A model generated the notes under the pieces. The model was not told the DNA's origin and did no database searches. It saw only the letters and a program-made list of their open reading frames with translations. Below, piece by piece: positions 1-64,000 of a stretch of DNA of 64,000 nucleotides (its first letter is position 1; every line of letters starts with the position of its first letter). Location: NCBI GenBank assembly GCA_000421325.1, contig ATWQ01000007.1, positions 1 through 64,000 on the forward strand, in the 5' to 3' direction. The DNA comes from an alpha proteobacterium SCGC AAA536-K22. Lineage in GTDB: Bacteria > Pseudomonadota > Alphaproteobacteria > Puniceispirillales > Marisalimonadaceae. Made by a program: the position numbers and the translations under genes.

Positions 1-521
1 AAAGAAGGTCTTGTAGAACAGTAATGGATATTTTATTCAAATCACTTACTACTTGGCTTGCGCCAATTATATGTTTTACTGCTGAAGAAGCTTGGCAAAG
101 TAGATATAATGATCAAGAAAACTCTGTTCATCTCCAAACTTACTTTAAACCCAAAGATGATTGGCAAAATGATTTAATTGGAAGTAAATGGTCTGAGATC
201 AGGGAATTAAGATCTGTAGTAACAACTGCTATTGAAGAAAAAAGAAAAGACGGATTATTAGGGTCTAGCCTTCAGGCAAAGGTTATTATTGAGGCCAATG
301 ATGAGGCTTATGAAAAGCTTGAAGGTGTTAATTTACCAGAAATATTTATTTGTTCTGATGTTGAGATAAATGGTAACAAAAATTTGTCTGAACCAAAAAT
401 CAAAGTACAAGTAGAACTTGCATCTGGGGGCAAGTGTTTAAGATGTTGGAAGTTCGTTAATGAAGTGAAAGACGATGTTGAAGTATGTTACAGATGCACT
501 ACTGTTTTAAAAAATAGTTAA
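1..521 (+). CDS. ileS: Isoleucyl-tRNA synthetase, C-terminal part (gene starts before window)
   Basis: The frame is open from the first bases, so this is the 3' end of a longer gene. Upstream of the first ATG (position 24) the frame already reads RSCRTV, and the following residues match the anticodon-binding helical domain of IleRS. The C-terminus has two CxxC pairs (CLRC and CYRC), the zinc-binding finger of bacterial IleRS needed for aminoacylation. The enzyme charges tRNA-Ile with isoleucine in the cytoplasm. The next gene, lspA, starts on the base after this stop codon, a common ileS-lspA pairing. Only about 170 of an expected 900 or more residues are visible. Confidence 0.95.
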   Translation, partial: RRSCRTVMDILFKSLTTWLAPIICFTAEEAWQSRYNDQENSVHLQTYFKPKDDWQNDLIGSKWSEIRELRSVVTTAIEEKRKDGLLGSSLQAKVIIEANDEAYEKLEGVNLPEIFICSDVEINGNKNLSEPKIKVQVELASGGKCLRCWKFVNEVKDDVEVCYRCTTVLKNS

Positions 522-1010
522 ATGAAAAAAAATATTGGTACATTTAATCTTTTATTAATTTTGATAACCTTCATTTTTCTTGACTATGCTTCTAAATTAT
601 GGGCAATAGAAAATCTTTTCATTAAATACCAATCAATTAAATTAACTTCATTTCTTTCTATGACCCCAGTTTGGAATAGTGGTATCTCCTTTGGTTTTTT
701 TCAAGGTTCTGGAGAAATAGGTAGATATGGTTTCACTATATTTGCTTTTTTGGTAAGTATTTGGTTGATTTTTTCTTCTTTCAGAATGCCAAGATATTCT
801 TCTTTAGGATTTATTTTAATTGCAAGTGGAGCGATTGGTAACGCTATTGATAGAATAATTTATGGTAAAGTTGTAGACTTTATAGACTTTTATATTGACG
901 ATTTACACTGGCCAGCTTTTAATCTTGCTGATACTATAATATTCATTGGTGCTTTTTTATTTCTTTTTAATCAATTTTTTACAACTGAAAGTTCTTACTA
1001 TGAAAAATAA
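522..1010 (+). CDS. lspA: Lipoprotein signal peptidase (signal peptidase II)
   Basis: An inner-membrane aspartyl protease that removes the signal peptide of prolipoproteins after diacylglyceryl transfer. The 162-residue length is normal for the family, and four hydrophobic segments can be seen. The two catalytic aspartates are in GNAIDR (Asp110) and FNLAD (Asp137). The conserved NSGISFG segment lies at about residues 52-58. The ATG directly follows the ileS stop, so translation is probably coupled. The 3' end overlaps the start of a lipoprotein gene by 11 bases, placing a likely substrate in the same operon. Confidence 0.97.
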   Translation: MKKNIGTFNLLLILITFIFLDYASKLWAIENLFIKYQSIKLTSFLSMTPVWNSGISFGFFQGSGEIGRYGFTIFAFLVSIWLIFSSFRMPRYSSLGFILIASGAIGNAIDRIIYGKVVDFIDFYIDDLHWPAFNLADTIIFIGAFLFLFNQFFTTESSYYEK

Positions 1011-1521
1011 ATTTTTAAAAATATTTGTTTTTTTGTTACCCCTAACAATGTCACTGTCTAGTTGCTCTGATTTTCGAAAAGCTGTAGGTAAAGAAAAGGT
1101 AATCCCAGACGAATTCTCTGTAGCTTTGACACCATCACTTATTGTGCCTCCAGGTTACAAAATAGATCCTGAAGTTTTTAAAAATAACGATTTAGAAGAA
1201 ACAAAAAATGATTTCAACCTTAATAATGAAATTAATATAGAAAATAAGAGTGAAGCGAGTAGTTTCAGTGAGTTATTTGGTTCTAAAAAAGTTCCTAAAG
1301 ATATTAGAAAGATAGTTGATGAAGAAACACTAGGTATATCCCTAAGCGAAAGAAGAGGTATAGATATTTTATTTGGAGATATTCCAGAAACAGGGGTAGT
1401 AATCGATGCTAAAAAAGAAGCGTTAAGAATTAGAAAAAATAAGTCTTCAGGACAAAAAATCAATTCAACTCCTTCTCCAGCTCTAGACATAAATTCTGGG
1501 AAGCCTTTACTGATAAAATAA
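1000..1521 (+). CDS. Lipoprotein of the DUF3035/BamF-like family
   Basis: I chose the ATG at 1000 rather than the longer frame opening at 946, because it gives a short basic N-terminus (MKNKFLK), a hydrophobic stretch and a lipobox LSSC. This makes a typical lipoprotein signal of about 22 residues. The mature part contains PDEFSV followed by a PP motif (IVPPGY), the signature I associate with DUF3035, called BamF in Alphaproteobacteria and linked to the outer-membrane protein assembly (BAM) machine. The rest is polar and probably poorly ordered. The gene overlaps lspA by 11 bases and precedes mutL by 14 bases. The family call is from recalled motifs, and the role in the BAM complex is inferred from the family. 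Confidence 0.75.
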   Translation: MKNKFLKIFVFLLPLTMSLSSCSDFRKAVGKEKVIPDEFSVALTPSLIVPPGYKIDPEVFKNNDLEETKNDFNLNNEINIENKSEASSFSELFGSKKVPKDIRKIVDEETLGISLSERRGIDILFGDIPETGVVIDAKKEALRIRKNKSSGQKINSTPSPALDINSGKPLLIK

Positions 1522-1535
1522 TAAGGAAACCTGGT

Positions 1536-3315
1536 ATGGAAATAAGAAGGATTCCTGAAAATCTCATCAATCAAATAGCTGCTGGAGAAGTTGTCGAAAG
1601 ACCGTCCTCAGCATTAAAAGAATTAATTGAAAACTCTATAGATGCAGATGCAACTCAAATTGATATAATTGTAGATAATGGGGGTAAAAACCTAATATCA
1701 GTTTCAGATAATGGCATTGGAATTGAAAAGGATCTAATTCCTCTGGCTATTGAGAGACATGCTACTTCAAAACTTCCAAATAATGATTTAAGCAAAATAG
1801 ATTATTTGGGTTTTAGAGGAGAAGCACTCCCGTCTATTGCTGCTGTAAGTGAATTAAATATTCAGACAAAGTTTACAAACTCTAATCAAGCATGGTCACT
1901 AGATGTTGTGGCAGGAAATTTTAATAAAGTTTACCCCTCCTCACGTCAAACAGGAACTATTATATCAGTAAAAAAATTATTCTATGCAACACCAGCAAGG
2001 TTAAAATTTCTAAAATCTGAGCAAGTTGAGAAAAGTTACTGTCATCAAATAATTTTAAAACAGGCCTTAGTCAACCCACTCGTTGGATTTAAATTTCAAG
2101 CGGATGGTCGAGAAATTATTAATATTAGACCTGAATCAGATACTAATAATTTATATTTAAATAGAGTAAGAAATATAATGGGTTCAAGCTTTTCTGACGA
2201 AGCTATAAAAATTGAAAATTTTAGGCTAATAAAAGAAAATCAGTCTGCAAAAATTCATGGGTTTATTGGTCTGCCCACCTTAAATAAATCAAACTATAAT
2301 CAACAGCATTTATTTATAAATGGAAGATTTATTCAAGATAGAAATTTGTCCGGAGCAATTAGAGCAGCTTATAGGGATACACTTCCAAAAGGAAGATTTC
2401 CTATTTTTTGTATATTTATAAATGTGCCTCCTGAATTTATTGATGTAAATGTTCATCCTGGTAAAACAGAAGTTAGATTTCAAGATAACGCTCTAATAAG
2501 AAGTTTGATTGTGGGTTCAATCAGTAGAGAATTAAATGTAAGTTATAGTCAGACGACTGCTGATCTTTCCAATGAAGCTTTAAACCGATTTGATAATACA
2601 ACGGTATTAAGTCCAAATACTCAAACTCAAACTGACCAATCTTTTTTTAAGCATGGAGATATAATTCCTTCTATAAAACCAGTTAAAGAAGAGAATAATC
2701 CTAGTTATGTTTCAAATACTTTTGATCAAGAAGATTTTCCATTAGGTGTTGCTTTAGCACAATTCAACAAAAAACTATATTATATCAAGAAACTCAAGTG
2801 GAATTGTAATTGTTGATCAGCATGCCGCACATGAAAGATTAGTTTTAGAGAAGATGAAATTAGCACGAGATAATAAATCTGTTGAAAAACAAATTTTGTT
2901 ACTTCCTGAGGTAGTTAATCTTGAACCTATACCAATGTCTATGATTATAGAAAATATTGATTTGCTAACAGATATAGGTTTTGTAATTGAGCCGTTTGGT
3001 GATGGAATGGTAGTGGTTAGAGAGGTTCCTGCATTGATAGGAGATTCTGATATAAAACAGATAATAATTGATCTTGGTGACGATATATCGTCAGCTGGTT
3101 TGCCATCATCGTATAATGCTAAAATTGATTTAATATTAGGTAATATAGCTTGTCATAGATCTGTAAGATCTGGGAGAAGTTTAAATGAAACTGAAATGAA
3201 TGAATTGTTAAGAGAGATGGAACGTACACCAAATTCAGGACAATGCAATCATGGTAGGCCAACGTCTATTAGTCTTTCATTAAAAGATATTGAAAAATTA
3301 TTTAACAGAACCTGA
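1536..3315 (+). CDS. mutL: DNA mismatch repair protein MutL, interrupted by a one-base frameshift
   Basis: The first frame (1536-2816) has the GHKL ATPase motifs of MutL: ELIEN with catalytic Glu29, DNGIG (58-62) and GFRGEAL (92-98). It ends abnormally after AQFNKK. Dropping one A from the A6 run at 2769-2774 restores NYIIS, then IVIVDQHAAHERLVLE, and continues to 3315. The restored protein would be about 592 residues, normal for MutL. The C-terminal half carries the endonuclease metal motif DQHA-x2-E-x4-E, a variant ACHRSVRSG and CNHGRP, so this is a nicking MutL of the MutH-independent type. A ribosome binding site AAGGA precedes the ATG. The shift may be a sequencing error, a real mutation, or corrected by slippage. 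The 3' end overlaps rsmD convergently by 18 bases. Confidence 0.9.
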
Positions 3316-3879
3316 GTTAAATAATTTGAGTATAGTTAGTTTGGATTTTCCATAAATTTTTGTATCTAACAAATCAAAGCCATCAAAATTGAAGTTTTCC
3401 TTTTTGCTACTCTCAGCAAAAATATAGCTGTTAAAATTAATCAAATTATATTGTTTTAATTTAACCAAGCATTCTTCAATGACATTTGAATTATATGGAG
3501 GATCTATTAAAACAACATCAAAAACAATTTTTATATCCTTAAGTGCTTTGAGGGCGTCATCTTTTATAATTTTTATGTAAGTTTTATCATTGTTATCAAT
3601 ATTTAACTTTGAAATATTTTTTTGAAGAACATCAATTGCTTTTGGATCTTTATCAATAAAATAAATAAATTTAGCACCTCTAGATAATGCCTCGATGCCT
3701 AATGCTCCTGTTCCACTGCAAATATCTATAACATTAGAATTAGGAATTCTTATATTATATTTATTAGATTCTAAAATTGAAAAAAGTGATTCTTTTAGTC
3801 TATCAGATGTGGGCCTTATGCTGAAATCAACTGGAGGTTGAAGTTTTAACCCTCTAAATTTACCACTTATTATTCTCAT
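3298..3879 (-). CDS. rsmD: 16S rRNA (guanine966-N2)-methyltransferase RsmD
   Basis: Methylates the N2 of G966 in 16S rRNA using S-adenosylmethionine during small-subunit assembly. The start MRIISGKFRG and the segment RPTSDRLKESLF are typical of RsmD. The SAM-binding motif DICSGTGALG lies at residues 52-61 and the catalytic DPPY at 126-129. The length of 193 is normal. It is the downstream gene of a minus-strand pair with rluB, 20 bases apart, a frequent pairing because pseudouridine synthases of this type are often next to rsmD. Confidence 0.95.
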   Translation of the reverse strand: MRIISGKFRGLKLQPPVDFSIRPTSDRLKESLFSILESNKYNIRIPNSNVIDICSGTGALGIEALSRGAKFIYFIDKDPKAIDVLQKNISKLNIDNNDKTYIKIIKDDALKALKDIKIVFDVVLIDPPYNSNVIEECLVKLKQYNLINFNSYIFAESSKKENFNFDGFDLLDTKIYGKSKLTILKLFNSGSVK

Positions 3880-3899
3880 AGACTTTTATGTTTTTATAA

Positions 3900-4733
3900 T
3901 TATTTTCTATTTTTATTTTGTTTTAAATTTTTTGGTTTAGACAAACCTAATTGATCATTTAATACTTTATTTTTAACTTCTTCTAATTCTCCAGAGGGAA
4001 GATTTTTTAGATTAAAAGGACCGAAAGATACTCTAATTAGACGATTAACATTATAGCCTAGATGGTTCATAACCTTTCTAACTTCTCTATTTTTACCCTC
4101 TCTAAAACTAAGAGTAAGCCAAGCATTACTTCCTTGCTGTCTATCTAAAGCAGCATCTATTCTACCATATCTTATACCATCAATTGTAATTCCATTTTTG
4201 AGTGGCTCCAAGTCTTTTGGTATCACATAGCCATGAACTCTAACTCTATATTTTCGCAGCCATCCTGTGGAAGGTAATTCAAGTTTTCTAGCTAAATCAC
4301 CGTCATTAGTAAGTAATATAAGCCCTTCTGAGTCCATATCTAAACGACCAACAGAAATAAATCTCGTTTCTATTTTATTTTTCAATTGATCGAAGATTGT
4401 TGACCTACCCTCTGGATCATAGTTAGTAACCAAACAACCTCTCTGTTTATGATAAATCCATAACTTAGTTATTATTTTATTGGGTAGTGATTTACCATTT
4501 ACTTCAATGACATCCTTAGAAGTAACATTTACTCCACATTCAGTTAAAATTTTACTATTTAGTTTTACCTGACCATTAATTATCCATCGCTCAGCTTCTC
4601 TTCTGGAACATAAGCCTGATCTTGCAATAGTTTTTGCGATTCTTTCTGGTCCAGTATCAAGCGCTTTTGATTTTTCAGCAGCAGTTTTATTGGATGATGT
4701 TTCAGAATTATTTTTTTTAAAAGTATTTTTCAT
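3900..4733 (-). CDS. rluB: 23S rRNA pseudouridine synthase, RsuA/RluB family
   Basis: Converts a uridine in rRNA (position 2605 of 23S in the RluB group) to pseudouridine. An N-terminal S4 RNA-binding domain is visible at about residues 29-75, from ERIAKTIARSG through the REAERWI helix. The synthase domain has the motif GRLDMDSEGL with the predicted catalytic Asp132, followed by LLTNDGDLA. The 277-residue length and basic asparagine/lysine-rich tail fit RluB-like proteins of alphaproteobacteria. It sits directly upstream of rsmD on the same strand. RluB rather than RsuA is my preference from the S4 domain and sequence, but the exact target uridine is inferred. Confidence 0.85.
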   Translation of the reverse strand: MKNTFKKNNSETSSNKTAAEKSKALDTGPERIAKTIARSGLCSRREAERWIINGQVKLNSKILTECGVNVTSKDVIEVNGKSLPNKIITKLWIYHKQRGCLVTNYDPEGRSTIFDQLKNKIETRFISVGRLDMDSEGLILLTNDGDLARKLELPSTGWLRKYRVRVHGYVIPKDLEPLKNGITIDGIRYGRIDAALDRQQGSNAWLTLSFREGKNREVRKVMNHLGYNVNRLIRVSFGPFNLKNLPSGELEEVKNKVLNDQLGLSKPKNLKQNKNRK

Positions 4734-4793
4734 AGTTTTGTATTATAGCTTTTAAGTACTATTAGCAACATAACTGACTAATAAGGATAAAAT

Positions 4794-5240
4794 TTGCTAA
4801 ATCAAATTGATTATATGAGTTTAGCTATTAAGGAAGCGATTAAGGCTAGAAACAAAAATGAAGTGCCTGTTGGGGCCATAATAGTTCATGAATGTGGAAA
4901 CGTTATTGCTAAGGCACACAACTTAGTTGAAACAAGAAATGATCCTACGTGTCATGCTGAAAAGTTAGTCATTGAAAAAGCGCTAAAAATAACAGGTCAA
5001 AAATTTTTAAATGATTGTGATATTTGGGTTACCTTAGAACCTTGCGTTATGTGTGCAGGACTTATTAGACAGACTAGAATAAGAAGGCTATATTATGGAG
5101 TAGAGGACAAGAAGGGTGGTGCCGTTGACAACGGAGTTAGAGTTTTCTCAGACAATAAAACATCAATTGAAATTTACTCAGGTTTTTCTGCAACTCAGTC
5201 AGAAAGACTTTTAAAAGATTTTTTTCACGAAATTAGATGA
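4794..5240 (+). CDS. tadA: tRNA-specific adenosine deaminase TadA (TTG start)
   Basis: Deaminates the wobble adenosine of tRNA-Arg(ACG) to inosine, an essential step for decoding CGN codons. The cytidine-deaminase zinc site is complete: HAE at residues 54-56 (zinc His, catalytic Glu) and PCVMC with Cys84 and Cys87. The segment VPVGAII just before it is typical. The start codon is TTG at 4794. It is supported by an AAGGA ribosome binding site at 4783-4787 and by the length, 148 residues. The next ATG (4815) would remove conserved N-terminal residues. The gene is divergent from rluB and converges on purD, ending 2 bases from it. Confidence 0.95.
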   Translation: MLNQIDYMSLAIKEAIKARNKNEVPVGAIIVHECGNVIAKAHNLVETRNDPTCHAEKLVIEKALKITGQKFLNDCDIWVTLEPCVMCAGLIRQTRIRRLYYGVEDKKGGAVDNGVRVFSDNKTSIEIYSGFSATQSERLLKDFFHEIR

Positions 5241-5242
5241 TT

Positions 5243-6505
5243 TTAGACTTTACCTATATCTCTTCTATAAAAGCCTCTATCCCAATTTATTTCCTCTACT
5301 GTGTTATATGCTTTTTGTCTGCAGTCTTGAACATTCTCTCCAATCGCTGTCACAGATAAAACTCTACCACCACTTGAAATAAGATTTTCATTTTCATTCT
5401 TTGCAGTACCAGAATGGAAAATTAATATATCATCTTGCTTATCAAACTTATTAAGTGAGGGTAATTCAATTCCTTTTTTAAATGTTCCTGGATAACCTTT
5501 ACTTGCTATTACAACAGTAATTGCAGTGTTATTAATAAGATTAACGGAAGCGTTTTCAAGATTGTGTGTGACAGTGTTATGAACAATTTCTACTAAATCT
5601 GTGCTAAGGCGTGGAAGTACCACTTGTGTTTCAGGATCTCCAAATCTACAGTTAAATTCAATCACTTTAGGTCCTTGATCAGTAAGCATAACACCGGCAT
5701 AAAGAATACCTTCATAAGGGATACCATCGGATCTCATTCCATTAATTGTAGGCATTATAATATTATTAAAAATATTTTTATTTAATTCTTCATTTAGTGC
5801 TGGTGCTGGGGATATGGCTCCCATGCCTCCAGTATTTGGACCTTGGTCATTATCATAAGCCCTTTTATGGTCTTGGGCTGTCCCAAGTAAAATTGCAGTG
5901 TTACCATCTGACACTGCAAACACGCTTGCCTCAATACCAGTTATTCTTTCTTCAATTAAAATTAATTTTCCAGCATCTCCAAATTTACTTTCTTCCAGCA
6001 TTTGAGTGGATGCCTCAATTGCTTCATTAACTGTGTCACAAACAACAACACCTTTACCCGCAGCAAGACCATCAGCTTTTACAACACAGTATCCATTTAA
6101 TAATTCTATCTGGTCTTTTGCAGTTTTTAGATCACTACAATATTTAAAATTGGGTTGAGGAATATTATGTCTTTTGCAAAAATTTCTTGAGAAGGTTTTT
6201 GATCCTTCTAACTGTGCAGCTTCTTTAGATGGTCCAAAAGCATTAATACCTATTTCAGACAATTTATCTTTTAAGCCTAGTACTAAAGGGATTTCTGGTC
6301 CTATGAAAACTATGTCTGCTTTCATGTCTTTTGCTAGCTTACATTGTCCATCAATATCGTCAGCAGGTATGGGATAACATTCAGCAAAAGTTTCAATCCC
6401 AGGGTTGCCAGGTGCAACCATTAGCTTTTTTGTTAATGGAGATTTTGATAATGAATAAGCAATAGCATGTTCTCTGCCACCTCCACCTACAACTAAAATA
6501 TTCAT
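5243..6505 (-). CDS. purD: Phosphoribosylamine-glycine ligase (GAR synthetase)
   Basis: Second step of purine synthesis: joins glycine to phosphoribosylamine with ATP. The N-terminus MNILVVGGGGREHA is the characteristic PurD start. The ATP-grasp segments KADGLAAGKGVVVC and GPNTGGMGAISPAP are intact, as is FNCRFGDPETQ near the metal site. The 420-residue length is normal. It is monocistronic here, ending 2 bases from the convergent tadA and starting 85 bases from the divergent xseA. Confidence 0.97.
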   Translation of the reverse strand: MNILVVGGGGREHAIAYSLSKSPLTKKLMVAPGNPGIETFAECYPIPADDIDGQCKLAKDMKADIVFIGPEIPLVLGLKDKLSEIGINAFGPSKEAAQLEGSKTFSRNFCKRHNIPQPNFKYCSDLKTAKDQIELLNGYCVVKADGLAAGKGVVVCDTVNEAIEASTQMLEESKFGDAGKLILIEERITGIEASVFAVSDGNTAILLGTAQDHKRAYDNDQGPNTGGMGAISPAPALNEELNKNIFNNIIMPTINGMRSDGIPYEGILYAGVMLTDQGPKVIEFNCRFGDPETQVVLPRLSTDLVEIVHNTVTHNLENASVNLINNTAITVVIASKGYPGTFKKGIELPSLNKFDKQDDILIFHSGTAKNENENLISSGGRVLSVTAIGENVQDCRQKAYNTVEEINWDRGFYRRDIGKV

Positions 6506-6590
6506 AAAATATATACTCCAAAAAGCTTTAGATTTTATTTAATATGCCATAGTATCGATTTATGATAAATACAAAGTTTACTGAAATTTA

Positions 6591-7928
6591 ATGGAAAATA
6601 ATAATAACAATCCTGTGTATTCTGTAGGTGAATTTTCTCACGTTATTAAAAAATTAGTCGAAACAAATTTTAGTTATGTTCGTATTAGAGGTGAAATTTC
6701 ACGCCCGTCATTTCCTGGATCTGGCCACGTCTATTTTACTCTAAAAGATGCAGACGGGACTATTGCAGCAATAATCTGGAAATACACGATTCCAAGACTT
6801 TCCATTAGACCTGAAGAAGGTATGGAAGTCATTTGTACTGGCAAAATCACAACTTTCGCAGGACAATCAAAATATCAAATTATTTTAGATAACATGGAAG
6901 TTGCAGGTGAGGGCGCACTTCTTAAAATGCTTGAAGATAGACGAAAAAAACTACTTGCAGAAGGATTGTTTAAACAAGAACATAAAAAAACAATACCTTA
7001 TCTACCACAAATAATTGGTGTTATAACCAGTCCTTCAGGGGCTGTAATAAAAGATATTTTACATAGATTATCAGATCGTTTTCCATCTCACGTCTATTTG
7101 TGGCCTGTAGCCGTTCAGGGTCAAGGATCTGCCGAACAGATAGCTAATGCTATAGAAAGGTTTAATGAATTTACAGACCAAACGAATATCAAGAAACCAG
7201 ATTTACTTATTGTTGCAAGAGGTGGTGGCAGTTTAGAGGATTTATGGTCATTTAATGAGGAGATAGTCGTAAGAGCAGTTTTTAATAGTTCAATACCAGT
7301 CATTTCTGCTGTAGGGCATGAAACTGATACAACATTAATTGATTTTGTATCTGACTTAAGAGCTCCAACACCAACAGGTGCTGCAGAAAAATCGGTACCC
7401 GTAAGACATGAATTAATAGCTAGAGTTGGAGAACTAAACTTAAGACTTAAAACCTCATTTTCTAATAAATTAAATAATAATAGAGATCGACTTAATAATC
7501 TTATTAGACTTTTAGGAAAACCAGATCAGATATTTGATAATAAAAATCAAAAATTAGATTTTATTTACAAAGATATTGAAAACTTGTTTAAGAATATTTT
7601 TGTGGAGCAAAAAAATAAAATAACTCAATATGCTCAAAGATTAATACCACCAAAAGTATTAATAAGTAATCTTGATTCAAAACAACAACTGTTAGATACA
7701 AAATTTAAAAATTATTTAGAAAATATTTTAACAAACAAAGAAACAAAATTAAATTCCTTAAGCCAGTTATTAGAAGCATCCAGTTTTAATAGAGTGCTTG
7801 ATAGAGGCTTTTCACTTGTGATGGATAATGATGGAAAACCGATTAAACTAAGTAGCGATGCTCCTAAAAATGCAAAAATTAAAATAAAGTTTTTAGATGA
7901 AATTCGATCAGCACAACTAGATAGCTAG
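6591..7928 (+). CDS. xseA: Exodeoxyribonuclease VII large subunit
   Basis: Catalytic subunit of the exonuclease that degrades single-stranded DNA from both ends. The N-terminal OB-fold is recognised by VRIRGEISRPSFPGSGHVYFTL. The catalytic core contains GVITSPSGAVIKDI, the glycine-rich RGGGSLEDLWSFNEE and SAVGHETD. A long lysine- and asparagine-rich coiled region follows, then the C-terminal segment LDRGFSLV. The length is 445 residues, close to the usual. The small subunit gene xseB is not in the window. Confidence 0.96.
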   Translation: MENNNNNPVYSVGEFSHVIKKLVETNFSYVRIRGEISRPSFPGSGHVYFTLKDADGTIAAIIWKYTIPRLSIRPEEGMEVICTGKITTFAGQSKYQIILDNMEVAGEGALLKMLEDRRKKLLAEGLFKQEHKKTIPYLPQIIGVITSPSGAVIKDILHRLSDRFPSHVYLWPVAVQGQGSAEQIANAIERFNEFTDQTNIKKPDLLIVARGGGSLEDLWSFNEEIVVRAVFNSSIPVISAVGHETDTTLIDFVSDLRAPTPTGAAEKSVPVRHELIARVGELNLRLKTSFSNKLNNNRDRLNNLIRLLGKPDQIFDNKNQKLDFIYKDIENLFKNIFVEQKNKITQYAQRLIPPKVLISNLDSKQQLLDTKFKNYLENILTNKETKLNSLSQLLEASSFNRVLDRGFSLVMDNDGKPIKLSSDAPKNAKIKIKFLDEIRSAQLDS

Positions 7929-7942
7929 TAAAACTTTTTTGA

Positions 7943-8125
7943 TTAAAAGTTAAATTTAAATCCAGCTAAAATGCCATAATTATCATTATCTTTTTTATTA
8001 TTCCAATTTTCAGTTAAATGTAATGTAGAAAAGAAATTAACTTTTTTTTCACTTAGATAATTTTTAAAATGCTTTGAATTGAAGTTTTGAAATTTGCTAA
8101 ATTTTGAATATTCAAAGAATTTATA
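7943..8125 (-). pseudogene. Possible remnant of an outer-membrane beta-barrel C-terminus
   Basis: This 60-codon minus-strand stretch is open but has no usable start codon. Its last 30 residues read like the two final strands of a barrel: FFSTLHLTENW, a polar turn NNKKDNDN, then YGILAGFKFNF, ending in an aromatic residue as outer-membrane proteins do. The first half (FEYSKFSKFQNFNSKHFKNY) is low-complexity. It overlaps, in another reading frame, the end of the small secreted-protein frame at 8053-8328. A decayed gene or an unresolved frame error are both possible, and it could also be chance. Confidence 0.25.
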
Positions 8126-8328
8126 TCAGTTTTAAAAATCTGTGTTTTTGATGATTGGTCTATTGATGAAGATTTAGATGAAAACATTTTGGTAAAGAAA
8201 TTACTTATTGGATCTTCTTTAGCAAATGAAATTGTCGGCTGAAATGTTAATATTGAGATTAAGGCGAGACTGGTAGCTATTTTACTTTTATATGTCAGTT
8301 TCAAAATAAGCATCCTAAAATAGACCAA
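8053..8328 (-). CDS. Small putative secreted protein, function unknown
   Basis: I do not recognise this 91-residue frame. The N-terminus has a basic stretch (KLTYKSK) followed by a hydrophobic core and a plausible signal-peptidase I site after SFA. The likely true start is one of the first two methionines. The mature part of about 55 residues is rich in Ser, Lys, Asn and Ile, with no cysteine or known motif. It lies alone between xseA and the lipid A genes, in a stretch unusually rich in A/T runs. An overlapping frame continues with a beta-barrel-like C-terminus, so this may be the front half of a broken gene. Confidence 0.4.
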   Translation of the reverse strand: MVYFRMLILKLTYKSKIATSLALISILTFQPTISFAKEDPISNFFTKMFSSKSSSIDQSSKTQIFKTDINSLNIQNLANFKTSIQSILKII

Positions 8329-8440
8329 AATAATAAAATTAATATAAATATATTTTAATTAACATGTAAAATATTTATTTGAAGTGAGATTTTAATTATT
8401 AGAATCAATGAGTTAAATTAAATAAACTAAACTTAAGTCA

Positions 8441-9358
8441 TTAAGCCTTATGTTTCTTTAGGTTTGATTTGTTTTTTCCCCAACGCCTATGGGCCCAAAG
8501 CCATTGTTCTGGTTTGTCTATAATCCATTCTTCTATTCTTGAAGAAATCAATCTAGTTATTTGGTGTACTGCTTTATCTTTTTCTAAATTCTTTGGAATT
8601 TTTAACTCGTTCTCCACACTCATTTTAAATTTAATTCCTTTAAAGCGTTCAACTCTCACCATATAAATTGGAACTTTCCACTTCAAAGCCATAACTGCTG
8701 CAGCTTGCGGAGTTGGAGTGTCTATCCCAAAAAAAGGAACCATAATACCTTCCCGTAAAAGTTGATCTCCCGTTAGTCCAACAACTTCACCGTTTTTAAT
8801 TTTCCCTGCCATTCCAATAGCGGCAAGACGACCTTTTCTGTAAAAGTCGGCATTAGCGTCTTTATTTCTATGGATTTGAATTTTATTTAATATCCAATTA
8901 TTAATGGGTCTAAAAACATATCCTGCTCTCCTCCCAGCAAGATCGCCAACCCTCAATAGAAATTCCCAATTGCCCATATGAGCTCCCACAAGAATAGCAG
9001 GACCTCTTTTTATTTTATCTAGACCTTCTGTTTCTAAATTGCCTAATCTTATCAACTTATTAATATGAGGCATTTCTCCTATAGTTTGTCCAAGCATAAA
9101 CCAATGTTTATATGCAAGTTTATTAATTTCCTTTTTAGATTTTTTAGGAAATGCAATCTGCATATGCTTTCTAACACGACTATTATAAGAGGTAAGTGGA
9201 GCAACTAAATACATTAAAGTTCCACATAAATAAGATGAAATCTTATAAGGAAGAATTTTGAGCATTAAAAAAAGTGGAATAGATAACGCTGCAGCTATCG
9301 GGTCATGAATGTATCTATCAAATTGTTTTTTGAGACGAAAACTTAAAGGATCAGCCAT
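8441..9358 (-). CDS. lpxL: Lipid A biosynthesis acyltransferase, LpxL/HtrB family
   Basis: Transfers a secondary acyl chain to Kdo2-lipid IVA at the inner membrane. The acyltransferase motif HX4E is at His127-Glu132 within GAHMGNWE. A hydrophobic N-terminal anchor (about residues 22-37) is present, and the segment GLTGDQLLREG with a following FFG is typical. The length of 305 is normal. It is the last gene of the minus-strand lipid A operon and overlaps lpxK by 8 bases. Whether it acts as the first (LpxL) or second (LpxM) acyltransferase cannot be told from sequence. No second copy is in the window. Confidence 0.9.
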   Translation of the reverse strand: MADPLSFRLKKQFDRYIHDPIAAALSIPLFLMLKILPYKISSYLCGTLMYLVAPLTSYNSRVRKHMQIAFPKKSKKEINKLAYKHWFMLGQTIGEMPHINKLIRLGNLETEGLDKIKRGPAILVGAHMGNWEFLLRVGDLAGRRAGYVFRPINNWILNKIQIHRNKDANADFYRKGRLAAIGMAGKIKNGEVVGLTGDQLLREGIMVPFFGIDTPTPQAAAVMALKWKVPIYMVRVERFKGIKFKMSVENELKIPKNLEKDKAVHQITRLISSRIEEWIIDKPEQWLWAHRRWGKNKSNLKKHKA

Positions 9359-10337
9359 TTAGTTTTTCCTGCAAAAAAGAATTGAAGATTGCTTTATCTT
9401 TTACGTCTAATTCCATCTTTATTAGTAGAGTATTTATCAAATTTTTATTATCAATAATTTTAACATAATCTTTTTCTGTAGTAATTAGTTTTAAGTTTTG
9501 GCTATTTGCTTCTTTTATTAATTTATCAACATCCTCATTTTTATATTCGTAATGATCGGGAAAGGATTTCGTAGATGTAACATTAAAGCCATTCTCCTTC
9601 AGTGTTTCATAAAATTTATTTGAATTTGCCAGTCCGCAAAATGCTAAAAGTCTATCATTTTTAAATTTTGGTGGCTTTATAGTTTTAACTTTTGAATTAA
9701 AGACAGTTTTATTATAGATATTGTTAAAATCAATTTCTCTATTATTTCCAGTTAGTACAATAGCATCAATTCTCGAAAGACCTTGATTTACTGGTTCTCT
9801 TAATGGTCCTGCTGGAATACAGAATTCATTTCCAAATTCTAAATTCTTATCAACTAGCAAAAATTTAATATCTTGCATTAATTGATAGTTTTGAAGACCA
9901 TCATCCATTATAATTACATTAAAATTTTCTTCACATTTCTCAATTAATTTAGCCCCAAGAGATCTATCCTTTGAGACAAAGGTTGGACCGATATTTTTCA
10001 ATAATAGTGCTTCATCTCCAATATCTTTAAAGCTATGTGTATCTTTTACTTTTATGGGTCCTCTGAGCAGTCCTCCATATCCTCTTGTTAAAAAAACTGG
10101 CTTATACCCTAATTTTTTTAAAACTTTATAGACATAAATTGCAAATGGAGTTTTCCCTGTGCCACCAATAGTAAGGTTTCCAATGCAAATTACTTTTAAC
10201 CTTGATTTATATCTTGTTGTTAAAACATTTTTAAATAATGAAATTAAAATCCACAATATTGATAAAGGAAAAAAAAGAATGCTTTGCATTTTTGAAGATA
10301 AATTTTTTTTATACCAAAATTTTGGGGCCTCAATCAT
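9351..10337 (-). CDS. lpxK: Tetraacyldisaccharide 4'-kinase
   Basis: Phosphorylates the 4' position of the lipid A disaccharide with ATP at the inner-membrane face. The P-loop GGTGKT is at residues 58-63, following the typical CIGNLTI. The segment KPVFLTRGYGG and IIMDDGLQNYQL are further LpxK signatures, and an N-terminal membrane-associated helix (residues 18-38) is present. The length is 328. It starts 2 bases after the waaA stop and overlaps lpxL by 8 bases. Confidence 0.95.
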   Translation of the reverse strand: MIEAPKFWYKKNLSSKMQSILFFPLSILWILISLFKNVLTTRYKSRLKVICIGNLTIGGTGKTPFAIYVYKVLKKLGYKPVFLTRGYGGLLRGPIKVKDTHSFKDIGDEALLLKNIGPTFVSKDRSLGAKLIEKCEENFNVIIMDDGLQNYQLMQDIKFLLVDKNLEFGNEFCIPAGPLREPVNQGLSRIDAIVLTGNNREIDFNNIYNKTVFNSKVKTIKPPKFKNDRLLAFCGLANSNKFYETLKENGFNVTSTKSFPDHYEYKNEDVDKLIKEANSQNLKLITTEKDYVKIIDNKNLINTLLIKMELDVKDKAIFNSFLQEKLNG

Positions 10338-10339
10338 AT

Positions 10340-11659
10340 TTAAGCAACATCTTGTTTATTACTTTTATTTAATAGTTCAAGTAAATGAATACTTGCTTCG
10401 TCTGCACGTTGTTGAGCATAACCAGATGCTATTAAGCTATTTTTTCCCATATCCTCTAGACGATCATTATTCCCAATCAACTCAGTAATGTTATTAAGAA
10501 AATTTTCATTCATCTTAGGTCCTTTTTCTATCTGTATTGCTCCACCAGACCAAACAAGATCTTTTATTTGAGCGTTACATTTTTCTGAATGAGGCCCCAT
10601 TATTACTGGCTTGCCAAATTGAGAGGCTTCTGAAGGACTATGACCTCCAACTGGAACCATAGATCCTGCCACATAAACTAAATCAGCCACTTCAATAAGA
10701 GAACCCATTTCGCCCATTGTATCTGACAAGTAAAACTGGTCATTTTTAGACGGGTAGTCTCCTTTACTTCTACATTTTATATCAAATCCTGCTGATTTTA
10801 CTCTATTTTGTATACTCACACTTCGATTTATATGCCGAGGTGCAATGATTATTAAAATATTATCTTGGGCATTTTTTCTTAATAGATCAGCTAATTTAAT
10901 CATTAACTCTTCTTCTCCTGGATGAGTAGAAGAAGCTAATATAACTTTCTTTTTTAGTAGGTTCTTTTTTAAATTTATTATGTAACTTTGGTTGACTGGT
11001 GGTTTTTCAGCAATAGATTTTAAGCTAGTTAAACTCTTAACATTCTTAGCACCTAATTTTTTGAAGAGTGCTTCTTGTTTTGGATCTACCGCTAAAACAT
11101 CTGTTACTTTTCCAAAAATTTTCTTTGCTAAAAAAAAACCCAATCCAGTCCAGAAACGAGCAGATTTATCAGACATTTGAGATGATGCTAATACGGTTGG
11201 AATTTTTGTGTTTGCAGTTAAGTAAATTAAATTGGGCCAAAAATCTGACTCTAAAAAAACTGCCATGTTAGGTTTCCAATGTCCTAAAAAATTAGATACA
11301 AATTCAGGATGATCATAGGGGTGATATTGGTGAATTGCAGGCAAACCTTTTTTTATTTTATCTTTAATAAGTTTTGCTGCTGAAAGTGTATTTGTAGTTA
11401 ATAAAAAAAATTCTTTTTTATTAGTTCCATAACCGCTTTTACTCATAGAGTTAGCTAATGCCAGTGCTGCAACTGACTCACCTACACTAGTGCCATGTAA
11501 CCATACAAGAGTTCCATATGGTCTATTATTTTTTGAAACTCCAAATCTTTCATTAATTCTATGTATATCTTCCTTTCCTTTTTTTTGGCGCCGTTCTAAA
11601 TAGCTAGGTAAAATAAATTTTACCATTCCCCATAAAAAATTATATATGGTAAGTGACAT
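10340..11659 (-). CDS. waaA: 3-deoxy-D-manno-octulosonic acid (Kdo) transferase
   Basis: Adds Kdo residues from CMP-Kdo to lipid IVA. The N-terminal membrane helix is followed by the GT30 signature LVWLHGTSVGE and VFLESDFWPNLI. The C-terminal nucleotide-sugar region includes APRHINR, YVAGSMVPVGGHSPSEAS and FGKPVIMGPH. The length of 439 is normal. It lies between the DUF374 acyltransferase (29 bases upstream) and lpxK (2 bases downstream). The order DUF374-waaA-lpxK-lpxL recurs in alphaproteobacteria. Confidence 0.96.
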   Translation of the reverse strand: MSLTIYNFLWGMVKFILPSYLERRQKKGKEDIHRINERFGVSKNNRPYGTLVWLHGTSVGESVAALALANSMSKSGYGTNKKEFFLLTTNTLSAAKLIKDKIKKGLPAIHQYHPYDHPEFVSNFLGHWKPNMAVFLESDFWPNLIYLTANTKIPTVLASSQMSDKSARFWTGLGFFLAKKIFGKVTDVLAVDPKQEALFKKLGAKNVKSLTSLKSIAEKPPVNQSYIINLKKNLLKKKVILASSTHPGEEELMIKLADLLRKNAQDNILIIIAPRHINRSVSIQNRVKSAGFDIKCRSKGDYPSKNDQFYLSDTMGEMGSLIEVADLVYVAGSMVPVGGHSPSEASQFGKPVIMGPHSEKCNAQIKDLVWSGGAIQIEKGPKMNENFLNNITELIGNNDRLEDMGKNSLIASGYAQQRADEASIHLLELLNKSNKQDVA

Positions 11660-11688
11660 TTAATATCCCATTAAATTCTTAAATTAAT

Positions 11689-12360
11689 TCAGTTAACTCT
11701 ATTTTCTACTCGCTGTGTTAGACGTTTGATTTCATTTTCAAGATTTTGTCTTACAAATTCTAATTCTTCTTCATTAATTTTTTTTTTAACATTTATTGGT
11801 TTACCAAAACTATATACACCTTTGGAGAAAGGGTACGGAATAACAAAACTATCCCATGAATTAATAAGCTTGAACTTATTTGTAGCCCAAACTAGTGGAA
11901 TTATAGATGTGTCTGTTATTTGAGCCAACTTAATTATACCTTCTTTTACGTTTTCTTTTGGTCCTTTGGGGCCATCTGGTGTAATTGCAATGCTTTCGCC
12001 TAATTCTATACATTTAACCATTTTTCTAAAAGCTTGCATCCCTCCTTTTTTAGAGGACCCTAATATAACATTCATTCCAAGATACTTGAATGCTACAGAA
12101 GTAACCATGCCATCAGAATGACTCGATTGAAGTGCATTAATAATTCTGTTTCTTGGCAAAAGATGAGGTCCTAAAAATAATCTATTATGCCAACAACAAA
12201 AAATATATTTTTTGTCACTTTTAAATATATTTGATTTTTCATTCTCAACTAAATATTCCCACTTAATTGAGCGTGATATCAAACTTGTTATAGAATAAAA
12301 TAAAAAACCTATTAATTTTTGACCAATATTAGTTTTGCTAAAACGTTTTATAATACGCAT
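11689..12360 (-). CDS. Lysophospholipid acyltransferase-like protein, DUF374 family
   Basis: The 223 residues match the DUF374 group: FCCWHNRLFLGP (residues 54-65) containing the acyltransferase-like histidine, then SSHSDGMVTSVA, GSSKKGGMQAFRKM and TPDGPKGP. An N-terminal hydrophobic segment may anchor it in the membrane. It is the first gene of the lipid A operon and is therefore probably an envelope-lipid acyltransferase, but its substrate is unknown. The start MRIIKRF is 141 bases from the divergent ABC exporter. Confidence 0.8.
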   Translation of the reverse strand: MRIIKRFSKTNIGQKLIGFLFYSITSLISRSIKWEYLVENEKSNIFKSDKKYIFCCWHNRLFLGPHLLPRNRIINALQSSHSDGMVTSVAFKYLGMNVILGSSKKGGMQAFRKMVKCIELGESIAITPDGPKGPKENVKEGIIKLAQITDTSIIPLVWATNKFKLINSWDSFVIPYPFSKGVYSFGKPINVKKKINEEELEFVRQNLENEIKRLTQRVENRVN

Positions 12361-12501
12361 TTATTGATCCATACTGTTGATAAATAAAGTAAATAAAATT
12401 TAAATCAAAATTACACAAAACAAAATAACTATATATATCTAATTTATATTATAAGTTATTAATAGATTAATATTAAAGTAGATTAATATGAAAATTATCA
12501 A
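12361..12501. promoter_or_regulatory. Divergent promoter region with an 11-bp direct repeat
   Basis: This spacer separates the lipid A operon (minus) from the MsbA-like exporter (plus). It is almost pure A/T. The sequence TAGATTAATAT occurs twice, at 12463-12473 and 12479-12489, with a period of 16 bases. I see no confident -35/-10 pair or terminator. Confidence 0.3.
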
Positions 12502-14244
12502 ATGATTACTGATGTTAATAAAGTAATAATTAAAAATTTTTGGAATGATTTTGTATCAGGATATAAATTTGATATCATTACGGCCTTCTTTTTATTAGTT
12601 TTAGTTGCCGCTACGGCTTCAGTTTACCCATATCTAATACAACTTGTCTTTGATGGTTTGTTAGATGATAAAAATAATAACTGGTTAATATTACCTATGG
12701 TTATCGCGCTTGTCGCGGTAATTAGAGGAATAGCAATGTTTTTTCAAATAAAACAAGTATCTAAAATCTCTTTATCCATTTCAGTTGATATTCAAAAAAA
12801 ACTAAGTAGGCATTTAATAAATACTGACCTAGTGGAACTTAATAAATTTTCATCAGGAAACCATGTTTCTAGAATAATGAATGACGTTAATTTAATTAGA
12901 GACGGTTTTGAGAGAAGTATAAATAATTTAATCAGAGACACTTTAACAATAATTGCACTAATGTCTTATCTCATTTGGTTAGATTGGCTTTTGTCTATAT
13001 TGGTATTTGTTATATATCCTATCGCTCTTCGACCAATTTTTAGAATTGGAAAAAAACAGAAAATAATAGCAACAACCCTTCAAGAGCAAATGGAGACCGT
13101 TACTTCAACGTTAACAGAAATGTTGCAGGGTATAAGAATGGTAAAATCATATAATTTGGAAAATATGGAAATAAAAAGGTCTGAAGGTGTTTTAAACAAC
13201 CTTTTTTCTAAAATGTTTAACCTTGTAATTGGAAGAGCAAAAATATTGCCTGTTTTAGAGATTTTAGGAGGTGTTGTAGCTGCTTGTGTTATTGGTTTAG
13301 CAAGTTATAGAGTATCTTTAGGAGAGCTTTCACCAGGAAGTGTGGTAGGCTACGTTACTGCTTTACTAATGATCGCACAGCCTGCGAGAGCTCTGGGAAC
13401 CTTTAATACTGTTCTTCAAGAGGCTCTGTCTGCGCTAGGAAGAATATATTTACAATTAAGTATTTCTCCTAAAGTCAATAGTTTGTCCTCTGCACCTAAT
13501 TTAAAAATTTTAAAAAACAAAGCTCCAACAATTATTTTTAAAAATGTAAGTTTTTCTTATAATAAAAAATTAAATGTTTTAGATAACATAAATTTCTCTG
13601 TGGATGCAGGATCAAAAGTGGCTTTAGTAGGTCAGAGCGGAGCAGGGAAATCCTCAATAATTAATCTTATTTCAAGGTTTTATGACCCAGCATCTGGAGA
13701 AATTTCTATCAATCAACAAAATATCAAAGATTTAAATATAAATTCGCTCAGAAATAATATCGCACTAGTTAGCCAAGACACAATTATATATAACAAAAGT
13801 TTTCTAGATAATATTAAATTTGGAAACTTAAAAGCTACCGATAAAAAAATTAAAGAAGCTGCTAAAAATGCAGGAATTCACGATTTTATAAGTTCTTCTT
13901 TAAACGGTTATAAAACCATTGTTGGGGAGGGTGGAAATAATTTATCTGGAGGTCAGAAACAGCGTTTATCTATTGCAAGAGCAATACTCAAAGATGCGCC
14001 AATATTACTTCTGGATGAAGCGACAAGTTCTCTTGACGCTGAGACTGAAAATGAGATTAATAAGGCATTAGAGAAATTAACAAAAAATAAAACTACTATT
14101 ACTGTTGCTCATAAATTAACTAATATTGTAAATTCTGATAAGATAATTTTGTTTAATAAAGGTAAGGTAGTTGACATTGGTAACCACGAAGAATTGATTA
14201 AAAAGTCATCATTGTATAAAAAATTATATAATGTTGGGAATTAA
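12502..14244 (+). CDS. msbA: ABC exporter, MsbA-like (probable lipid A or lipid flippase)
   Basis: A half-transporter with an N-terminal six-helix membrane domain (about residues 20-320) and a C-terminal ATPase. Walker A GQSGAGKSS is at 377-385, the signature LSGGQ at 481-485, and Walker B ILLLDE at 501-506. The length of 580 is that of MsbA. Its position, divergent from the DUF374-waaA-lpxK-lpxL operon, supports a role in flipping lipid A or phospholipid across the inner membrane. MsbA-type exporters are hard to distinguish from drug exporters by sequence alone, so the substrate is inferred from context. The start has no strong ribosome binding site. Confidence 0.85.
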   Translation: MITDVNKVIIKNFWNDFVSGYKFDIITAFFLLVLVAATASVYPYLIQLVFDGLLDDKNNNWLILPMVIALVAVIRGIAMFFQIKQVSKISLSISVDIQKKLSRHLINTDLVELNKFSSGNHVSRIMNDVNLIRDGFERSINNLIRDTLTIIALMSYLIWLDWLLSILVFVIYPIALRPIFRIGKKQKIIATTLQEQMETVTSTLTEMLQGIRMVKSYNLENMEIKRSEGVLNNLFSKMFNLVIGRAKILPVLEILGGVVAACVIGLASYRVSLGELSPGSVVGYVTALLMIAQPARALGTFNTVLQEALSALGRIYLQLSISPKVNSLSSAPNLKILKNKAPTIIFKNVSFSYNKKLNVLDNINFSVDAGSKVALVGQSGAGKSSIINLISRFYDPASGEISINQQNIKDLNINSLRNNIALVSQDTIIYNKSFLDNIKFGNLKATDKKIKEAAKNAGIHDFISSSLNGYKTIVGEGGNNLSGGQKQRLSIARAILKDAPILLLDEATSSLDAETENEINKALEKLTKNKTTITVAHKLTNIVNSDKIILFNKGKVVDIGNHEELIKKSSLYKKLYNVGN

Positions 14245-14252
14245 ATTAAGAA

Positions 14253-14912
14253 TTATTCTCTTCTCAAAATATCATCTAAAAATCTATTAACCCACCACAC
14301 GGATCTAAAACTATTTTCCAACTTTTTAGGGTTATATTTGTTTTTTGCCCAATCCATGAATTTGACTTTGTTTCTTTTATAATCAATAGAATAATTTTCA
14401 ACAAAAGAATCCAAAACTCCTGGTTTTGCCCATTTTATGTGTAAATATTTCCATGAAAGTTGTTTCTTAGCAATCTCTGGATCCTGTTTTTTATAAATAA
14501 GCATATATAAGGCACACATTATACCAGCTCTGTCAGCACCTGATTTACAATGTATTAAAGCTGGATATTGAATACTATTAAACAATTTTTCAGCCTTGAG
14601 AATCATTTCTTTTTCAGGTGCGGCACGTGATCTGGCTCTAAAATCGATTAAATTGATGTTATGTTTACTACATGCCTCATTTTCCAACAACCAACCACCA
14701 TCTTTTCTAACTCCCCTCAGATTTACAATAGTTTTAATACCAAGTTTACTATAATCTCTTATCCTTGACGGAGTTGGCATGTTACTTCTATATAGGTTTT
14801 CATCAACTTTATGAAAATTATTATAGCACAATCTTAAAAATCCATGATCTTTGATAATCATGTCAAACCAAGCTAAAAATCTATTGAATTTAAATTGTAC
14901 TTCTGTCTTCAA
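14253..14912 (-). CDS. Tyrosine/dual-specificity phosphatase family protein
   Basis: The CX5R phosphatase loop is seen as HCKSGADR (Cys122 to Arg128), and an upstream segment KTIVNLRGVRKDGGW resembles the general acid/fold region of small bacterial protein tyrosine phosphatases. No signal peptide or membrane segment is visible, so it is probably cytoplasmic. It follows pmbA by 4 bases on the same strand and converges with the ABC exporter, 8 bases apart. The substrate is unknown; a protein, sugar or lipid phosphate is possible. Confidence 0.75.
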   Translation of the reverse strand: MKTEVQFKFNRFLAWFDMIIKDHGFLRLCYNNFHKVDENLYRSNMPTPSRIRDYSKLGIKTIVNLRGVRKDGGWLLENEACSKHNINLIDFRARSRAAPEKEMILKAEKLFNSIQYPALIHCKSGADRAGIMCALYMLIYKKQDPEIAKKQLSWKYLHIKWAKPGVLDSFVENYSIDYKRNKVKFMDWAKNKYNPKKLENSFRSVWWVNRFLDDILRRE

Positions 14913-14916
14913 TTAA

Positions 14917-16275
14917 CTAGTTTCCTGCAATAGTCATTCCTTCAATGAGTAAAGTTGGGCAATTTATAGAATGAGAATAATCAATATCATTTGCAGGTTG
15001 AAGCGTTTTGAACATTTCTTTTAAATTACCTGCAATTGTAGCTTCAGTTATTGGGTTTGAAAATTCACCATTTTTTATCCAAAAGCCACTAGCCCCTCGA
15101 CTATAATCACCTGTAATCATTGATACACTGCTGCCAATCATGTCAGTTACGTAAAATCCGTCAATTACATTTGATATTAATTTTTCTGGAGTAACTTCAC
15201 CTGGCATCAAAATCAAATTAGAAATACCTGGAGCAGGAGGCCCACTAATACCTCTTTTTGCATTTCCTGTCGGTGCCATATTTAGTTGTTTTGCTGAGGA
15301 CAAATCTAACAGCCATTGTTGAAGGACACCTTCACTTATTAATAAATTTTTTGAAGACCCCAAACCTTCTCCATCAAATAATCTCGAAGCTAGACCTCTT
15401 TTAAGGAATGGATCATCAACAAGATTAATAGATTTATTTGCTACTTGTTGGTTTAGCATGTCTTTTAAAAAACTTGTTTTTCGTGCTATGGAAGATCCGT
15501 TGATTGCAGAGGCAAAATGACTTGCTATAGACCTTGATACTCTAGGATCAAATATAACTGGATATTTACCTGTCACAGGTTTTTTTGCTCCCATTCTCGC
15601 TAATGTTTTTTTTGCAGCTTCAAGACCAATCTTTTTTGAATTTGTAAGATCCTCTCCAAAGACTTTTGAAGAGTAATCATAGTCTCTTTCCATTTTTCCA
15701 TCTTTTTCGGCGATCACAACAACTGAGACGCTATGATTAGATTTTTTTGAATTTCCAAAAAAACCATTGGATGTCATTAAAAGTGTTTCCCCTTCACCCC
15801 AAGAGGCGTCTGCTCCATCACTATTAGTTATGCCTTTGATACTTAAAGCGGCGTCTTCAACTTCAGAAGCTCTATCTCTAATAATATCTATGCTTGGCTC
15901 AACATCGTCATAGCTATCAATAATAGCTTCATTATTTAATGGGAATCTATGAAGTAGTTCTTTATCAGCAATAAAACTGAAATCATCTTGGGGAGCAATT
16001 TTAGCCATCTCAACAGCTCTTTTTGCAACATCTTTAATAGCGCTCTCAGAATTTTCATTTGTTGAAACTGAGGCGATTTTATTTTCTACAAATACGCGTA
16101 AGCCAGTATCAAAATCTTCATATCTTTCTATATTTTCATCTTTACCCAATCTTCTTGTAAGTGAAACACCTCTACTTCTTGATAAAACGCAATCGGCTGC
16201 CGTTGCTCCATTTGATATGGCTGTATCTATTAAAAGGTTCATTATATCTTTATCATTGAGTTTTTGTGCACACAT
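14917..16275 (-). CDS. pmbA: TldE/PmbA family protein, partner of TldD
   Basis: PmbA (TldE) forms a heterodimeric metalloprotease with TldD, which degrades unfolded peptides and matures some modified peptides. The 452 residues show the family landmarks SRSRGVSLTRR, a central VIFDPRVSRS and the C-terminal TGDYSRGASGFWI and IAGNLKEMF. As expected for TldE, there is no HExxxH; that motif is in TldD, encoded separately at 26951-28414. The gene is divergent from argC and followed by the phosphatase gene. Confidence 0.93.
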   Translation of the reverse strand: MCAQKLNDKDIMNLLIDTAISNGATAADCVLSRSRGVSLTRRLGKDENIERYEDFDTGLRVFVENKIASVSTNENSESAIKDVAKRAVEMAKIAPQDDFSFIADKELLHRFPLNNEAIIDSYDDVEPSIDIIRDRASEVEDAALSIKGITNSDGADASWGEGETLLMTSNGFFGNSKKSNHSVSVVVIAEKDGKMERDYDYSSKVFGEDLTNSKKIGLEAAKKTLARMGAKKPVTGKYPVIFDPRVSRSIASHFASAINGSSIARKTSFLKDMLNQQVANKSINLVDDPFLKRGLASRLFDGEGLGSSKNLLISEGVLQQWLLDLSSAKQLNMAPTGNAKRGISGPPAPGISNLILMPGEVTPEKLISNVIDGFYVTDMIGSSVSMITGDYSRGASGFWIKNGEFSNPITEATIAGNLKEMFKTLQPANDIDYSHSINCPTLLIEGMTIAGN

Positions 16276-16383
16276 TAAAAATAAGTCCTATAAAAAATAA
16301 AAAATTACAAAAAAAGTTGTTCTTGAGTTATTAATATAATGTTTAAGTTGTTACAATGTTTATGAGTATTAAAAAAGGTTAAA

Positions 16384-17328
16384 ATGAAAAAGAATGTCTT
16401 TATAGATGGTGAAGTTGGAACTACTGGATTACAAGTTCATGAAAAATTAAAAAAACACCCTAATATTAATATCTTGTCTGTCAATCAAGATAAAAGAAAA
16501 GATCTAGATTATAAAAAAGAAATGTTCAAAGCATCAGATGTGTCTTTCTTGTGTTTACCTGATGATGGCGCAATTGAAGCTGTTGAAATTGCAAATCAAC
16601 TAGGAAATAAATCTCCAATAATTATTGATGCTTCAACAGCTCATAGGACAAAACCAGATTGGGCTTACGGCCTTCCAGAATTAGGCTCAGACTTTAGAAA
16701 AAAGTTATTGCACTCTAAACGTATTGCTGCACCTGGATGTTATTCTACTGGTGCAAATGTGATATTAAAGCCACTTTTAGAAAATAAAGTTATCAGTCAT
16801 CAAAATCCAATTATTATCAATGCTGTAAGTGGTTATTCTGGAGGAGGAAAGGCATTGATAAATTACTTTGAAGCAAAAGATCATGAGCCTTTTTTTAATT
16901 ATGGATTAAAATTAAATCATAAGCATTTACCCGAAATAATGTATCATAATAATTTAGACTTAACCCCAATTTTTAGTCCTTCTGTTGGAGATTTCATTCA
17001 AGGAATGATTGTATCAATACCAATACATTTCAATTGGTTTAAAAGGAAAGTCAATACTCAAATAGTGCAGTCATTAATGGAAGATTTTTATTCAGGCGCA
17101 AATTTTATAAAAGTTTTAAAAAAGGATGAAGGAATTAGCGCTCAGGGTTATTTTAGGCCGGATAATTTAGTTGGTACTAATAACTTAGAAATAAGTATTT
17201 TTGGAAATGATGATAATAATCAATTAATAATATCATCAAGGTTAGATAATCTAGGTAAGGGAGCTTCTGGAGCGGCTATTCAATGTATGAATATAGCTCT
17301 GGGGTTTAATGAAACTCTCGGTTTATAA
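16384..17328 (+). CDS. argC: N-acetyl-gamma-glutamyl-phosphate reductase, short type
   Basis: Reduces N-acetylglutamyl phosphate to the semialdehyde with NADPH in arginine synthesis. The start MKKNVFIDGEVGTTGLQ is the nucleotide-binding segment of the shorter (type 2) ArgC. The active-site cysteine is Cys119 in APGCYSTGAN. The segment NAVSGYSGGGKALI is conserved. The length of 314 fits the type-2 group. It is followed closely by an uncharacterised gene on the same strand, possibly co-transcribed. Confidence 0.96.
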   Translation: MKKNVFIDGEVGTTGLQVHEKLKKHPNINILSVNQDKRKDLDYKKEMFKASDVSFLCLPDDGAIEAVEIANQLGNKSPIIIDASTAHRTKPDWAYGLPELGSDFRKKLLHSKRIAAPGCYSTGANVILKPLLENKVISHQNPIIINAVSGYSGGGKALINYFEAKDHEPFFNYGLKLNHKHLPEIMYHNNLDLTPIFSPSVGDFIQGMIVSIPIHFNWFKRKVNTQIVQSLMEDFYSGANFIKVLKKDEGISAQGYFRPDNLVGTNNLEISIFGNDDNNQLIISSRLDNLGKGASGAAIQCMNIALGFNETLGL

Positions 17329-17350
17329 ATATTTAGGTAACATATTTAAA

Positions 17351-18126
17351 ATGGGAAAAAAATTATAGAAAAAAGTGAAATATTATTTCCTAATTTATCT
17401 TTTTACAATAGAGCTGTAAGTTACCCATATTTTGCTCCTGATTATTCGTTTTCCTTTTATAAGGGTAAATTTGTAAAAGGAATTTGTCTTGATTTAGATA
17501 AAAGAATACCTATTTTGTCAGTTGGATCTAACAGGTCACCATATCAATTAAAAAAAAAGTTTTCGTTGGATCAAGACATATGTGTTACCCCAGCTACATT
17601 GTATGACTCAGATATAGTTTATGCAGCGTCTTTATCAGCTTATGGATCAATGCCTGCCACACAATGGCCTTGTAAAGGGAGTAAAGTTGAACTTAACGTA
17701 TTATGGCTTAATGAAAGTCAATTGGACATAATGCACTTAAGTGAGGCCTTGGGAGTTGCTTATAATTTTGTAAAATTGAAATTAGGAACAGTAAAAATTA
17801 AGGAATTTGAGTGGCATAAGGAAATATATGGCTATGCTTCAATACCAGGTGTGTTTCCATTTAATAAAAATATTCCAAAAAGACTGTCAGCTTTAAATGC
17901 TAAAAATACTAAACTAGAAGGTATTTATGAAAGTGAAGCACTTATTTATCTAAAAAATTATTTAGATGTTAAAAATAAAAACTTATTAGAATGGCTAGAA
18001 AAAGTAATAAATGAAAAAAATTATAGGCTTGGAATACACGAGATACTTAAAACTAAAGCTATTAAACCTCAAAATCCTAACTGGGAGGTACTTGAAACAA
18101 GTTTAAAAGGTGAATTGATTATTTAA
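17351..18126 (+). CDS. Conserved-looking protein of unknown function, 5' end disrupted or non-AUG start
   Basis: The clear reading frame runs to 18126, with a TTG at 17515 as its first standard start codon. However, the same frame is open back to 17350 and reads like protein (LSFYNRAVSYPYFAPDYSF, then KGKFVKGICLDLDKRIPILS), so the gene probably begins earlier. An ATG at 17351 would join this frame if the A7 run at 17356-17362 had one more A; as written it stops after five codons. The core contains SVGSNRSP, SLSAYGSMPATQWP and a C-terminal acidic/lysine-rich part. The GSN loop recalls gamma-glutamylcyclotransferase-type folds, but I do not assign a function. It follows argC by 22 bases. Confidence 0.7.
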
Positions 18127-18340
18127 CTACCTAACTATTAGGAATATTAGCCGATTAAATGTATAAATTATAACTATTATTAAAAAAATGAACTAGATAG
18201 GAAGCATTATTTTTATTTCAGTTATTTACAGAAGAATTATCTATCTTATTGATAGTTAAAAACATAAATCAGTTAAAAATAAGAAATACACCCTACTTAT
18301 AAGCCATATATTTATAAATATAGTCTTTTTAAAATTATAA

Positions 18341-18355
18341 TGATAATTATTATCA
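18341..18355. promoter_or_regulatory. Fur-type operator, exact 7-1-7 palindrome
   Basis: The bases TGATAAT-T-ATTATCA form a perfect 7-1-7 inverted repeat identical to the published Fur 7-1-7 core (TGATAATnATTATCA). Taken over 19 bases (18336-18354), the site matches the classical Fur box GATAATGATAATCATTATC at 17 positions. It lies 183 bases before the proteorhodopsin ATG and about 100 bases before the predicted -35. Binding by a Fur/Mur-family protein is inferred. Confidence 0.6.
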
Positions 18356-18458
18356 ATAAATAAATCATTTAAAATCAGTATGTTAACAAAAAAGTCAAAA
18401 AAAAAACGTATTTTATTAACTTTTATTTGTTGCCTAACTTTAAATTCCAATTTATTGT

Positions 18459-18503
18459 TTGCCTAATTATGCTAATTTTGCATAGAATCTAGCAGTTGCT
18501 AGA
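18459..18503 (+). promoter_or_regulatory. Candidate proteorhodopsin promoter with palindromic operator
   Basis: A -35-like TTGCCT (18459-18464) and -10-like TAGAAT (18483-18488) are separated by 18 bases, with a TG just upstream of the -10. Immediately downstream, TCTAGCA-GT-TGCTAGA (18488-18503) is a perfect 7-2-7 inverted repeat that would cover the transcription start. Such placement suits a repressor site. The binding factor is unknown, and the promoter is a sequence-only prediction. Confidence 0.45.
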
Positions 18504-18537
18504 AATTAAACATGACAAGTATAAGGGGAGTTTATAA

Positions 18538-19305
18538 ATGTCTTTTTTAAAATATTTAATACCGGCTACATTATTAGCTGGACTTCCAACACTTGCTTAT
18601 GCAGGATCCCACGCTAGTGGTAACCTGGATCCAAGCGATTTTGTTGGTATAAGTTTTTGGATAATATCTATTGCCATGGTTGCAGCAACTGTTTTTTTCT
18701 TAATGGAATCATTGAGAGTTAAAGGCAAGTGGAGAACCTCTCTAGTTGTTGGTGCTCTTGTTACATTAGTTGCGGCTGTTCACTATTTTTACATGAGAGA
18801 TGTGTGGGTTTCCACAGGTGCATCACCTACTGTATTTAGATATGTCGACTGGATTATTACAGTTCCATTACAAATGATTGAATTCTATCTAATATTAGCT
18901 GCGTGTACAGCAATAGCAGGTGGAGTTTTCTGGAGATTATTTGTTGGTTCATTAGTAATGTTAATCGGTGGATATCTTGGTGAAGCTGGTTTTATTAACG
19001 CTACACTAGGTTTTGTTATTGGAATGGCTGGTTGGATATTCATTCTTTATGAAATCTTTGCAGGTGAAGCTAGTAAAGTTAATGCAGCCGAGGCTCCAGA
19101 TTCAGTTAAAACAGCTTATAACACTATGAAATGGATTGTTACTATTGGATGGGCAATCTATCCTATAGGTTACTTTATGGGATATATGGCTGGTGGTGCA
19201 GACGCTGACAGCTTAAATGTTGTTTATAACTTAGCTGACGTAGTTAACAAAATAGCTTTCTGTTTGGCTATATGGGCTGCTGCTACTGCAGAATCAGACG
19301 CATAA
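18538..19305 (+). CDS. Proteorhodopsin, blue-absorbing light-driven proton pump
   Basis: A 255-residue seven-helix rhodopsin with a cleavable-looking N-terminal signal (about residues 1-22, ending AYA). Key positions, offset +7 from the reference proteorhodopsin, are all present: His82 (counterion partner), Asp104 (proton acceptor) in RYVDW, Thr108, Glu115 (proton donor) and Lys238 (retinal Schiff base) in VVNKIAF. The DTE pattern marks a proton pump. The spectral-tuning residue equivalent to 105 is Gln112, which in proteorhodopsins gives blue absorption, typical of clear open-ocean or deeper water. It has a strong ribosome binding site and its own terminator, and it is followed by the retinal-synthesis genes. 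Confidence 0.98.
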   Translation: MSFLKYLIPATLLAGLPTLAYAGSHASGNLDPSDFVGISFWIISIAMVAATVFFLMESLRVKGKWRTSLVVGALVTLVAAVHYFYMRDVWVSTGASPTVFRYVDWIITVPLQMIEFYLILAACTAIAGGVFWRLFVGSLVMLIGGYLGEAGFINATLGFVIGMAGWIFILYEIFAGEASKVNAAEAPDSVKTAYNTMKWIVTIGWAIYPIGYFMGYMAGGADADSLNVVYNLADVVNKIAFCLAIWAAATAESDA

Positions 19306-19325
19306 ATTCTAATTTATAAATATTA

Positions 19326-19359
19326 AAAGCCTGTAGGTAAAACTACAGGCTTTTTTTTT
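19326..19359 (+). terminator. Rho-independent terminator after proteorhodopsin
   Basis: An 11-bp perfect stem, AAAGCCTGTAG (19326-19336) pairing with CTACAGGCTTT (19343-19353), has a 6-base loop and runs into nine T residues (19351-19359). It begins 20 bases after the proteorhodopsin stop. This is the clearest intrinsic terminator in the window, and it separates the opsin transcript from crtI, which starts 40 bases further on. Confidence 0.92.
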
Positions 19360-19399
19360 AATCTATTTCAAATTCAAGATGAAGAAATTTTAGGAAATA

Positions 19400-20896
19400 A
19401 TGGACGGACCAGCAAAAGTACAAAGTAAAATAAATAGTATTGTTATAGGTGGAGGTTTTGGAGGAATAGCAATAGCCTTAAGGTTAAGAGCTCTTGGCCA
19501 TCAAGTTACGTTATTAGAGAAATTAAGTTGTCTAGGAGGTCGGGCACAAGTTTTTAAGAAAAATGGATTTAAACATGATGCTGGTCCAACAGTAATCACT
19601 GCTCCTTTTTTGTTTGATGAACTTTTTGAATTATTTGGCGAAAACAGACAAGACTATGTCGAATTCAAACCACTAGATCCATGGTATAGATTTCATTTTC
19701 ACGATGGTCAAACCTTTGATTACTGTCAAACTGTTGAAAAAACTAAAAAGGAAATGGAAAAATTTTCTGTTGAAGATGCAAAGAATTATGAAGGTTTGTT
19801 AAAAGCGTCAAAATCAATTTTTGATGTTGGCTTTACTAAGCTTGCAGATAAACCATTTAATTCATTTTTCTTTATGTTGAAACAAATCCCTTCTCTTCTA
19901 AAATTAAAAAGCTATTTAACTGTTTCTCAATTAGTGAATAAATATATCAAAAACGCTAATCTCAGAGCAGCATTTTCAATACATCCATTGTTGGTAGGTG
20001 GTAATCCTTTTTCTACAACTTCTATTTACGCTTTAATCCACTTCTTAGAAAGAAATTGGGGAGTGTACTTCAGTATGGGTGGAACTGGAAAATTAGTTGA
20101 AGAACTAACAAAACTTCTTCAGCGTTCTGGTGTCGAAGTAAAGTATAATATAGATATTAAAGCTGCATATCAAAAGAATGGTAAAATTGAAAAATTAGAA
20201 AGTATGGATGGAGATGTTTTTTTTCCGGACAATATTGTTTTTAATGGAGATCCACCAACTTTTTACAAAGAAATTTTAAAATCTAAAAGTTTATTTGAAA
20301 AAAGAAAAAAATTTTTACCAGAGAAGTTTACTACCTACTCTATGGGAATGTTTGTTTTATTTTTTGGAACAAAAAAACAATATCCTGATATTGCTCATCA
20401 TTCCATATGGTTGGGAAAAAGATTTAAAAGCTTATTGAAAGATATTTTTGATAATAAAACTTTAAGTGAGGATTTCTCTCTTTATATTCACAGACCAACT
20501 GCGACAGATAAAAGTTTTGCCCCTGACGGTTGTGATAGTTTTTATGTTTTATGTCCAGTACCTAATCTACAGGGTAACATTGATTGGAACGTTGAAGGTA
20601 GTAAATTACAATCTAGAATTGTTAAAGCTCTTGAGCTTACTATTTTACCTAACTTGCAAGAGAATATATCAGATGAATTTTTTATGACCCCTGTTGATTT
20701 TAAAAATAATTACCGTTCTACCCATGGTGCTGGTTTTTCAATTGCACCAAACTTCTCTCAATCAGCTTGGTTTAGGTATCATAATAAAGACCCTCATATT
20801 AATAATTTATATTTTGCTGCAGCAGGAGCACATCCTGGTGCAGGTGTTCCGGGTGTTTTATCATCAGCTAAAATTGTTGAAAAACTTATCAAATAA
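19400..20896 (+). CDS. crtI: Phytoene desaturase
   Basis: Desaturates phytoene stepwise to lycopene, using FAD. The N-terminal dinucleotide fold is clear: VIGGGFGG (GxGxxG-type, residues 15-22) and Glu40 at the end of strand 2. The CrtI segment GGRAQVFKKNGFKHDAGPTV follows. The C-terminus has the carotenoid-oxidoreductase signature NNLYFAAAGAHPGAGVPGV. The length of 498 is normal. The ribosome binding site AGGAA is at 19392-19396. It starts a four-gene run crtI-crtB-crtY-blh with gaps of 12, 1 and -4 bases, almost certainly one operon. Confidence 0.96.
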   Translation: MDGPAKVQSKINSIVIGGGFGGIAIALRLRALGHQVTLLEKLSCLGGRAQVFKKNGFKHDAGPTVITAPFLFDELFELFGENRQDYVEFKPLDPWYRFHFHDGQTFDYCQTVEKTKKEMEKFSVEDAKNYEGLLKASKSIFDVGFTKLADKPFNSFFFMLKQIPSLLKLKSYLTVSQLVNKYIKNANLRAAFSIHPLLVGGNPFSTTSIYALIHFLERNWGVYFSMGGTGKLVEELTKLLQRSGVEVKYNIDIKAAYQKNGKIEKLESMDGDVFFPDNIVFNGDPPTFYKEILKSKSLFEKRKKFLPEKFTTYSMGMFVLFFGTKKQYPDIAHHSIWLGKRFKSLLKDIFDNKTLSEDFSLYIHRPTATDKSFAPDGCDSFYVLCPVPNLQGNIDWNVEGSKLQSRIVKALELTILPNLQENISDEFFMTPVDFKNNYRSTHGAGFSIAPNFSQSAWFRYHNKDPHINNLYFAAAGAHPGAGVPGVLSSAKIVEKLIK

Positions 20897-20908
20897 AAGA
20901 GTGCATTA

Positions 20909-21811
20909 ATGGACAGCCATATTGATAATGCTAAATTGACACTCAAAAAAAATGGAAAAAGTTTCTATTGGGCAGGTAAATTTCTATCAGAGGAATATAT
21001 AAATAGAGCTGCTGAATTATATAGTTTTTGTAGAGCTTTAGATGATATTGCAGATAGTGGTGATCCATCGTCACTTAAATGTCTTAATGATATAAAGTTA
21101 AATCTCAATAATAACTCATATTTAGGTATAGAAGACATATACTCAGTTAAATATCCTAAATTCTTTAATCCCTTTTCTAAGAAAGCAGCAGTTGATTTAA
21201 TTGACGGTCTTATTTTAGATCAGGACAGTATTTTATTTAAAAATGAATCTGAGCTAATAAGATATTCTTATCATGTTGCAGGAACTGTTGGATTAATGAT
21301 GTGCGACGCTTTGAAATGTGAAAATGAAAATGCAAAACTATTTGCTATCGACCTTGGAATAGCTATGCAACTAACAAATATAGCAAGAGACGTTTTAGAG
21401 GATGCCAAAATGGGAAGGAGATATTTACCTTCTTGTTGGATAGATAATATTTCCCCAGAAGAGATTGTTTTAGCAGTTAAAAAAAATGATAAAAAAAAAT
21501 ATGACAAGATATCTCAAGGTATAAAAAAACTACTAATATTAGCTGATAAATATTACATTAGTGGGACAATGGGTTTCAGATTCTTATCCTTTAAAACAAG
21601 GATGGCTATTTCAATCGCTTCTGGTGTTTATAGACAAATAGGTGTTCAATTAAAGAGTAATAATTATAATTGGTACAATGGACGTCAAGTAACTTCTACT
21701 TCAACAAAAGTAAAAATTACATTAATAAAAATTATGGAAGAAGTTTTTAAAAGAAAAGTAATTAAAGACCATCAGTCTGAACTTCATAAATTTGTAAAAG
21801 AGCTTATTTAA
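20909..21811 (+). CDS. crtB: Phytoene synthase
   Basis: Condenses two geranylgeranyl diphosphates head-to-head to phytoene. Both Asp-rich Mg-binding motifs are present: DDIAD (residues 45-49) and RDVLED (161-166) within NIARDVLEDAKMGRRYLP. The segment YHVAGTVGLMM is also typical. The length of 300 is normal. It is the second gene of the carotenoid operon. A GGPP synthase (crtE), needed to supply its substrate, is not present in the window. Confidence 0.96.
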   Translation: MDSHIDNAKLTLKKNGKSFYWAGKFLSEEYINRAAELYSFCRALDDIADSGDPSSLKCLNDIKLNLNNNSYLGIEDIYSVKYPKFFNPFSKKAAVDLIDGLILDQDSILFKNESELIRYSYHVAGTVGLMMCDALKCENENAKLFAIDLGIAMQLTNIARDVLEDAKMGRRYLPSCWIDNISPEEIVLAVKKNDKKKYDKISQGIKKLLILADKYYISGTMGFRFLSFKTRMAISIASGVYRQIGVQLKSNNYNWYNGRQVTSTSTKVKITLIKIMEEVFKRKVIKDHQSELHKFVKELI

Positions 21812-21812
21812 G

Positions 21813-22913
21813 TTGAAAAGTAAATGCGTTAATATTATCGGAGGCGGATGTGCTGCTTTATCACTAGCTAGATTAAGTGATCATTTGCCAGATTACAGTT
21901 TCAATATATATTCAGGTGACAAATCTAAGGTAAATGACAATCATTATTGGGGGTTTTGGAAAACTAATGTAAACGTTGATGCCTATCACCACGCTGATTA
22001 TACTTGGTCAAAATGGGCAATTAATACAAATATTTCTAGCCATGTCCTTTCTTCTCACAAGTACCCTTATTGCGTAATAAAAAGATATAAATGGCTAAAT
22101 TATTGTAAAAGTGAGTTCAAAAATTCAAAAATAAAAGTATTTGATGAAAATATATTTGAAAAAAATGGTGAATTATTTTTAAATAATAAAAAAATTACTG
22201 GTGATATAATACTTGATAGTAGACCTCCTGATAATTTATCAAACGTATTATTACAACATTTTGAAGGGTTTGTAGTTACTTCAAAGAAAGATGTTTTTGA
22301 CAAAGAAACCGTTATTTTAATGGATTTTAGATGTGATCAATCCAAAGGAATGCATTTTATCTATTTACTACCGTTTAGTAAAAAACAAGCTTTAGTTGAG
22401 TCGACAATATTTTCCAAAAATATTGAAAGTAAAAAGTTTTACTCAAGTGAAATTTCAAAATATCTTAAAAAATACTTTAATTTGACTCAATTCACTAAAA
22501 GTAACTTCGAAAAAGGTGTAATACCGATGCACTATATTTCTTCAAATTCAAAGGGAAGGTATAATATTGGCACAAGAGGAGGGGCAGTAAGACCATCATC
22601 TGGATATGCTTTTACTTTCATTCAAAAACAAGTAAATCAAATCATAGAGCAAATAAGTAAACGAAATACAATTGATACTAAAATTCATAAAAATATAGAT
22701 TTATTCTTAGATAAAATCTTTATTGATGTGTTAGCCAAATTTCCTGAAATAGCACCAAAGATATTTACAAATTTCGCGAGTAGCATTAATGGAGATGAAA
22801 TGGCAAAATTTATGTCTGGAAACTCATCGTTGGTTACAACTTTTAAGATAATTCTACATATGCCTAAAATACCTTTTATAAAATCTTTTTTTTCTGTTGT
22901 TACTCGACGATGA
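21813..22913 (+). CDS. crtY: Lycopene beta-cyclase, CrtY type (TTG start)
   Basis: Cyclises both ends of lycopene to beta-carotene. An N-terminal nucleotide-binding motif IIGGGCAALSLA (residues 8-19) and the CrtY segments DSRPPD and FIYLLPFSKKQALVESTIFS are visible, with TRGGAVRPSSGYAF near the C-terminal third. The length of 366 is usual. The start is a TTG one base after the crtB stop; the nearby ATG is out of frame. The end overlaps blh through ATGA, suggesting translational coupling. Confidence 0.9.
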   Translation: MKSKCVNIIGGGCAALSLARLSDHLPDYSFNIYSGDKSKVNDNHYWGFWKTNVNVDAYHHADYTWSKWAINTNISSHVLSSHKYPYCVIKRYKWLNYCKSEFKNSKIKVFDENIFEKNGELFLNNKKITGDIILDSRPPDNLSNVLLQHFEGFVVTSKKDVFDKETVILMDFRCDQSKGMHFIYLLPFSKKQALVESTIFSKNIESKKFYSSEISKYLKKYFNLTQFTKSNFEKGVIPMHYISSNSKGRYNIGTRGGAVRPSSGYAFTFIQKQVNQIIEQISKRNTIDTKIHKNIDLFLDKIFIDVLAKFPEIAPKIFTNFASSINGDEMAKFMSGNSSLVTTFKIILHMPKIPFIKSFFSVVTRR

Positions 22914-23731
22914 TTAATTTTTCGCTGAATTGGTGGGACTATATTGCATTATTTTCAATACTCTTTATAGGTATCCCTCATGGAGCTTTTGATGGAGCTA
23001 TTTCTATTACATTGGGGTATACCAAAAAGTTAAGATTACAATTATACTTTGTCTTAACTTATATACTTGTGTCGGGTGTAGTAATAATACTTTGGTATTA
23101 TTTACCTGTAATTACTTTAATTTTATTTATTTTAACAAGCATTTTTCATTTTGGTTGTGGTGATTTAGACTGGAATAAAAGTAAATTTTATTTTATCGGC
23201 GGATATGTTCATGGATGTTTGATTGTTTTAGGTATCATATTTTTAAACAAAATTGAGGTAAATAGTTTCTTTGAAATACTTTCAGGAGACCAATTATCTT
23301 TATTATGGACAAGTTTATATTTAGGATTATTTTTCTGGATTATTGCAATAACGTATATTTGTTTAAACTATACTAAAATTAATATTTCAAATAATTATAT
23401 CAAGTTAGCACTATCTATTTCGTTAGTAGTTTTGTTACTTCCACCTTTGCCTGCATTCGCCATATATTTTTGTTTAATACATAGTTTTCACCATATCAGG
23501 AGAACTTTACCTATATTAGTAGATTTTATGGAAAAACAAAAAGCAATATTCCTAATGATAATTTTTTCTATCTTAAGTTGGGTTAGCTGTGGAATAGCTT
23601 TCTATTATTTGTCAAATTTAAACACTTATCCTGATACAATAATAAAAGTTACTTTCATTGGACTTGCAGCATTAACTTTCCCACACATGATTTTAGTAGA
23701 CGGTATTTTTAGATCAAAATTTAAAATTTAA
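22910..23731 (+). CDS. blh: Beta-carotene 15,15'-dioxygenase, Brp/Blh family
   Basis: Cleaves beta-carotene centrally into two retinals, the chromophore of proteorhodopsin. It is an integral membrane protein with about eight hydrophobic segments. The conserved iron-binding histidines are recognisable: His24 in GIPHGAFD, His80 in SIFHFGCGD, His191 and His194 in HSFHHIRR, and His259 in FPHM. The length of 273 is normal. As the last gene of the operon, it completes phytoene-to-retinal synthesis. The enzyme needs iron, relevant to the Fur-type box upstream of the locus. Confidence 0.95.
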   Translation: MINFSLNWWDYIALFSILFIGIPHGAFDGAISITLGYTKKLRLQLYFVLTYILVSGVVIILWYYLPVITLILFILTSIFHFGCGDLDWNKSKFYFIGGYVHGCLIVLGIIFLNKIEVNSFFEILSGDQLSLLWTSLYLGLFFWIIAITYICLNYTKINISNNYIKLALSISLVVLLLPPLPAFAIYFCLIHSFHHIRRTLPILVDFMEKQKAIFLMIIFSILSWVSCGIAFYYLSNLNTYPDTIIKVTFIGLAALTFPHMILVDGIFRSKFKI

Positions 23732-23745
23732 TCATAATAATTTTT

Positions 23746-24699
23746 TCAAAAAGTTAAGTGGGTACTTAATGCTGAAACTGTCAATATTAATCCTGGAATT
23801 ACATTTGACTTAAAAATTTTTAAAGGATTATTATTTTCTAAATTTTTTAATTTAACAACTTGATTTACATAATGAAATCCGCAGAGAAAAACTCCTATAA
23901 ACCATATATAATTAGCGTTTAGTAAATATCCACTTAATAACAACAACAAAAAGGTAATCGTATAAGAGCTTCCTACAAAAATATTTAAAAAATTTTTAGC
24001 AGAGACTGCTGAGTTTTTAACACCTAAAACTTCATCTTCATTTTTGTCCTGACAGCCATAAATAGTGTCATAGCCAATGATCCAAAACATAGTAGCAAGG
24101 TACATCATTAATATACCTAAATTCCATTCTTCATTAGCAGAAGACCATGCAGTTGGAACTGCCCAGCTAAATGTTAATCCTAAAAAAATCTGAGGCCATT
24201 TAGTAAATCTTTTTGCTAAGGGATATATTATGATTAATGGTATTGCTGAAATTGCAACAAACCATGTAAAAACATTAAGCTGGTATAAGCAGAAAAAACC
24301 AATCAACAACATTGTTATCAAAAAATATGAAGCTTTTAGATTTGAAATTTCTCCATTAGCTAGTGGTCTATTGTTAGTTCTTGAGATTTTTTTATCGATA
24401 TCTTTGTCCCACATATCGTTGATTGTACATCCGGCAGCTCTCATAACTATTGAACCTACTAAAAATATAAACATAAGTTTAACACAATTTAGTAAATCCA
24501 AACTAGTCAAAGGAAGTACCCACCATCCAGGCAATAGAAGAAGCCAAAAACCAATAGGCCTATCGAATCTGCCTAGTCTTATCCATTTTATCGAGCTTTT
24601 AGGAAAAATAGACCACCAGCCGTCTTGCAAAATATCTGAATTATTTTGTTTTGGCATGTTCATGCATAATGCAATATCATCATAATTTGGGGGAATCAA
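23746..24699 (-). CDS. ubiA: 4-hydroxybenzoate polyprenyltransferase (ubiquinone synthesis)
   Basis: Attaches the polyprenyl chain to 4-hydroxybenzoate at the inner membrane. The first Asp-rich motif is NDMWDKDID (residues 94-102), followed by SRTNNRPLANG; the second is DTIYGCQDKNED. Multiple membrane helices are present. The predicted length is 317, but the true start may be Met13 (24663) or Met15, since the family usually begins shortly before the DILQDGWW segment. It converges with blh (14 bases) and is divergent from rsmE. Confidence 0.95.
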   Translation of the reverse strand: MIPPNYDDIALCMNMPKQNNSDILQDGWWSIFPKSSIKWIRLGRFDRPIGFWLLLLPGWWVLPLTSLDLLNCVKLMFIFLVGSIVMRAAGCTINDMWDKDIDKKISRTNNRPLANGEISNLKASYFLITMLLIGFFCLYQLNVFTWFVAISAIPLIIIYPLAKRFTKWPQIFLGLTFSWAVPTAWSSANEEWNLGILMMYLATMFWIIGYDTIYGCQDKNEDEVLGVKNSAVSAKNFLNIFVGSSYTITFLLLLLSGYLLNANYIWFIGVFLCGFHYVNQVVKLKNLENNNPLKIFKSNVIPGLILTVSALSTHLTF

Positions 24700-24740
24700 T
24701 CTACTATGAAATTTAATTTTAAGAATCTGGATTTTCTGAA

Positions 24741-25502
24741 ATGTTAGATTTATCGTATCAGGCTAAAATTAGGTTATATGTTCCTTATGAACTGATGTTG
24801 AGAAAAACAATAGAATTAAACACAAAACAATCTCATTACTTAATAAACGTAATGAGAAAAAAAATACATGACACTATCTTAGTTTTTAATGAAGTTAATG
24901 GTGAATTTTTAGCAGAAATACAATCATATAATAAAAAATTAATATCAGTTGAAGTGATAAAAAAAACAAGAAATCCAGAAGAAAAAACTGACGTTTGGAT
25001 ACTCTTTGCTCCTGTAAAGAAAGCACCTACAGAATATATAATACAAAAGGCAACGGAATTAGGAGTTTCAAAAATACTGCCCATAGTTACAGAACGAACT
25101 ATAACTAAAAGTTTAAACTTAAAAAGATTTCAAGATATTGCTATTGAAGCATCAGAACAATGTGAAAGAATTACTATACCTAAAATCTTCCCTCTACAAA
25201 AACTTTATGATGTTATTGATAAATGGGGAGATAAAAGAACCATTTATTATGCTGATGAAACTATGAGACATGAAAAACAATCTACAAATAATTTTAACAA
25301 ATTAATTAAAGCTCCTAGTGGCGCTATTTTAGTTGGCCCAGAAGGTGGTTTTACCATGAAAGAAAAAAGTTATTTAAAACAAAAAAAGTTTATAATTCCA
25401 ATTAATTTTGGTCAAAGAATCCTAAAATCTGATACTGCAGTGATTACTGGTCTCGTATTTTGGCAGACATTAAACGGTGACATGAAAACTATTTTTAAGT
25501 AA
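24741..25502 (+). CDS. rsmE: 16S rRNA (uracil1498-N3)-methyltransferase
   Basis: Methylates U1498 of 16S rRNA with SAM. The SPOUT-family signature VGPEGGFTMKEKSYL with the downstream FGQRILKSDTAVITGL knot region is intact. The N-terminal PUA-like domain (residues about 10-75) includes HYLINVMRKK. The length of 253 is normal. The rsmE-gshA order is typical of alphaproteobacteria. Confidence 0.95.
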   Translation: MLDLSYQAKIRLYVPYELMLRKTIELNTKQSHYLINVMRKKIHDTILVFNEVNGEFLAEIQSYNKKLISVEVIKKTRNPEEKTDVWILFAPVKKAPTEYIIQKATELGVSKILPIVTERTITKSLNLKRFQDIAIEASEQCERITIPKIFPLQKLYDVIDKWGDKRTIYYADETMRHEKQSTNNFNKLIKAPSGAILVGPEGGFTMKEKSYLKQKKFIIPINFGQRILKSDTAVITGLVFWQTLNGDMKTIFK

Positions 25503-25595
25503 ATAATTAAACTTAGAATAGTTGTTAACAAAAAATTATATTGTATTTTAAATTTATATTTTTTAATAATTACGCTAATCAACTATGAGGCTGTA

Positions 25596-26942
25596 ATGCT
25601 AAGAATAGAAAAACAAGATCTTCTCAAATGGTTTGCAGAAGGTGCCAAACCCAAAGAAAATTGGAAAATTGGAACAGAACACGAAAAATTTGTTTTTCAT
25701 ATAGATAACTTAGAAAGAGTTGGATATTTTGGGAAAACAGGTATTAGTGATTTGTTAAATAAGCTTGCAAGAGAAAATAATTGGGAAAAAATATTAGAAA
25801 ATAATAATACAATAGCTTTAAAAGACGAAACCGGTGCATCTATTTCACTCGAACCTGGTGGTCAGTTAGAATTATCTGGGACACCATTAGATAATTTACA
25901 TCAAACATGTAAGGAGACTGGTAAACATCTTAAAATGATGAAAGAGGCTATGAAAGAACTTGGTTTGTCAATGATAGGTCTAGGTTATGATCCTAAATGG
26001 TCGCGTTCTGATCAAAAGTGGATGCCCAAGGGTCGTTATGAAATTATGAAGAATTATATGCCTAAAGTTGGTCAATTAGGATTAGATATGATGCTTCGCA
26101 CTTGTACCATTCAAGTCAATCTTGATTATTTAAATGAAAAAGATATGGTTCAAAAATTTCAAACATCTCTTGCTCTGCAATCAGTTGCAACGGCTCTTTT
26201 TGCCAACTCTCCTTTTATTGAAGGTAAAGATAGTGGCTATTTATCATCTAGGGCAATTGTATGGACTGATACAGACCCTGATAGAACTGGTGTTCCGCAA
26301 ATTGTTTTTGATCCTAATTTTGGCTATGAGAAGTGGTTAAACTATATTCTTAATGTACCAATGTATTTTATATACAGAAATGGTAAATACATCGATGTTT
26401 CAGGTAAATCTTTTTTAGATTTTATGGACGGACGATTGGAAGGGTTTGAAGGTGAATATCCAACAATGAAAGATTGGGAAGATCATATAACTGTAGCTTT
26501 CCCTGAAGTAAGACTTAAGCAATACCTAGAAATGAGGGGTGCTGATGGAGGCCCTTGGAATATAATATGTGCCTTACCAGCATTATGGGTAGGATTACTC
26601 TATGATAGTGAATCTCAATCTGAAGCTTATAACCTCGCTAAACCCTTTATGAATACAAATGTACTTGAAGAAGGCAGAATTTCAGCAGCTAAATTTGGGC
26701 TAGGAGGCAAGCTTGGGAATAAACCAATTCAAGATATTGCTTTAGAAATGTTAAGAATATCAAGTTCTGGCCTAGAAAGACGTAATCAACTAGATAATAG
26801 AGGTATGGATGAAAGGCAGTTTCTAGATCCTTTGTTTGATATTGTTAAAAACAAACAAACTGGAGCAGAAAAATTACTTCAAAAATATAATAATTCTTGG
26901 AACAGAGATATTAATAAAATATTTACTGAAAATGCATTTTAA
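25596..26942 (+). CDS. gshA: Glutamate-cysteine ligase, plant/alphaproteobacterial type
   Basis: First and rate-limiting step of glutathione synthesis, joining glutamate and cysteine with ATP. The start region NWKIGTEHEKFVF and the segment ISLEPGGQLELSGTPLDN are signatures of the plant-like GCL family common in alphaproteobacteria, as is MLRTCTIQVNLDY. The length of 448 is normal. It is 93 bases downstream of rsmE and converges with tldD, 8 bases away. Confidence 0.95.
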   Translation: MLRIEKQDLLKWFAEGAKPKENWKIGTEHEKFVFHIDNLERVGYFGKTGISDLLNKLARENNWEKILENNNTIALKDETGASISLEPGGQLELSGTPLDNLHQTCKETGKHLKMMKEAMKELGLSMIGLGYDPKWSRSDQKWMPKGRYEIMKNYMPKVGQLGLDMMLRTCTIQVNLDYLNEKDMVQKFQTSLALQSVATALFANSPFIEGKDSGYLSSRAIVWTDTDPDRTGVPQIVFDPNFGYEKWLNYILNVPMYFIYRNGKYIDVSGKSFLDFMDGRLEGFEGEYPTMKDWEDHITVAFPEVRLKQYLEMRGADGGPWNIICALPALWVGLLYDSESQSEAYNLAKPFMNTNVLEEGRISAAKFGLGGKLGNKPIQDIALEMLRISSSGLERRNQLDNRGMDERQFLDPLFDIVKNKQTGAEKLLQKYNNSWNRDINKIFTENAF

Positions 26943-26950
26943 ATACTTAT

Positions 26951-28414
26951 TTAATTTGTATCTGTACCACCAATAGTAATACCTCCCATTAATAAAGTAG
27001 GTTGTCCAACACCTACAGGCACTCCTTGTCCATCTTTACCGCAGGTTCCTATTCCATCATCTAATGCTAAATCATTGCCAACAAGTGATATTTTTGACAT
27101 TGCATCAGGACCATTGCCAATTAGAGTTGCTCCCTTAAGAGGTTGCTTGATTTTACCATTTTCAACTAAATAAGCTTCAGACGCCGAGAAAACAAACTTG
27201 CCATTAGTAATGTCGACCTGTCCTCCAGCAAAGTTAACAGCATATATACCTTTTTTTAAAGAACCGATAATTTCTTTAGGATCAACATTTCCGTTATCCA
27301 TGTAAGTATTGGTCATTCTGGGCATAGGATAATGTGAATAAGATTGTCTTCGGCCATTACCGGTAGGGTCCATTTTCATTAATCGTGCATTTTGTCTATC
27401 TTGCATATAGTTTTTTAAAATACCATTTTCAATTAAGACATTTTTGGATGATTTGGTGCCTTCATCGTCAATTGTAATGGACCCTCTTTTATTCTCTATT
27501 GTTCCATCATCAATTACTGTAACCCCGTCTGCTGTAACCTTTTCACCAATCTTACCCGAAAAGATTGATGTCCCTTTTCTATTGAAATCACCTTCTAATC
27601 CGTGACCAACGGCTTCGTGAAGCATTACACCAGGCCAACCAGGCCCCAATATAACTGGCATTTCACCTGCAGGTGTTGGTATTGATTCAAGGTTGGTGTT
27701 GGCAATTCGCAAAGCTTCTCTTACTTGACCTTTCCATCGATCAGAATTTATCCATTCTTTATATTCCCCTCTACCGCCACAACCTGAGCTTCCTGTTTCT
27801 CGTCTGCCTTTCTTTTCCACTACGAGTGACACATTTAATCTGACTAAAGGTCTTATATCAGCAGTTCTTTCTCCGTCGGCTCTAAGTATTTGAATAGCCT
27901 GATGAGATGCTGAGACAGAAGCTGAAACCTGGACCACGTTAGTGTCTAAAGATCTGGCATAAGCATCGATTTCTTCTAAAAGATTTGTTTTTATTTGAAA
28001 TGACGTTCCTTCAATAGGACTTAATGATGTATATAATGGTTTATTGATTCCATGAGAGGGTGCTGGAGCCATTATTCCAGAGTAATTTTTTGATACAGAT
28101 TTGACAGTCTCAGAAGCTCTTTTTAGAGAAGACTCTGATATTTCACCTGAATGAGCAAATCCCCGGGCTTCTCCAGCTATAGCTCTTAATCCAAAGCCTT
28201 TTGTACTGTCATAGGAAATGTTTTTCATACGCCCATCATCAAAAGAAAATGATTCTGATTTAGTGGACTCTAGATATAACTCACCATCATCTGAGCTTTC
28301 AAGTGTATCTGATAATAAAGACTGAACTTTAGTTAAATCAAAATCGTTATCTTCGTAAAAAATTTTGTCAGTAATTTCTAATGTTGACTTTTCATTCATT
28401 TTTTTATATCTCAT
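26951..28414 (-). CDS. tldD: TldD metalloprotease subunit
   Basis: Catalytic partner of PmbA/TldE. The zinc motif HEAVGH is at residues 266-271 in MLHEAVGHGLEGD, matching the HExxxH of TldD. Other landmarks are GFGLRAIAGEARGFA, FVFSASEAYLVENG and the C-terminal GTCGKDGQGVPVGVGQPTL. The length of 487 is typical. The start may be either Met1 or Met6, both lacking a strong ribosome binding site. Its promoter region is shared with the divergent oxidase operon. The tldD-ctaC arrangement is widespread in alphaproteobacteria. Confidence 0.96.
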   Translation of the reverse strand: MRYKKMNEKSTLEITDKIFYEDNDFDLTKVQSLLSDTLESSDDGELYLESTKSESFSFDDGRMKNISYDSTKGFGLRAIAGEARGFAHSGEISESSLKRASETVKSVSKNYSGIMAPAPSHGINKPLYTSLSPIEGTSFQIKTNLLEEIDAYARSLDTNVVQVSASVSASHQAIQILRADGERTADIRPLVRLNVSLVVEKKGRRETGSSGCGGRGEYKEWINSDRWKGQVREALRIANTNLESIPTPAGEMPVILGPGWPGVMLHEAVGHGLEGDFNRKGTSIFSGKIGEKVTADGVTVIDDGTIENKRGSITIDDEGTKSSKNVLIENGILKNYMQDRQNARLMKMDPTGNGRRQSYSHYPMPRMTNTYMDNGNVDPKEIIGSLKKGIYAVNFAGGQVDITNGKFVFSASEAYLVENGKIKQPLKGATLIGNGPDAMSKISLVGNDLALDDGIGTCGKDGQGVPVGVGQPTLLMGGITIGGTDTN

Positions 28415-28588
28415 TTAATTTATTTTGGTAATAAAATGGCAATTTAAAACCTTTTCCGCAAGGTTAAACTGCTAATAAAGTAATTTTTTTTATAAAGTGA
28501 ATATTTTTCTCAAATAATTAAAATTTTTTGTTTTTACATCTAGTATTTTTGTCAAAAAAGTTTTAAATAATAGTTATATATCTCAACA

Positions 28589-28603
28589 TTAGAACCGTTC
28601 TAA
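28589..28603. promoter_or_regulatory. Irr-type ICE box upstream of the cytochrome oxidase operon
   Basis: The bases TTAGAA-CCG-TTCTAA form a perfect 6-3-6 palindrome, identical to the core of the iron-control element bound by Irr in alphaproteobacteria (TTAGAAnnnTTCTAA). It ends 62 bases before the ctaC ATG and lies downstream of a -35-like TTGTCA (28549-28554) and A/T-rich -10 candidates at 28571-28580. Irr normally represses haem- and iron-rich proteins when iron is short. Regulation here is inferred from the motif and its position. Confidence 0.6.
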
Positions 28604-28665
28604 AATTAAAATTAAATTTCTTTCTAAAACAGGAATTTCAAGCTAAGGTTTAAGGAGCAAATAAG

Positions 28666-31157
<2,492 letters not shown>

Positions 31158-31176
31158 ATTTAATTAAGCGTGTTTA

Positions 31177-32100
31177 ATGATGCCTATTCTAATTGCTAAC
31201 AACAGTGAAATAGAAACTATCCCTAATAAACTAGGTTCTCCCACTGATTATTTTAAGCTAATGAAGCCTAGAGTGATGTCTTTAGTGGTATTTACTGCTT
31301 TTGTTGGATATTTTACTGCTGTACCCATAGAAAGTTATAAATTAAATCCATTTTTAGCTTTAATTGGAATATTTGCTATCGCACTAGGAGCAGGCGCCTC
31401 TGGTGTTCTCAATCAGTGGTATGACAGAGATATTGATAGGTTAATGGATAGAACAAAAGATAGACCTATCCCACAAGGAAAAATTCTCCCTTCTGATGCG
31501 TTGACATTTGGGGTAATAACATCGATTTTATCTATTATGATTTTGGGCTTGTCAGTCAACTGGATTGCTGCAAGTTTGTTAGGCTTTACAATTATATTTT
31601 ATGCAATAGTTTATACTATATGGCTAAAAAGATATACCGTTCAGAATATTGTCATAGGTGGTGCTGCCGGTGCTTTCCCACCCGTTATTGGACAAGTTTG
31701 TGCTTCAGGCACTATAGGCTTTGAGTCATTAATATTATTTCTTATTATTTTTGTCTGGACACCACCACATTTTTGGGCCTTGGCGTTAATTAAAAAGGAC
31801 GATTATGCGGCAGCTAAAATCCCAATGCTTCCTATAATAGCTGGTGAAAAAGTAACTCGAAAAAATATCTTTATCTATTCTCTTTTATTAGTACCTTGTT
31901 CATATTTACCATGGATATTTGACTTTTCAGGTAATTTTTACTTAATTATTACTACTATATTCGGTATCGAATTCTTAAGGAGATCTTTTTTAATTTTAAA
32001 AGAAGTAGAAGGCTCAGAAAAAAACCTATTTTTATATTCAATTTTTTATTTAAGCATCATTTTTGCAGGTATTTGCTTCGATAAGGTAATTTTGTTATAG
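31177..32100 (+). CDS. ctaB: Protohaem IX farnesyltransferase (haem O synthase)
   Basis: Attaches farnesyl to haem b to make haem O, precursor of haem A for the oxidase. The prenyltransferase motif NQWYDRDIDRLMDRTKDRP is complete, and the second conserved segment TPPHFWALAL is present. About nine membrane helices. The length of 307 is normal. It lies 19 bases after ctaD in the oxidase operon. The haem A synthase ctaA is not in the window. Confidence 0.97.
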   Translation: MMPILIANNSEIETIPNKLGSPTDYFKLMKPRVMSLVVFTAFVGYFTAVPIESYKLNPFLALIGIFAIALGAGASGVLNQWYDRDIDRLMDRTKDRPIPQGKILPSDALTFGVITSILSIMILGLSVNWIAASLLGFTIIFYAIVYTIWLKRYTVQNIVIGGAAGAFPPVIGQVCASGTIGFESLILFLIIFVWTPPHFWALALIKKDDYAAAKIPMLPIIAGEKVTRKNIFIYSLLLVPCSYLPWIFDFSGNFYLIITTIFGIEFLRRSFLILKEVEGSEKNLFLYSIFYLSIIFAGICFDKVILL

Positions 32101-32108
32101 GAATAATT

Positions 32109-32255
32109 GTGAATAAAAATAATAAAGAAAATGATAATATTAAAGCATTTTATGAAAATAGAAAGTCTAAGAATATCGCTGTTTTGAGTATAATAATTTG
32201 CATGGTGGTTCTTTTCTTTTTTATAACGATATTGAGAATGGATATTACAGGTTAG
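32109..32255 (+). CDS. Small membrane protein, CoxF-like (GTG start)
   Basis: A 48-residue protein starting with GTG at 32109 and ending one base before the ctaG ATG. It has a charged, asparagine-rich N-terminus of about 22 residues, then one membrane helix (AVLSIIICMVVLFFFITIL) and a short tail RMDITG. Small one-helix proteins of this form, called CoxF, sit between ctaB and ctaG in many alphaproteobacteria, so position and topology support the call. Its exact role in oxidase assembly is unknown. Confidence 0.75.
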   Translation: MNKNNKENDNIKAFYENRKSKNIAVLSIIICMVVLFFFITILRMDITG

Positions 32256-32795
32256 ATGACTGTTAGTTTATCAAAAAAAAATAATAATTTTCTTTTATGG
32301 ACACTTTTCATTGCTATATTTATGCTTGGCTTATCCTTTGCTTCAGTCCCATTATATGACTTATTTTGTCGAGTAACTGGATATGCAGGAACGGTACAAA
32401 GGGCGTCTTTAGCACCGGGATCAAGTGGCCAATATAAAAACATTCAAATAAGATTTGATTCAAATATATCTTCAGATTTGAATTGGGAATTCAATGCTCC
32501 TAAAAAAGAAATTATAGTTCAACCAGGTGTACAAGAAGTAATTTATTATACAGCCAAAAACTTATCTGATAAAGCAACTACGGGCACAGCAGTTTTCAAT
32601 GTTTCTCCACCTAAAGCTGGAAGTATTTTTATGAAAGTTGATTGTTTTTGTTTTGTAAAACAAACTCTACAACCTGGAGAAGAAGTTAAAATGCCTGTAT
32701 CATTTTACGTTGACCCAAGTATAAATGATGACGAGAACACTAAGAATATGGAAGAGATTACTTTATCTTATACGTTTTTTAATGCCGAAACTTAG
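32256..32795 (+). CDS. ctaG: Cytochrome c oxidase assembly protein CtaG (Cox11)
   Basis: Copper chaperone that delivers copper to the CuB site of subunit I. One N-terminal membrane helix (about residues 11-32) followed by a periplasmic domain with VPLYDLFCRVTGYAGT and the copper-binding CFCF motif in KVDCFCFVKQTL. The length of 179 is normal. It starts on the base after the CoxF-like stop codon. Confidence 0.96.
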   Translation: MTVSLSKKNNNFLLWTLFIAIFMLGLSFASVPLYDLFCRVTGYAGTVQRASLAPGSSGQYKNIQIRFDSNISSDLNWEFNAPKKEIIVQPGVQEVIYYTAKNLSDKATTGTAVFNVSPPKAGSIFMKVDCFCFVKQTLQPGEEVKMPVSFYVDPSINDDENTKNMEEITLSYTFFNAET

Positions 32796-32881
32796 CTGAC
32801 TAAATTATTAATTCAAATTGTAAAAAATTGCTAGACTAAAGCTAGTTTAAATATGAAAGTAAACAAAGTAAGGAGAATATA

Positions 32882-33667
32882 ATGAGCGGTGATCAAAAGC
32901 ATCAATATCATTTAGTTGAACCAAGTCCATGGCCTGCATTAGGTTCAGCCGCTGGCTTTACTTTATTCTTAGGTCTTACTCTATTTATGCATGAATACCC
33001 ATACTCAATTTACGTTTTAGGAGCTGGCTTATTCATGGTATTAGCAACTATGTTTTACTGGTGGAGAGATGTGATTAGAGAAGCTGAATACCAAGGTCAT
33101 CATACACCAATTGTGCAGATAGGTATGAGATATGGTATGATATTTTTTATCTGTTCTGAAGTTATGTTTTTTGTGGCGTTTTTCTGGGCTTTCTTTGATT
33201 CTAGTTTATACCCTGACACTGGTGTTTGGCCACCAGCTGACATAGTGGCCTTAGATCCTTTTGATTTACCATTAATAAACACTTTAATCCTTCTATTATC
33301 AGGTTGTACAGTAACTTGGTCTCATCATGCGTTGCAGCATAACAACCGAAAAGATTTCATAACTGGCCTTGTCCTTACAGTTATTTTGGGGGCTATTTTT
33401 ACAGCTGTTCAAGCTTATGAATATCAACACGCAACTTTTGCATTTACCGACGGAATTTATGCTTCAACTTTCTATATGGCTACTGGATTTCATGGATTTC
33501 ATGTTTTGGTTGGTACAATTTTTTTAACTGTATGTTTATTCAGAGGTCTGAAAGGGCATTTTTCTCCTGAGCACCATTTTGGATTTGAAGCTGCTGCGTG
33601 GTATTGGCATTTTGTTGATGTAGTTTGGTTGTTTTTGTTTGTGTGTATATACTGGTGGGGTGGTTGA
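32882..33667 (+). CDS. ctaE: Cytochrome c oxidase subunit III
   Basis: Seven-helix subunit that stabilises proton uptake in subunit I. Recognisable segments include HQYHLVEPSPWP near the start, GMIFFICSEVMFFVAFFWAFF, and FHGFHVLVGTIFLTVC with FEAAAWYWHFVDVVWLFLF at the end. The length of 261 is normal. It has an 86-base upstream gap and a strong AAGGAG site, so extra local expression is possible. A 10-bp perfect hairpin covers its stop codon. Confidence 0.97.
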   Translation: MSGDQKHQYHLVEPSPWPALGSAAGFTLFLGLTLFMHEYPYSIYVLGAGLFMVLATMFYWWRDVIREAEYQGHHTPIVQIGMRYGMIFFICSEVMFFVAFFWAFFDSSLYPDTGVWPPADIVALDPFDLPLINTLILLLSGCTVTWSHHALQHNNRKDFITGLVLTVILGAIFTAVQAYEYQHATFAFTDGIYASTFYMATGFHGFHVLVGTIFLTVCLFRGLKGHFSPEHHFGFEAAAWYWHFVDVVWLFLFVCIYWWGG

Positions 33668-33688
33668 TAAGTACATTATACTTATCAA
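33664..33688. other. Perfect 10-bp inverted repeat at the ctaE stop
   Basis: TTGATAAGTA (33664-33673) pairs exactly with TACTTATCAA (33679-33688) around a 5-base loop. It covers the ctaE stop codon and precedes surf1 by 25 bases. It is A/T-rich and lacks a long T run, so it is more likely a transcript-stabilising or weak attenuating hairpin than a full terminator. A protein-binding site is also possible. Confidence 0.4.
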
Positions 33689-33713
33689 ATAAATTGGAGC
33701 TTACATACAACTA

Positions 33714-34454
33714 ATGAATATTTACTTTAGGCCTTTGCTTTGGCCATCAATATTTTCTGTAATAATTTTTGCTATTTTATTTAGCTTCGGGACATGGCAG
33801 GTCAAGCGATTATTTTGGAAAGAAGCATTAATAGAAAGATACACAACACAAAGTCAATCTAATCCAATTAAAAATCCTTCCAAATTAGACTCATCAATAA
33901 ATGAATTTAAATCTGTAGAATTCACTGGATCCTTTTTACATAAAAACGAAATTTATATTACAGGTAAAACTTATGAGGGAAACGCTGGATTTCATGTAAT
34001 TACTCCATTTGAACTTAATAATAATAAAATAATTTTAATTAATAGAGGTTGGGTATCTGAAGGTTATAGAAACCCTGAAAAAAGAAAATTTAGTTTAGTT
34101 GAAGGTCAAATTCTTATAAAAGGAATAATAAGGTACCCTCAAAAAAAAGGATATTTTGTTCCAGAAAATGATGGAAAAAATGGTTTTTGGTTTACAATAA
34201 AGCCAAATGAAATAATTAATTTTTTAAACTTAACTTCTAATAAAGTAATAAATAATTATTATATAGATGCTCTTCGTCAAGGTGAAAAGTTAACCCTTCC
34301 AATAGGGGTTACAGGCAAGCCAAAATTAAGGAACCAACACTTATCATATGCAGTTACTTGGTATGGCTTGGCTTTATCTTTATTATTTGTATATTTTTCA
34401 TATCATATGTCTTCTGGTAGATTAAGCTTCAAAAAGAATGACAACAATGAGTAA
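33714..34454 (+). CDS. SURF1-family cytochrome oxidase biogenesis protein
   Basis: SURF1 helps insert haem a into subunit I. The family layout is visible: an N-terminal membrane helix (about residues 9-30), a periplasmic domain with FELNNNKIILINRGWV, and a C-terminal helix preceded by NQHLSYAVTWYGLALSL. The length of 246 is typical. The 3' end overlaps thrC by 17 bases. Its place after ctaE matches many alphaproteobacterial oxidase operons. Confidence 0.93.
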   Translation: MNIYFRPLLWPSIFSVIIFAILFSFGTWQVKRLFWKEALIERYTTQSQSNPIKNPSKLDSSINEFKSVEFTGSFLHKNEIYITGKTYEGNAGFHVITPFELNNNKIILINRGWVSEGYRNPEKRKFSLVEGQILIKGIIRYPQKKGYFVPENDGKNGFWFTIKPNEIINFLNLTSNKVINNYYIDALRQGEKLTLPIGVTGKPKLRNQHLSYAVTWYGLALSLLFVYFSYHMSSGRLSFKKNDNNE

Positions 34455-35862
34455 TTCGATTAAATATTCAAGTACAAGAGGGGGGGAATCATCTCTTTCA
34501 TACGAAGACGTTCTTTTGTCTGGCCTTGCTAGAGATGGAGGCTTATTCATGCCAGAAGATTGGCCAGAATTTAGCCGTTCTGACTTACTTGAAATGAAGC
34601 ATTTAAGTTATGCTCAATTATCAGCAAAAATAATGAAGCCTTTTGTAGAATCTTGTTTAAGTGAAAATGAATTATTAAAAATCTGTAAAGATACCTACTC
34701 TGTATTTAATAAAGACGTCGCACCTTTATATAAAATTAACAAAAATTTGCATGTACTTGAATTGTTCCACGGCCCAACTCTAGCTTTTAAAGACTATGCT
34801 ATGCAATTTTTATCTAGAGCTTTTAGTCAAGCACTTCATAACAGATCTCAAAAGTGTGTAATTTTGGGAGCAACTAGTGGTGACACAGGATCTGCTGCGT
34901 TAGAGGCTTTCAAGGGAAAAGAAAACATAGATATTTTTATATTGTTTCCTCATCAAAGGGTTTCAGGCGTTCAACAAAAGCAGATGACATGGATTAATGA
35001 AAAGGGAGCTCATGCTTTATCAGTTAAAACAGATTTTGATGGATGTCAGGCAATAGTAAAAGATTGTTTTGAAAACTTAAGATTCAAAGATGAAACTTCA
35101 TTGTCAGCCATAAATTCTATTAATTGGGTAAGGCTTTTACCTCAAATTGTATATTATTTTTATGCTGCTTTAAAAATAGGTGTCCCAGATAAAGAGATTG
35201 TATTCTCAGTTCCTACAGGTAATTTTGGAAATATATTAGCAGGATGGATGGCTAAAAAAATTGGGTTGCCTATTTCAAAGTTAATATGTGGTTCAAATCA
35301 AAACGATATATTAACAAGGTTTTTTAATAATGGATCAATGGAGAGAAAAAATGTGCTTCCTTCCTACAGTCCAAGTATGGATATACAAGTTTCTAGTAAT
35401 TTTGAAAGGCTCTTATACGAAATAAACGAAAGAGATACTGATAAAGTTAAGCAACAAATGAAAGATTTCAAAAGTAATGGGTATTTTGAAATTACAAAAA
35501 ATAAACTTAAAAAAATTAATAAATTATTTTCTGCATACATGGTTTCTGATGAGGAAACTATAGAAATAATAAAAAAGGTTTATACAGATTATAATTATAT
35601 TCTTGACCCTCACAGTGCAATTGGATATGGCGCGGCTCAAAAAGCACTTAATAACAATATTATTTCAAAAGATATGTCCGTGATTTCACTTGCATGTGCT
35701 CATCCTGCAAAGTTTCCAGAGATAATAAATAAAAGTATAAATATCATGCCTGAAATTCCCTTTCATCTGGAAACCATAATGAGCAGTAAAGAATATTTCG
35801 ATATAATTGAGCCTAGCATAAATGAGGTTCAAAATTTTATTAAATCTAATATGAGAAACTAA
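34438..35862 (+). CDS. thrC: Threonine synthase
   Basis: Converts O-phosphohomoserine to threonine with pyridoxal phosphate. The PLP lysine is Lys118 in HGPTLAFKDYAMQ, and the phosphate-binding segment GATSGDTGSAALEAF follows. The start YSSTRG is typical of the long ThrC type. The length of 474 is normal. The ATG at 34438 overlaps the SURF1 gene; a second ATG nine bases later (34447) is equally plausible. Homoserine kinase for this pathway is at 40667-41653. Confidence 0.96.
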   Translation: MTTMSNSIKYSSTRGGESSLSYEDVLLSGLARDGGLFMPEDWPEFSRSDLLEMKHLSYAQLSAKIMKPFVESCLSENELLKICKDTYSVFNKDVAPLYKINKNLHVLELFHGPTLAFKDYAMQFLSRAFSQALHNRSQKCVILGATSGDTGSAALEAFKGKENIDIFILFPHQRVSGVQQKQMTWINEKGAHALSVKTDFDGCQAIVKDCFENLRFKDETSLSAINSINWVRLLPQIVYYFYAALKIGVPDKEIVFSVPTGNFGNILAGWMAKKIGLPISKLICGSNQNDILTRFFNNGSMERKNVLPSYSPSMDIQVSSNFERLLYEINERDTDKVKQQMKDFKSNGYFEITKNKLKKINKLFSAYMVSDEETIEIIKKVYTDYNYILDPHSAIGYGAAQKALNNNIISKDMSVISLACAHPAKFPEIINKSINIMPEIPFHLETIMSSKEYFDIIEPSINEVQNFIKSNMRN

Positions 35863-37118
35863 TGGATGTAGAATTTAAAGTTTTAGATAGTGGCCTTACA
35901 GTATTACATGACCATATGAATGTTGATAGCACATCAGTCGGAGTTTATATTGGATCGGGAAGTTCAAAAGAAAAAAAGGATGAATGCGGAATAGCACATA
36001 TGTTAGAGCATATGGCCTTTAAAGGAACTGAAAATAGAAATGCAGAAAAAATAGCCATGGAAATAGAAGACGTTGGTGGTGATATAAATGCATATACAAG
36101 TAAAGAGGTTACAGCTTATTATTTAAAAGTTTTAAAAGAAGACACAAATCTTGGTATTGATATTTTATCTGACATAATTAAAAATTCTACTTTTCCAAAA
36201 GATGAAATTGAAAGGGAACGTGGTGTAATTATTTCAGAAATAGGGCAGTCATACGATGCTCCAGATGACAGAGTGTTTGAAAACTTTACTTCAACGGCTT
36301 TTAAAAATCAATCTATAGGAAGGCCAATACTTGGAACTAAAGAGACAGTTAGTAAATTTCAACAAGGTGATTTAAAATCATTTTTGACAGCCAACTATGC
36401 TCCAGAAAATATGGTAATCGCTTCATCTGGTAATTTAGATAGAGATTGGTTTTTTAAAACTGTAGAAGAAAAATTTTCAAACATAAAAAATAACTTTAAA
36501 TACACCAAAAAATTATCAAAATGGAATTCAGGTTTTTATGGAGAAGATAGAGATTTAGAACAGACACAATTAGTCTTTGGTATTGAAGGTTTTAAGAATA
36601 CTGACGTCGATCGTTACTCGTTACGCGCACTTGCTATTATACTAGGTGGTGGCATGTCGTCGAGGTTATTCCAAGAAATAAGAGAAAAAAGAGGTTTATG
36701 TTATTCTATTTTCTCTTTTACACAAATGCAAAATTCATCAGGAGTATTTGGATTTTACGCCGGTACTTCCCCCAATGATTTAAATGAATTACTTGAAGCG
36801 AGTTTTAACGAATGGAAAAATATTAAAAACTTTATTTCTAATGATGAATTAATCAGAGCAAAAGCTCAAATGCGTTCAGGTTTTATTATGGGACAAGAGA
36901 GTAATGGTGCTAGAGCAGAATACTATGCAAAGAGTATAATTAATTTTGGTAAATTAATCAAAACTAATGAAGCAATTAAAAAAATAGAAAACATATCTAT
37001 CAATTCTATACATAAGGTTATAGAGAGATTATTTTCTTCAGCTAATCCAGTTTTATCTGTAATAGGTCCAGATGCGTCATCTTTTAAGAAATTAAATGTC
37101 AATAATTTACTTAATTAG
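35862..37118 (+). CDS. M16-family zinc peptidase (mitochondrial processing peptidase-like)
   Basis: The inverzincin motif HxxEH is at His46-His50 (HMLEH) and the third zinc ligand is Glu126, exactly 76 residues after His50, as in active M16B peptidases. The later segment GGGMSSRLFQEIREKRGLCYS is the glycine-rich substrate loop. The length of 418 matches the bacterial homologue of the mitochondrial processing peptidase beta subunit. No signal peptide is seen. The ATG overlaps the thrC stop by one base. The surf1-thrC-M16 order is common in alphaproteobacteria. The natural substrate is unknown. Confidence 0.93.
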   Translation: MDVEFKVLDSGLTVLHDHMNVDSTSVGVYIGSGSSKEKKDECGIAHMLEHMAFKGTENRNAEKIAMEIEDVGGDINAYTSKEVTAYYLKVLKEDTNLGIDILSDIIKNSTFPKDEIERERGVIISEIGQSYDAPDDRVFENFTSTAFKNQSIGRPILGTKETVSKFQQGDLKSFLTANYAPENMVIASSGNLDRDWFFKTVEEKFSNIKNNFKYTKKLSKWNSGFYGEDRDLEQTQLVFGIEGFKNTDVDRYSLRALAIILGGGMSSRLFQEIREKRGLCYSIFSFTQMQNSSGVFGFYAGTSPNDLNELLEASFNEWKNIKNFISNDELIRAKAQMRSGFIMGQESNGARAEYYAKSIINFGKLIKTNEAIKKIENISINSIHKVIERLFSSANPVLSVIGPDASSFKKLNVNNLLN

Positions 37119-37123
37119 ATTAT

Positions 37124-37684
37124 TTAGGCACTTCCCGAATATGACACGAGTCTCTTTGGATCTATTCCTATTTTATTAAGTGACTCTTTCCATAAAGATG
37201 ATTCTAAATCATTGTGGAATATTAATTCTTTTGAAGAATTAGTTATAATCCACGAGTTTTCTAATACTTCATTATTTAATTGTCCTTTATCCCAAACTGC
37301 ACAACCTAAGAAAATTTTAGCATTTAAGGGAGACTGATCAATTGAAATGTCTTTTAAAATTTCTTCTGAACTAGTTATCATAACACCTTCAAGAATATTT
37401 TCAGAAGTAGAATATTTTTTATCATTAGAGTGTATAATAAAACCTTGATTTAGATGCACAGGGCCCCCAAAGAAAGTTGGGTTAGATTTTATTTTTGTCT
37501 CATTATTTATCTTCATTTTTTTTAAAAATTGGAAGGTATCAAAATTATAAAGAGGTTTATTTAAAATTAAACCCATAGTCACTTCGTTAGTATGTTCACA
37601 GATTAATATTACAGAATTTTGAAATCTAACATCTTCAAGTCCTGGAGATGCAATCAAAAGTTTACCTAACAATTCTTGATCCAT
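37124..37684 (-). CDS. YqgE/AlgH family protein (UPF0301)
   Basis: The family signature is present: GKLLIASPGLEDVRFQNSVILICEH at the start, LILNKPL, and FFGGPVHLNQGFIIHS. The length of 186 is typical. The molecular function of the family is not settled; AlgH has been linked to transcription control in Pseudomonas. It is divergent from the DsbD-like gene, with 57 bases between them containing an AT-dinucleotide run. Confidence 0.92.
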   Translation of the reverse strand: MDQELLGKLLIASPGLEDVRFQNSVILICEHTNEVTMGLILNKPLYNFDTFQFLKKMKINNETKIKSNPTFFGGPVHLNQGFIIHSNDKKYSTSENILEGVMITSSEEILKDISIDQSPLNAKIFLGCAVWDKGQLNNEVLENSWIITNSSKELIFHNDLESSLWKESLNKIGIDPKRLVSYSGSA

Positions 37685-37741
37685 GTATGTTATTCCAATA
37701 TATTATGAATATATATATATAATAATAACCGAAAAGAAATA

Positions 37742-39688
37742 ATGTACAATAATGTAGTGAGTTTGAAATATCCAAAAATTGTATTTATTCTTTTATGTTT
37801 AATTTTTGTTAACTTTTTAAATATTAATAAATGTTTTTCAAACGTCTTATCTTTAAATAATGCTTTAGATAATAACGAAATCTACAAATTTGTTAATTTT
37901 GAACTTTTATTTGGGAAAAAATCTAAAAGTAATCAATCTGAAATCTTACTAGGCTTAAAAGTTAATCTTTCACCAAAATGGAAAATATATTGGAGAAATC
38001 CTGGAGATGCAGGCTTGCCTCCAGAAATTAAATTTGATAATGCCAATAATATTAAATCTGTAAACCTTCTTTATCCAAATCCAGAAAGATTTAATTTTTT
38101 TGGGATAGAAACACTTGGTTATGAAAAAAAAGTAATTTTTCCTTTAAAAATTTTACTTAAAGAACAAAATCAAGTTATATCAGGTATTTTGGAATTTAAT
38201 GCTCAGGTTTGTTCTGACATTTGTGTGCCTGTAACTCATAAATTTAATTTAAATAAACTAAATTTTGGTTATGAGAATAAAATACAATTAGAGGAAATAA
38301 ATAGATATAAAAATCAAGTACCAAAGTTAGTAGAACAAGGCTTAGAGTTAATTTCATCAAATTTTGAAGAAAATTACTTAAAACTAACTTTTGATAATAA
38401 TTTAAATATAATACCATACGATATAATAATTGAAGATGGTAATGGATACATTTATCCTAAGCCAGACTACTCTTTTAAAGAAAATTTGTTTAATTTATCA
38501 ATAAATCTTAAAAATAAAAAAGATTATAACTTAAGCGTCTTAAAATTTACTTTCCTTAGCGATAATTCAAGTTATGAAGCATCAATTACCAATTTAACAA
38601 CAGTTAATCATATTAATAACTCCTTGGGTGTTAAAATTTTATTAATATCTTTTATAGGTGGATTTATCCTGAATTTTATGCCATGTGTCTTACCTGTATT
38701 ATCTCTAAAAATGATCCAATTAGTCAGCTTGAGCTCAAAAAGTAGAACAGTTTATAACAGGAAATTATTTTTCAATATATTAGGAATCCTAACTGCCTTT
38801 CTCTTACTAGGCATAATAACTTATTTCATAAAAGCCACTGGTAATCTGGTTGGTTGGGGTATACAATTTCAAAATCGGTATTTCCTTATCTTCATGATAA
38901 TATTAACATCTTTTTTTGCCTTAAATTTATTAGGAATATTCCATTACTTTTTACCTTCAAGACTTTTGTCAATTATGTCTTACAAGGGTGAAGGATTTAC
39001 AGAAGATTTTTTAACGGGAATGTTTTTAACGTTCTTGGCAACTCCCTGTACAGCACCTTTTGTTGGAACAGCTATAGGCTTTGCTCTCTCTGGAGGTACA
39101 ATTGAAATTTTTTCTATTCTTTTAATTATGGGATTTGGTTTGTCTTTCCCATTAATTTTATTTGGTTTATTTCCAAAAATTATATCATTTATACCTAAGC
39201 CTGGTAATTGGTTAATAATTTTTAAAAAACTCATGGCACTTTTGCTTTTAATAACCTCTTTATGGTTGATTAATGTTTTAGTAGAATTAGTCAGTAAAAA
39301 TTCTGAATTTTCTGATTCTAATTCCTCTAATAAATCAATAATTAATTGGAATATAAATGATGATTTTAATCTACCTAATGAATTAGTTAGAGAAGGTAAA
39401 ACTGTTTTTATAGATATTACTGCTGATTGGTGTTTAACCTGTAAAGTAAACAAATTTTTTGTTATTGATACTAAAGAAATTACAGAGCTTTTTAAGAAAA
39501 ATAATGTAAACGTTTTAAGGTTAGATTGGACAAAGCCAAATGAAAAAATTAAGCAATTTTTAGCTAAAAAAGGTCGCTATGGGATTCCTTTTAATGAAAT
39601 ATATAGCCCCATAATACCAAATGGCAAAATTTTTCCAGAACTTTTAACTCTTAAGGTTATTAAAGAATATTTAGATATAGCAAAATAA
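37742..39688 (+). CDS. DsbD/ScsB-like thiol:disulfide interchange protein
   Basis: Carries reducing power from cytoplasmic thioredoxin across the membrane. The order is a signal-like N-terminus, a periplasmic domain (about residues 35-290; WKIYWRNPGDAGLPPEI and CSDICVP cysteines), a membrane domain with the paired cysteines in MPCVLPVLSLKM and TPCTAPFVG, and a C-terminal thioredoxin-like domain with DWCLTCK. The length of 648 fits this family. It is followed by a peroxiredoxin, with which it may form a reducing chain. Full-length DsbD or ScsB naming depends on the N-terminal domain, which I cannot resolve. Confidence 0.88.
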   Translation: MYNNVVSLKYPKIVFILLCLIFVNFLNINKCFSNVLSLNNALDNNEIYKFVNFELLFGKKSKSNQSEILLGLKVNLSPKWKIYWRNPGDAGLPPEIKFDNANNIKSVNLLYPNPERFNFFGIETLGYEKKVIFPLKILLKEQNQVISGILEFNAQVCSDICVPVTHKFNLNKLNFGYENKIQLEEINRYKNQVPKLVEQGLELISSNFEENYLKLTFDNNLNIIPYDIIIEDGNGYIYPKPDYSFKENLFNLSINLKNKKDYNLSVLKFTFLSDNSSYEASITNLTTVNHINNSLGVKILLISFIGGFILNFMPCVLPVLSLKMIQLVSLSSKSRTVYNRKLFFNILGILTAFLLLGIITYFIKATGNLVGWGIQFQNRYFLIFMIILTSFFALNLLGIFHYFLPSRLLSIMSYKGEGFTEDFLTGMFLTFLATPCTAPFVGTAIGFALSGGTIEIFSILLIMGFGLSFPLILFGLFPKIISFIPKPGNWLIIFKKLMALLLLITSLWLINVLVELVSKNSEFSDSNSSNKSIINWNINDDFNLPNELVREGKTVFIDITADWCLTCKVNKFFVIDTKEITELFKKNNVNVLRLDWTKPNEKIKQFLAKKGRYGIPFNEIYSPIIPNGKIFPELLTLKVIKEYLDIAK

Positions 39689-39751
39689 ATCTATTTAAAA
39701 TTATTTATATTTGTTTATTGTATGGATAATCATTAAAAGTAAGGAGTTTTT

Positions 39752-40231
39752 ATGTCTATAGGTTTAGGAGATAGTTTTCCCCCAGGAACTTTTCTTTTAA
39801 AAGATCATGAAGGTGTTAAGCATGTAAGTACTGAAGAATACTTTAAATCGAAAAAAGTAGTACTATTTGCATTACCAGGTGCCTTTACTCCTACTTGTTC
39901 TGCTAAACATCTACCAAGTTATATAAAAAATCGTGAACTGATTATAGAAAAAGGTATATCCGTAGTTGCTTGTATGGCAGTTAACGACCCTCATGTCATG
40001 CTTGCCTGGGGAGAAGCTAATGGAGTAGTCGGGAAAATAGATATGCTTTCAGACACAGACTGTTCAATTTCAGAATCGTTAGGATTAGATATGGATTTTG
40101 GAAAAGTTATGGGACGTAGGTCAAGAAGGTTTTCTATGGTCGTTGATAATAATATTATAATTAGATTATTTGTTGAAGAGGTAGGGGCTTTTGAAGTTTC
40201 TTCGGCTGAGAATATGTTAAAACATTTGTAA
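39752..40231 (+). CDS. Peroxiredoxin, Prx5/AhpC-TSA type
   Basis: Reduces peroxides through a cysteine thiol. The peroxidatic cysteine is Cys49 in GAFTPTCSAKHLPSY. The rest follows the Prx5 pattern: CMAVNDPHVMLAWGEA and DTDCSISESLGLDMDF. Cys75 and Cys100 (approximate) could act as resolving cysteines. The length of 159 is normal. A strong AAGGAG site lies before the ATG. It converges with rnhA, only 4 bases apart. Confidence 0.94.
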   Translation: MSIGLGDSFPPGTFLLKDHEGVKHVSTEEYFKSKKVVLFALPGAFTPTCSAKHLPSYIKNRELIIEKGISVVACMAVNDPHVMLAWGEANGVVGKIDMLSDTDCSISESLGLDMDFGKVMGRRSRRFSMVVDNNIIIRLFVEEVGAFEVSSAENMLKHL

Positions 40232-40235
40232 TCCC

Positions 40236-40670
40236 CTAACATAATTCATTCATAGCGTTTACGGCTAACTGATCTGCAATTTCATTATAGTGATCACCTG
40301 AATGTCCTTTAACCCAAAACCATTTGACTGAATGAATTTTCACATATTTGTCTAATTCTATCCACAAATCCTTATTAGCAACTGGTTTCTTGTTTGCAGT
40401 TTTCCATCCGTTTTTTTTCCAATTAAAAATCCAAGAATTTATCCCATTTTTTACATACTGAGAATCAGTATACAAAGCTATATTGTGGGGCTTTACAATT
40501 GCTTTTAAAGCTTCAATTGTAGCGGTTAACTCCATTTGATTATTTGTTGTTAATTGATTAGATCCTGATAAATATTTTTCTTCCTTAGCGTATATTAATA
40601 TAGCACCCCATCCACCTTTACCTGGATTACCTGAACATGCCCCATCTGTATAAATAGTAATTTCATTCAT
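40236..40670 (-). CDS. rnhA: Ribonuclease HI
   Basis: Degrades the RNA of RNA-DNA hybrids. The catalytic carboxylates are all present: Asp9 ([10 protein letters not shown]), Glu47 (QMELTA), Asp69 (YTDSQYV) and Asp133 (IADQLA), with His123 in the loop KGHSGD. The length of 144 is typical. It overlaps thrB by 4 bases and is the last of the minus-strand run ispH-thrB-rnhA. Confidence 0.97.
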
Positions 40671-41653
40671 AACTGGGAATTTGCCTCATAATTTATTTTT
40701 TCAACCACTTTTCTAAAGTATTTTAATTTATTTATGTATTCATTTGGGTTTTTAGGTAGAACATTTGCATCTTTTGGAGTGTTTACCCAGTCATATAATC
40801 TTGTAAGCAAAAACCTTATAGAGGCCGCCTTAGATAAAAGGGGTAGATAAAAAATTTCATTAGCGCTTAGTTTTCTTTGAGTATTGTATCCGTCTAGTAA
40901 ATATTGATATTTTTCTTGGTTAAAAACATTATCATTGTCAAAACACCAAGCGTTTGTTGCTATAGCTAAATCATAGGCCAAAATATCTGTACAAGAAAAG
41001 TAAAAATCTATAACACCCGATACTTTATTTTCATGAAAAAATACATTATCAGGAAACATGTCCGCGTGAATAAAACCTTTTGGCAAATTTAATGGCCAAA
41101 ACTTTACACAGCAATCAAAAGCATCTTGTATTTTTTTTAAAATGTTAGGTTCAATTCTATTCAAAACTTCATTAGGAATAGTAACATAACATTCTTTAAT
41201 AAGATTTTGCCATCCATTTATTGAAAGGGAGTTTTTCCTTTTAAAATAGTAATCCTCAGTTTTGATATGCATAGAGGCCATTTTAGACCCTACTTTATAA
41301 CAGTCTTCTATTGTTATTTTAGTTTTAGATTTTCCTTGTAAATAATTTACAATAATAGCAGGTTTTCCAAGTAATTCTTGAAGATAATTATCTTTTGTAT
41401 CACCGATTGGTCTTGGACAAAAAAAATCTTTTTTACTAAGATGTATCATTGCACTTATAAAGAATGGTAAATCTCTTTTGTTAACTCTCTTTTCAAAAAT
41501 AGTAAGTATAAATTCACCACTGGTAGTTTTTATACGAAAATTACTATTTTCTATTCCTTCTGTAATTCCAGTAAATGAAATTAATTTGCCAATTCTATAT
41601 AGTTTTAAAAAGTCAGATAGTTGTTCGTCATTTAAACTAGTATAAACTGCCAA
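40667..41653 (-). CDS. thrB: Homoserine kinase, ThrB type II (APH fold)
   Basis: Phosphorylates homoserine for threonine synthase. The aminoglycoside-phosphotransferase-like fold is recognised by the start [28 protein letters not shown], the catalytic segment [13 protein letters not shown] (HxDxxxxN) and GVIDFYFSC. The length of 328 is normal. It is 17 bases downstream of ispH and overlaps rnhA. It complements thrC at 34438-35862. Confidence 0.95.
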
Positions 41654-41670
41654 TTCTGTATCCTAATTTC

Positions 41671-42624
41671 TTATCTTAATATTTTAGGTAAATTAAATTT
41701 TACATCTTCTTTTGTAACTTCATGATCAATGAGATTAACGTCAAAATCTTTTTTTAGTTTTGTTATCAAAACTTGGACTAAAGTTTCAGGAGCTGAAGCG
41801 CCAGCTGTTAATCCAATATTAGGAGACGTTTTAGGATTAAAATTATTTAAAAATATATCTAATTTTTCTTCATTAGGAATTAAAATAGCTTTTTTAACAC
41901 CTTGTGACAATGCTACTTCTACTAAGCGAACTGAGTTTGAAGAATTTTCTGCCCCTATTACCAAAATATAATCACATATTTTTGACATTGATTTCACAGC
42001 CGACTGTCTATTTGTAGTCGCATAACATATATCTTCAGAGCTTGGTCCCTTAATTTTAGGAAACCTCTTTTTTAATATATTTAAAATTTTGCTGGTATCA
42101 TCTAATGATAAAGTTGTTTGTGTAGCAAAAGCTAAATTGTCAGGATTAGAAACTTTTACTTTATTTGCGTCTTCTTCTGTTTCAATTAATGTAATACTAT
42201 CTTCAGGTACTTGTCCCATAGTGCCTATCACTTCAACATGATTTTTATGTCCTATTAAGAGAACGTGTCTACCTATATTATAATGACGTATTGTCTCATT
42301 ATGAACTTTAGTGACTAATGGGCAGGTAGCATCAATTGATATCATTTTTCTTTCTTTAGCTTCATTAACAACAGATTTAGCAACACCATGTGCAGAGAAT
42401 ATAATAGGTCGATCTATAGGTGCTTCTTTAACCTCATCTACAAAAATAGCACCAATTCTTGCTAATGAATTCACAACATCTTTATTATGTACTATCTCAT
42501 GTCTAACATAAACTGGAGCGCCAAATTTTTTAATAGACTCTTCAACTATTTTTACAGCTCTGTCGACACCAGCGCAAAAACCTCTAGGAGAAGCTAAATA
42601 TAAATTTATTTTTTGTTTCTTCAT
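41671..42624 (-). CDS. ispH: 4-hydroxy-3-methylbut-2-enyl diphosphate reductase
   Basis: Last step of the MEP isoprenoid pathway, producing IPP and DMAPP with a 4Fe-4S cluster. The three cluster cysteines are Cys17 (SPRGFCAGVDRA), Cys101 (DATCPLV) and Cys200 (ICYATTNRQ). The segment TAGASAPETLV near the C-terminus is typical. The length of 317 is normal. Its products feed the carotenoid, ubiquinone and haem O genes of this window. Confidence 0.97.
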   Translation of the reverse strand: MKKQKINLYLASPRGFCAGVDRAVKIVEESIKKFGAPVYVRHEIVHNKDVVNSLARIGAIFVDEVKEAPIDRPIIFSAHGVAKSVVNEAKERKMISIDATCPLVTKVHNETIRHYNIGRHVLLIGHKNHVEVIGTMGQVPEDSITLIETEEDANKVKVSNPDNLAFATQTTLSLDDTSKILNILKKRFPKIKGPSSEDICYATTNRQSAVKSMSKICDYILVIGAENSSNSVRLVEVALSQGVKKAILIPNEEKLDIFLNNFNPKTSPNIGLTAGASAPETLVQVLITKLKKDFDVNLIDHEVTKEDVKFNLPKILR

Positions 42625-42709
42625 AATCTACTTTTGATGTATTACATTGATTACGTCAATAAAGATTAATCTTGTTTTAAAGTTTTTTTATGCTTAAAGG
42701 TAATTATTA

Positions 42710-43138
42710 ATGGTTAAATTTATTATCCTTTGTTTTTTTCTTATTCTAAATGGTTGTTCAACTCTTAAAAAAAATGTTGTTGGTTGTCCTACAGTAATAG
42801 CACCCAAGAAGGCCGCTGAAGTTGTAGTAAAATCTGAAAATAAATTACCTGTTTATATTGGTTTTAGAGGTATAAAATCATTCTGTACTACAGACAATAA
42901 TAATATTGAAATGGAAATTTCAGTCAATGTCCGAGCTATTAGAAAAGACACTAAAATTGAGGACTTTGTTCCTGTAAATATTTCATTAGTTTCAACTGAT
43001 TTGAATAACAAGGAATATGACAGAGATGATTTTACATATTCGCAGTTTTTATTGAAAGGTAGTAAAATAGTCGATAGAGCAACAATTTTGTATATAAAAA
43101 TACCTAATCGCGGACAAGTTTATCTAGGCCTGAGATAA
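42710..43138 (+). CDS. Putative lipoprotein of unknown function
   Basis: I do not recognise a named family. The 142-residue protein has a lipoprotein signal with lipobox LNGC (Cys16). Two further cysteines (CPTVIAP and SFCTT) could pair. The mature part looks like a beta-rich domain of about 110 residues. It is divergent from ispH and its stop abuts the atpF stop with no gap. A ribosome binding site AAAGG precedes the ATG. Probably attached to the outer membrane or inner-membrane periplasmic face. Confidence 0.7.
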   Translation: MVKFIILCFFLILNGCSTLKKNVVGCPTVIAPKKAAEVVVKSENKLPVYIGFRGIKSFCTTDNNNIEMEISVNVRAIRKDTKIEDFVPVNISLVSTDLNNKEYDRDDFTYSQFLLKGSKIVDRATILYIKIPNRGQVYLGLR

Positions 43139-43624
43139 TTAAACCAAAAGGGAAGATTTAATTTCATTAGATGATTTAGTAATTAAGTTTACGTTTTCTT
43201 TTTTATCAATATTATCTTCTATATATATTTTTGAAGATTCTATTATAACCTTGCCAGTTATTTTTTTAATACTTTTTATTGCATCTGTTTCTAATGCTAT
43301 TATCTTTTGCTTAGCTTGTTCTTCTTTTCTTTTTATTAGATCTGAAGATTTGGAATAAGCTTCTTCTTGTATCTTTTTTGCATTTTCTTTTGCGTCACGA
43401 ATTATATTTTCGGCTTCTTCCGAAACTTGTTTTTGGGTTTGTAACGATTTTCTAAGTTCCTCTAAAGCCTCCTCTTTAAGAGATTTAGCTTCATTTAGTT
43501 CATTATGAATTAGCAAGGATCTATTATCTAAGATGGATACTATTGCGTTACTCGCTTTTTTCCAAATTAAGGCAATGAATATAATAAATGCTACTGCAAC
43601 CCAAGCTGTTTCATCAAAGTACAC
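43139..43624 (-). CDS. atpF: ATP synthase F0 subunit b
   Basis: Part of the peripheral stalk of the F-type ATP synthase. One N-terminal membrane helix (AVAFIIFIALIW, about residues 9-20) is followed by a long charged helical region typical of subunit b (about 130 residues). The length of 161 is normal. It is the last gene of the atpI-B-E-F'-F operon and lies one base downstream of atpF'. The F1 genes are not in the window, as usual for alphaproteobacteria. Confidence 0.93.
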   Translation of the reverse strand: MYFDETAWVAVAFIIFIALIWKKASNAIVSILDNRSLLIHNELNEAKSLKEEALEELRKSLQTQKQVSEEAENIIRDAKENAKKIQEEAYSKSSDLIKRKEEQAKQKIIALETDAIKSIKKITGKVIIESSKIYIEDNIDKKENVNLITKSSNEIKSSLLV

Positions 43625-43625
43625 T

Positions 43626-44210
43626 TTATTTCTCCGTTAATAAATTCTTAGAAGCCAGCTTTATTGCTTTCCTTATATTACTTTTATCATATTTTATATT
43701 AGTAAATTTTTTCACAATATTAGCTGTGATTTCCTCAGCAGAAGAAATAACTTCATTAATAACAATATTTTGTGTATGAAGTATTTTATTTTCTGCTTCT
43801 GAAACTTTCAATTCTAATTTAGCAGATATTTCTTTATCTTTTTTCTCAATAGTTTGTTTTGACTCCAATAAAGAATTAGAAATAATTTTTTGTGACTTTG
43901 ACCTAATATCTTCTTGATTTTTTATAATAGACTGTTTTATTTTTTCAGCTTCCTGATTTGAAGTTTTAGCTTTGACTAAATCATTCTGTATATTAGTTTC
44001 TCTAGAGTTTAAAATTGATTTTATATTAGGAGTTACCAAATATTTCATCAATATGAAACCTATTATTAGGGAAACGATTGACCAAAACATTAGAGATGGA
44101 TATGTATTGAGGTCTAATTGAGGAAGCCCTGTTTTTGCCTCTGAGGCAATAGCAATTTTAACATTTATAATCGCTATTGAAGTTAAAAATAATTTTATAA
44201 AAAATAACAT
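43626..44210 (-). CDS. atpF': ATP synthase F0 subunit b'
   Basis: The second, divergent b subunit found in alphaproteobacteria and photosynthetic bacteria. An N-terminal signal-like hydrophobic segment, then a longer membrane helix (LMFWSIVSLIIGFILMKYL), then a charged coiled-coil. The length of 194 is somewhat longer than subunit b because of the N-terminal extension. It follows atpE by 66 bases containing a hairpin, and precedes atpF by one base. Confidence 0.9.
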   Translation of the reverse strand: MLFFIKLFLTSIAIINVKIAIASEAKTGLPQLDLNTYPSLMFWSIVSLIIGFILMKYLVTPNIKSILNSRETNIQNDLVKAKTSNQEAEKIKQSIIKNQEDIRSKSQKIISNSLLESKQTIEKKDKEISAKLELKVSEAENKILHTQNIVINEVISSAEEITANIVKKFTNIKYDKSNIRKAIKLASKNLLTEK

Positions 44211-44230
44211 TTATTAATCTTTTAAACTAA

Positions 44231-44265
44231 ATTTTGCCTATAGCATTAAATACTACAGGCAAAAT
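44231..44265 (-). other. Hairpin between atpE and atpF', possible attenuator or mRNA stabiliser
   Basis: Read in the direction of transcription, ATTTTGCCTGTAG pairs with CTATAGGCAAAAT (13-bp arms, one G-T mismatch) around a 9-base loop, 12 bases after the atpE stop. Only a short T run follows. The c subunit is needed in many copies per complex, and such hairpins elsewhere protect or partly terminate the upstream message. The core GCCTGTAG is also the left arm of the proteorhodopsin terminator. Confidence 0.5.
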
Positions 44266-44276
44266 AATTTTATTAC

Positions 44277-44504
44277 TTAGAATGTAAATAATAGTAAAAG
44301 TGCAATAACAAGCGCAAATAATGCAACTGCTTCAGTTAAAGCAAAACCAAGAATCGCTATGCCAAAAACTTCATTTTTTGCAGCTGGATTTCGACCTACA
44401 GCTGTAACTAAAGAAGCAAAAATATTACCAATTCCAACTCCTACACCAGCTAGTGCTATAACAGCTAACCCGGCTCCTATTAATTTCGCGGCATCCATTT
44501 CCAT
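44277..44504 (-). CDS. atpE: ATP synthase F0 subunit c
   Basis: Forms the rotating proton-carrying ring. The 75-residue protein has two hydrophobic helices joined by the polar loop [10 protein letters not shown]. The ion-binding carboxylate is Glu58 in [10 protein letters not shown]. The glycine-rich first helix GVGVGIGN is typical. I see no sign of the extra polar residues that mark sodium-type rings, so proton coupling is likely. Flanked by atpB upstream and a hairpin then atpF' downstream. Confidence 0.97.
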
Positions 44505-44541
44505 TTTATTTTCCTTTCGTTAATTATAATTTAGTCATGAA

Positions 44542-45285
44542 TTAATGTAAATGTATTGCATCATGAAGATACATACATGTTAAAATGCTAAAAACGTAAG
44601 CTTGTAAAGCTGCAACTAAAAATTCAAGCCCAGTCAAACCTATAACTGCCATTAATGGTAAAATTGCTCCAACCTTTAAAAAACCACTAGCTGACCCCAT
44701 CATTATTATAAGACCAGCAAAAACCTTCATCATAGTATGACCGGCTAACATATTGGCAAATAACCTAACTGACAGGCTAATTGGACGAATAAAATAAGAA
44801 ATAATTTCTATTGGAATTAGCAATGGAGCCAAACCAATAGGTACACCTGATGGGAAGAAGAATGTAAAAAATTTAAATCCATGCTTGAAAAGTGCAATTA
44901 GTGTAACGCCTACAAAAACTATAGCAGCTAAAGTAAAAGTAACCGCAATTTGTGATGTAAAAGTATAACTATATGGGATCATGCCAAGTAAATTACCAAA
45001 TAAAATAAACATGAATAAGGTAAAAATAAATGGGAAATAAGCTTGACTCCCATTACCAGCATTTTCTTTAACCATGTTAGCAACAAAAAGATATGACATT
45101 TCAACAAGAGACTGAAATCTGTTAGGTACTAGGGCTTGTTTTCTAGCTCCAAAATATAAAAATCCTGCAGATCCTAGAATAGACAAGATCATAAATAATG
45201 ACGCGTTAGTAAAAGAAATATCTATGCCCATAATATTTAGGTTATATAAAACTTTAATTGTAAATTGTTCAACAGGTGAATTCAT
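44542..45285 (-). CDS. atpB: ATP synthase F0 subunit a
   Basis: Membrane stator that forms the two proton half-channels next to the c ring. The essential arginine is in the segment ISLSVRLFANMLAGH. The C-terminal helix GLEFLVAALQAYVFSILTCMYLHDA is typical. The length of 247 and the hydrophobic pattern are normal. It lies between atpI (19 bases upstream) and atpE. Confidence 0.97.
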   Translation of the reverse strand: MNSPVEQFTIKVLYNLNIMGIDISFTNASLFMILSILGSAGFLYFGARKQALVPNRFQSLVEMSYLFVANMVKENAGNGSQAYFPFIFTLFMFILFGNLLGMIPYSYTFTSQIAVTFTLAAIVFVGVTLIALFKHGFKFFTFFFPSGVPIGLAPLLIPIEIISYFIRPISLSVRLFANMLAGHTMMKVFAGLIIMMGSASGFLKVGAILPLMAVIGLTGLEFLVAALQAYVFSILTCMYLHDAIHLH

Positions 45286-45304
45286 GATTTTTCTTTATTA
45301 AATG

Positions 45305-45604
45305 TTAAAAATATCCGATTTTGAGGCCCTTGCCAGTAACAACTCTCCAAAGGTTTAATATTCCAGCAGCTCCACCTAGCAAAAAAAATAAGATTAAAAA
45401 CCAAGGGTTTGTATTTAACCACTTATCTAATGTCCAACCTATTCCTGCACCTACAAGTAAACCAGCTAGTAGTTCGGTAGCAACTCTAGAAAAGGTATTA
45501 ACTAAAGTCTGGTTATTGTAATTATTTTTGTTTTCGTTTCCTTTTTTTGCTAATGCATTATCTATTCTTGAATTCAAATTTTCATCTTTTTTAAATGAGC
45601 TCAT
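45305..45604 (-). CDS. atpI: ATP synthase assembly protein AtpI-like
   Basis: The 99-residue protein has a charged N-terminus of about 30 residues, then two membrane helices (LLAGLLVGAGIGWTLD and PWFLILFFLLGGAAGILNLWRV). This layout fits the AtpI/Atp synthase protein I family that helps assemble the c ring. It is the first gene of the operon. The upstream gap of 89 bases contains a good promoter. Confidence 0.88.
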   Translation of the reverse strand: MSSFKKDENLNSRIDNALAKKGNENKNNYNNQTLVNTFSRVATELLAGLLVGAGIGWTLDKWLNTNPWFLILFFLLGGAAGILNLWRVVTGKGLKIGYF

Positions 45605-45638
45605 TATATACTTTCAAATACAATGTATAAGCGTGCTT

Positions 45639-45667
45639 AAACTATTTTGACCTTACAAATAAGTCAA
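45639..45667 (-). promoter_or_regulatory. Promoter of the F0 ATP synthase operon
   Basis: On the minus strand, TTGACT (-35, at 45662-45667) and TAGTTT (-10, at 45639-45644) are separated by exactly 17 bases. The start would fall about 28 bases before the atpI ATG. The spacer includes GTCAA, which with the -35 TTGAC makes a small inverted repeat. No other strong candidate is present between smc and atpI. Confidence 0.5.
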
Positions 45668-45693
45668 GAGTTTACTTGAAAAAAATTCATTAT

Positions 45694-48600
45694 TTAAGCT
45701 ATATCCCTTATTTTATTTGCCTCTTCTAAATCAACGGATACTAATCTACTGATACCCTTTTGTTCCATTGTAACTCCAAATAATCTATTCATCTTAGCCA
45801 TTGTAAGTCTATGATGAGTTACTACCATAAAATAAGTATTTGTCTCTTCAACTATTTTATTTAGTAGATCACAAAATCTTCCTACATTTGTATCATCAAG
45901 AGGTGCATCTACCTCGTCTAAAATACAAATAGGTGCGGGATTACACAAAAAAACAGAGAAAATTAGTGAAATTGCTGTTAAAGCTTGTTCACCTCCTGAT
46001 AAAAGTGAAAGTAGTTGCATTTTTTTTCCGGGTGGACTTGCTAAAACTTCTAAACCTGCTTGAAGAGGATCTTCACTACCAACTAATTTTAATTCGGCAT
46101 TCCCTCCTCCAAAAAGTTTTTGAAAGAGATCTTTAAAATTTTTATTAACATCATTAAAGCTATTTTTTAATCTTTGTCTTCCTTCCTTATTAAGTTCAAA
46201 GATTCCACTTCTAAGTTTTTCGATTGCTAGTTCTAAATCAATTCTTTCAGAAGACATGATTTCAATTTTTTCTTTTATCTCAATCATTTCTTCTTCGGCT
46301 CGCAAATTTACGGCACCAAGTGATTCCCGCTCATTTATAAGACGTTGAACAGTTCTTTCTAATAACTCAATGGAAACATTTAAATTATCATTTTCATTAG
46401 AACCGACAATTTCAAATAATTTATCTGAGTTTATTCGCAGTTTTTCAAAAACTCTAGTCTCAATATTTTGTATTTTATTTTTAGCAAGATTCAGGGAAGC
46501 TTCTATTTTTATCATTTCTTCTCGAAACGATGAAACTTTTTGTTCTGCTTCTCTTTCTAATTTTTCTATATCATGGAGGTTAGTTTCACTTTGAACCAAT
46601 TTATCCAATGCAATATTTTTGTCTTGAACAGCATTATCAATTTGTTTATTTAAATTTTCTTCTTTTCTTTCAAAATTATCTGGTAAACCAATTAATCTTT
46701 TTTGTTCATCTTTTAACTTTTTCAATCTTTCTTGCAAAGACAACAATCTTGTAGAAGCTTCATTTTCTCTTTTTTCCCAATTATCTTTTTGATTACTAAT
46801 TTGCAAAAGGTTTCTAGCTTGAAAACTTTCATGTGTCCTAATTTGTTGTTCTGATGCCATTGCATCAGCTAACTCATTTCTACATTGATCAGCTTTATTT
46901 CTGATTTTTAATTCATCGGCTAAGAGAGATGGTAAATTTTGAGAATTATTTAATTGGTTTTCAAGTTCAATCAACTCTTTTTGAGATATTTTTTTTATAT
47001 TTTCATGCTCTTTTAATAAAACTTTAGATGAAACAAGTTTTGCATCTAATTTTGAGTTAGATAAATCTAAGGTGTTTAAATCTATAGTTATTTTTGATAA
47101 TTGAGCTTCTAAGTTAAAAATATTAAGCTTATGTTGTTTTAAATTAAGCTGATTTTTACTAATTTTACTTTCTATGACATCTTGCTCTTTTTTAAGAGTT
47201 GGTAGCTTTTTTTGTAGTAATCTTACTCTTGCTATTTGTTGAAGTCTTTCGGAATAACTATTTTGAACTCCTTGAGGTTGGACAAAACCATCCCATCTCC
47301 ATAGTCCTCCTTTGGAAGTTGTGAGCGCTTGCCCAAAAGATAAATCCTTTTGAAGTTTATAAGCAGTTTCTTGATCTTTAACTATTCCGACACCAACCAA
47401 GGCAATATCTAAGATTGAATTTTTCTCAATTTTTGAAATTATAGGGATTGCACCTTCAGGTAATTTAGAACTGCTGTTATTTTTTAAATCATTCCTCCAA
47501 TATGTGTTGTTAAGTGAATGATATTGATTAGAATCAATTGGTGCTAATATTGTCTCGCCTAAAACGGATCCTATTGCTTTTTCTAGATTACCAATATTAT
47601 TAATGGTTTTTTCTAGTGTGTTTTTATTTAAAGTGTCATCACCTAATATTGAAGAAAGAGAATTTAATTCTGCGTTAATTACATTAAAATTTTGGTCAGT
47701 ATTACTCTTTTGTTCATTAAGTTTAACTTCTTTTTCCTCTAATAAATTTAATTCTTTTTTATTAGACATTAAATTTTGATTTTTACTTTTTAATAATTGT
47801 TTTATTTCGATTAATTGCTGATAATTTTCTTTTAAAAGATGTTCATCTTCCTTTGCATTAAAATCAGATATTTGAAGTTCAGAGTTTCTAATCTTTTCTC
47901 TTAAAATGGATACACGCTTTTCAAGATCGGATTTATCAGATTTAATTGAATATATTTCCGAAGTTATAGAAGAAAGCCTCGAATTGGCTTCTTCTGTTTT
48001 AATTTTTAGATCTTTTACCAGTTTGAAGGCTTCATTTTTTTTGGTTAAAAAATTTGTTGATTCAGATTTTAACTTTTCTTCCTCTCCAAATAGGCTCAAC
48101 AATGTTTTCTTTGCGTCTTGTTTGATTTCTTGTTCTCTATTTATATCTGTTTCGATTTGGAGAATTTGATTTAGGGTGTTGTTTAATGTTGTTTTTGCAG
48201 AGGACTTCTCTTCTTCTAATCTTATTTTTTCTATATTAAGAGATTGTAAAATTGTTAATTTTTCAGTTTCTATATTTTTTAACCCGGGTAGTTTATTTAA
48301 AATTTCTTGTTTCGCTTCAGTATGTTTCGATACATTAATTTTTCCATTATTTACATCTTCTTTGGCTATATCTAAATGATTTTTAAAATCATTGAATTCT
48401 CTTTCGGCTGTATTTAAAAGTGTTAAAAACAAAGTTGCTTCTGCTTTTCTTAATCTGTCGCCTACTGATCTGTATCTTGCTGCCTTTCTTCCTTGTTTTT
48501 CTAATTCTATAAGTTGATCTTGATAAGTTTGCTCAATATCCATTAATCTATTTAGATTTTCATTAGCTCCGTTTAATTTTAGTTCTGCCTCATGTCTTCT

Positions 48601-49125
48601 GTTATGTAATCCTTTTATATTTGCCGCTTCTTCAAGAATTACTCTTCTATCTTCAGGAGTTGAATCTATAATTTGTGCAATTCTACCTTGACTAACTATA
48701 CCAGATGATCTTGCACCAGTTCCATTATCAGCAAAAATTAATTGTACATCTCTAGCTCTAACTTGTTTTGAATTAACTCTATAAATTGATCCCTTTTCTC
48801 TTTCAATTTTTCTAGAAATTTCAATTTCTGCAAGATGGTTAAAATTTGCTGGAGCCCTTCGCTCTGAGTTGTCTAATTTTATAGACACTTCAGCAAAATT
48901 TCTTGCTGGTCTTTCACTTGTACCTGCAAAAATAATATCATCCATCCCATCACCACGCATTTGACGTGCAGAATTCTCGCCCATAACCCATTTTATTGCT
49001 TCAACAATATTTGACTTTCCACAACCATTAGGACCAACAACCCCAGTCAAGCCATCGTTGATTAGTATTTCAGTTGGTTCTAAGAAAGATTTAAAGCCAG
49101 AAATCCTAACAGATTTAAACTTCAT
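45694..49125 (-). CDS. smc: Chromosome segregation protein SMC
   Basis: Condensin ATPase that organises and separates chromosomes. The N-terminal Walker A GPNGCGKSN is at residues 31-39. Two long coiled-coil arms flank a central hinge (around residues 500-650, containing GSVLGETILAP). The C-terminus has the ABC signature LSGGEQALTAISL and Walker B ICILDEVDAPLDD. The length of 1143 is normal. It is 19 bases downstream of a DsbA-like gene. Partners ScpA and ScpB are not in the window. Confidence 0.97.
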   Translation of the reverse strand: MKFKSVRISGFKSFLEPTEILINDGLTGVVGPNGCGKSNIVEAIKWVMGENSARQMRGDGMDDIIFAGTSERPARNFAEVSIKLDNSERRAPANFNHLAEIEISRKIEREKGSIYRVNSKQVRARDVQLIFADNGTGARSSGIVSQGRIAQIIDSTPEDRRVILEEAANIKGLHNRRHEAELKLNGANENLNRLMDIEQTYQDQLIELEKQGRKAARYRSVGDRLRKAEATLFLTLLNTAEREFNDFKNHLDIAKEDVNNGKINVSKHTEAKQEILNKLPGLKNIETEKLTILQSLNIEKIRLEEEKSSAKTTLNNTLNQILQIETDINREQEIKQDAKKTLLSLFGEEEKLKSESTNFLTKKNEAFKLVKDLKIKTEEANSRLSSITSEIYSIKSDKSDLEKRVSILREKIRNSELQISDFNAKEDEHLLKENYQQLIEIKQLLKSKNQNLMSNKKELNLLEEKEVKLNEQKSNTDQNFNVINAELNSLSSILGDDTLNKNTLEKTINNIGNLEKAIGSVLGETILAPIDSNQYHSLNNTYWRNDLKNNSSSKLPEGAIPIISKIEKNSILDIALVGVGIVKDQETAYKLQKDLSFGQALTTSKGGLWRWDGFVQPQGVQNSYSERLQQIARVRLLQKKLPTLKKEQDVIESKISKNQLNLKQHKLNIFNLEAQLSKITIDLNTLDLSNSKLDAKLVSSKVLLKEHENIKKISQKELIELENQLNNSQNLPSLLADELKIRNKADQCRNELADAMASEQQIRTHESFQARNLLQISNQKDNWEKRENEASTRLLSLQERLKKLKDEQKRLIGLPDNFERKEENLNKQIDNAVQDKNIALDKLVQSETNLHDIEKLEREAEQKVSSFREEMIKIEASLNLAKNKIQNIETRVFEKLRINSDKLFEIVGSNENDNLNVSIELLERTVQRLINERESLGAVNLRAEEEMIEIKEKIEIMSSERIDLELAIEKLRSGIFELNKEGRQRLKNSFNDVNKNFKDLFQKLFGGGNAELKLVGSEDPLQAGLEVLASPPGKKMQLLSLLSGGEQALTAISLIFSVFLCNPAPICILDEVDAPLDDTNVGRFCDLLNKIVEETNTYFMVVTHHRLTMAKMNRLFGVTMEQKGISRLVSVDLEEANKIRDIA

Positions 49126-49144
49126 TAATTATCCTTTATCAATA

Positions 49145-49783
49145 TTAAGAATTCTTAGCTTTAATTAGAGTTAAAAGCTCTTTTTCAAAATCTTTAAACG
49201 ACAAAGCGCCTGAAATTTTATGATCATTATTTATAATAAATGTTGGTGTAGATTCTATATTGAAATTTTTGGATTCATTTTCCATTTTATTAATGATTTC
49301 TTGCATAAGCGGAATATTCTTTAAAATTTCATCAAATTGTTTTGAAGAAACTCCAAATAATTTTGCGATAGAAAGTAATTCATCAAGTGGCTTTTTGGAA
49401 TATGCCCACTGCTTTTGTTTTTTTAATAATATGGTTATAGCTTCTAAATATCCGTCTTTAGTTGGAAGTGTTCGTGCTAATGCCGCAGCAATAATAGCAA
49501 GCCTATCAAGAGGATAGTCAATAAACTCTAATTGAACGGTTCCAGTATCAATATATTGCTCTTTAAGTTTAGGTAAGGTTTTAACATGAAAGTTCGCACA
49601 GTGACCACAGGTTAGAGAAAAATATTCCTTGATTTTAATTGGTGCATTGTCTGAACCTATAAACTGTTTACGCATCTTATCATTTAATAGGTCTTGATTT
49701 GAATAACTAAATTTAGGGAAAACACTAATAGCTAATAAACTTAACAATGTATTTCTTCTATTTACTGTAATTTTTTTTTTCAA
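49145..49783 (-). CDS. DsbA-family thiol oxidoreductase
   Basis: A secreted thioredoxin-fold protein. The N-terminal signal (about residues 1-28, ending YSN) is followed by the active site SLTCGHCANF with Cys59 and Cys62, and the cis-proline region STPTFIINN. The 212-residue length is usual for the alphaproteobacterial DsbA/Com1-like group. The CGHC dipeptide suggests disulfide isomerase or oxidase activity. The order DUF721-dsbA-smc next to mutY is typical of alphaproteobacteria. Confidence 0.93.
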   Translation of the reverse strand: MKKKITVNRRNTLLSLLAISVFPKFSYSNQDLLNDKMRKQFIGSDNAPIKIKEYFSLTCGHCANFHVKTLPKLKEQYIDTGTVQLEFIDYPLDRLAIIAAALARTLPTKDGYLEAITILLKKQKQWAYSKKPLDELLSIAKLFGVSSKQFDEILKNIPLMQEIINKMENESKNFNIESTPTFIINNDHKISGALSFKDFEKELLTLIKAKNS

Positions 49784-49860
49784 AACTTTTACCTTTAAAA
49801 TTTATTTCTTAATTAATATTCTTATACACTAAAATAACTTATAAAATAATAAATTTTAAA

Positions 49861-50319
49861 TTATGAAAGCATTTTTTTTCGGGAAATTTCAAATCTTTGC
49901 ATTGCTAATTTCAATTCTCCGTCTGGTAATACATTTGAAATTAAATCTGGATCATTAGTAAAAACTTCTTCCTGAAAATCATTTTCTTCTAATTGTTTAA
50001 TATATCCAATTTCAGTCTGTATTATTTTGATTTTTGTTATAGCTTTATAACCAAATCTTGAATTTATTTGATTTAACAAAAATGGCGTCGCGTGTTGAAT
50101 TTCTGGTCCAAAACCATTTTGAACCTTTATCGTTATTTGGCCGTCACTATTTTTTTTTCTACTAAATTTAATTTTATCAAGAATTGTAATTTTAGCGTAC
50201 TGTTCAGCAATATAATTCCAATTTAGAAATATATGTGTTTGAATAGCACCAAGTCTACTTAACCTTTTTTCAACAATATTTTCTGTAATTTTTACTAAAG
50301 GCTTCATATTGTAAATCAC
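49861..50319 (-). CDS. DUF721 family protein (DciA-like)
   Basis: A 152-residue protein with the DUF721 layout: N-terminal helical segment, then GQITIKVQNGFGPEIQHATPFLLNQINSRFG. DciA in the same family loads the replicative helicase in many bacteria, but alphaproteobacterial members vary, so this role is only a possibility. It has no signal peptide. It is divergent from mutY and lies upstream of the dsbA-like gene. Confidence 0.8.
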   Translation of the reverse strand: MIYNMKPLVKITENIVEKRLSRLGAIQTHIFLNWNYIAEQYAKITILDKIKFSRKKNSDGQITIKVQNGFGPEIQHATPFLLNQINSRFGYKAITKIKIIQTEIGYIKQLEENDFQEEVFTNDPDLISNVLPDGELKLAMQRFEISRKKMLS

Positions 50320-50367
50320 GAATTTTTTAAATAATATTTTTAACGAATTAGCTATATATATATATCC

Positions 50368-51480
50368 ATGAATAAGACAAAAAAAGACAATTATAAAAAT
50401 TTTTCTAGTTTACTATTAAATTGGTATGACAAAAATAGAAGAAGTCTGCCTTGGAGAGCTTTACCTGAGCAGTTACCAAATCCTTATTTTGTTTATTTAT
50501 CAGAAATTATGTTACAGCAAACAGTAGTTTCAACTGTTATTCCTTATTTTTCAAAGTTTTCAAAAAAATGGGATACTATTGACCAACTTGCTAGAGCAGA
50601 TTTTGAGGAAATTTCTTCTTATTGGGCCGGTTTAGGTTATTACAGCAGAGCAAAAAATCTTCATGAAACAGCAAAAATAATTACTAATGACTATAATTCG
50701 ATTGTTCCTTGTGACAGAAGAAAATTATTATCTTTTCCAGGAATTGGTAACTATACTGCTTCAGCCATAATGGCAATTGCATTTAATACTAAATCAAATG
50801 TTGTTGATGGCAATGTAGAAAGAATATTTTCTAGATTATATGCTATTGATGAACCATTAGAAAGATCCAAAAAATATATTGAAGAAATTTCAGAAAAGCA
50901 TTTGCCAAATCAAAGACATGGAGATTATGCTCAAGCATTAATGGATTTAGGATCATTAATTTGTATACCCAAGTCACCTAGATGCTCTTCTTGTCCTTTG
51001 ATTAGTTATTGTAAAGTAGGAGGAACTGCAGATGCTAAAATATATCCTAAAAGGCTGCCAAAAAAAATTAAAAATAATAGATATGGTTTATTTTTTTGTT
51101 TAATAAATCAAGACGGTGATATTTTAATGACCAAAAATAATAATAGAGGATTATTATCAAATATGGATGTAATTCCATCCATAGGTTGGTACGAAGAAGG
51201 TAAGAATTATTTTTCAAAATCACCTACATTTATAACTAAAAAAGATTCTTTGTTAGGTCTTGATTGGAAAATTCTTGAAAAAATAATAATACATATATTT
51301 ACACATTTTAAGTTAAACTGCTCAATTGCTATAGCTTACATTGATAATAATGATATTTCGAAAGCTAAAATAGATAATAAATCTTATAGGTTTATCAACA
51401 GTCAAAATTTACAAAAATTAGCCATACCAAGTTTGATCAAGAAGATTATTAAATATCTTCAAGACGAAAAAATATTTTAA
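50368..51480 (+). CDS. mutY: Adenine DNA glycosylase
   Basis: Removes adenine mispaired with 8-oxoguanine. The catalytic Glu46 (SEIMLQQT) and Asp147 (NVVDGNVERIFSRL) are present, with the helix-hairpin-helix segment FPGIGNYTASAI. The 4Fe-4S ligands are Cys199, Cys206, Cys209 and Cys215 (C-X6-C-X2-C-X5-C). The C-terminal NUDIX-like domain (from about residue 235) is intact. The length of 370 is normal. With mutL broken, this is the only clearly intact repair gene of mismatch type in the window. Confidence 0.97.
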   Translation: MNKTKKDNYKNFSSLLLNWYDKNRRSLPWRALPEQLPNPYFVYLSEIMLQQTVVSTVIPYFSKFSKKWDTIDQLARADFEEISSYWAGLGYYSRAKNLHETAKIITNDYNSIVPCDRRKLLSFPGIGNYTASAIMAIAFNTKSNVVDGNVERIFSRLYAIDEPLERSKKYIEEISEKHLPNQRHGDYAQALMDLGSLICIPKSPRCSSCPLISYCKVGGTADAKIYPKRLPKKIKNNRYGLFFCLINQDGDILMTKNNNRGLLSNMDVIPSIGWYEEGKNYFSKSPTFITKKDSLLGLDWKILEKIIIHIFTHFKLNCSIAIAYIDNNDISKAKIDNKSYRFINSQNLQKLAIPSLIKKIIKYLQDEKIF

Positions 51481-51481
51481 A

Positions 51482-53092
51482 TTAATGTTTGAAATGTCTC
51501 ACTGAGGTGAAAGCCATGGCAATATTGCGTTCATCTGCTGCGGCTATTACCTCTTGGTCTCTGATTGATCCACCTGGTTGAATGACAGCCGTAACCCCTG
51601 CATCAGCAGCCGCTACTAAACCATCTGCGAATGGGAAGAATGCATCACTTGCAACTACACTTTCAAAAGTCATTGATGATTTTAATTTTGCCAATGTTGA
51701 AGATTTTTTAGCTTTCTCATTTGCTATCATCGTGGAATCTATTCTACTCATTTGGCCTGCCCCAATTCCAACAGTTTGTAGATCTTTAGCATATATGATG
51801 GCATTGGATTTAGTATGTTTTGCAACCTTCCATGCAAAGAGTAAATTATTTATTTCTAACTCCGTCGGTACTTTTTTTGTTACTATCTTAAGATCACTTC
51901 TTTGTAAAACTTTGTTATCGCGAGTTTGTACAAGCATACCTCCTGAGATAGATTTTATATCTAATCCTTTTTCAAAAGGTAAAGGTATAGATTCTGATGC
52001 TAAAATTCTTACATTGGGCTTATCTTTAAAAATTTGAAGTGCTTCTTTAGAAACAGAAGGTGCAATTATTACTTCTAAAAATAAAGATTTCATTTCCTTT
52101 GCTAAATCTAGACTTAATTCTCTGTTTAAAGCTACTATTCCACCAAATGCACTAATAGGATCTGTTTGTAGAGCTTTTTTCCAAGCTAAATTTATATCAG
52201 CGTTTTCAGCAACACCACATGGATTAGCATGCTTAATAATTGCAATTGCTGGCCGAGTAAATTCACATATTAGTTCAAAAGCAGCATTACCGTCATTAAT
52301 ATTGTTGTATGATAGTTCTTTTCCTTGAAGTTGCTTAGATAATGCAATTCCAATTCTAGTGTCATTCGTTTTATAAAATGCTGCTTTTTGATGTGGATTT
52401 TCTCCATACCTCATTTCCAAGGATTTTTCAAAATCCATTGAAAATGTTTGAGGTAGGTCAATCGCGTTAATGTTTTCAATATTAAACCAGTCAGAAATTG
52501 CACGATCATACTCATTAGTTAATTTAAAAGCTTTGCCAGCAAGATATTTTCTAAAAGTATATGAGGTTTCCCCTTTACTTTTAAGTTCATTTATAAGTTT
52601 AGAGTAATCCTCAGGATCAGTCAAAACAGTGACAAACTCATGGTTTTTTGCTGCTGCCCGTATCATTGCAGGACCACCAATGTCAATGTTTTCAATAATT
52701 TCAATCTCATCCTTATTATTTTTCAATGTTTCTTTAAATTTATATAAATTAATAATTAGGAGATCAATTTCCTGAATATGATGTTTTTGCAATTGGTCTA
52801 TATGGACTGAATTATCTCTTCTGCTAAGTATCCCTCCATGTATTTTAGGGTGAAGTGTTTTTACTCTACCGTTTAAGATTTCTGGGAAATTGGTTTCATC
52901 TGAAACATCCTTAACTTGTATTGCATTTTCTTTTAAAAAATGAGCAGTCCCACCTGTAGATAAGATCTCTATATTATAATCATCAAGAACTTTAGCTATT
53001 TTTTCAATATTAGTTTTGTCAGTTACTGAAATCAAAGCCCTTTTTATTTTAACTTTGTCAGTAAATAATTCACCACTGTCGACATTATTCAT
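51482..53092 (-). CDS. purH: AICAR transformylase / IMP cyclohydrolase
   Basis: Catalyses the last two steps of purine synthesis. The N-terminal cyclohydrolase domain shows RALISVTDKTNIEK, STGGTAHFL and GRVKTLHPKIHGGIL. The C-terminal transformylase domain has IIKHANPCGVAE, FGGIVALN and FFPFADGLVAAADAGVTAVIQPGGS. The length of 536 is normal. It converges with mutY (one base apart) and follows the heparinase-like gene by 75 bases. Confidence 0.97.
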   Translation of the reverse strand: MNNVDSGELFTDKVKIKRALISVTDKTNIEKIAKVLDDYNIEILSTGGTAHFLKENAIQVKDVSDETNFPEILNGRVKTLHPKIHGGILSRRDNSVHIDQLQKHHIQEIDLLIINLYKFKETLKNNKDEIEIIENIDIGGPAMIRAAAKNHEFVTVLTDPEDYSKLINELKSKGETSYTFRKYLAGKAFKLTNEYDRAISDWFNIENINAIDLPQTFSMDFEKSLEMRYGENPHQKAAFYKTNDTRIGIALSKQLQGKELSYNNINDGNAAFELICEFTRPAIAIIKHANPCGVAENADINLAWKKALQTDPISAFGGIVALNRELSLDLAKEMKSLFLEVIIAPSVSKEALQIFKDKPNVRILASESIPLPFEKGLDIKSISGGMLVQTRDNKVLQRSDLKIVTKKVPTELEINNLLFAWKVAKHTKSNAIIYAKDLQTVGIGAGQMSRIDSTMIANEKAKKSSTLAKLKSSMTFESVVASDAFFPFADGLVAAADAGVTAVIQPGGSIRDQEVIAAADERNIAMAFTSVRHFKH

Positions 53093-53167
53093 TTTATTTA
53101 ACCGATCTTTAATTTGATTATATTTACTTTGAAAATTGTTTTATTTATTACTGTATATAACTAAAAA

Positions 53168-54712
53168 TTACTTTTGTAATTGAAATGCCCAATTGCAAGA
53201 AATGAACTTATAAGCTCGTATTTTTTCAAGCTTCATATTTATCATTATTTCTTTACAAGGAACAGGACCTTTTGGTGTGAACATGACTGAATCCTTAATG
53301 TCTATATCTTGGTTATCAGAAGACATTTTCCAAACAAAGCCCTTAGAGTGTTTTAATAAAATTGAACCACTTCTAGTTTGAATAAGTTCAATGCTTGGAT
53401 CTAAATGAAAGTGAATATTCGCTCTTTTAGGGATAGTACCAATATTCCCAAGATTTATAATTTCGTCTTTGCCCCTTATTTCATTTTTTCTATTTGAAAG
53501 ATATATTTGTCTTTTGTGATTTATTCCAAAAATAGTATTATAACCAGAATGAGTTATATCTAATAAATTTCCATCTTTTGTCTTTCCGTATTTGATATTT
53601 AATATTTCAGTTTTTCTTTTTCCAGTTAGATCTATATTATTTCTATCGTCAATATTTAGAGTAGAATGAGCAGCAGAAGATGCTAATGAATTTTTAGCAC
53701 TCTTAATATTAGAGTTAATTAGTTCCCCTAGATTAGAAATGATTTTTTCTTTTTTATAAAAAAACTCAAAGGCGAATAAACTTGCTTTTGTATTTGTACT
53801 GACTATTGGTTTTAAACCAATATCTACAAATACTAATGAGTCCATGTTGGATAATCTACAAAAACCTGTATCTTTGGCAACTTGAAAAATCCTATTTTTG
53901 TAACCAATCCTATTTAAAGTTTGTTTTATAATATCTTTTGGAACTAAAGATCCACCGTGAAACCATGCAAAATGATCATTTGGCATCTGAAAGCTTCTGC
54001 AGAACTCTCCCATTTTAATTGTTTGTTTATGTAAGTTCTCTGCATCAACATTTCTTAAAATTCCAACTATAGATCGAATTTCTATTAGATGTCTTAATAA
54101 ATTTATTTGAAGCACAGGGCTTCTAGAGATATGTCCACCGTCAATGTTTGTTAAAATTTGAAGTTTTTCATCTATTAAATTTAATAATTCATCAATATTT
54201 ATTATATCGTCAAATAAGATTGATTTAGCTACTAAAATACCTTTGATTATTATTATTTTTTCTAAATGATTATTTGTTTCTGTAAGTTTTATCTCAAGAT
54301 ATTTTATTTGTAGGGCAATGGAATATAAAATTTTTTTTTGTAAATCTAACTCACCACTCTCAGCAAACCATGAAAAATTAAAACTCCAACAAGTTATTCT
54401 TTCTGCCATTATTTGAGAGTCAAATTCCTTTGAAAGAAGATTATGCCTTTCATCTATCCAATTCGATACTAAAGAACGTGCTATGGATCTTGATTTAATA
54501 CTTCCCTCAGCTTTTAAATCTCTTAAAAAGTTAAATTTGTTAAAATCTTTAATTAGTTTTGGGTTCGTTTTACCACTAATTATTTTTTTTCCAATTTCTG
54601 ACTGGCCTTGCCAGTTATCAGTAAGCCGTCGAACAGGAGAACTTTGTCCAGTAACTTTTAGCTTTTGTTTGAGAAAATAATTATTTGTAATTAAATTTAT
54701 AAATTTAAGCAT
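53168..54712 (-). CDS. Heparinase II/III-like protein
   Basis: The 514 residues include SFNFSWFAESGEL and a helical toroid-like N-terminal half. A C-terminal part contains AHSTLNIDDRNNIDLTG, THSGYNTIFGINHKRQIYLS and FHLDPSIEL, which fit the heparinase II/III beta-sandwich. Such genes sit between rsmB and purH in many alphaproteobacteria, most of which do not degrade heparin. The likely substrate is an acidic or cell-surface polysaccharide, but this is unknown. There is no signal peptide, which is normal for this chromosomal group. Confidence 0.85.
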   Translation of the reverse strand: MLKFINLITNNYFLKQKLKVTGQSSPVRRLTDNWQGQSEIGKKIISGKTNPKLIKDFNKFNFLRDLKAEGSIKSRSIARSLVSNWIDERHNLLSKEFDSQIMAERITCWSFNFSWFAESGELDLQKKILYSIALQIKYLEIKLTETNNHLEKIIIIKGILVAKSILFDDIINIDELLNLIDEKLQILTNIDGGHISRSPVLQINLLRHLIEIRSIVGILRNVDAENLHKQTIKMGEFCRSFQMPNDHFAWFHGGSLVPKDIIKQTLNRIGYKNRIFQVAKDTGFCRLSNMDSLVFVDIGLKPIVSTNTKASLFAFEFFYKKEKIISNLGELINSNIKSAKNSLASSAAHSTLNIDDRNNIDLTGKRKTEILNIKYGKTKDGNLLDITHSGYNTIFGINHKRQIYLSNRKNEIRGKDEIINLGNIGTIPKRANIHFHLDPSIELIQTRSGSILLKHSKGFVWKMSSDNQDIDIKDSVMFTPKGPVPCKEIMINMKLEKIRAYKFISCNWAFQLQK

Positions 54713-54716
54713 AAAA

Positions 54717-56096
54717 TTAATTTTCCATTTTTATCAATGAGACAAAAAATCCGTCTGATCCACTCATAACATTATCAGAATTAAATTTAAAATAATTTGG
54801 AAGAATTCTTACGAAGCCTTCTTCTGTTATACAATCATTAATCATAGGATAATCACTGGAAATAAACGGAACAACAGAAAAATTTTGATTCTTTTTTAAA
54901 AATTTTTCTATTCTTCTTTCACCCTCAATTTTTTGAAGAGAGCATGTAACATACATAATTAATCCATTTTTGTTTAATATTTTTGAAGCATTATTTAAGA
55001 TATTATCTTGAGTTAAAATTAAATCGTCTAGATTAGTTGGTGCTGGTTTAATAAAAATATCTGGATTTTTTCTGATTGTGCCTGTTGCAGAACAGGGAGC
55101 ATCAATTAAAATAACATCAGCTTTAAAGTTTGGCATATGATTTTCTGCATTAGCATTAATTAAATTGGGATTAAAGTTAAGTCGCTTCATATTTTCTTTA
55201 AAATTATGAGATCTTAATTTGCTTTTTTCAATAGATACAACATCTAATTCATTATTTAAAAGTTGGGCAGTTTTACCTCCAGGAGCGCAACACATATCTA
55301 TTACTTTTATAGAATTAATAGATTTAGAAAAATGTTGATTTATTTTAGACAATAATAAATTACAGGGAATTTGAGATGCGACATCTTGTATCCACCATAT
55401 ACCATCTGAAAATCTTGGTAAACTTTCAACAGGCTCGTTTAAATTGCATCTTATAACATTAGGTAAGATTTGTTCACCTGAGAGATTGAGCTTTAATTGC
55501 TCCAATTCACTTTTTTTTATTTTATTTGAAACGACTATATCGAGTGGTGGCGGTTCCATAGCTATTGTTGCTATTTCATCGACATTTTTTTCACCATATG
55601 AAGATATCCAACTATTTAAAAGCCATTCAGGTAGGTTATATTTATCCTCAGGTATCAAGCTTAACCAATCATCTTTATTTGCAAGCATATTACGTAAAAT
55701 TGCATTGACGAGCTTAGATTGTTTATCTCCAATATAAAATTTAGCTTGATTGACTGCCTCATTTAATACTGCATAAGGGGCTATCTCTAACCAAATTAAC
55801 TGAATAGTTGCTATAACTAGAATACCATTTAAGTAACGATTATTTTTCTTTATTCCAAACCTTGCATATTCATTATAAATTTTCTGAGCTTGCTTATGCC
55901 TTCTCATACATGTGTTTATAAGTAAAAATAGAAAAGATTTGTCTCTTCTATCAAATTTATTGAAGTCAAAAGATTTTTTTATAATATCATCAAATTTTTT
56001 ATTTTTGTAAAAAACAAGTATCCAAATTTCTAATGCCACAAGTCTTGTGCTCTTGTTTTTATTTTTTTTATTGTTAAATATTTTTTGTTCGTTCAA
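54717..56096 (-). CDS. rsmB: 16S rRNA (cytosine967-C5)-methyltransferase
   Basis: Methylates C967 of 16S rRNA. The N-terminal NusB-like RNA-binding domain (residues about 20-150) precedes a SAM-dependent domain with motif MCCAPGGKTAQLL, DAPCSATGTIRKNPD and VTCSLQKIEGE (PC and TC motifs with the two catalytic cysteines). The length of 459 is normal for this group. It is upstream of the heparinase-like gene and divergent from the SdhAF4-like gene. Confidence 0.94.
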   Translation of the reverse strand: MNEQKIFNNKKNKNKSTRLVALEIWILVFYKNKKFDDIIKKSFDFNKFDRRDKSFLFLLINTCMRRHKQAQKIYNEYARFGIKKNNRYLNGILVIATIQLIWLEIAPYAVLNEAVNQAKFYIGDKQSKLVNAILRNMLANKDDWLSLIPEDKYNLPEWLLNSWISSYGEKNVDEIATIAMEPPPLDIVVSNKIKKSELEQLKLNLSGEQILPNVIRCNLNEPVESLPRFSDGIWWIQDVASQIPCNLLLSKINQHFSKSINSIKVIDMCCAPGGKTAQLLNNELDVVSIEKSKLRSHNFKENMKRLNFNPNLINANAENHMPNFKADVILIDAPCSATGTIRKNPDIFIKPAPTNLDDLILTQDNILNNASKILNKNGLIMYVTCSLQKIEGERRIEKFLKKNQNFSVVPFISSDYPMINDCITEEGFVRILPNYFKFNSDNVMSGSDGFFVSLIKMEN

Positions 56097-56175
56097 AACT
56101 ACTGCCTTGTATTTGTACTAATAATAAATATTATATAAATTATCTAGATATTGGCTGATAAGAAAGTTTATACTT

Positions 56176-56340
56176 ATGGATAGTGAAATTACAAAATTAA
56201 GTAAACAAAAAGAAGAAAATGATTCTAACGATAATGTGTCAGAAGATAAAATTGCTCCAAAAGAAAAAGGAGGTCCTAAGGGCTTGGAACCAACTAGATA
56301 TGGAGACTGGGAAAAAGCAGGAAGATGCTCAGATTTTTAA
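56176..56340 (+). CDS. SdhAF4-like small protein (DUF1674)
   Basis: A 54-residue protein that is too short for many gene finders. The N-terminus is charged and probably disordered. The C-terminus GGPKGLEPTRYGDWEKAGRC, ending SDF, is the diagnostic DUF1674 motif shared with mitochondrial SDHAF4, which binds the flavinated SdhA subunit of succinate dehydrogenase during assembly. The stop follows immediately after that motif, so the gene is complete. The sdh operon is not in the window. A DUF1491 gene follows 18 bases later. Confidence 0.88.
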   Translation: MDSEITKLSKQKEENDSNDNVSEDKIAPKEKGGPKGLEPTRYGDWEKAGRCSDF

Positions 56341-56358
56341 ATTGATGACACTTTTAAA

Positions 56359-56709
56359 ATGATAATTGAATTAAAATCAGAAATACTGATAAATGCTGGT
56401 ATTAGAGCTGCCGAAAGAAATTTTACCAACGCTTATGTTACTAAAAGAGGTGACAGTGAAGCTGGTGCTATATTTGTTAAAATTGATACGTTAGATGGTT
56501 GCGGCAAACTTTTTACACGTAATTTGAAGTATGACTTAATTAATGAGAATAATTTTATTGAATTTATAAATTTATATCCTGAAAAAAAAATACAAAACAT
56601 TGACATAGATAAAAGAATTTCTAAAGAAATAGAAATAGATAGGGATTGTTGGATCGTAGAAATTGAAGACAAAGAAGGACGGAATCCATTTCATAATTTA
56701 AATTGTTAA
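56359..56709 (+). CDS. DUF1491 family protein
   Basis: A 116-residue protein with the DUF1491 features LKSEILINAGIRAAE, TKRGDSEAGAIFVKI, LDGCGKLFTR and the C-terminal DRDCWIVEIEDKEGR. The family is restricted to alphaproteobacteria and has no known function. No signal or membrane segment. It follows the DUF1674 gene by 18 bases and overlaps the convergent panE-like gene by 12 bases. Confidence 0.85.
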   Translation: MIIELKSEILINAGIRAAERNFTNAYVTKRGDSEAGAIFVKIDTLDGCGKLFTRNLKYDLINENNFIEFINLYPEKKIQNIDIDKRISKEIEIDRDCWIVEIEDKEGRNPFHNLNC

Positions 56710-57714
56710 ATCCTCTATTAGTTGGCTTCTTTCATATAAACCTAAATAGTCTGCTTTTAGTTTAAGTATCCCATTTATATGTTTTAACATTGGTGTTGGT
56801 ATACTTAGTTTTGTTCCAATTTCTATAATTGCGCTCATAATAGGATCTATTTCTAAAGGTCGTTTCATTTCAATATCTTGTCGTGTTGAAGGCTTATGGC
56901 CAATTATAGATGATGCACCATCAATCCTTTTTTCAACTGTTACATTGAAGTTAACCCCAATTGCTTCACCAACTCTTTGGCATTCTTCCATTATTTCTTT
57001 TATTAATGATCTTGAACTTGGGTCATTACCTATAACGTCTAAACTTGCCCCAGTAATTGCGCTTATGGGGTTAAAAGAACAATTTCCCCAAAGTTTGATC
57101 CAAATTTCATCTCTCAAATTCTTTTTTTGAGGGGCTTTAAGTCCACCTTTTATAAAGAGATCAGATAATATTTTTAATCTGTCTGAATTTATTCCATTTG
57201 GTTCCCCAAGGCTAAATCTATTTCCTTCGATATGTTTTATAATGCCTGGCCTTTCAATTTCGCATGCTGGATAGACAACACAACCTAATGCACGTTTGGG
57301 ATTAAGTGTCTTCCAGATAATGCCATGAGGATCTACAGAATTTATATATGTGTTTTCAAGCTTTGTACCTGTGTCAGATTTATAAAAATACCACCAAGGT
57401 AACCCATTAACTGCTGATAAAATAGCCGTGTTGTCATTTAAAAGAGGTTTTAACTTATTCACAATTCCTGAAATTGCATGAGCTTTAACACCAATAATTA
57501 TATAATCTTGTGTGCCTAATTCACAGGGATTTTCTGTAACCTTTAATTTAAATGTTTCTGATTTGTTGTTTGAAATTAAAGTTAAACCATTTTTTTCCAT
57601 AGCTTCTTTATGAGGACCTCTAGCTATTAATGATACATTGGCTCCAGCTTTACTTAAACTACATCCAATATAGCCTCCTATTGCTCCTGCACCAAATACG
57701 CAAACATTAATCAT
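56698..57714 (-). CDS. 2-dehydropantoate 2-reductase (PanE/ApbA family)
   Basis: The N-terminal NADP fold VFGAGAIGGYIGCSLSKAGANVSLIARG is clear. The catalytic-region segments KLWGNCSFNPISAITGASLD and STRQDIEMKRPLEIDPI fit the ketopantoate-reductase family. The length of 338 is slightly above average. It is 9 bases downstream of the acyl-CoA ligase on the same strand. The family contains many enzymes that reduce other 2-oxo or 2-hydroxy acids, so a role outside pantothenate synthesis is possible. Confidence 0.85.
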   Translation of the reverse strand: MINVCVFGAGAIGGYIGCSLSKAGANVSLIARGPHKEAMEKNGLTLISNNKSETFKLKVTENPCELGTQDYIIIGVKAHAISGIVNKLKPLLNDNTAILSAVNGLPWWYFYKSDTGTKLENTYINSVDPHGIIWKTLNPKRALGCVVYPACEIERPGIIKHIEGNRFSLGEPNGINSDRLKILSDLFIKGGLKAPQKKNLRDEIWIKLWGNCSFNPISAITGASLDVIGNDPSSRSLIKEIMEECQRVGEAIGVNFNVTVEKRIDGASSIIGHKPSTRQDIEMKRPLEIDPIMSAIIEIGTKLSIPTPMLKHINGILKLKADYLGLYERSQLIEDLTI

Positions 57715-57723
57715 ATTAATTCC

Positions 57724-59226
57724 CTATTCTAAGCCAAGTTTTACAGCAAGACCTATTCTTTGAAGTTTACCAGTAGCCCCTTTTGGTATTTCGTTTAAAA
57801 AACAAATATATTTTGGAATTTTAAAATCTGCTAAATGATTTCTAGCATAATTTTTAATTTCATTTTCAGAACATTTTTCATCACTTTTCAGGACAATGGC
57901 GGCGCCTATAGCTTCTCCTAGTAACTTGTCCTTTACCCCAAAAGTAACAACTTGTTCAATTGCTTCATGTTCCATTAAGATATTATCTATTTCTAGAGGA
58001 GACACTTTTTCGCCACCACGATTGATAATTTCTTTTAATCTTCCAGAAATTTTTAAATAACCATCATTATCAAAGAAACCTTGATCACCAGTTCTAAACC
58101 AGCCATTAATAAACGAAGATTTATTAGCTTCATCGTTATTTTCGTAACCAAAAGTTACATTATCACCCCGAATACATACCTCTCCCTCCTTACCATTATT
58201 TTGAATATTTCCTTCAGCATCCATTATACAAACTTCTGGACCTGCAGGTTTGCCGACAAAACCAGCTTTTTGAATTTGAGGAGGCATTGGATTTGAGGTC
58301 ATTTGGTGAGATGCTTCGGTCATTCCATAAGCTTCAATCACTGTTGTTTTAAAAACTTCTCTTAATTGTTCAAAAACAGCTGGTGGTAAAGAAGCTGAGG
58401 ATGATCTAATAAACCTAAGTGATAGGTCTTCGGCAACTTTTATATTTCTCTTTGCTCTCATTAATATTCCTTGATGCATAGTAGGAACTCCTGAGTACCA
58501 AGATATTCTTTCTTTTTTTGCTATATCTAAAAATTTTAATGCATTAAAACCATTACTTGCATAAACTGAGGCTCCTGAAAATATTGACGAACACAAAATT
58601 GCAATTAAGCCGTGTATATGAAAAAGAGGCATAATATTGTAGCAATGATCAGCAGAGTTTAATTTAAGAGAATTTGAAATATTTATTGCAGAAGAATAAA
58701 TATTTCTATTTGTTAGAGGCACTACTTTGGGTCTAGATGTGGTTCCAGACGTATGAAGCACTAAAGCCTCATATGTTTCTTTACATAATTCAAAACTCGA
58801 AATTTCATTGTAAAGATTAAATATTCCCGTTGGTGCACCATCTATTTTTTTTATTTCACATACTTCAATGCCTAATTTTTTTGCAGCTTCAACTACAGGG
58901 TTAATACTATCCTTTTCAACAATAACGATTTTAGGCATTAAATCTTTTAAATAAAATTCATATTCACTTAGTTTGTAAGAAGGGTTTAGTGGCGCAGCAG
59001 ACATATAACTTGCAATAGCTAAGAAAGTTGTCGCCATCTCAGGGCCATTCGGGAGAACGATCGCCGCTCTATCCGAATTTAGAATGCCTTTTTTAGAAAG
59101 CTGACCAGATATGTCAAAAACATGTTTTTTTAAGTCTGAGTATTTGATTTTAGAACCATCACTCGACGTTATTGCAATACTTTCATTATCATTATTATTA
59201 ATCAAATTTCTTATAGTTTGTGTCAT
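57724..59226 (-). CDS. AMP-forming acyl-CoA synthetase, oxalate-CoA ligase-like
   Basis: An ANL-superfamily enzyme that activates an acid with ATP and CoA. The P-loop LHTSGTTSRPKVVPL, the YGMTEASHQM motif and WFRTGDQGFFDNDGYL are intact. The C-terminal catalytic lysine lies in PKGATGKLQRIG. Segments such as MPLFHIHGLIAILCSS, FIRSSSASLPP and INRGGEKVSPLEIDNIL resemble the oxalate-CoA ligase (AAE3/Pcs60) group. The length of 500 fits. Substrate assignment is inference from this resemblance. It is operonic with the PanE-like gene. Confidence 0.8.
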   Translation of the reverse strand: MTQTIRNLINNNDNESIAITSSDGSKIKYSDLKKHVFDISGQLSKKGILNSDRAAIVLPNGPEMATTFLAIASYMSAAPLNPSYKLSEYEFYLKDLMPKIVIVEKDSINPVVEAAKKLGIEVCEIKKIDGAPTGIFNLYNEISSFELCKETYEALVLHTSGTTSRPKVVPLTNRNIYSSAINISNSLKLNSADHCYNIMPLFHIHGLIAILCSSIFSGASVYASNGFNALKFLDIAKKERISWYSGVPTMHQGILMRAKRNIKVAEDLSLRFIRSSSASLPPAVFEQLREVFKTTVIEAYGMTEASHQMTSNPMPPQIQKAGFVGKPAGPEVCIMDAEGNIQNNGKEGEVCIRGDNVTFGYENNDEANKSSFINGWFRTGDQGFFDNDGYLKISGRLKEIINRGGEKVSPLEIDNILMEHEAIEQVVTFGVKDKLLGEAIGAAIVLKSDEKCSENEIKNYARNHLADFKIPKYICFLNEIPKGATGKLQRIGLAVKLGLE

Positions 59227-59353
59227 TGTTAATTTTTTCTATTTTATAAAGTTAACTATATTTTAAATGTATAAATATTTAAATCTAATTCAATTCTTAG
59301 AAGTAAAAGTCAAATTTGTAAATTTCTTAAAATTCAATTAAACAAACTTAATT

Positions 59354-60859
59354 CTATATACACTTTTTTAAAAAGTCCTTGGCTGAGGGACTTAATTTTT
59401 CATCTCCATCGTTATTAGAAATATCATTAGCAATACTTTTCCCGAGTTCTACACCCCACTGGTCAAAACTATTAATATTCCATAAAAAACCAGATGCAAT
59501 TGTAACATTTTCATACAGAGAAATCAGCATTCCAATAGAAAATGGATTATTTTCCTCCCAGCTAATAATTGTTGATGGTCGGTTTCCTGGAAAGTTTTTG
59601 TTTTTATTAGTAAAATCAACTGAACCAATAGCTAATGCTTCTGCCTGAGCAATTGCATTTACGATTAAATGTTTATGATTTGTCATTAAATGACTAAATT
59701 TTTTGTTTTTGATTGGTTTGCGAGGTATTAGTATATCAATGGGAGTGGTTTCTAGGCCTTGGTGTAAAAATTGGAAAAAACTATGCTGAGCGTTTGTACC
59801 AACTTCTCCCCAAATAAGTGGACTTGCGGGCATTTTAAGTGTTTGACCCTCTATATCAACACTTTTACCATTACTTTCCATTTCTAATTGTTGTGCCCAA
59901 GCAGGCAATTTGGATAGACTATTGCTATATGGAACAATGCAGTGATTGTTTCTATTTAAAAAATTTCTATTCCATATTCTTAGTAAAGCGAAAATAATTG
60001 GAATATTACTTTCAATTTCTTCATTAACAAAATGTTCATCCATTGTTTGGGCGCCATGCAAGAACTTCTTATAGTTATCTTCTCCTAAACCAAATAAAAT
60101 TGACATGCCTACTGAAGACCATAATGAGTACCTTCCTCCAATATTTTCAGAGACATGAAAAATATTAGATTTTTTAAAACCCCATTTCTTAGCTTTTTCT
60201 TTTGATGAAGTAACCGCTACCATTGCATCATTCAAACTAACATTGCTCTCTGCCAGCCAATTCTTTATGATCCTTGCATTTTCTCGAGTTTCAAGGGTTC
60301 CAAAACTTTTAGACGCTATTATAAACAAAGTTGTTTCTGGATCACATTTTTCAAATACCTCAATTAGATTTATTGGATCAATATTTGAAACATAAAAAAT
60401 CTTTGGTCCTTTATAAAAACTTTCTAGCGCTCGATTAACCATTAATGGTCCTAAATCAGATCCTCCAATACCGACATTTACAATAGTTTTAAATGATCTT
60501 TTACTCAAAATTACATTTGTAAAATTAATAAGATTTTTCCATTCTTGTGTTTCAAAACGTTCTTTTTTTCTAAGACCAAAATGATCAACAGACCGGTTTT
60601 CAGATTGATTTATTTTAAATCCTGAGACCATTTTTTTTATTTTTGACTTAATCTTTGCTTTTTTAGCAAGGTTAATTAGATCGTTTTTGATTTCTTTATC
60701 AAGAGTCTGTCTTGTAATGTCTATTTTGAAATCATGAAATTTAAATTGAAATTCAGCAATTCGTTCTTGATCATAAATAAGATTACTTAAGTTATTAAAA
60801 TCTTTGAATTTTAACTTTTCAAATATAACTTTTGTTATTGGGTTATCAGCTAATTGCAT
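59354..60859 (-). CDS. pgi: Glucose-6-phosphate isomerase
   Basis: Interconverts glucose- and fructose-6-phosphate. The sugar isomerase segments VNVGIGGSDLGPLMV and FYVSNIDPINL, the ESNGKS segment and the C-terminal NINSFDQWGVELGK (PGI signature 2) are present. The length of 501 is slightly shorter than enterobacterial Pgi, usual for alphaproteobacteria. It is divergent from the PCuAC gene. Confidence 0.96.
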   Translation of the reverse strand: MQLADNPITKVIFEKLKFKDFNNLSNLIYDQERIAEFQFKFHDFKIDITRQTLDKEIKNDLINLAKKAKIKSKIKKMVSGFKINQSENRSVDHFGLRKKERFETQEWKNLINFTNVILSKRSFKTIVNVGIGGSDLGPLMVNRALESFYKGPKIFYVSNIDPINLIEVFEKCDPETTLFIIASKSFGTLETRENARIIKNWLAESNVSLNDAMVAVTSSKEKAKKWGFKKSNIFHVSENIGGRYSLWSSVGMSILFGLGEDNYKKFLHGAQTMDEHFVNEEIESNIPIIFALLRIWNRNFLNRNNHCIVPYSNSLSKLPAWAQQLEMESNGKSVDIEGQTLKMPASPLIWGEVGTNAQHSFFQFLHQGLETTPIDILIPRKPIKNKKFSHLMTNHKHLIVNAIAQAEALAIGSVDFTNKNKNFPGNRPSTIISWEENNPFSIGMLISLYENVTIASGFLWNINSFDQWGVELGKSIANDISNNDGDEKLSPSAKDFLKKCI

Positions 60860-60941
60860 AAATCCTGATTGCCACCTTTTTTATTTGATAAATACTATTA
60901 TAAATTATATATCATGATTTAATAAATGGGGATAAAAATTT

Positions 60942-61436
60942 ATGTATTCATTAAAGCATTTATCAAACTTTGTTTTTTCATTTATTTTAATCCTGTTATC
61001 TTCACAGAGTTTTTCTGAAACAATTAGTTTTAAAGGCTTAGTTTTATCAGATTTTTGGATAAAAAAGGTTATTGCTAATAATATTACAACTTCAGGCTAC
61101 ATTAAGATTGAAAATAAAAATGATAAGAATGAACGTTTAATTTCTGTAGAATCAGTTTTTTCAAAAATAACAGAACTTCATGATATGAAGATTAAAAATG
61201 ACATAATGATAATGAAACATTTAGAAGAGGGTGTATTAATTAAGTCCAAATCACAACTGAATCTAAAGCCTGGAAGTTCTCATATTATGTTCATTGATCT
61301 AACTAAGTCCTTAAAGAAGATAAAAAACCAAAAAGTTAAATTCAATTTTGAAAAGGCAGGTTCAATAATTATTAATATGCCAATTATTAATAAAACTGAA
61401 AAATCAAATAAAAAGAAAAAGCACCATCATCATTAA
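60942..61436 (+). CDS. PCuAC-family periplasmic copper chaperone
   Basis: Delivers copper to the CuA centre of cytochrome c oxidase in related systems. A signal peptide (residues 1 to about 25, ending SFS) is followed by the DUF461 domain with copper ligands His80, Met91, His114 and Met116 in the H-X10-M and HxM arrangement. The length is 164. Unusually, the protein ends in a natural KKKKHHHH tail, an added metal-binding cluster. It is 159 bases upstream of metY. Its likely client is the ctaC product at 28666-29550. Confidence 0.9.
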   Translation: MYSLKHLSNFVFSFILILLSSQSFSETISFKGLVLSDFWIKKVIANNITTSGYIKIENKNDKNERLISVESVFSKITELHDMKIKNDIMIMKHLEEGVLIKSKSQLNLKPGSSHIMFIDLTKSLKKIKNQKVKFNFEKAGSIIINMPIINKTEKSNKKKKHHHH

Positions 61437-61594
61437 TATTATATATAGCAAAATTTTATTTTTTAAAAAAATCACTTTTAAGAAAAATTTTCTTTTATTT
61501 AATTTAATTTTGAAATAAAAAAGTAAATAATTCATTTTCATGTTGTTAATTAGAATTTTTTTCTTATCTTACGAAATTTAGGAAGAATATTTTA
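61437..61594. other. Region between the PCuAC gene and metY
   Basis: A 158-bp A/T-rich stretch. I looked for SAM-II or SAM-V riboswitch features, which occur before methionine genes in alphaproteobacteria and SAR11, and did not recognise any. It contains an A/T-only inverted repeat near 61480-61500 and a ribosome binding site AGGAAG at 61580-61585. Confidence 0.4.
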
Positions 61595-62896
61595 ATGAGT
61601 ACTTTTACAAATCCAGAAACCCTTAGTCTTCATGCTGGATGGAGAGCTGATGAAACCACAGGTTCAGTCGCGGTCCCAATTCATCAAACTACAAGTTATC
61701 AGTTTGCTAACACAGAACAGGCCGCAAATTTATTTTCTTTATCAGAATTAGGCAATATTTATACAAGAATAATGAACCCAACCAATGATATATTGGAAAA
61801 GAGATTAGCAGCTTTAGAAGGTGGTGTTGCTGCATTAGCTTTATCTTCAGGTCAAACAGCGTCTGCAATTGCAATTCAAAATATTACAAAGGCCGGAGAT
61901 AATATTGTCAGTTCAACTGACTTATACGGTGGTACTTGGAATTTATTTGTAAATACTTTAAAGGATATGGGTATCGAAGTTAGGTTTGTAGATCCATCAG
62001 ATACTCAGGCATTTAAAAATGCAACAGATGATAAAACAAGAGCTTATTATGCTGAAACTTTGCCTAATCCAAAATTAAAGGTGTTTCCTATATCAGAAGT
62101 TAGCGCAATAGGAAAGAATTATGGAATACCTTTGATAATAGATAACACAGCTTCTCCAGTAATATGTAGACCTTTTGATCATGGCGCAGCAATTGTCGTT
62201 TATTCTCTTACCAAATATATTGGTGGTCATGGAAATTCAATTGGAGGGTTAATTATTGATGGTGGTAATTTTGATTGGGAAGGTGCTGGGAAAAAAAGAC
62301 AACCGGCTTTAAATACACCTGATCCTTCATATGGTGGAGCTGTCTGGGTAGATGCTGTAAAACCATTAGGTCCCATTGCTTATATTATTAAAGCAAGGGT
62401 TACTTTGTTACGTGACCTTGGAGGTGCATTAAGTCCATTTAATGCTTTTCTAATATTACAAGGTCTTGAAACTATTAGTTTAAGAATGAAAACACATTGT
62501 GCAAATGCTTCAAAAGTTGCTTATTTCTTAGAAAATCACAAATCAGTAGATCATGTTATTTATCCTGAGTTGCAAACAGGAACTTCTAAAAAAAATGCAG
62601 AAAAGTATTTAAATGTAGGATTTGGAGGTCTGGTTGGCTTTGAATTGAAGGGTGGCGCTGAAGCAGGTAAAAAATTTATTGATAACTTAAACTTGTTCTA
62701 CCATGTTGCTAACATTGGTGACACAAAAAGCCTTGCTATTCATCCGGCAACTACAACACATAGTCAGTTATCAAATGAAGATAAATTGAAGTCTGGTGTT
62801 TCAGATTCGTATGTAAGACTGTCAGTCGGTATTGAACACATAGATGATATCATAGGCGACTTAACTTTAGCTTTAGATAAGTCACAAGAAAAGTAA
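61595..62896 (+). CDS. metY: O-acetylhomoserine sulfhydrylase
   Basis: Makes homocysteine (or methionine, with methanethiol) from O-acetylhomoserine and sulfide, using PLP. The PLP lysine is in VVYSLTKYIGGHGNS. The start region TLSLHAGWRADETTGSVAVPIHQTTSYQF is typical of MetY, as are ALSSGQTASAIA and FGGLVGFELKGG. The length of 433 is usual. The preference for O-acetyl over O-succinyl homoserine is inferred from similarity. Confidence 0.95.
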   Translation: MSTFTNPETLSLHAGWRADETTGSVAVPIHQTTSYQFANTEQAANLFSLSELGNIYTRIMNPTNDILEKRLAALEGGVAALALSSGQTASAIAIQNITKAGDNIVSSTDLYGGTWNLFVNTLKDMGIEVRFVDPSDTQAFKNATDDKTRAYYAETLPNPKLKVFPISEVSAIGKNYGIPLIIDNTASPVICRPFDHGAAIVVYSLTKYIGGHGNSIGGLIIDGGNFDWEGAGKKRQPALNTPDPSYGGAVWVDAVKPLGPIAYIIKARVTLLRDLGGALSPFNAFLILQGLETISLRMKTHCANASKVAYFLENHKSVDHVIYPELQTGTSKKNAEKYLNVGFGGLVGFELKGGAEAGKKFIDNLNLFYHVANIGDTKSLAIHPATTTHSQLSNEDKLKSGVSDSYVRLSVGIEHIDDIIGDLTLALDKSQEK

Positions 62897-62970
62897 AATA
62901 TGCTTACATGATATAATACTAATTAATATTTTTTTATTAATCTTGGTTATATTTTAGAAATATTGTAAAT

Positions 62971-62984
62971 AATGATTAATCATT
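62971..62984. promoter_or_regulatory. 14-bp palindrome upstream of dusA
   Basis: AATGATTAATCATT is a perfect 14-base palindrome 23 bases before the dusA start codon, in the 110-bp gap after metY. It may be a regulator site or chance in such A/T-rich DNA. No protein is assigned. Confidence 0.3.
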
Positions 62985-63006
62985 AAAAATTTGTAGGGCA
63001 AAAAAT

Positions 63007-64000
63007 TGGTATTTGAAGAAAATTTTTCTGTTGCTCCAATGATGGAATGGACAGATAGGCATTGTAGATATTTTCATAGGCTTTTATCTAATTCAGCAGT
63101 TTTATATACTGAAATGATTTCTGCTGATGCTCTAATTTTTGGACCACGACATAATTTGTTAGTGTTTAACAATGAGGAGTTACCTTGTGTTCTTCAATTA
63201 GGAGGTAATGATCCTAAAAAATTAGCCTTGGCTGCACAATATGGACAAGATTATGGTTACTCTAAGATTAATTTAAATATTGGATGTCCATCTAATCGAG
63301 TGCAGAGCGGGGCGTTTGGTGCGTGTCTAATGAAGGACCCTAAACTAGTTGCTGAGTGTGTTAAAACGATACAAAATAATTGTCAAATACCTATAACCAT
63401 AAAATGTAGAATTGGTGTTGATGATATGCACACGGTGCAAGGCCTAGATAATTTCGTTGATGAGGTGTCCGAAGCTGGTGTTAAATTGTTTGTTATCCAC
63501 GCTAGAAAAGCACTATTAAATGGACTTAGTCCAAAGCAAAATAGAGAGATTCCTCCTTTAAATTATAATAGGGTTGGACTATTAAAAAAAAGAAGGCCTG
63601 ATTTAAAAATTATTATTAATGGTGGAATTCAATCAATAAAAGAAGGTCAAGATTTAGTAAAAAAATTTGCTCTTGATGGTTTTATGATTGGCAGAGAAGT
63701 GTATAAAAATCCATATATATTATCTTCATTGGATAGAATAGTATTCAATAGCGAAGTAAAAACCAAATCAAGATATAAAGTTGCAATGGAAATGGCAGAT
63801 TATATCGATAATTTTATGAAAAAAAATGAAGGTAATGTTCATTCAGTTACAAGACATATTTTAGGTTTGTATAACTCTCTTCCTGGTGCTAAGGAGTGGA
63901 GGCGTATATTAAGTGAAAATGCCAGGTTTTCAAAAAATGGGGACATATTAAGATTTGCCACAGATAACATTGAGGATTTTATATACAGTAAGAGTTTGAT
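63007..64000 (+). CDS. dusA: tRNA-dihydrouridine synthase A, partial (continues past window end)
   Basis: Reduces uridines in the D-loop of tRNA (U20/U20a) with FMN and NADPH. The open frame runs from a TTG at 63007 to the end without a stop; 331 codons are visible. The start APMMEWTDRHCRYFHRLLS and the segment NIGCPSNRVQSGAFGACLM, with the catalytic cysteine, are diagnostic for DusA. INGGIQS and MIGREVYKNPYIL form the FMN-phosphate region. The TTG is supported by a TAGGG element 8 bases upstream and by lack of an in-frame ATG before the conserved start. Confidence 0.94.

Follow-up and report, generated by a model that had tools for sequence, protein, structure and literature searches.

The window, that is, the whole stretch of 64,000 nucleotides analysed here, harbours a proteorhodopsin (PR) gene preceded by a 411-bp gap, which extends from the end of a plus-strand gene at 18126 to the start of PR at 18538. 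On the other side, a terminator-like hairpin separates PR from the next gene, and therefore the opsin is probably its own transcription unit. The genes following PR and the hairpin resemble crtI, crtB, crtY and blh (names assigned by inspection), and the relatives of the host place it among the SAR116 alphaproteobacteria. The features considered below are listed one per line.

18336..18354, plus strand: 19-bp Fur-box register, sharing 17 of 19 bases with GATAATGATAATCATTATC
18341..18355, no strand assigned: Fur-type 7-1-7 palindrome TGATAATTATTATCA, upstream of the PR gene
18430..18435, plus strand: predicted -35 hexamer TTGCCT (TTGCTT or TTGATT in relatives), putative promoter element
18453..18458, plus strand: predicted -10 hexamer TATTGT, 17 nt from the -35 hexamer (TATTGT in 28 of 29 upstream regions, TACTAT in one)
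18488..18503, no strand assigned: 16-bp dyad TCTAGCAGTTGCTAGA in the predicted PR leader (perfect 7-nt arms in 28 of 29, the arms being of 6 nt in the remaining one)
18538..19305, plus strand: proteorhodopsin gene, 255 amino acids, the presumed target (Pfam PF01036, E 9.4e-44)
19325..19354, plus strand: terminator-like hairpin and T run between PR and the next gene (consensus scan only)

The palindrome TGATAATTATTATCA agrees with the 7-1-7 consensus TGATAATNATTATCA at all 14 defined positions, and the sequence GATAATGATAATCATTATC, to which the 19-bp register was compared, is the Fur box within the crystal oligonucleotide quoted in PMC4506495. Both matches had been claimed in an earlier, sequence-only reading of this DNA and are borne out by sequence comparison. 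The site was given there as 18336-18355; the palindrome itself occupies 18341-18355, and the five bases of the left flank are surplus. The additional claim that it falls in the longest gene-free stretch of the window is valid when ORFs of at least 90 amino acids are taken as genes (411 bp, 18127-18537) and fails at cut-offs of 60 or 120 amino acids.

PR was found in 28 of the 37 same-genus genomes (that of the host included) and in three more, giving 31, and 29 of these have enough upstream DNA; the upstream regions of L024 and L037 were left out, as their contigs end before the palindrome. Nine of the 29 carry the palindrome with no mismatch, 16 with one, three with two and one with three. 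Thus, loss of the palindrome in close relatives, a prospect raised by the sequence-only reading, is not what was found, 28 of the 29 having retained it with no more than 2 mismatches. On the PR gene tree, its 15 columns require 19 parsimony changes, eight of which are an A/G exchange at a single position, compared with a median of 55.5 for the 15-mers in 18208-18425. Upstream of the core promoter, i.e. within that interval, no other 15-mer changes as little. The DNA directly to the left of the palindrome changes fast (85 changes in 18313-18327), and the region 18418-18537, nearer to PR, is more conserved still than the palindrome, as expected of a promoter and leader.

The promoter-like pair TTGCCT-17-TATTGT (18430-18458) is present in all 29 same-genus PR upstream regions, the pattern having been defined after inspection of their alignment. 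This pair may well represent the PR promoter, in which case the start of transcription would be expected at about 18465. The centre of the palindrome lies exactly 82 bp before the start of the -35 hexamer in 27 of the 29 upstream regions, including that of the deep branch G061, and in the other two the distance is 86 bp (a decayed site) and 89 bp. Only one gap interval occurs in the 74 bp of the alignment between the palindrome and the -35 hexamer, compared with ten in the 77 bp to the left and nine in the leader. Such fixed spacing ties the palindrome to the PR promoter. With its centre at about -117 from the predicted start, the palindrome does not overlap the predicted RNA polymerase site. 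Hence, the description of the site as an operator in front of proteorhodopsin, proposed by the sequence-only reading, is retained with respect to the link to the opsin and dropped in the sense of a classical operator lying over the promoter. A promoter located further upstream, over the palindrome, was also considered and rejected, since the fast change on the left suggests that none is conserved.

A different symmetrical element is present in the predicted leader. The dyad TCTAGCAGTTGCTAGA is identical in 26 of the 29 same-genus PR leaders, and the remaining three read TCTAGCTTTAGCTAGA (with both arms changed), TCTAGCATTTGCTAGA and TCTAGCAATGGCTAGA; it would represent either a hairpin in the RNA or another regulator site. 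In another SAR116 family (L043, L044, L047, L056-L058, L060 and L061), the PR leaders contain a perfect palindrome, CTCAACGTTGAG or CTCAATATTGAG, which overlaps the ribosome-binding stretch GAGGAG before PR and shows two-sided change between the two forms. These palindromes possibly participate in the translational control of PR.

Genome-wide comparison was performed by pattern search with TGATAATNATTATCA, the matrix scan described below being confined to the window. The draft genome (1,995,180 bases in 92 contigs, 79.8% complete) contains two sites with no mismatch to TGATAATNATTATCA and four more with one. The second exact site, C1:60490, is situated 116 nt before the gene of an mbfA-like iron exporter (445.3 bits with the iron exporter model, just under the cut-off of 450), and the only fur gene found (C1:63692-64045) lies about 3 kb away in the same cluster. 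As for the sites with one mismatch, C1:60530 is a second mbfA site, C1:61642 is located 21 nt before a ferric-transporter-like binding-protein gene and C5:24861 falls within a gene. Equal or better sites scattered in coding DNA, which had been named as a point against the proposal, were looked for, and both exact sites of the genome lie outside coding DNA. The last one-mismatch site, C8:82915 (L008:2916-2930), was observed 23 nt before an acyltransferase-like gene heading a two-gene set, another copy of which is present on C5.

Within the 40 genomes of the genus, the word TGATAATNRTTATCA gave 109 strand hits compared with 21 for the reversed control. It occurs at 73 distinct places, whose contexts were derived from mechanical ORFs and the coordinates of PR and fur and then classed by hand: 24 lie before PR, 27 in the iron cluster, 17 in other intergenic regions and five in coding DNA. 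The iron cluster comprises mbfA, bfr, fbpA, the gene of a DUF4856 protein with its small neighbour, and an adjoining dehydrogenase gene, whereas the 17 other intergenic places precede a pair of UbiH-like and aldehyde dehydrogenase genes, a LysR gene, a family of 161-amino-acid proteins, a TorD-like gene and single cases. A site with no more than 2 mismatches was detected before 15 of the 17 close fbpA homologues, 11 of the 12 mbfA genes, all nine usable bfr genes (one further row was left out, the gene having run off the locus) and all 11 DUF4856 genes. No such site was found before the other two close fbpA homologues or any of the five distant ones (∼50% identity).

A matrix built from 51 iron-gene 21-mers, with PR excluded, assigns 26.6 to the PR site, 27.5 to the mbfA site and 22.1 to the fbpA site. 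The PR site has the best score of the window, the next non-overlapping place reaching 13.9; since the training sites were chosen for their likeness to the consensus, the score is to be taken as a consistency check rather than independent proof. The promoters of bfr, mbfA and fbpA were read by eye, and that of fbpA appears as TTGACA with the Fur-type site inside the spacer, where repressing sites usually lie.

Several other elements came to light at these iron loci. In addition to the Fur-type sites, the upstream regions of mbfA and bfr (L006 and relatives) share, as judged by eye, a common CAATGACTTAT about 50-60 nt before the gene and 21 nt after TTATCATT. A DUF4856 protein (L160:2318-3766; PF16148, E 2.5e-11), encoded beside bfr, is likely to be iron-related. 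Meanwhile, no Pfam match at E 0.01 was obtained for three proteins of 161, 172 and 89 amino acids (L125:2042-2524, L154:6528-7043 and L159:5315-5581, respectively). Fur-type sites precede their genes by 19-36 nt, and these are possibly new iron-response genes.

Some deep branches lack the site or retain it only in decayed form, and other families do not have it. In G031, a member of the same genus which has a Fur gene, the PR palindrome has decayed to three mismatches, and in the relatives L200-L204, whose PR is 71-77% identical, no site with at most 2 mismatches is present within 400 bp; two of these, L203 and L204, carry the same divergent 65-amino-acid gene that is described below. In 21 genomes of the same order but of different families (one with only 131 nt of upstream DNA), no site with at most one mismatch was found, and one of the genomes has a site with two, so PR in general does not need this site. 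The notion that it is a feature of all proteorhodopsins was accordingly rejected: in a survey of 80 PR loci, 79 of which had usable upstream DNA (the remaining one only 14 nt), a site with at most 2 mismatches was found within 400 bp in 18. Seventeen of these 18 loci belong to the SAR116 group of the host, many being the same contigs as those of the genus genomes, and the eighteenth, L224 (2 mismatches at -179), looks like a chance match. The palindrome is thus a feature of one genus: it is fixed in the main clade, where all 26 of 26 have it, and its occurrence at the base is patchy.

Could such a palindrome have arisen by chance in AT-rich DNA? The intergenic stretch around it has a G+C content of only 21%, and loose matches are as frequent as in controls: with at most 2 mismatches to TGATAATNATTATCA, three matches were found in the window against 1.99 expected, and 78 in the 2.0-Mb draft genome against 77 for the reversed control pattern. 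As the genome holds no more loose matches than the control yields, only the tightest class of matches is informative, and here the picture differs, because an exact match turned up in just one of 300 first-order Markov resamples of the 64-kb window, and when the 411-bp intergenic stretch was resampled 20,000 times, none appeared. Together with the conservation in 28 of 29 relatives, which refutes it, this leaves the chance reading with a negligible probability; the palindrome TGATAATTATTATCA is real and beyond chance. It might nevertheless have served another gene. In G028, G031 and G061, which represent deep branches (L040, L041 and L130), an intact gene for a membrane protein of 65 amino acids runs divergently to PR, its start lying close to the left of the palindrome; the palindrome could accordingly be a relic of the regulation of this small gene. 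Yet only these three of the 40 genomes have an intact copy; in G035 the gene is broken, and in 36 it was not detected (weak remnants are present in G001 and G022, i.e. L020 and L017), and the palindrome persists where it is missing or broken. Moreover, no other 15-mer of the upstream half is as conserved as the palindrome, which has also kept its distance to the PR promoter, whereas G031 retains the 65-amino-acid gene with a decayed palindrome. The relic explanation is therefore considered very improbable, and, as the palindrome has outlasted the divergent gene, PR is likely to be its client. An unseen small RNA, suggested by the sequence-only reading as another possible target, finds no backing: no Rfam family was matched in the window, the strand of the 411-nt intergenic region folds no better than its shuffles (z -0.21), and conservation to the left of the palindrome is poor.

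As regards the regulator, the sequence-only reading had pointed to the absence of a Fur homologue as a weakness to look for, and a Fur gene is in fact present (E 2.1e-36), being the single Fur-family gene found in the draft. The best PDB match of the host Fur is Magnetospirillum Fur (4ray, E 2.8e-46), which was crystallised on CGCGATAATGATAATCATTATCCGC, a GATAAT-type Fur box, and in which Tyr56 and Arg57 read the bases and Lys15 enters the minor groove, as described in PMC4506495. According to the alignment, the host protein keeps the DNA-reading Tyr and Arg of the recognition helix, and Lys15 is replaced by Arg. Fur thus seems to be the best candidate regulator, with Irr as the main alternative, because Irr controls bfr and mbfA in Bradyrhizobium, where both genes are repressed by it (PMC4902296). 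That an iron regulator other than Fur, either Irr or a protein of the Rrf2 type, binds the palindrome instead appears improbable to us. In rhizobia, bfr and mbfA number among the targets of Irr. Irr-like and Zur-like relatives of Fur do occur in the genus and could read a similar word; these other Fur-family proteins match best with the Irr and Zur models, below the cut-offs (e.g. E 6.3e-32 with the IrrA model for the G014 protein, below its 150-bit cut-off). For a protein of the Rrf2 type it may be argued that the outer bases of the palindrome, TGA and TCA nine bases apart, resemble the RirA box. Against both stands the identity of the word with the Fur 7-1-7 consensus, together with its occurrence at the ferric-transporter gene beside fur. 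In addition, no Irr gene was found in the draft genome of the host (79.8% complete), and its one Rrf2 gene heads suf-like genes, the nearest match to this region among those listed (C3:85081, 2 mismatches) lying inside the sufB-like gene.

Taking these data together, we regard binding of Fur at 18341-18355 as highly probable, control of PR by the palindrome as only slightly less so, and Fur-mediated regulation of PR via this site, with the sign left open, as probable. Given Fur binding and control of PR, the sign leans, by analogy with known promoters, towards the positive. Under this proposal, Fur loaded with Fe2+ would bind the palindrome under iron sufficiency and, acting at a distance of about 117 bp before the start, would raise opsin transcription, either by aiding RNA polymerase or through the displacement of a silencing protein; under iron scarcity, Fur would leave and opsin expression would fall. 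The Blh-type enzyme, which produces retinal from beta-carotene, needs iron, so that making the opsin only when iron permits retinal synthesis would be sensible. The boxes of Fur-activated Neisseria genes precede the start by about 100 bp and that of Helicobacter pylori oorB by 130 bp, whereas in repressed genes they overlap the promoter; both recruitment of RNA polymerase and anti-repression are described as modes of activation (PMC3788343). The PR box, at about -117 from the putative start, has the spacing of ∼100 bp or more of Fur-activated promoters, and this fit favours activation. Likewise, a site 82 bp away from the promoter pair suits distal activation or anti-repression by Fur better than the blocking of RNA polymerase.

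The opposite sign, i.e. repression of PR by Fur, with PR rising under iron scarcity and light energy replacing iron-rich respiration, is judged rather unlikely, even though repression is the best-known role of Fur (PMC3788343) and links between iron limitation and PR expression have been reported for Photobacterium angustum (Koedooder 2020) and for diatoms (Marchetti 2015), both as cited in PMC9040609. Repression would require either an upstream promoter over the palindrome or DNA looping. It is at odds with the distance of 82 bp to the start of the -35 hexamer in 27 of 29 genomes, with the fast change on the left, where an upstream promoter would sit (85 changes, 18313-18327), and with the top 12 matrix scores of the window, among which there is no second site between 18356 and 18537. 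Some evidence was also counted against Fur control as such: besides the missing or decayed PR sites, the fbpA homologues that lack a site and the Irr-like and Zur-like proteins described above, PR of the SAR116 isolate IMCC1322 is reported to be constitutive with respect to light, being expressed with and without it (PMC12262181). The activation model in its full form, in which PR would belong to the core of the Fur regulon and iron-loaded Fur would activate it from a distal, phase-locked site, thereby tying light-energy capture to iron sufficiency, is offered tentatively, the odds being close to even and slightly against it. On a more general level, the sharing of one kind of site between PR and the genes of iron uptake and iron storage suggests that iron supply may help to set the amount of PR in this genus.

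Fur sites are of a known kind; PR as a target of one is, to our knowledge, new. A search of the open-access literature returned no recognised report of a Fur site at PR, the only paper in that search combining “proteorhodopsin” and “Fur box” being one on SAR11 (PMC3090418), in which the SAR11 genome is reported to contain no classical box, and rhodopsin is absent from the main text of the SAR11 iron-limitation paper PMC2864753. The controls that switch on bacterial proteorhodopsin are poorly known, and over much of the ocean life is jointly limited by iron and light. A conserved Fur site locked to an opsin promoter would connect the two in a direct and testable manner. Whether rhodopsin acts as a backup when respiration is iron-poor or is a luxury that cells with sufficient iron can afford depends on the sign of the response; activation, if true, would oppose the expectation that rhodopsin replaces respiration under iron shortage.

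Compared with the Fur boxes of iron uptake genes, the PR site represents the same word, common to the fbpA-like, mbfA-like and bfr upstream regions of the genus, and the same presumed regulator. The iron uptake boxes, however, overlap the promoter and serve iron genes, while the PR site is located ∼117 bp before the predicted start and its target is a light-driven pump. In its distal position it is similar to the boxes ∼100-130 bp upstream of norB, aniA and nuoA of Neisseria and oorB of H. pylori, as described in PMC3788343. The same source lists Escherichia coli ftnA and Salmonella hilD as further Fur-activated genes; ftnA has several Fur sites, whereas PR has one strong site, with activation proposed here from sequence. 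Finally, the “energy regulon” linked to Fur that was proposed for SAR11 Pelagibacter (PMC3090418) shares with our proposal the idea that Fur joins light and energy genes; the motifs reported there are relaxed ones, with no classical Fur box, while the PR box described here is exact, conserved and located beside the opsin.
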